Source of the DNA: Saccoglossus kowalevskii
Taxonomy: Eukaryota > Hemichordata > Enteropneusta > Harrimaniidae
Assembly: GCF_000003605.2 (NCBI RefSeq)
Contig: NW_003126929.1
Location: 35,611 to 57,608 of the forward strand
Length of the DNA: 21,998 nucleotides
Direction: 5' to 3'
In this document: positions 1-21,998 of the stretch, one piece after another
Layout of the letters: each line of letters starts with the position of its first letter
Numbering within the stretch: the stretch's first letter is position 1
The notes under the pieces: model-generated
What the model was told of the DNA's origin: nothing
The model's input: the letters and a program-made list of their open reading frames with translations, nothing else
Databases searched by the model: none
Translations under genes and position numbers: made by a program

Positions 1-2794
1 TTCGTCTAATGAACAGATTTAACGAATAATTATTTGTATACAGCATAAGTAAAATGCGTTCTGTCGAATTGGCGCGATTATTATAATATTATTACATGCA
101 GTATTAATATCACTGAATACGTTTTAATTGTATCCCATTTACATCCTGCTTTAACCATTTAGATAATTTGATCATGCCATTTGCAGTTTGGCATAGTTGC
201 CTCCGTGAAGGGCATCTGGTACCGTCAGTGTCGCCATCTTTGTTGGTGGTTAATAACCCCCTAATTTCAGCTTCTCAGCGTATATAAACGCCAGCATCAA
301 TATAAATTGGTTCTGATAGATGAAATGTTTTAAAGCATAGCTGTGGTGTATTCTTACAAACTAAGGGATTGATTTCTCTGAAACTCAGTCAGAAACTGAT
401 ATCAAATTTCATTATTACACCGCTCATTTAGGGTAAGCAACTACACGCGTCAACACAGTCTGGTGGACGCAGTATTCAAAGCTGTGGGGTCGAAGAAAGT
501 CGTATATATCAAGCAATTTACTACACGACATTCCTTGCATATTCGTGTTTCTAGTTTCAAGAATGTGTTTGTGTACATACTCTAGAAATAGTAAATGTCG
601 TTTCTGAAACATTTGGAATCTATTATATGACCCAGTTTGCGGCGTTATTATTTATAATTACTGAGAAAATAAGTTAATCACAATTTTTATAATACATAAT
701 TATGTGAAATATGACATACACAATCGGGATTGAAAATAATTATATTTTCAATATAGCGAGTATTGCCGTATGCAAGTAATATTGTTAGAACTTATAATGT
801 TTGTCTTTTAATATTTTGCTGACTAATTGGAATACATTTAGAAAATGAGTAGTCTACAAATAGGTATCAAATTCAGAGATTGTCTGGATAAATATAGTAT
901 AATTGCAAGATAAAACAATGTCGTGGGGATGACAATGTGTCAATAAGAATCACTTTACCAGACAGAAGAATGAACTTTATGCGTGCAAGGGTCTGTGGGT
1001 GATGTCTATTGAGAAAGTACCTCTCCATATCCAGACAGTTATCGTAACCGCAGATGAGAATAAAAATCCGTACAATGAATTGTAATCACACACAATTGTT
1101 TCAACTTGTTTAATTTTACATTACGTCACACTTGGCACAGTGTTGCTAAAGTGAGCCCCTTTGAATCATTAGAAAAGCGCTTATCCACCAATCCCGCTAC
1201 GATTTGAAGGCACGGCAAACCTAACTAACATTTTTAATATTTTATCAAGTAATATGTGAGTATCCGTTACAATTATATGCAAACTCGCATGATACGATAA
1301 CCTTTATAAAAACAACAGACGGTCGAGTGGAAAGGCGATATAGCGCATCTTGTTTCCAGCTGCCCTCTATGTGACACGGAGAACGGACTGACTGATATTT
1401 TATAAGTGCAATAGCTTTGTTGGTTTAAACTTTCACAACATCAACATCAATATTATGGTAAACTGAATAGAGGAATAAAATATGCACTTGGAATGAAAAT
1501 ACCCAGCGATTACATCCTTGTTCAATCATTGTCTCTTTCAATGGCATATTTGACGCAACAACCCGGTCTTTCTTTCACCATGTACGAATCGTGGTCAAAT
1601 GAGACAATAGAATATGTAGCATTAACTTATACAATAGTGGAATCCTATTACGTATGTTAAAATTAAATATTATTATTATGTTGAAATGCACAAAATGTAG
1701 CACTTCCAATTGTACCTTTTCTATAGCCGTCACAGCAGTCTGAATGAGTTGGAAAAAACTGTATAAACGATAAACCCTAACGTTAAAGTCACGATGGCGG
1801 AATGAAACGGGACATACAGCTATATAGGTACGTTGTATGTTTGATGTTCTTAATATGTGAGTGTAGTGCGAAAATGATATCGTGTGTTGACTGAGGGGTT
1901 ATCAGGAGTCGCACCTACAAAACCTTCCATAGAAAGTTCCTATTCCACATTAGTAGATATGTATATCCATGAGTAACTTACTTGGAATGTCTAAAAAATA
2001 ACACAGCAGGTCGAAGTTCATATTGTCAAACATTCTCATCGCTACATCTATTTTTGCTAATTGGATGCATTTCATGCAATGATTAGACAATTGTGTTATT
2101 GCAGCCGCAGCGGAAGAGTGATACGAAACATGATTATTTAACCTAGCATATGGAGTTTATTAATAAAAAAAGTACACCAGAGCTGAATTGTTTATATATA
2201 TAAATAAAAGTGCGAATCGCAGGTTCCTAGATGAGAGGAGGTAATCTTCAGATGGAAATCCTTAAGTCTGTTTGAAATTCTAAAATAATGTATCTGTACT
2301 AATCAAAGTAAACTCCTGTCAACTCACAAAGCACCATTATATATGATGTGTCGTGTAACCATAAATTAAATCAATGTAATATATTTGAAACTATACATAA
2401 CTTATGAGCAATTGTACAATTGTTCTGTTGTTATAATAATGTACAATGCCAATTTTATAGGGCTATTGACTGCATTTTTTATTCAATGTTTAGGTATATG
2501 TTTAATTCATTAGCAGGAACACAACTACTCTCGTGATACAGATATAAGTTTTAGGCATATTAGGAATATATAAACTTGGAATATTGGAATACAATATTTG
2601 GAATTCTCATTTACTAATATGGTTGAATGAAATTACCCCGTAAAATACCGCAAAATTACGGCACGCTGGTAATACGGTGACAGATGGATAATAGTATTAT
2701 AAAAATAAACATGGCTGCCACATGGTTGTTCTAAACATTTTGGATTTCGGCATTCCCATTATGTATTCTTGGAAGGAAAAATGTATAATAATAA
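1..2794. other. Non-coding AT-rich stretch
   Basis: No credible exon on either strand. A TATATAAACG motif at 281-290 could be a core promoter element but leads to no recognisable coding sequence. TCGCCATCTTTGTTG at 231-245 is the exact reverse complement of a segment inside the MITE at 10819-10833 and may be a remnant of a related repeat. Confidence 0.6.
2406..2425. repeat. 20-bp palindrome with one mismatched pair
   Basis: The core CAATTGTACAATTG (2409-2422) is perfect. The outer three pairs include one mismatch. Confidence 0.6.
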
Positions 2795-2922
2795 GATTAT
2801 TGTGAGAATACCTCAAAGTATGCACTCAGACAGTACGCCGTCGCATCGACCTCCGCAGGGCGTCGGTCGATACTTCCGCTGTACTATCTTCGTGCATACT
2901 TTGAGGTATCCTCGTAATAACC
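2795..2922. repeat. Long imperfect inverted repeat (hairpin of ~57-bp arms, 13-nt loop)
   Basis: The left arm is 2795-2851 and the right arm 2865-2922, with a 13-base loop at 2852-2864. Read against each other the arms match at about 46 of 57 positions, including 18 consecutive pairs (ATACCTCAAAGTATGCAC) and a run of seven (ATCGACC) next to the loop. The inner half is CpG-rich (several TCGA and CGTCG motifs), unlike the AT-rich surroundings. It could be a fold-back MITE or the stem of a hairpin RNA. The stem is longer than usual for an animal microRNA precursor. No target duplication is evident. The open frames crossing it on both strands are by-products of the repeat. Confidence 0.8.
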
Positions 2923-3548
2923 TCATAGTAGTTAATATCATACTGATCACCAAAATAATAGTCAAAAAGATCAAATGCAAACAATATGTTATTTTATGGC
3001 TGATATGCAAATCGCATGAGTCGAAATTATGGATGCTTGGGTTCGATGTATTTGAAATGCACGTTTAGTCTTTGATGTAGATGTTAAAATACGTTTAACA
3101 AAATTCGCTATGACTCATACAAAAGCGGGCGTGAGTCTGAATATATTTACATGCGAATAGAATGGAACACAGGGCCAACCAATCACTGAACGGAATTTGA
3201 AGTAGGTCACAACCGTGAGCGCACTTTCTTGGCGGTTTTCTGAGAATATGTGTAATAATATGATAGCCCCACGGCCACGACCGCTCGGAAAATCTGTGCA
3301 TCGCTAATAAAATACGGTCGCAGGATAAACTGCATCACTCGTGAAAATAACTTGCATAAAGTCATATGGGATTCTGTCATATGATTTATCAAGATACTCA
3401 AATGTCATCAGATGTCAGATGTGTTATTATGAGAGTATTGAATTGAGATAACAGAATGGTAAACGTTTTTTTAAATACGCCAGTGGCATGGCAGCTCATG
3501 GCGCACACGGTCGTTATTCTGCATTTAATCAAACGCACCATCAGGCAA

Positions 3549-3562
3549 ACTAGTCGACTAGT
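3549..3562. repeat. 14-bp perfect palindrome ACTAGTCGACTAGT
   Basis: The sequence is self-complementary with a central TCGA. It is short enough to be chance. Confidence 0.6.
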
Positions 3563-3921
3563 GAACTGTTATTGTAGAAGTCTGAACACACTGTTGATTG
3601 CTAAATGTTCAGAGCATTTCGCTAATTTCAATCACAGTGTATTGTTTACATTCATATACCCATATTTATATAATTTGCATAATACCAATTCCTTTATTTT
3701 TTATGTTTTATATAGATTTAAAATAAAATACTATATATTATACAAATCCAACATTACAAAGTAAGATGAACACCACATAGCAACACACTACCAACTTGTG
3801 ATGGCAACATGCAGAGTTTCACTTTGTACGTTGTAATATTAGTTTATACTGTCTGTACAGATAGTTGCATACTGTATGTCGTAGTCGGACACGTTCAAAT
3901 CAGTAAACATGTGTTCAACTC

Positions 3922-3942
3922 ATATTGATTATAAATCAATAT
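3922..3942. repeat. Small inverted repeat (9-bp arms, 3-nt spacer)
   Basis: ATATTGATT, then ATA, then AATCAATAT. It is AT-rich and lies in non-coding sequence. Confidence 0.6.
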
Positions 3943-5610
3943 AAGTAGATCCCATAGTAGCCGTCAAATTAATGCTAATATTACTAGAATCCCAAACATA
4001 TGTGGTCTAGCAGCGATATACGGTGCAGGAAACATACTTCCCTGGCTCAAAGAGTCTTTGTTTAGTTCAAGTAGTCTATGTCACATAAATCATTGGCAGC
4101 CATTTAGTAGTCTTTGCTTACGTTTAATGAAAGAAGTCAGTTGACGTTTTACTGAACGATGACGTCATGGGTCGATGTGTATGGCATCCCACCGCTGCAA
4201 CCGAAGTGTGTTACATCCTCCCTGTAGATAAGGTGGCATGGAAATGAAAACACAAAGTATCGACTTTTATCAAGTCATGTATTTTAAATCCTCTATATGG
4301 TACATTAAAGATTATAAACTGGGGGAAACAGTATGCTGGCTTAACGTGGCTATTTTTAAAGACACTGAGTTGGCGGGGAGCCTGCTAATTACGATGTGGA
4401 ATCGATTAGCCCTAGGGTCAATCACGTTGCAAGAATGTGCATGTGTTTCGTTTTCTCAAATAACGAACCCATGTCTACCCTGTTCTGACATTAACTATTC
4501 TCTTCAGATTCTTTGTCATGCTATAAACATAACAAAATGAGGATACAGTAGAGTATAATGCGTGTCAGAAACTCATTACATCGCGAACAATTGAAAATGA
4601 GTGAGTCACACCCTGACATGATATTCGCCTGACCCTGACCAGACGTATTATTCACGTTTCGACGCAAGAAAAATTGGAATCTGAGTAAATGCTATTCTAA
4701 TAATGAACAAAGATATTTGAATGACAATGAAACACGTCATAATAATTATAAAATTATATTGAATATAGACATCATGCAATACAGCAATCAAATTGAGTTG
4801 CACCAACACAGGTTTCAATCGACGTCACTGGTGTGGCCAGTATAAATATATGGGCAGTGAAAAGGCGTTCAATCAACTCCACAAGTATTACATTCAATGC
4901 AGAACTATATAGAAAGCACACAAGTACGAAAGAGCGCGTGCCTGCAATATACCGCTGATGAGATTAAGCTTCTACCTAAAAAAAGGAAAGAAGTTAAACA
5001 TGGAGAAGGTTGAGCATGGGGAATGGTGAATTTTTTTTTTTAAATAGTTAAAAGAAACACACATAAATATTTACAAAAACATTTACAGCAACAGTTATTG
5101 GAAATTGCGTAAGAAACGGCCTTCCTGCTCTTGACATATCCAAGGACAAGTAAGTTTCTTCCTCGAAAAGACATTTATGTTTTTGCGTACGTGTGTATTT
5201 CCGGCTTCGAATGCAACTTATGTTGTATGTTATAAGCTATATGCAGTCTTTGTAATGTATTCCTTTATTTGCATTAGGCAGTCACGTATTAATATCGAGC
5301 AGCTCTTCATAAAGATGCATTCAACGATGCAGTCGATATAATTTCAAAGAGCAACCGTTAAAGACAAAATACCAAGGTCGCGTAATCGACCATGGTATGT
5401 TACGACCGATTATTCACTTAAAATACTTCGCTCAAGAGAAAATGTTATGCATATCCACTCAACGTGTCAACTTAAATTATAAAATGTAAAACGGACAGTG
5501 GGCAGGCGAGATAGTGATATAACGTGGAGCAAGTAGAAAATAGATAAATTCCAATAAGATACGTGGCTGATGGTAATGTACATGAAAACACAAGTGCATC
5601 ACACTCATAA

Positions 5611-5642
5611 TCTCGCTACTGATGATTGGCAGTAGCAAGAGA
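5611..5642. repeat. Small hairpin (GCTACTG/CAGTAGC)
   Basis: Seven-base arms at 5615-5621 and 5630-5636 enclose an 8-base loop. A further TCTC/GAGA pairing follows after a 2-base bulge. No family could be assigned. Confidence 0.5.
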
Positions 5643-7246
5643 ATTTGATATGCTTAGTAAAATGAAACTGAAATTCCTCTTTGTACATTTCTACAATCCT
5701 AGCTAGGACTCAACAAACATAATGATATAATTATAATAATAATTTAATTATGACTTTTGTGCCAATGTTCAATTACGTATTATGATATTATATTCATATT
5801 CACACTTTCCCATTTTTTTAAAGCCAGACAGTGATTCGACGATTACTCAAATACGGAAACTATTTTGCTATGTGAGCTAAATTATTAATTTGTAATATTA
5901 TGCACGTTAGAAACTTCACACGTATTGTTTATGCCCACTGATTGTCATATGTGTTTTACACTTCACTATTACCGAGCGAACGATAGTGGACTGGGAATGA
6001 GCAAACAAAAAAGTTGGCGGAAGTAGAAAATTACGCAAACAGTCACATACTAATTGTAATTTATAACTTCTTGTCTAAATTCATCCATTGACCGCGTAGG
6101 TATACACAAATGGCGAATGACGTGACAGTTATTTTATTTAAGAACAAATTAACACTTTCAAAATCCGTTACTCAATTACTTTACTGAACATTATAGCTAA
6201 TCGTGATCAACAAAATTTCACTTCATGTTTTCAAATTAAGCTTATGAAATGACTGCGATGAGTACTCCTTCAGTACCTGCATTAGCAAGGCATTTAATTT
6301 CTCAAGGAAATACCTACAGCATATATAGATTGGTGAAACAAATGTACGAAGAAGAGGCTTTTACACGACACACTCTCCATTGATAGAGTCTTATTACTCG
6401 TGACGTTGGTATTTTGAATCAGCAAATTCACAAGATTACTTCTAAATACCACAGGGATAGTGAGGTAATTAATTATCTATAATTATTTCAATGTACGTCA
6501 GTATTACCCAAGTCATGTCATGAAGGTTCTGTTTTATCAGCGTTGTTTTTCTGTCAGCAGTTTATCTACACGGAATTCCTGGAAGGATTCTTCACTATTG
6601 TCAGACAGGTTAACCAGTAATGGAAACATTTTCATGAAACAAGGAACACCCGATTTCATTTTTGGGGAGATCTGAAGCAGGTTGCTAGTGAAACATAAAA
6701 CTAATGTGTGTATGTTTGTCTGTGAAGAATGTTTGGTGGGGTTGTTCTGTAGACAAGGACATCAGATGTACAAAAATGAGTACAAGAGATTACAGGTATG
6801 TGTATGGATATGTACTGAGCGACTTACAGTGCTTTCTATATTCTTATATATTTGCAAGAACATCGGGTATGATATTGTGCAGCGGGTGTCACATCAACGA
6901 TCGTATAGAAAAAAGTCAGCATCTCGATCGGACTGTTTAAAAGATAAGTTATTCTAAACCAGTTTGAAACAAATGTCACAAATTAGGTCGTCTTTGAGCT
7001 GTTATCACAGGAATACGTTCGATAAGCAGTAGACATATCCAGAATGACATAATTAAATTTATATTACTTGTTTACACCTAGTTATACGAATCAAACTGTA
7101 CATATAATTATATTTTTATCACGTATGTCCACCAAGTTTACGTTGTAATAAGTCAGTAAATCATGATAAATACTAGTATCATAACCAGTACTACACACGC
7201 TATTAATAAAATAATAATAATAATTTCCACATCTAATTTCTCTTAA

Positions 7247-7262
7247 ATATATATATATATAT
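7247..7262. repeat. (AT)8 tract in an AT-rich stretch
   Basis: A short AT dinucleotide run within about 120 bases (7200-7320) of almost pure A/T, including ATA trinucleotide runs before it. Confidence 0.9.
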
Positions 7263-9598
7263 TAAATATAATAATATAATTTCTTTTCATCGTAGTACAA
7301 TAAAGTATTTATAAATATATTAGTTGAAGTCTAGAATAGTGATTGAATTTGTTTATGATAACACGCGATTTGACGAGTGTGAATAATTTTGTTTTACAAA
7401 AAGTAGTTAACCAACGAAAAACTGCCTATCGAGGTCATTGTGACGTCACATAAGACTTGCATAGTCGTTTACTGAATAGTATATACATTTTACAAGACAA
7501 AATAAATCGGGTTATGGGAAATGCTACTTGTTCCCACATTTGTTGTGTAAAGCAGCCGTTCTCCTATGTTTACATGCAAGGGAATAGTAGCAAGTGACTT
7601 GACACTGGGCCTTCTCCACAAACCTCCTTCAAATACATAAGGATAAATAGCATTACTTTTCCTAAATGACGATGTTTAATTAAGACCCGTGTTCTGCAAG
7701 ACAACATCGTTTCAGTTATGTTCATATATAGGGTATTATTGTATTATTTGGAACGGGTGCCCACCGGGAAGTTCGAGGCAAATAACGAATTCTGGAAACG
7801 CCATCTGAAAACGAGACTGGATGTCATTTGCTCTCGGTTTGTTGTGTGCGTGTCATCGTGCGACTAAAATAAAGTATCTGTGCTAAACTGTTTAAAATGT
7901 TGCAATAGTTTACTGTGATGGGTGTTATAACATTGTAAAGACGATATCGATGTGACTCTGGCTCTGAGTGTCAATGTATGCAGCGTATACGTGGGTACAT
8001 CCAGTCACATGTACACATGTTTGAACCAATGAATATTTCACACCAGACACCTTATGTACACACATTAATTTTCTGTTATTTTAAGTCACGTGATAGTAAT
8101 TTCAAGGATGTTATTTATAGTCACAACAATAAGGTATGAAATGTATGACTAATGACTGCACATTGTCACCGATTGTATTGCAAGTCGTGTAGTTTGCATA
8201 CAAGTTTTCTAATTGACATAACTCCGTATATTCGTTCGAATTGAAATAACTGAAGCTTATAGTATAATCATTATATTTTATTGTATAACCTGATCATACG
8301 TAATGTATTTTCCTATCTAATCTGACCCCTGTCAGCTGCATGGTGCTTGTACAACTTGTGATATTGGGACCAAGCAAAATTCTGAACAAATTTCCAAGAT
8401 GAAAAGATTATAATAACAATAAAGGCACGGTCTTGATTTTGACAGATGAACGGTACACAGCACAGTCTAGTAAATTACGGTGAAATCAAAAACTGTCCGG
8501 ATATTATTTAACGTTACAAAAACGCTGCAAGATACTGTGCTGTTGTCATGACCAAATACGGCATTTGGGACAACGCCATCATTAGCAGCGAACACGTGTA
8601 TCAGATTTGACTCGATCGACGTCTTTGTATTATCACGTTATATTTGTTATTACTCTGAAAGTACAAGCTAATGCCGTCTTTAATTATGGGCCCATTGACC
8701 CATGCTGTTAATAAGTGATGCCGTCCCGTGAGGCCAATTAAGACGGTAAAACATATATTAATATCCATCATCAAATACTGTAAAACATGTTGAAAATGCG
8801 GCATGCAATTTCAGCGAATTGTGGTAAAATGACGTAATAGCAAAATGTTGATTTAGCGAATCTCTCTTGTCATTGTTGATTTCTTTTTTTGGCGGCCATT
8901 TTGAATATATAATAAAGTCATTAGCGACATCTTGAATTAGCGCATCAGTTCTCTCGCTAAATTCGCGAAAAAGACATATTTTACAGTAAGTCACTACTTT
9001 CGCGTGGTGGTATTACCACCTGTTTGCGCACATACCTACGTATCGCAAAGTGTATGACGCGTGTCCAGGAACTCTGTGAACGCCGCCCTACTTTACAACA
9101 AAACGAATCCAAGCGCTGAAAAGAATATTTATGAAGTATTGAAGAGGATGTATAGTAGGTTGATTTAAACAACCTCAATTAAAAAAAAACATCCTAACCC
9201 GACGAGGTGGTCATAAAAGAGAACAGCTGTCACTCAAATCAATTGAATTGCGATAAACCAATTTACGCTGGGTCGTCATTATAATTTACATAATTTGTTT
9301 TTAAACGAGTGAATATTGCTGCAGGGGGGAAATACTCGCGCATGAATATATGCATTTAAAACACACTTGTGACGTCCAACTATTTTATTGTACGGTTATT
9401 ATCTGCGGGAATAACCACTGAGTCAGGCGTGCCACCTGGAGATTTTCTAGGTAGTTCGAGAACCATCCAGAGTTTCTCCATGTTAAGTTCTAAGCCACCC
9501 AAAATGTGTTCTAGAATTCATCCGCACATCTCCAATGATAAATATGAGTTCAACGTCCTCTTCAATTTTCAAATAATGTTGTTATTGGCAATACCCTG

Positions 9599-9668
9599 TA
9601 ATCGAACCCAGTTTAGATCAGCCAAGCTGTAGGGGAGTCGCTCTACTAACTGCGCTAAGCTGGTGAAT
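9599..9668 (-). mobile_element. tRNA-derived SINE head (A and B boxes)
   Basis: On the minus strand an A-box-like segment (TAGCGCAGTTAGTAG, complement of 9643-9657) is followed about 49 bases later by a B box (GGTTCGATTA, complement of 9599-9608). This is the layout of an RNA polymerase III internal promoter in a tRNA. The D arm is recognisable, but the anticodon stem does not pair and there is no convincing acceptor stem, so this is not a working tRNA gene. The SINE body should continue to lower coordinates, possibly to the AATAAAATA-like tail at about 9380-9390 on the minus strand. That 3' boundary is uncertain. Confidence 0.6.
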
Positions 9669-9689
9669 GGTGGATGAATGCAATGAATG

Positions 9690-9690
9690 A

Positions 9691-9782
<92 letters not shown>

Positions 9783-9797
9783 AATAAATAAATAAAA
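9690..9797. repeat. (AAAT)n microsatellite
   Basis: About 108 bp of nearly perfect TAAA repeats with one irregular unit around 9780-9784. The tract begins about 20 bases from the presumed 5' end of the SINE head. Its translation gives a spurious Tyr-Leu-Phe-Ile repeat frame on the minus strand. Confidence 0.97.
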
Positions 9798-10772
9798 CAT
9801 GTTTGCTCGTGTGGAGTAGGATTCTTCAGATGATCACAAGATACAGAAGAGACAATAGATAGTATTAACTATTGAACAGATTAACATAATTATGGCATTG
9901 CAGACTTATATACATTCTTAATTCGAGCAGGAAGGGTATCAATAAATCGTTATCACTGGGCAATAACGACACGCTGTGACTGCTGGCTATATCCATACAT
10001 CCGGCCTTATGGTCACATCAGGGAAATATGTAATTGGTTAAAAGGTCAAAGGCCGTTGTATGTGATTGGTTACATCGGAGAGACACATGATTGGGCAAGA
10101 GGTTGAACCCGAATCCGACATTGCCACCAAGCTCTGTAATTTCATTTTCAACAGCCCTCCTCCTCGAGGTTTCTGGCTTTAGCATCGCGGCCCTCGGCGA
10201 TTCTAAGCGCAAAACTGCTCGGTGTTTATTCACTACATTGCATGCATGTCACATCGTTCCAGCAATTTACAGTGTTTTATATGTCTATACAGGCGCGTTG
10301 AATGTGTGGTTTTGTTATTAATTGACGCGCAAATCAAACATGGCACTATGTCACAGACAAGCACACGCAGGCTACATTTGTCAAATTTAATTATGGTCAA
10401 TTAAACGAGACATTTTCTGGCATATAACAACACACTTGGCAATGTAGGTGGTGTCATGCACTACGTCACAAATTAAATAAATAATGCAACAACATTTATG
10501 CAATTTCGGATGTAATACAATGCTGTTTCATACGTCACGTCATTGAAAAAGAGCGATGTCGTCTGCGCCGGAAGTGGGTATTTTCAATCAAGAGACTCCC
10601 TCACTTACAATTACTTCTACTGTGCATGACATACTACCTAAGTAGAATAACCCACACTCAAGTAATTTGTCCAGTAATTCGCAACTAACATGCATTCAAC
10701 GTTCTTAATTACAAATATGATATAGGGCCAACAATATTATCTAAAGAATTAGGATCCAAAATTTCATCTTAA
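9798..10772. other. Non-coding stretch with a cluster of CCAAT boxes
   Basis: Three ATTGG motifs (CCAAT on the minus strand) lie at 10033-10037, 10065-10069 and 10090-10094, spaced 32 and 25 bases, next to a more GC-rich segment (10100-10210). This could be a minus-strand promoter or part of a repeat. Overlapping frames on both strands (10018-10321) have no recognisable domain. Confidence 0.4.
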
Positions 10773-11065
10773 AGGGTGGTAGTCGTCGCGCCGCGCCAGC
10801 GCGCGATATGGGCCTCATCAACAAAGATGGCGATTTTGACTGTTGCACACACCAACCAGTACAAACATGGAGGTTACCAAGCATGAATTAAAATCGTCTT
10901 AGTGTTTGGAAGGTATCGATGGAGTTGCCGGCAGTAATTAGTACAAGTGACGCATAAGGCAAAACTCATACTCGTGATTTCATTAGAAAGGCGCATTGGA
11001 TTATGGGAAAATCAATGTTTATCAACACTAATGTCGCACATGCGCGGCGCGACGACTACCGCCCT
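10773..11065. mobile_element. TTAA-flanked MITE, Kolobok/T2-like, copy 1 (293 bp)
   Basis: The ends form 24-bp terminal inverted repeats (10773-10796 and 11042-11065) differing at one base and beginning AGGGYGGTAGTCGTCGCG. Both sides carry TTAA (10769-10772 and 11066-11069), as expected for a target duplication. The interior has no open frame of note, so the element is non-autonomous. Known: TTAA duplications occur with piggyBac and Kolobok transposons. The junction TTAAAGGG resembles the TTAAAGGRR ends of the Xenopus T2 MITE family, which is placed in Kolobok. Superfamily assignment from so few bases is an inference. The termini are strikingly CpG-rich against an AT-rich background. Confidence 0.8.
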
Positions 11066-11069
11066 TTAA

Positions 11070-13581
11070 TGGGACATAAGTTAATTGTGATTGTCAAAAA
11101 TTGATGCACTCACGAAGAACTCGACAGTTTTTAGCAGCAGACCAGAGATGTTGTATGGTGAAAACATCATATTTTCACATTCGCAGCAGACGACATGAAT
11201 CATTAGCACGCGTGTTGCAAATATTCGATCCTAGCACTACTTGCAAACTGAACGCGGTAATTTATGACAATGCAAGCAAATCCGTGTAACGTTTATCAAA
11301 GTATGTTCCATATTTAACAAGGGCTTAGGTATTATTTATGCATCGTCTCGCATCTGAACATGATGTTTATCATTTTATTCTATAGTGCACACGTGTACTT
11401 AAGATAGGGTAGCTAAGGCCACGCAAGTTCAAATAGTGACATACAACAGTTTGTGTTGCGAGTAAAATGTATTAGTAATATTAAATAATAAAAAATATTA
11501 AATTGTGTCATTTGATGAAATTACAGCACAATACATTATCACGCCAATTATGAAACACTGGAAGTTGCAGTTCGAATCTATTTTCAGTCGAATGTATACT
11601 GGGAACAGAACGTATGAAACAATTACTGCCCAAGATTGTTATCGTCTGACGGGTTTGCCGTTAAATACACCTCGGTCAAATTCAATCAGTTAGAACTGAC
11701 GGTTTTCAATTTATATAAATGAGACATGATGGGAATGGGAAAATGTCCTTAGTGTACAACGTCTACACATGGCTTTGCTGGTTATAGAGTCATCTGCATT
11801 GACAATTCGGTGACGGGAACTGATATTTAAACTCATCAACGCACTTCGATACTTTGCTCTACTGTGTTAGTTGACATTACGTCACTTCATATTCAAAATA
11901 ACGCGAACGATTTACACGTTATGTACTATAATAAACTTAGGATCGTACTGCTGTGTTAGTATTACAACGAACACTTTGGCGGACCGGTATTTTTACAAAT
12001 GTTACATGTCAGTTTCATATTGGCCGTTCAAAAGACCAGATTGTGTTTCCGATGTATATGACACAATAGGGTCACAATGTAACATATCTCAGACAACTAA
12101 TAATATTAGTTGTCTGAGGACAGATGCAGTACTCATGTAGGGGTAGGTCATAACGTCAGTCGGAGTGAGAAAATAGAAAACAATCAGTATGACCGCAGAA
12201 ACATATATTCGCAAAAATTACGAAAATAAAAATATGAGAAACAAATTAAACATTATTGTGTCGAACCATTACAACTAAGCCGCGTAAGTGCAATAAATTA
12301 CCAACCCCCAGAAAAACTGTTTTTGAATCCGCCTAGAAGCAAGAAAAGCAACCAAACCATATAACGTGTTATTTTCCCCGTACTCACGATTGCCTGTCAA
12401 CACCTACTGTGGCAGACGATACAAGAGATGCCGTTTTCATGTTTTCACTTGTCGTCTGCAGACCATTGCAGACCTTTAAGGTCGGATGTTCTGCTTTGCA
12501 GAATAATGTCTAGCATGATGTAATTTGAGCCGTTCAATTTACACCCTCGAGGCAGCTCAATAGTTGTAGGAAGAAAAAGTACACTGTGGGTCAAGGTTGT
12601 GTAACTATTTTATTTGCATACAACAAAGTACTCCATTTGCCTTGTTGAAGGAGTTTAGCAATGTAGCGTGGTTATTTCATTAATATGGGTTTATAGAGTT
12701 AATTCTCTTGAAGATTATGAAGTGCTCTGATATCATTTATCTTCCTTATGACTGAATTCCGGACATGGGTGGTCGCCCTTGTTTTGAGTTCTTAGTGCCG
12801 CTTTCCAGTTGAAATAATTTGTCAGTTGATATACTAGGAAGGCTAATAGATGAACTGGGGCGTTATCTACTTATTTTGAATATCTGTACAGCAAATATCA
12901 AATATTATAAAAGGCTTGATTGTGAAATATATTAGTTGCAGCCTTTGACGAAGGTAATAATTTCTATGATCCATGCTTTGCATTTATTGAGAAATCATTA
13001 CAGATTTAGATGACACTGAAACTCTGCGTCATTTTAGGGGAGTTTCTCCAAAACATTATCTTGATCACTGGAAACAAGTTCTTAATAAACCAGGGGAAAA
13101 TAAATTTGATACTTATAGTATTAAAGAGTTATTTGACCCAAATTAAAAACCAAAAACATAGAGTAGCACTGATCAAATGTACATTAAATTTACAAAATAC
13201 ATTAATTAACAAAATGTGATCATCACACTATCATAGCTTTAATTTTTTATGTGCCAGAGATTGACAAACTTTACGAACTTACAGAATTTTGTGCTTTCTA
13301 GTAAATATATTTCCTGCATATTTGTTTCTTGTCTTAAAATTATTTTAGCTGTGTAATTTTGTTATTTCTCTCATTGGATTTTGCAGAAGCTTTAAAGTTG
13401 TTTCACTAATAATAACAACAGCAATAAACAATACCTTACAGTCAGACTACTGAATCAGAGAGAAATATTTGCAGACTACTTTGTAATGTAATGATTCCGA
13501 TGCTTTAATATTTTTCTCTGTCAGTCGATTTAGAGAGTGAGAAAAATAACAAATCTTGATTTCGGTAATATAAAGTGGGCG
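11070..13581. other. Non-coding stretch
   Basis: Apart from the palindrome at 12088-12118, nothing definite is seen. Frames at 11101-11289, 11505-11693, 11871-12140 and 13010-13219 match no family, and some begin at TTG. No repeat with clear termini was identified. Confidence 0.5.
12088..12118. repeat. 31-bp perfect palindrome (15-bp arms, 1-nt spacer)
   Basis: CTCAGACAACTAATA (12088-12102), one A, then the exact reverse complement (12104-12118). It has the same architecture as the palindrome at 15259-15293 but an unrelated sequence. Confidence 0.95.
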
Positions 13582-13671
13582 AGCTGACGTCATAGTAAGT
13601 TGTTAATTTAATTCACGTGGTGCAGCTGACGTCATAGTAAGTTGTTAATTTAATTCACGTGGTGCAGCTGA
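13582..13671. repeat. Exact 42-bp tandem duplication with CRE and E-box palindromes
   Basis: Two identical 42-bp units occupy 13582-13623 and 13624-13665, followed by the first six bases of a third. Each unit contains a full palindromic cAMP response element, TGACGTCA (13585-13592 and 13627-13634), and a CACGTG E-box (13614-13619 and 13656-13661). The unit junctions also form CAGCTG (13623-13628 and 13665-13670). Perfect identity implies a recent duplication. A regulatory role is inferred from the motifs alone. Confidence 0.95.
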
Positions 13672-13950
13672 ATAAAACAGGATTATTGTACGTTATTTTT
13701 AGAGTGTTTTTTTATTTAATGATGGCGATTAGGAATAAATCATGTTATCACTGACAGCGTAATTTTGCTCATAAATGTTTCCCGCAAAATATATATGTCA
13801 GTGTGTTCCGGCATGCGTGTACTCATTTTTATTATTGTGGAAGGCGAATTTTACGAGCTTAAAATTCTAGCTTATTGCGCAAAATTTGTCATAACTTTGA
13901 TAATTTTGATTGAAAAGACCTAAATATGATGGTAACCTGTTGAATCGATC

Positions 13951-14035
13951 TAGAATAGAATAGAATAGAATAGAATAGAATAGAATAGAATAGAATAGAA
14001 TAGAATAGAATAGAATAGAATAGAATAGAATAGAA
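13951..14035. repeat. (TAGAA)17 microsatellite
   Basis: Seventeen uninterrupted TAGAA units (85 bp). The open frame on the minus strand that crosses it encodes only a Phe-Tyr-Ser-Ile-Leu repeat and is not a gene. Confidence 0.98.
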
Positions 14036-14906
14036 TTCGAGTGATTATATCGATAACTGGAGTCAAGTAGACTTCTCGGGTGCCATTGATTTCGCGGATT
14101 GGTAATTGTCATACAAACATACATTTTCTTTCTGAGCATAAAAACAAGGTCATACCCTATTTTATTAATTGCAAAAAAAGTTGTGTCAACCATTACAAAG
14201 CTGCTTGCACATCATTGTGATTGCAGATGAATCTACAATTTAGTTACAGTGGTTCCAAACATTCGATAGAATGGACAATGTTAATGATGTATACAACGAT
14301 GTAGCCGACATTCAACCCACATTTCAGCTAATAATTATATTATTTCGGCAAAACGTAAATTGTATAACAGCACGCAAAGACATAAGTGCATCATATTTCC
14401 TGATAGTATTGACGACTCATCGATGACGGTGATTGGGCATGCGTACAATGTACAGGGACAGAACAATATCATGTACATTCTCGCACTGAGAATCTACAAA
14501 ACTGTTTTATAATTTATTGCATGCATGGTTGCATTAAATCACTTGATATATGTTTCCATATTTGGAACTATTCAACGCTTATTAATTAGTTCAATAAATG
14601 ACATTCAAAGTAATTAAGTAAATCATATATGCAACACAATAATTCCAAAAGCTAAGTTGAAACTAAGGCACATTCGTAAAAATGCAAGACGTGAATGAGT
14701 TGAAATGTGGGGACTTAATCATTCAACACAGTTGTGGGTGTTTATCAAAAACAAAATAAAATAAAATATCGATTTCATGATATCCTCATATCAGTCACAT
14801 TTCTATGATTATACCCTACATAGATAACGTGTGTATTGTTTGGTGGGATTCTTGCTTTTCCCGTTTGCGATTATAAGTGTTATTATATGTTGGAAGGACA
14901 ACATCG
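14036..14906. other. Non-coding stretch
   Basis: AT-rich sequence without a credible exon or structured repeat. The frames that enter it derive from the TAGAA tract or from the hAT-like block. Confidence 0.5.
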
Positions 14907-14914
14907 CTGCGACC

Positions 14915-15159
14915 CAGTGTCGGCGGCAGAGGGGGCGGTCGCCCTTCGAAAAAATTTTAGGGAGCTTCGCCGCCCCCATTCAAATCAAGCTGAATCTCTT
15001 CGTGTCAGCAAAATTTGCCCTCACAATGCAGGAAATAGCGTTTCAGAGGTTCTAGATTTTAAATCTGTTAAGGAGGAGCATGCCCCGGAGCCCGCAATAA
15101 GGTCGCGAGGGGTGGTGACCAGATCAAGCCCCCTCATGCAAAAGTTCATGCCTCCCCCT
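14915..15159. mobile_element. hAT-like non-autonomous element or relic (245 bp)
   Basis: A GC-rich block begins CAGTGTCGGCGGCAGAGGGG and ends at a C-rich CCTCCCCCT. It is flanked by an identical 8-mer, CTGCGACC (14907-14914 and 15160-15167), the duplication length typical of hAT elements, whose ends often begin CAG. Alternatively the terminal inverted repeat may extend into the right flank: the complement of 15154-15170 (GGTCGCAGAGGGGGAGG) resembles GGCGGCAGAGGGGGCGG at the left end. In that case the 8-mer match is fortuitous. The interior reminds me of a repeat common in marine invertebrate genomes, from memory and unverified. The 157-residue open frame starting at 14836 is repeat-derived, not a gene. 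Confidence 0.55.
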
Positions 15160-15235
15160 CTGCGACCTTTACCACTAAGAAAATTAACACGTATTTTTCC
15201 AAGGGGCAATGTGTTTACGATATTATGTCCATATG

Positions 15236-15258
15236 TATATATATATATATATATATAT
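15236..15258. repeat. (TA)n microsatellite
   Basis: A 23-base uninterrupted TA run that directly abuts the 35-bp palindrome at 15259. TA dinucleotides are targets of several transposon families. Confidence 0.95.
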
Positions 15259-15293
15259 GACCTGTCATGTTTTTCTGAAAAACATGACAGGTC
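15259..15293. repeat. 35-bp perfect palindrome (17-bp arms, 1-nt spacer)
   Basis: GACCTGTCATGTTTTTC (15259-15275) is followed by a single T and then by its exact reverse complement (15277-15293). There is no sequence conservation of the spacer to judge, and no terminator context is expected in an animal genome. It may be a collapsed fold-back element that landed at the edge of the TA tract. Confidence 0.95.
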
Positions 15294-17020
15294 AAGTACT
15301 GTCTGTTGAATCACAAAACATATCATATATTGATTTAAACGATTTCAGATAACCCCTATTGCCATTATAATTACAAAAACCCTCTGAAGGTTTTTTAGTA
15401 GTGTAATAAAGTTATTATTAGTATTATTATATATATCATTGTTTTGTTCATATTAACCTCATATATCAAGTATTAAATACACATCCGTAGACGATAATGT
15501 AACATCTTGAAAGCTGTGTCTGACTTAAACATATGACGGATAATTAGAAAGGAGATCATCCATGCTAATAAAATATCTTGGCTAATAACCCAATTTCACT
15601 ATTCGCTATGAATGGATTAATTCTTTACCAAAAACTAAGAATTATCATTAAACAAACCAGACAAGGGTACTGAATCGTAGTAATACACATTTTAATTGTA
15701 GCGTGACATTTTAAATATTCATGAATATTTTCGACGGGCAATTCATAACTAAGCAAATAAAAAGGAATGGTAATTATAGCAAGGTACTGTCAACAATACG
15801 ATGGGCCAGCAAATCAGAAACAATATGAATTTATCGTACGTATAATTTTCTTTACCGGACTCGTTTATAAACTAAAATTGATAAATTCATTAAATAGTAC
15901 GTATTACAAATGAAATGTCGTTTGTCGCCAGCATCACAATTGAAAAGTGTCTTCAGTCATTTTGCATTATGAGAAAAATATCAAAACTAGTTCAATTCAA
16001 ATAATCAATATGTGTCCTTCCTTACGCAATAAGATTAGCAACAGCTGAAACAAAACTCGTTGGGAGTAAATGCAGCTGCACGCTATCATTCAGTAGTTCT
16101 AATGTAATGTCGGATCTTTGATAATAAAATAGTCTCTCAATTATTTACAACACCGTCATCTCTTATAAAGTATGTTTCTAACGTGTTAGGCCTCTGCAGG
16201 TAATATATTCTATTCAACAAGAACACGAAAGTTACTGGAGCAAGTCGAGAAATTGAACTAGTGATGTTTTTTTTTAGATTGGAGTACGTTATAACATATC
16301 CATCCAATTGCGAAACCGTTATTATGGTCGTGAAAGTTAATCTCCTTGAAAACACTTCATATAATTGAATTTCTGAAGATTTATCTGACGACTGTTGTCA
16401 TTTGTGTTACTCAACTGAGTGGGCAAATTTCAGATGTACACTTTTTAATACAATCATCTGTTCTAGTTGTTTTTCGTGTTAACGTGTTTTTCACCTTCTC
16501 CGGGGAGCAGAAATGTTTTCAGATAAAATAATATAATAAAATATAAACAAGACTAATAATCAGGAGCTGAATATCTGGTGATATATGTTATTATTCTGTG
16601 AGTCACATCATTAATCATTATGTACAATGCATCAACTTAATAGGTAATTTGCATATTTGTTAGCTACTTATATGGTATACATCGCTGCATAAAAGGAGGG
16701 GAAGTATATCAACGTTATCATGGAGTGATTATTTCGAACATTATTCATACTACAATGTGGAATCCCCACAAGGCACTCAGTCACATCCATCACCATGCTT
16801 CAAGTGCTTTGATGGCATTTCCTTTGTGGGTGAATGTACAGGACACATTGGCTGTGGAATGAACTAATTATTTACCGTTTTCCAAACTAATGACTTTATA
16901 ACAGGACTGTGTTTGTGAATTAACAGCATGTTTGCACACAATGTAAGTAAAAATACAACCAGGGAACAATAGTGTAGCAGAATACTACACACATGCGCAG
17001 TTTTGTCCTTTCTAAGTTAT
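15294..17020. other. Non-coding stretch
   Basis: No exon recognised. The frames near 16137-16355 (minus, begins at GTG) and 16346-16531 (plus, begins at TTG) are hydrophobic only because of AT-rich composition. The 18-bp palindrome at 15713 lies here. The next exon of the receptor gene was looked for on the minus strand and not found. Confidence 0.5.
15713..15730. repeat. 18-bp perfect palindrome
   Basis: AAATATTCATGAATATTT is its own reverse complement. It is AT-rich and could be chance or a homeodomain-type dimer site; there is no further support. Confidence 0.7.
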
Positions 17021-17024
17021 TTAA

Positions 17025-17153
17025 AGCGCGGTGGTCGTCGCGCAGCGCGCGCGTGTTCGATTTTCATGTAAATAAACAATGTATTTTACACGCGTTGTAT
17101 ACGTCGATATGAGTCCCATATCGAACAGGACGCGACACGACGACTGCCGCCCT
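17025..17153. mobile_element. TTAA-flanked MITE of the same family, diverged short copy 2 (129 bp)
   Basis: The left end from 17025 matches the copy 1 terminus with three differences in 24 bases. The right end (read inward from 17153, minus strand) begins AGGGCGGCAGTCGTCG. TTAA flanks both sides (17021-17024 and 17154-17157). Thirty bases in from the right end lies CGATATGGGACTCAT. In copy 1 CGATATGGGCCTCAT lies 31 bases in from the left end, so homology covers about 46 terminal bases and the two copies are in opposite orientation. The middle is much shorter than in copy 1 and includes a small hairpin (17105-17111 with 17117-17123). Confidence 0.75.
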
Positions 17154-17157
17154 TTAA

Positions 17158-18202
17158 TGGGGCTATATCTGATCAGAAATATTAGGTAAAATCGGTGGCA
17201 TGATTTTTACCAATAATTGACTAAAATAATTTACAAATAATATAATAATTATTATACGCGATACTTGGGATTATGAATGTGAAAATGTATGCCAAAATTA
17301 TTTTAACGCACCCCTCACGAAAAACACAGATGGAATCATCGAAGCAATAACGGAATTTGAAAGTAGTGTTTGAAATCCGTAATTTTCTTAGTATGATATA
17401 TGTATATATAACTTTCACATTATGATGTATTGGTTATTTAAAAACAACATTCACGTTCCACCAAGTAAAAAATAAATAAATGCATACTTTACAGTCTAGT
17501 TAATGATTCCCAATTGCCCGTTTTACCTACGGCTTTAATATATGCCAGGACGTGACTAAAGCTGAAATCGCTGTAGATATTTAAACAGCTATTATAACTG
17601 TTTTCGCACAAATGACTGGAAGCTTTGTTGGTATTAATAGCCTCTGCTGAGTGCACACGGGACTTGCATACCGACAGGGGCTTCCACCGGGAAGCAATTT
17701 ACTGAATTCACCATATAATGCACACACATATATACTTTATGAATGAAACTGCACTATTCGCTTTGCGGTCGCGTCTATTTGACGGGGTGACATTTTTGAC
17801 ATTTCAATGTGTTGATGTTATCATTTCTGATTAGCTTCTCGGCGGGTGATTCATTGACGCAACAACTGTCCAAGTATTATACAAATGTAAACATTAATGA
17901 GGGTAACATATTTTATATTGTTTCATAGCAACGCCTAGCTTTGCATTCTTTTCTCGCTCTGGTCGTTTTTTTATCTTTCCTTTTTGATTTCAAAACAAGG
18001 ATGTCATAGGAGATGGTTAATGACACGGATAATTATCGCCGAATTCTTTCATTTGTAGATATGGCCGGTAAATTGGAACTTTAGAGTTTGGTATAATGCT
18101 ACAATTGCTAAGGGGAATGCAGACGTCGAATAGACTCGACGCAATACTAAAAATAGCACGCATTCAAACACATACAAGTAAATAAATAGTGGTCCAAATT
18201 TG
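17158..18202 (-). other. Proximal part of the first intron of the TNF receptor gene (inferred)
   Basis: This lies directly 3' of the donor at 18203-18208 on the minus strand. It holds no membrane-spanning or TRAF-binding exon that I can recognise. The intron is inferred from the donor, and its far end is unknown. Confidence 0.5.
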
Positions 18203-18208
18203 ACTTAC
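18203..18208 (-). other. Splice donor of the TNF receptor exon
   Basis: On the minus strand the exon ends ...CGTAACA and is followed by GTAAGT, a full match to the eukaryotic 5' splice consensus from the GT onward. The intron would begin in phase 1, after the first base of codon 82. If it were not spliced, the frame would run on to 18147 through 20 more residues of low-complexity character, which supports splicing here. No matching acceptor and transmembrane exon could be identified downstream. Confidence 0.7.
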
Positions 18209-18452
18209 TGTTACGTTCATGAGGGACGGGTTTCCTAAGTTCCTTTGTACAGTTTCGGCAAATAGGCGTGGCGGGGAATTCCTTGCAAATATCGCAGCTG
18301 ATGCAGTGACGTACAAAATTGTCGTACACTTCGCCTTTGCCACACTCGTGTTGCACAGACTCGGGCTGTATTGCGAGTACGTTGACGGTAATGGCGGCTA
18401 GAACGCTCCATGATAGAACAATTATGCTCGCGAAAGCTACGTACTTCATCAT
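18209..18452 (-). CDS. First coding exon of an Fn14/BCMA-like TNF receptor superfamily member (partial)
   Basis: Seen: the frame opens at the ATG complementary to 18450-18452 and runs 81 codons plus one base to a splice donor. An in-frame TTG farther upstream is not a credible eukaryotic start. Residues 1-27 look like a signal peptide: Met-Met-Lys, then a hydrophobic run (VAFASIIVLSWSVLAA), with a plausible cut near VNVLA. Residues 37-68 hold six cysteines at 37, 50, 53, 56, 65 and 68, spaced C-x12-C-x2-C-x2-C-x8-C-x2-C, with a Tyr-Asp pair in the first gap. Known: this spacing is that of Fn14 (TNFRSF12A, the TWEAK receptor), and BCMA is nearly the same. Such receptors are small single-pass membrane proteins that bind TNF-family ligands and signal through TRAF adaptors. 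Inferred: a secreted or type I receptor whose membrane and TRAF-binding parts lie in later exons at lower coordinates. None of those exons was found. The family call is fairly firm; the exact orthology is open. Confidence 0.8.
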
Positions 18453-18492
18453 TAGGCTTGGTGGGGCAAGATGATTTATCAATGCAACAGGA

Positions 18493-18540
18493 TTAAGATG
18501 TGTAATAGACGTCGACAACCGTAGTCCTGGGCGCCTTCAT
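18493..18540 (-). other. Possible upstream ORF (15 codons) in the 5' leader of the TNF receptor gene
   Basis: The nearest ATG upstream of the receptor start on the minus strand lies at 18538-18540. It opens a 15-codon frame that ends at a TAA complementary to 18493-18495, 40 bases before the receptor ATG. If transcription starts upstream of it, the frame could lower translation of the receptor. The transcription start is unknown, so this is only a possibility. Confidence 0.25.
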
Positions 18541-21295
18541 TCACGTCAAATGTAGTAGTGATGAGAGCAGAGAAAGAATGAGTAATGAAAGACTGGTTAA
18601 CTTGTCATCGTTCGTTGAAACATAACAACTTCAATTTATTGTTTGTGGGTTCGGTCGATTTCACGCGAGTTGTGAAAAAAGAGCTTGGAGCTATTGGCTT
18701 GATAATATTAAAGTCCATACATTGTAGCTTTCATCGCGAGTGTGCTATTTGTTTCCAATGGAGAATAAAACGCCTCTTAGTTCTGAAAATTAATACATTG
18801 TTACTCAATGTTCACAAACGCGTTTAACCTCTTCCGGTGTCCGTCAGCATGTATGCGCGTCGAGTTCAGGTTTTCAGTCTCACTTTAATAACACTGCGAC
18901 AAAGACGATCCTACACAGTCGTTATCAGCATCGGCGTTTTACACTAGCACGTATACTTTGCTTTGAATTCCCTCCCAGTCTATCTTCTTACTCGTAACGG
19001 AAGAACAGATAGCGACCACTATGAAGCAGCGGGACCTCTTAAAAAGTGGATTGTTTTTCCTCTGGAGAGCGTTGAAATGCTAGCTCATTAAGTCAGCTCA
19101 CATGCGGAGAATGCAAATCTAATTACCCAGGGTCGGGTGATTACCGAGTATTTTGTTACGTACAAAAGTAAATACAAAGCTTTTTTTCATGGAGACAAAC
19201 TTACAGACGGCATTTATACCAAAACCTATGAATTGTATTCTATTTGATTCTAGGTGCAATTACGGATGTCGTCGGAAGATAGATGCTGGCGTGTTTCGTT
19301 GTAATACACACGTAACTGTAGAAATTAGACGTTCGAAGCTATATGTATAGTCCATACTCCCTCCCCAAATAACTGTTTTATTTACTACTTCTGTCGCATC
19401 AATAAAGTAGCTGAGCGATTACCGCGCCACTGATGCACAAATGGTGGCGTCCTTTCAATGTTAGAAAGCTCAAGGCAGCCAATGAGTACGGGTGATAACT
19501 CTGCTAGCGTATATACAGTACATTTGCCTTCTCAGTGTCCATGTGTTAAATAATTGCCAGTATTGGACTCAGCGGAGTAATTAAGGGTTCGTGAGCTAAA
19601 ATGTGAAGAATAAACGATGCCCCGTCGTGTGCATGTGTCGACGGCTTGCCAAGCGATTCCTCAAATGAATACAGAGCCACGTTTATAGCCGCCGTGAATA
19701 AGCAAACACAACTGCAGTGTAGTTGGTACATTCAAATGAACCGAAATATTGTGATAACGTACGCTGATGTAGTAAAAACCTCCAGTTTACTAGTCATATG
19801 GGTGGCCTACGTTCTGTCGAATAGATAAACCATGAATTTCTTTGATTATTGACTTACATATATACATCGTTAAAATCGGCATTGTTGGCGTTAGTTTGTT
19901 TTGGTATTTTAATGTAGTAAATCATCCACACACGCGCCCACCATGTTAGTACACAGTAAATCAAAGTTGAAACAATTATATAAAGGCATGTACACCCGGT
20001 ATAGTCGGCACAATTCTTTTGTGTTTGTTTTCGTTTTTTTCCAATCACTGATATACGTCAAAGACCTATAGATATTGACATTGATCAGGAAATACTAATC
20101 ATAGGTGAGTTAACCCTTGCCCATGGCAATAATTGGAGAAACGTGCCCCCAACGCGGAAATATTAATATTATTATTGTTTATTCCATACAATACAAATAT
20201 TCTGTATAACGCCGATACGTTTTGTCCATGACGTAATGAGGTTATATGATACGTACATGGGCGACTAAAAAATGTATTACTTCGACCAAGAACAATTTAT
20301 AGAATAGGGTTTGCACTACGCGCTCTTGTTATACTGCTTAGTGGTATACTAAGTAATGATATTATTGGTGTTGCAGAAAGGGAGTTGAATATTGTTTATT
20401 AGTACATTTTCCAGTATAGATGAGAAATTATAGTATGAAACAAATGTATACCCCATTCTCAGCAATGAAATAAAGCATATTATATGTATATATATCCGGT
20501 TTGATTTAAACTTTCACAGCTGTAATAGCTGCGCCCAGCGACAATTAATAGATATATTTAATTCTTATCATGAACAGAATTCTTGGCCACATTCCAAATA
20601 AATCAGTTAAATAGCATTATTGCATGATTATTTGCATACAACGTAAAGTTACTGCAAAGAATTTTTAAAAATGAAATCTGCTCCCAACCAAATGAGAAAT
20701 GCAAAGAGGGGAAAATGTGTATAAGGTAATATATAAGTAGCTATGCGGGTAATGAATGTTATTATTCTGCCAGCAATCTGTGAAGATAAACACTGGCAGT
20801 AAAAACATATGAAAAAAATAATAATATTCAAATGAATGGTATGGAGACTACACATGAAATTAGTTGTGGAGAAGATTGAGTATGTTAATTAGTGTGTTCC
20901 AGACTCTTTACAATTAAATTCTGCGAGGTCCAGTGAATCCAGCGAATTATCTGGAGCTGAATTTGGAGAAGTATATCATAGTTGAATTGACACGGTGACA
21001 GGCAGCTGAGTATTAAGAACTATCAGATTTGTTTGAATCGTCTGATTGGTTTAGATCATAATGATTTCCCTTATCAAATTGTGGTTGTTTTTGTTTGATT
21101 GAGGAAAATATTTGTTTTGTGCTGTTGAATCATATAAATGACCGAACGAGTTAATGTAAACAAATCAACAAATTCACGCGATTATTTTGGGGCGGGATAC
21201 TGTGAAAAATTCCCGACGTACATGACTTAAAATAATAACTTGTCACCTTTCTGTAATGTATTCAGTGTCCGACATATGGTGTATATAAGGTGCTA
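18541..21295. other. Sequence upstream of the TNF receptor exon; promoter expected here
   Basis: The 5' leader and promoter of the minus-strand receptor gene should lie here, unless the start codon is in a later exon of a longer transcript. No clear minus-strand TATA box was seen near 18550-18650. Open frames at 18585-18827, 19153-19350, 19546-19731 and 20649-20855 match no family. A TATATAAG motif near 21283 precedes the diverged tandem repeat on the plus strand. Confidence 0.4.
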
Positions 21296-21525
21296 AAGCC
21301 TCAAATGGTGTTAAAATGGACATTTTGCACTCTGGCGAACATGGTGAGATTAAAAAATAGGAATTTTAGGTGGGATACCTGGAGATATTTCCACAGTACA
21401 TCTGGTGTTCAAGCCTCAAAAAGGAAAAAACAGACATTTCTCCGTCTGGTGAACATGGTGAACAAACATTTCGGCCACTGCTCACCACCTGGTTTGCATG
21501 AATTATTCCAGAAACGTTCGAAAAG
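21296..21525. repeat. Diverged tandem duplication, period ~114 bp, two units
   Basis: AAGCCTCAAA recurs at 21296 and 21411. The segment CATTTTGCACTCTGGCGAAC (from 21321) recurs as CATTTCTCCGTCTGGTGAAC (from 21435), and both are followed by ATGGTGA. Spacing is 114-115 bases, and ACCTGG recurs with a 110-base offset, so an indel is present. The repeat stays in one reading frame (21290-21628), giving TFCTLANMV and TFLRLVNMV 38 residues apart. No protein family is recognised, and coding status is doubtful. Confidence 0.55.
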
Positions 21526-21628
21526 ACAAAAGATAACAACTTACCTGAAATTACAAAACAAACTTGACACTGCTCTTAAGATTGATTGGATACGGTTTAC
21601 TTGGAAAAAAGACAGTATCTCAATATAG

Positions 21629-21998
21629 AGTAATGTGGCGTGTATCCAGTTGATATTAGTATCAATCGAATGCAACAAAAGATTACAGAAATTTGCGTTT
21701 TATCACTGGCTTAACAATGATTAATGTGCATTTTCGTCTACCAATCAATGATAGCAATTTCAACAGTCGACAAAGGACAAACACCTAGTTACGCTAACTA
21801 CAAGTTTGCCATGAGCGGTCGTTAAAAGAAACTTGAAGGACTCCCAATTTATGACACGTGACTTAAAAACACAATGAAATTCACGTGAATATCATGAAAA
21901 ACATTTCATAACATAGTTATCTGAATTACCATGGCGATAGCTAGGGACATTGCAACCAAATAGACTACAGAGACGGCAGTTACGACCCCCAAAATGTC
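21629..21998. other. Non-coding right edge
   Basis: Nothing recognisable: no open frame of note, no repeat boundary and no RNA gene. Confidence 0.5.

Follow-up and report, generated by a model that had tools for sequence, protein, structure and literature searches.

Does an exon that encodes a signal peptide and six cysteines spaced as in Fn14 belong to a receptor of the TNF receptor superfamily, and where is the rest of its gene? The question is raised by a locus on contig C1968, within a stretch of 21,998 nucleotides that was analysed as a whole and is called the window here. The first-pass annotation had read the exon as part of an Fn14-like TNF receptor and, if the genome is invertebrate, as a candidate ancestral single-CRD receptor. 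According to our analysis it is, with good confidence, the first coding exon of a small type I membrane receptor from that branch of the superfamily which has small cysteine-rich domains (CRDs) and comprises Fn14, BAFF-R, TACI and BCMA. The earlier interpretation is partly supported, being largely right on the domain and unproven on the rest of the gene and on ancestry.

The exon and its parts

The exon translates from the minus strand as MMKYVAFASIIVLSWSVLAAITVNVLAIQPESVQHECGKGEVYDNFVRHCISCDICKEFPATPICRNCTKELRKPVPHERN, 81 residues with no stop (Table 1). It starts with ATG ATG AAG, runs through a hydrophobic leader into the six CRD cysteines and ends with ...CGT AAC A in front of GTAAGT, i. 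e. one base into a codon (phase 1, read by eye). The observation of an exon with Fn14 spacing, signal peptide and splice donor is confirmed. A signal peptide of about 27 residues is visible in the translation of the same exon as the CRD, the 12-2-2-8-2 spacing is identical in the PDB sequences of human Fn14 and of 2kn0, and the intron postulated behind the exon begins with a phase 1 donor. The six cysteines that characterize a CRD of the TNF receptor superfamily are all present.

When all six frames of the window were searched with a relaxed Fn14/BCMA cysteine pattern, this exon was the one place that matched; 300 simulated windows (first-order Markov) contained no match. No second CRD pattern was found in the readable part of C1968, of which 13 kb are N. 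As DNA, the exon had a single match in the 572-Mb assembly, which was the exon itself. Neither tRNAs nor Rfam families were detected in the window. Elsewhere the window contains a perfect 42-bp tandem duplication (13582-13671) and a perfect (TAGAA)17 array (13951-14036).

Table 1. Positions of the exon, its parts and related exons (window coordinates unless a contig is given)
Feature	Position	Strand	Remark
Coding part of first exon: signal peptide and CRD, 81 codons plus 1 base, phase 1 end	18209..18452	minus	
Signal peptide, about residues 1-27, MMKYVAFASIIVLSWSVLAAITVNVLA	18372..18452	minus	cleavage site placed by eye
CRD, residues 37-68, C-x12-C-x2-C-x2-C-x8-C-x2-C	18249..18344	minus	
Splice donor GTAAGT, phase 1	18203..18208	minus	read by eye
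Candidate transmembrane exon, phase 1 acceptor, DLPEEFVIVLFGLVCFSSLLALLAPKIKRWLGNRRS, donor CAG/GTAAAC	C1968:11328-11503	minus	
CRD exons of the C1494 cluster	C1494: 45092/45523, 51076/51304, 53912, 69500/69746		

Domain class

When the window exon was compared with 177,635 distinct PDB sequences by phmmer, the top match was Fn14 (2kn0, E 3.2e-4), followed by TACI (E 0.05) and BAFF-R (E 0.08); a ferric uptake regulator, which is unrelated, appeared at E 0.09. Neither Grindelwald nor Wengen was named among the 15 PDB matches at E <= 10. In Pfam the two best matches were BaffR-Tall_bind (0.0013) and TACI-CRD2 (0.004), both below their curated cut-offs; the third was a weak and unrelated one (JAMP, 1.5), and stn_TNFRSF12A (PF12191) was not listed for the window exon at E <= 10. 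When sequences were shuffled with the cysteines fixed, the similarity of the window CRD to 2kn0 stood out (p 0.0008); that to human Fn14 was less clear (p 0.016). An AlphaFold model of the mature domain from the single sequence was helical and of low confidence (pLDDT 67.6, pTM 0.41) and was dropped as the basis of a fold search.

A protein search of the genome with the window exon revealed four more exons, on C2597 (3.9e-6), C3225 (0.019), C3484 (0.097) and C1494 (0.81). Read by eye, the signal peptide and the first CRD share one exon with a phase 1 donor at all five loci. Submitted alone to the PDB search, the C2597 exon found TNFRSF12A first (4.1e-4, with an unrelated polyphenol-binding protein at 0.031 in the same list) and the C3225 exon found Fn14 first (2.6e-4); the C1494 exon alone and a three-exon model from C3484 had no Fn14 match in the PDB. 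PF12191 matched C2597 (0.006, 17.4 bits) and C3225 (0.027, 15.3 bits) below its cut-off of 24.9. No Pfam match rose above the curated cut-off for the window exon, C2597, C3225, the C3484 model or C1494. The reading as a TNF receptor CRD of Fn14 type is supported, Fn14 being the top PDB match of the window exon and of two of the four paralogues.

Profiles sharpened the picture. With a profile of three sequences (window, C2597 and C3225) Fn14 was matched at 9.5e-6 and human TNFRSF12A at 1.5e-4, with TACI, BAFF-R and BCMA following from 0.009. All seven matches under 0.02 belonged to the Fn14/TACI/BAFF-R/BCMA group, the first unrelated protein being a subunit of NADH-quinone oxidoreductase at 0.022. 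A profile of six CRDs matched Fn14 at 4.7e-6, and again its matches under E 0.02 were all from this group.

A different small cysteine-rich protein, secreted or membrane-bound, could have converged on the 12-2-2-8-2 spacing. The domain is short, its Pfam matches stay below cut-off, and outside the cysteines it shares just 4 residues with 2kn0 and 2 with human Fn14. Yet Fn14 or TNFRSF12A heads the PDB list for each of three sequences searched separately, both profile searches gave only members of the group under E 0.02, and the similarity to 2kn0 persists with the cysteines fixed, which makes convergence highly improbable. Judged by these comparisons, the window domain belongs to the small-CRD group of TNF receptors (Fn14, BAFF-R, TACI, BCMA), and Fn14 is the closest overall.

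The paralogues are not equally close to Fn14. In cysteine-fixed shuffling against human Fn14, C2597 (p 0.0002) and C3225 (p 0.0024) were clearly similar, whereas two C1494 CRDs were no closer than the shuffles (p 0.57 and 0.60). On this measure the C1494 genes are more distant from Fn14 than the window gene, C2597 and C3225.

C2597 and C3225 also share a similar exon of 43 residues (53% identical), at a distance of 39 kb and 27 kb, respectively, on the downstream side of the CRD exon. It resembles the ligand-binding domain of nicotinic acetylcholine receptors, and its presence at both loci hints at a segmental duplication.

The rest of the gene

Two of the related loci contain more of their genes. 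C1494 carries a tandem cluster at about 45.0-69.8 kb, in which the spacing points to four related receptor genes. Three of these have two Fn14-like CRDs, each on its own exon, and for three genes membrane exons were found. The second gene of the cluster (CRDs at 51076 and 51304) has separate exons for stalk, membrane segment and tail. After its membrane helix and an RRRR cluster comes an in-frame TAA, past which the frame and a phase 1 donor run on. This TAA may reflect a truncated receptor, a polymorphism or a sequence error. On C3484, at about 55.0-57.1 kb of the minus strand, a complete three-exon model could be assembled (signal peptide and CRD, membrane exon, tail; 123 residues). Its tail ends with KKITKPMSETGSVGTAV and contains the motif PMSET. 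The best Pfam matches of this model were two unrelated membrane families, TMEM154 (0.0007) and PRIMA1 (0.0045), with TNFR_c6 third and below cut-off (0.012).

In the five loci we searched for membrane exons, defined by a phase 1 acceptor followed by a hydrophobic stretch and at least three K/R. Five such exons were found, each on the gene strand and downstream of a CRD exon; C1494 has three of them, and C3484 and C1968 have one each. The opposite strand of the readable sequence of the five loci gave none. A wider scan (both strands, three phases, five loci) gave 14 hydrophobic candidates, these 5 being the ones that combine phase 1 with three or more K/R. Two further candidates with three K/R had another phase, one of them overlapping the C1968 candidate and one lying on C2597. 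Weaker phase 1 hydrophobic candidates were seen on C1968, C2597 and C3225. C2597 and C3225, the closest paralogues, had no membrane exon by this definition within about 59 kb downstream as far as this could be read, some stretches being unread.

The C1968 candidate lies outside the window, 42 kb downstream of the CRD exon, and is single-copy, with no other genome match at E <= 10. When the 53.8 kb downstream were simulated (third order), 3 of 200 runs contained a membrane-exon match, a post hoc figure, as the definition was fixed after the candidate had been seen. The donor of the candidate is in phase 0, in contrast to phase 1 in the C3484 relative. The 13,125 bases of C1968:22486-35610, which end exactly at the start of the window, read N, so the real second exon may lie in this unread stretch. 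Within the window, a hydrophobic open reading frame at about 7156-7242 (minus) does not qualify as a membrane exon; by eye it has no usable acceptor, and it has an internal stop and lies in an AT-repeat context.

A TRAF-like tail exon was not found among 342 candidate exon starts in all phases of the readable C1968, and a scan of the five loci with phase 1 acceptors gave a PxxET-like tail on C3484 only. None of the 82 death-domain matches in the genome at E <= 1 lies on C1968. The first-pass annotation had called for a transmembrane helix together with a TRAF-binding motif: the former has a candidate; the latter was not found on readable C1968. As 13 kb of the contig are N and the tail exon was not found, the gene model is unproven.

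Two alternatives bear on this point. The exon could be real and spliced to a short secreted tail, giving a soluble decoy receptor or a secreted CRD protein. The two closest paralogues, which over about 59 kb of downstream sequence, as far as readable, have no membrane exon by our definition, would fit this, as would the missing tail exon on readable C1968, where the membrane exon is a candidate only. However, clear phase 1 transmembrane exons occur in the C1494 and C3484 relatives and one candidate occurs on C1968, and we regard a secreted product as unlikely. Alternatively, the exon could be a pseudogene, i. e. a broken or unexpressed copy, since the rest of the gene has no certain identification and a C1494 paralogue carries an in-frame TAA. 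Against this, 81 open codons with a start, a signal peptide, six cysteines and a GTAAGT donor make a pseudogene quite improbable.

The favored interpretation is still that of a small membrane receptor. The signal peptide would send the protein to the surface. By analogy with Fn14, the CRD would consist of two disulfide-held modules, first a beta-hairpin and then a small second one, and the one CRD would engage a single subunit of a TNF-family ligand trimer. The membrane anchor would be supplied by the candidate exon 42 kb downstream. The cytoplasmic tail, from later exons outside the window, would most likely bind TRAF adaptors. The receptor is probably of the TRAF type, and signaling through TRAFs is most likely, as the analogies to Fn14 and to the complete C3484 relative suggest.

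Origin of the receptor set

Could the exon simply come from an ordinary vertebrate, e. g. fish, Fn14 gene? An assembly size of 572 Mb would suit a fish. Vertebrates have one Fn14 gene. Counting the window, this genome has five related CRD loci, and at one of these most genes of a tandem cluster have two CRDs. TNF-ligand exons gave 14 matches on 6 contigs at E <= 1, 8 of them over the cut-off, but they match Pfam weakly (33.6 bits at best), and death domains gave 82 matches at E <= 1. Such weak ligand matches, so many death domains and so large a receptor family make an invertebrate genome probable and a vertebrate gene very unlikely.

The genome may then be non-vertebrate, with the window gene and those on C2597, C3225 and C3484 representing a pre-vertebrate stock of Fn14 and of BAFF-R/TACI/BCMA; we put this forward tentatively and think it somewhat doubtful. 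The label 'ancestral' and any placement in a tree are unsupported, because 32 aligned residues are too few for a tree. If there was such a stock, one member would combine an Fn14 scaffold with a BAFF-R-like hairpin, another would have an Fn14-like hairpin (WSA) and yet another a PxxET TRAF tail. The receptors for BAFF, APRIL and TWEAK are usually discussed within vertebrate, often adaptive, immunity. If a non-vertebrate origin is confirmed, the small-CRD class of TNF receptors would predate vertebrates, and a small, testable set of receptors would be at hand for asking which ligand arose first.

There is also a practical side. The general TNFR_c6 model was not listed for the window, C2597 and C3225 exons and was below cut-off for C3484 and one C1494 CRD; it fails to detect these small-CRD exons at cut-off. 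If the stock existed, surveys using TNFR_c6 at cut-off would have missed the whole class. A survey in Aplysia (PMC9334734) counts TNF receptors by IPR001368.

Comparison with known receptors

In the main texts of PMC4979521, PMC4346834, PMC9334734 and PMC7519573, papers on invertebrate TNF receptors, Fn14 is mentioned nowhere. Within the largely open-access literature searched, Grindelwald is the only invertebrate receptor likened to Fn14, and this by topology: section 7 of PMC8024323 says that its topology resembles Fn14, BCMA and TACI CRD2. The same section describes eight cysteines in Grindelwald with Cx3C pairs in its C2 module. The window exon shares a single small CRD with Drosophila Grindelwald and Wengen. 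Compared by description, it differs from Grindelwald in having six cysteines with Cx2C instead of the eight of an X2-C2 arrangement.

Fn14 (TNFRSF12A) has the identical spacing of six cysteines. Beyond this framework the likeness is modest: counting cysteines, the window CRD is identical to 2kn0 at 10 of 32 positions and to human Fn14 at 8 of 32, which leaves 4 and 2 non-cysteine identities, respectively, and the tip of the hairpin reads DNFV instead of SADL. The gene structure differs as well. In Fn14 the signal peptide and the CRD are split between exons, whereas the window gene has both in one. The C3484 relative resembles Fn14 in length and in its tail motif, with 123 residues in the model and PMSET, compared to 129 residues and PIEET in Fn14 (PMC7072601).

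With TACI and BCMA the difference lies in the second module. These two have x3 spacings there, whereas the window CRD has x2-x8-x2 as in Fn14. The hairpin, which according to section 7 of PMC8024323 makes the main ligand contacts in small-CRD receptors, tells another story. The Asp-x-Leu motif that this section describes for BAFF-R, TACI and BCMA is replaced by Asp-Asn-Phe in the window hairpin VYDNFVRHCISC. Of the 12 residues compared in this hairpin, 7 agree with TACI CRD2 and 6 with BAFF-R, compared to 3 with 2kn0 and 2 with human Fn14. The hairpin of C3225, TWSAVFHKCIHC, has 6 of 12 residues as in human Fn14. The window gene thus appears to bear a mixed signature, an Fn14 cysteine scaffold with a ligand-facing hairpin (YDNFVRHCISC) more like that of BAFF-R and TACI, which, over so short a stretch, we take as a lead.
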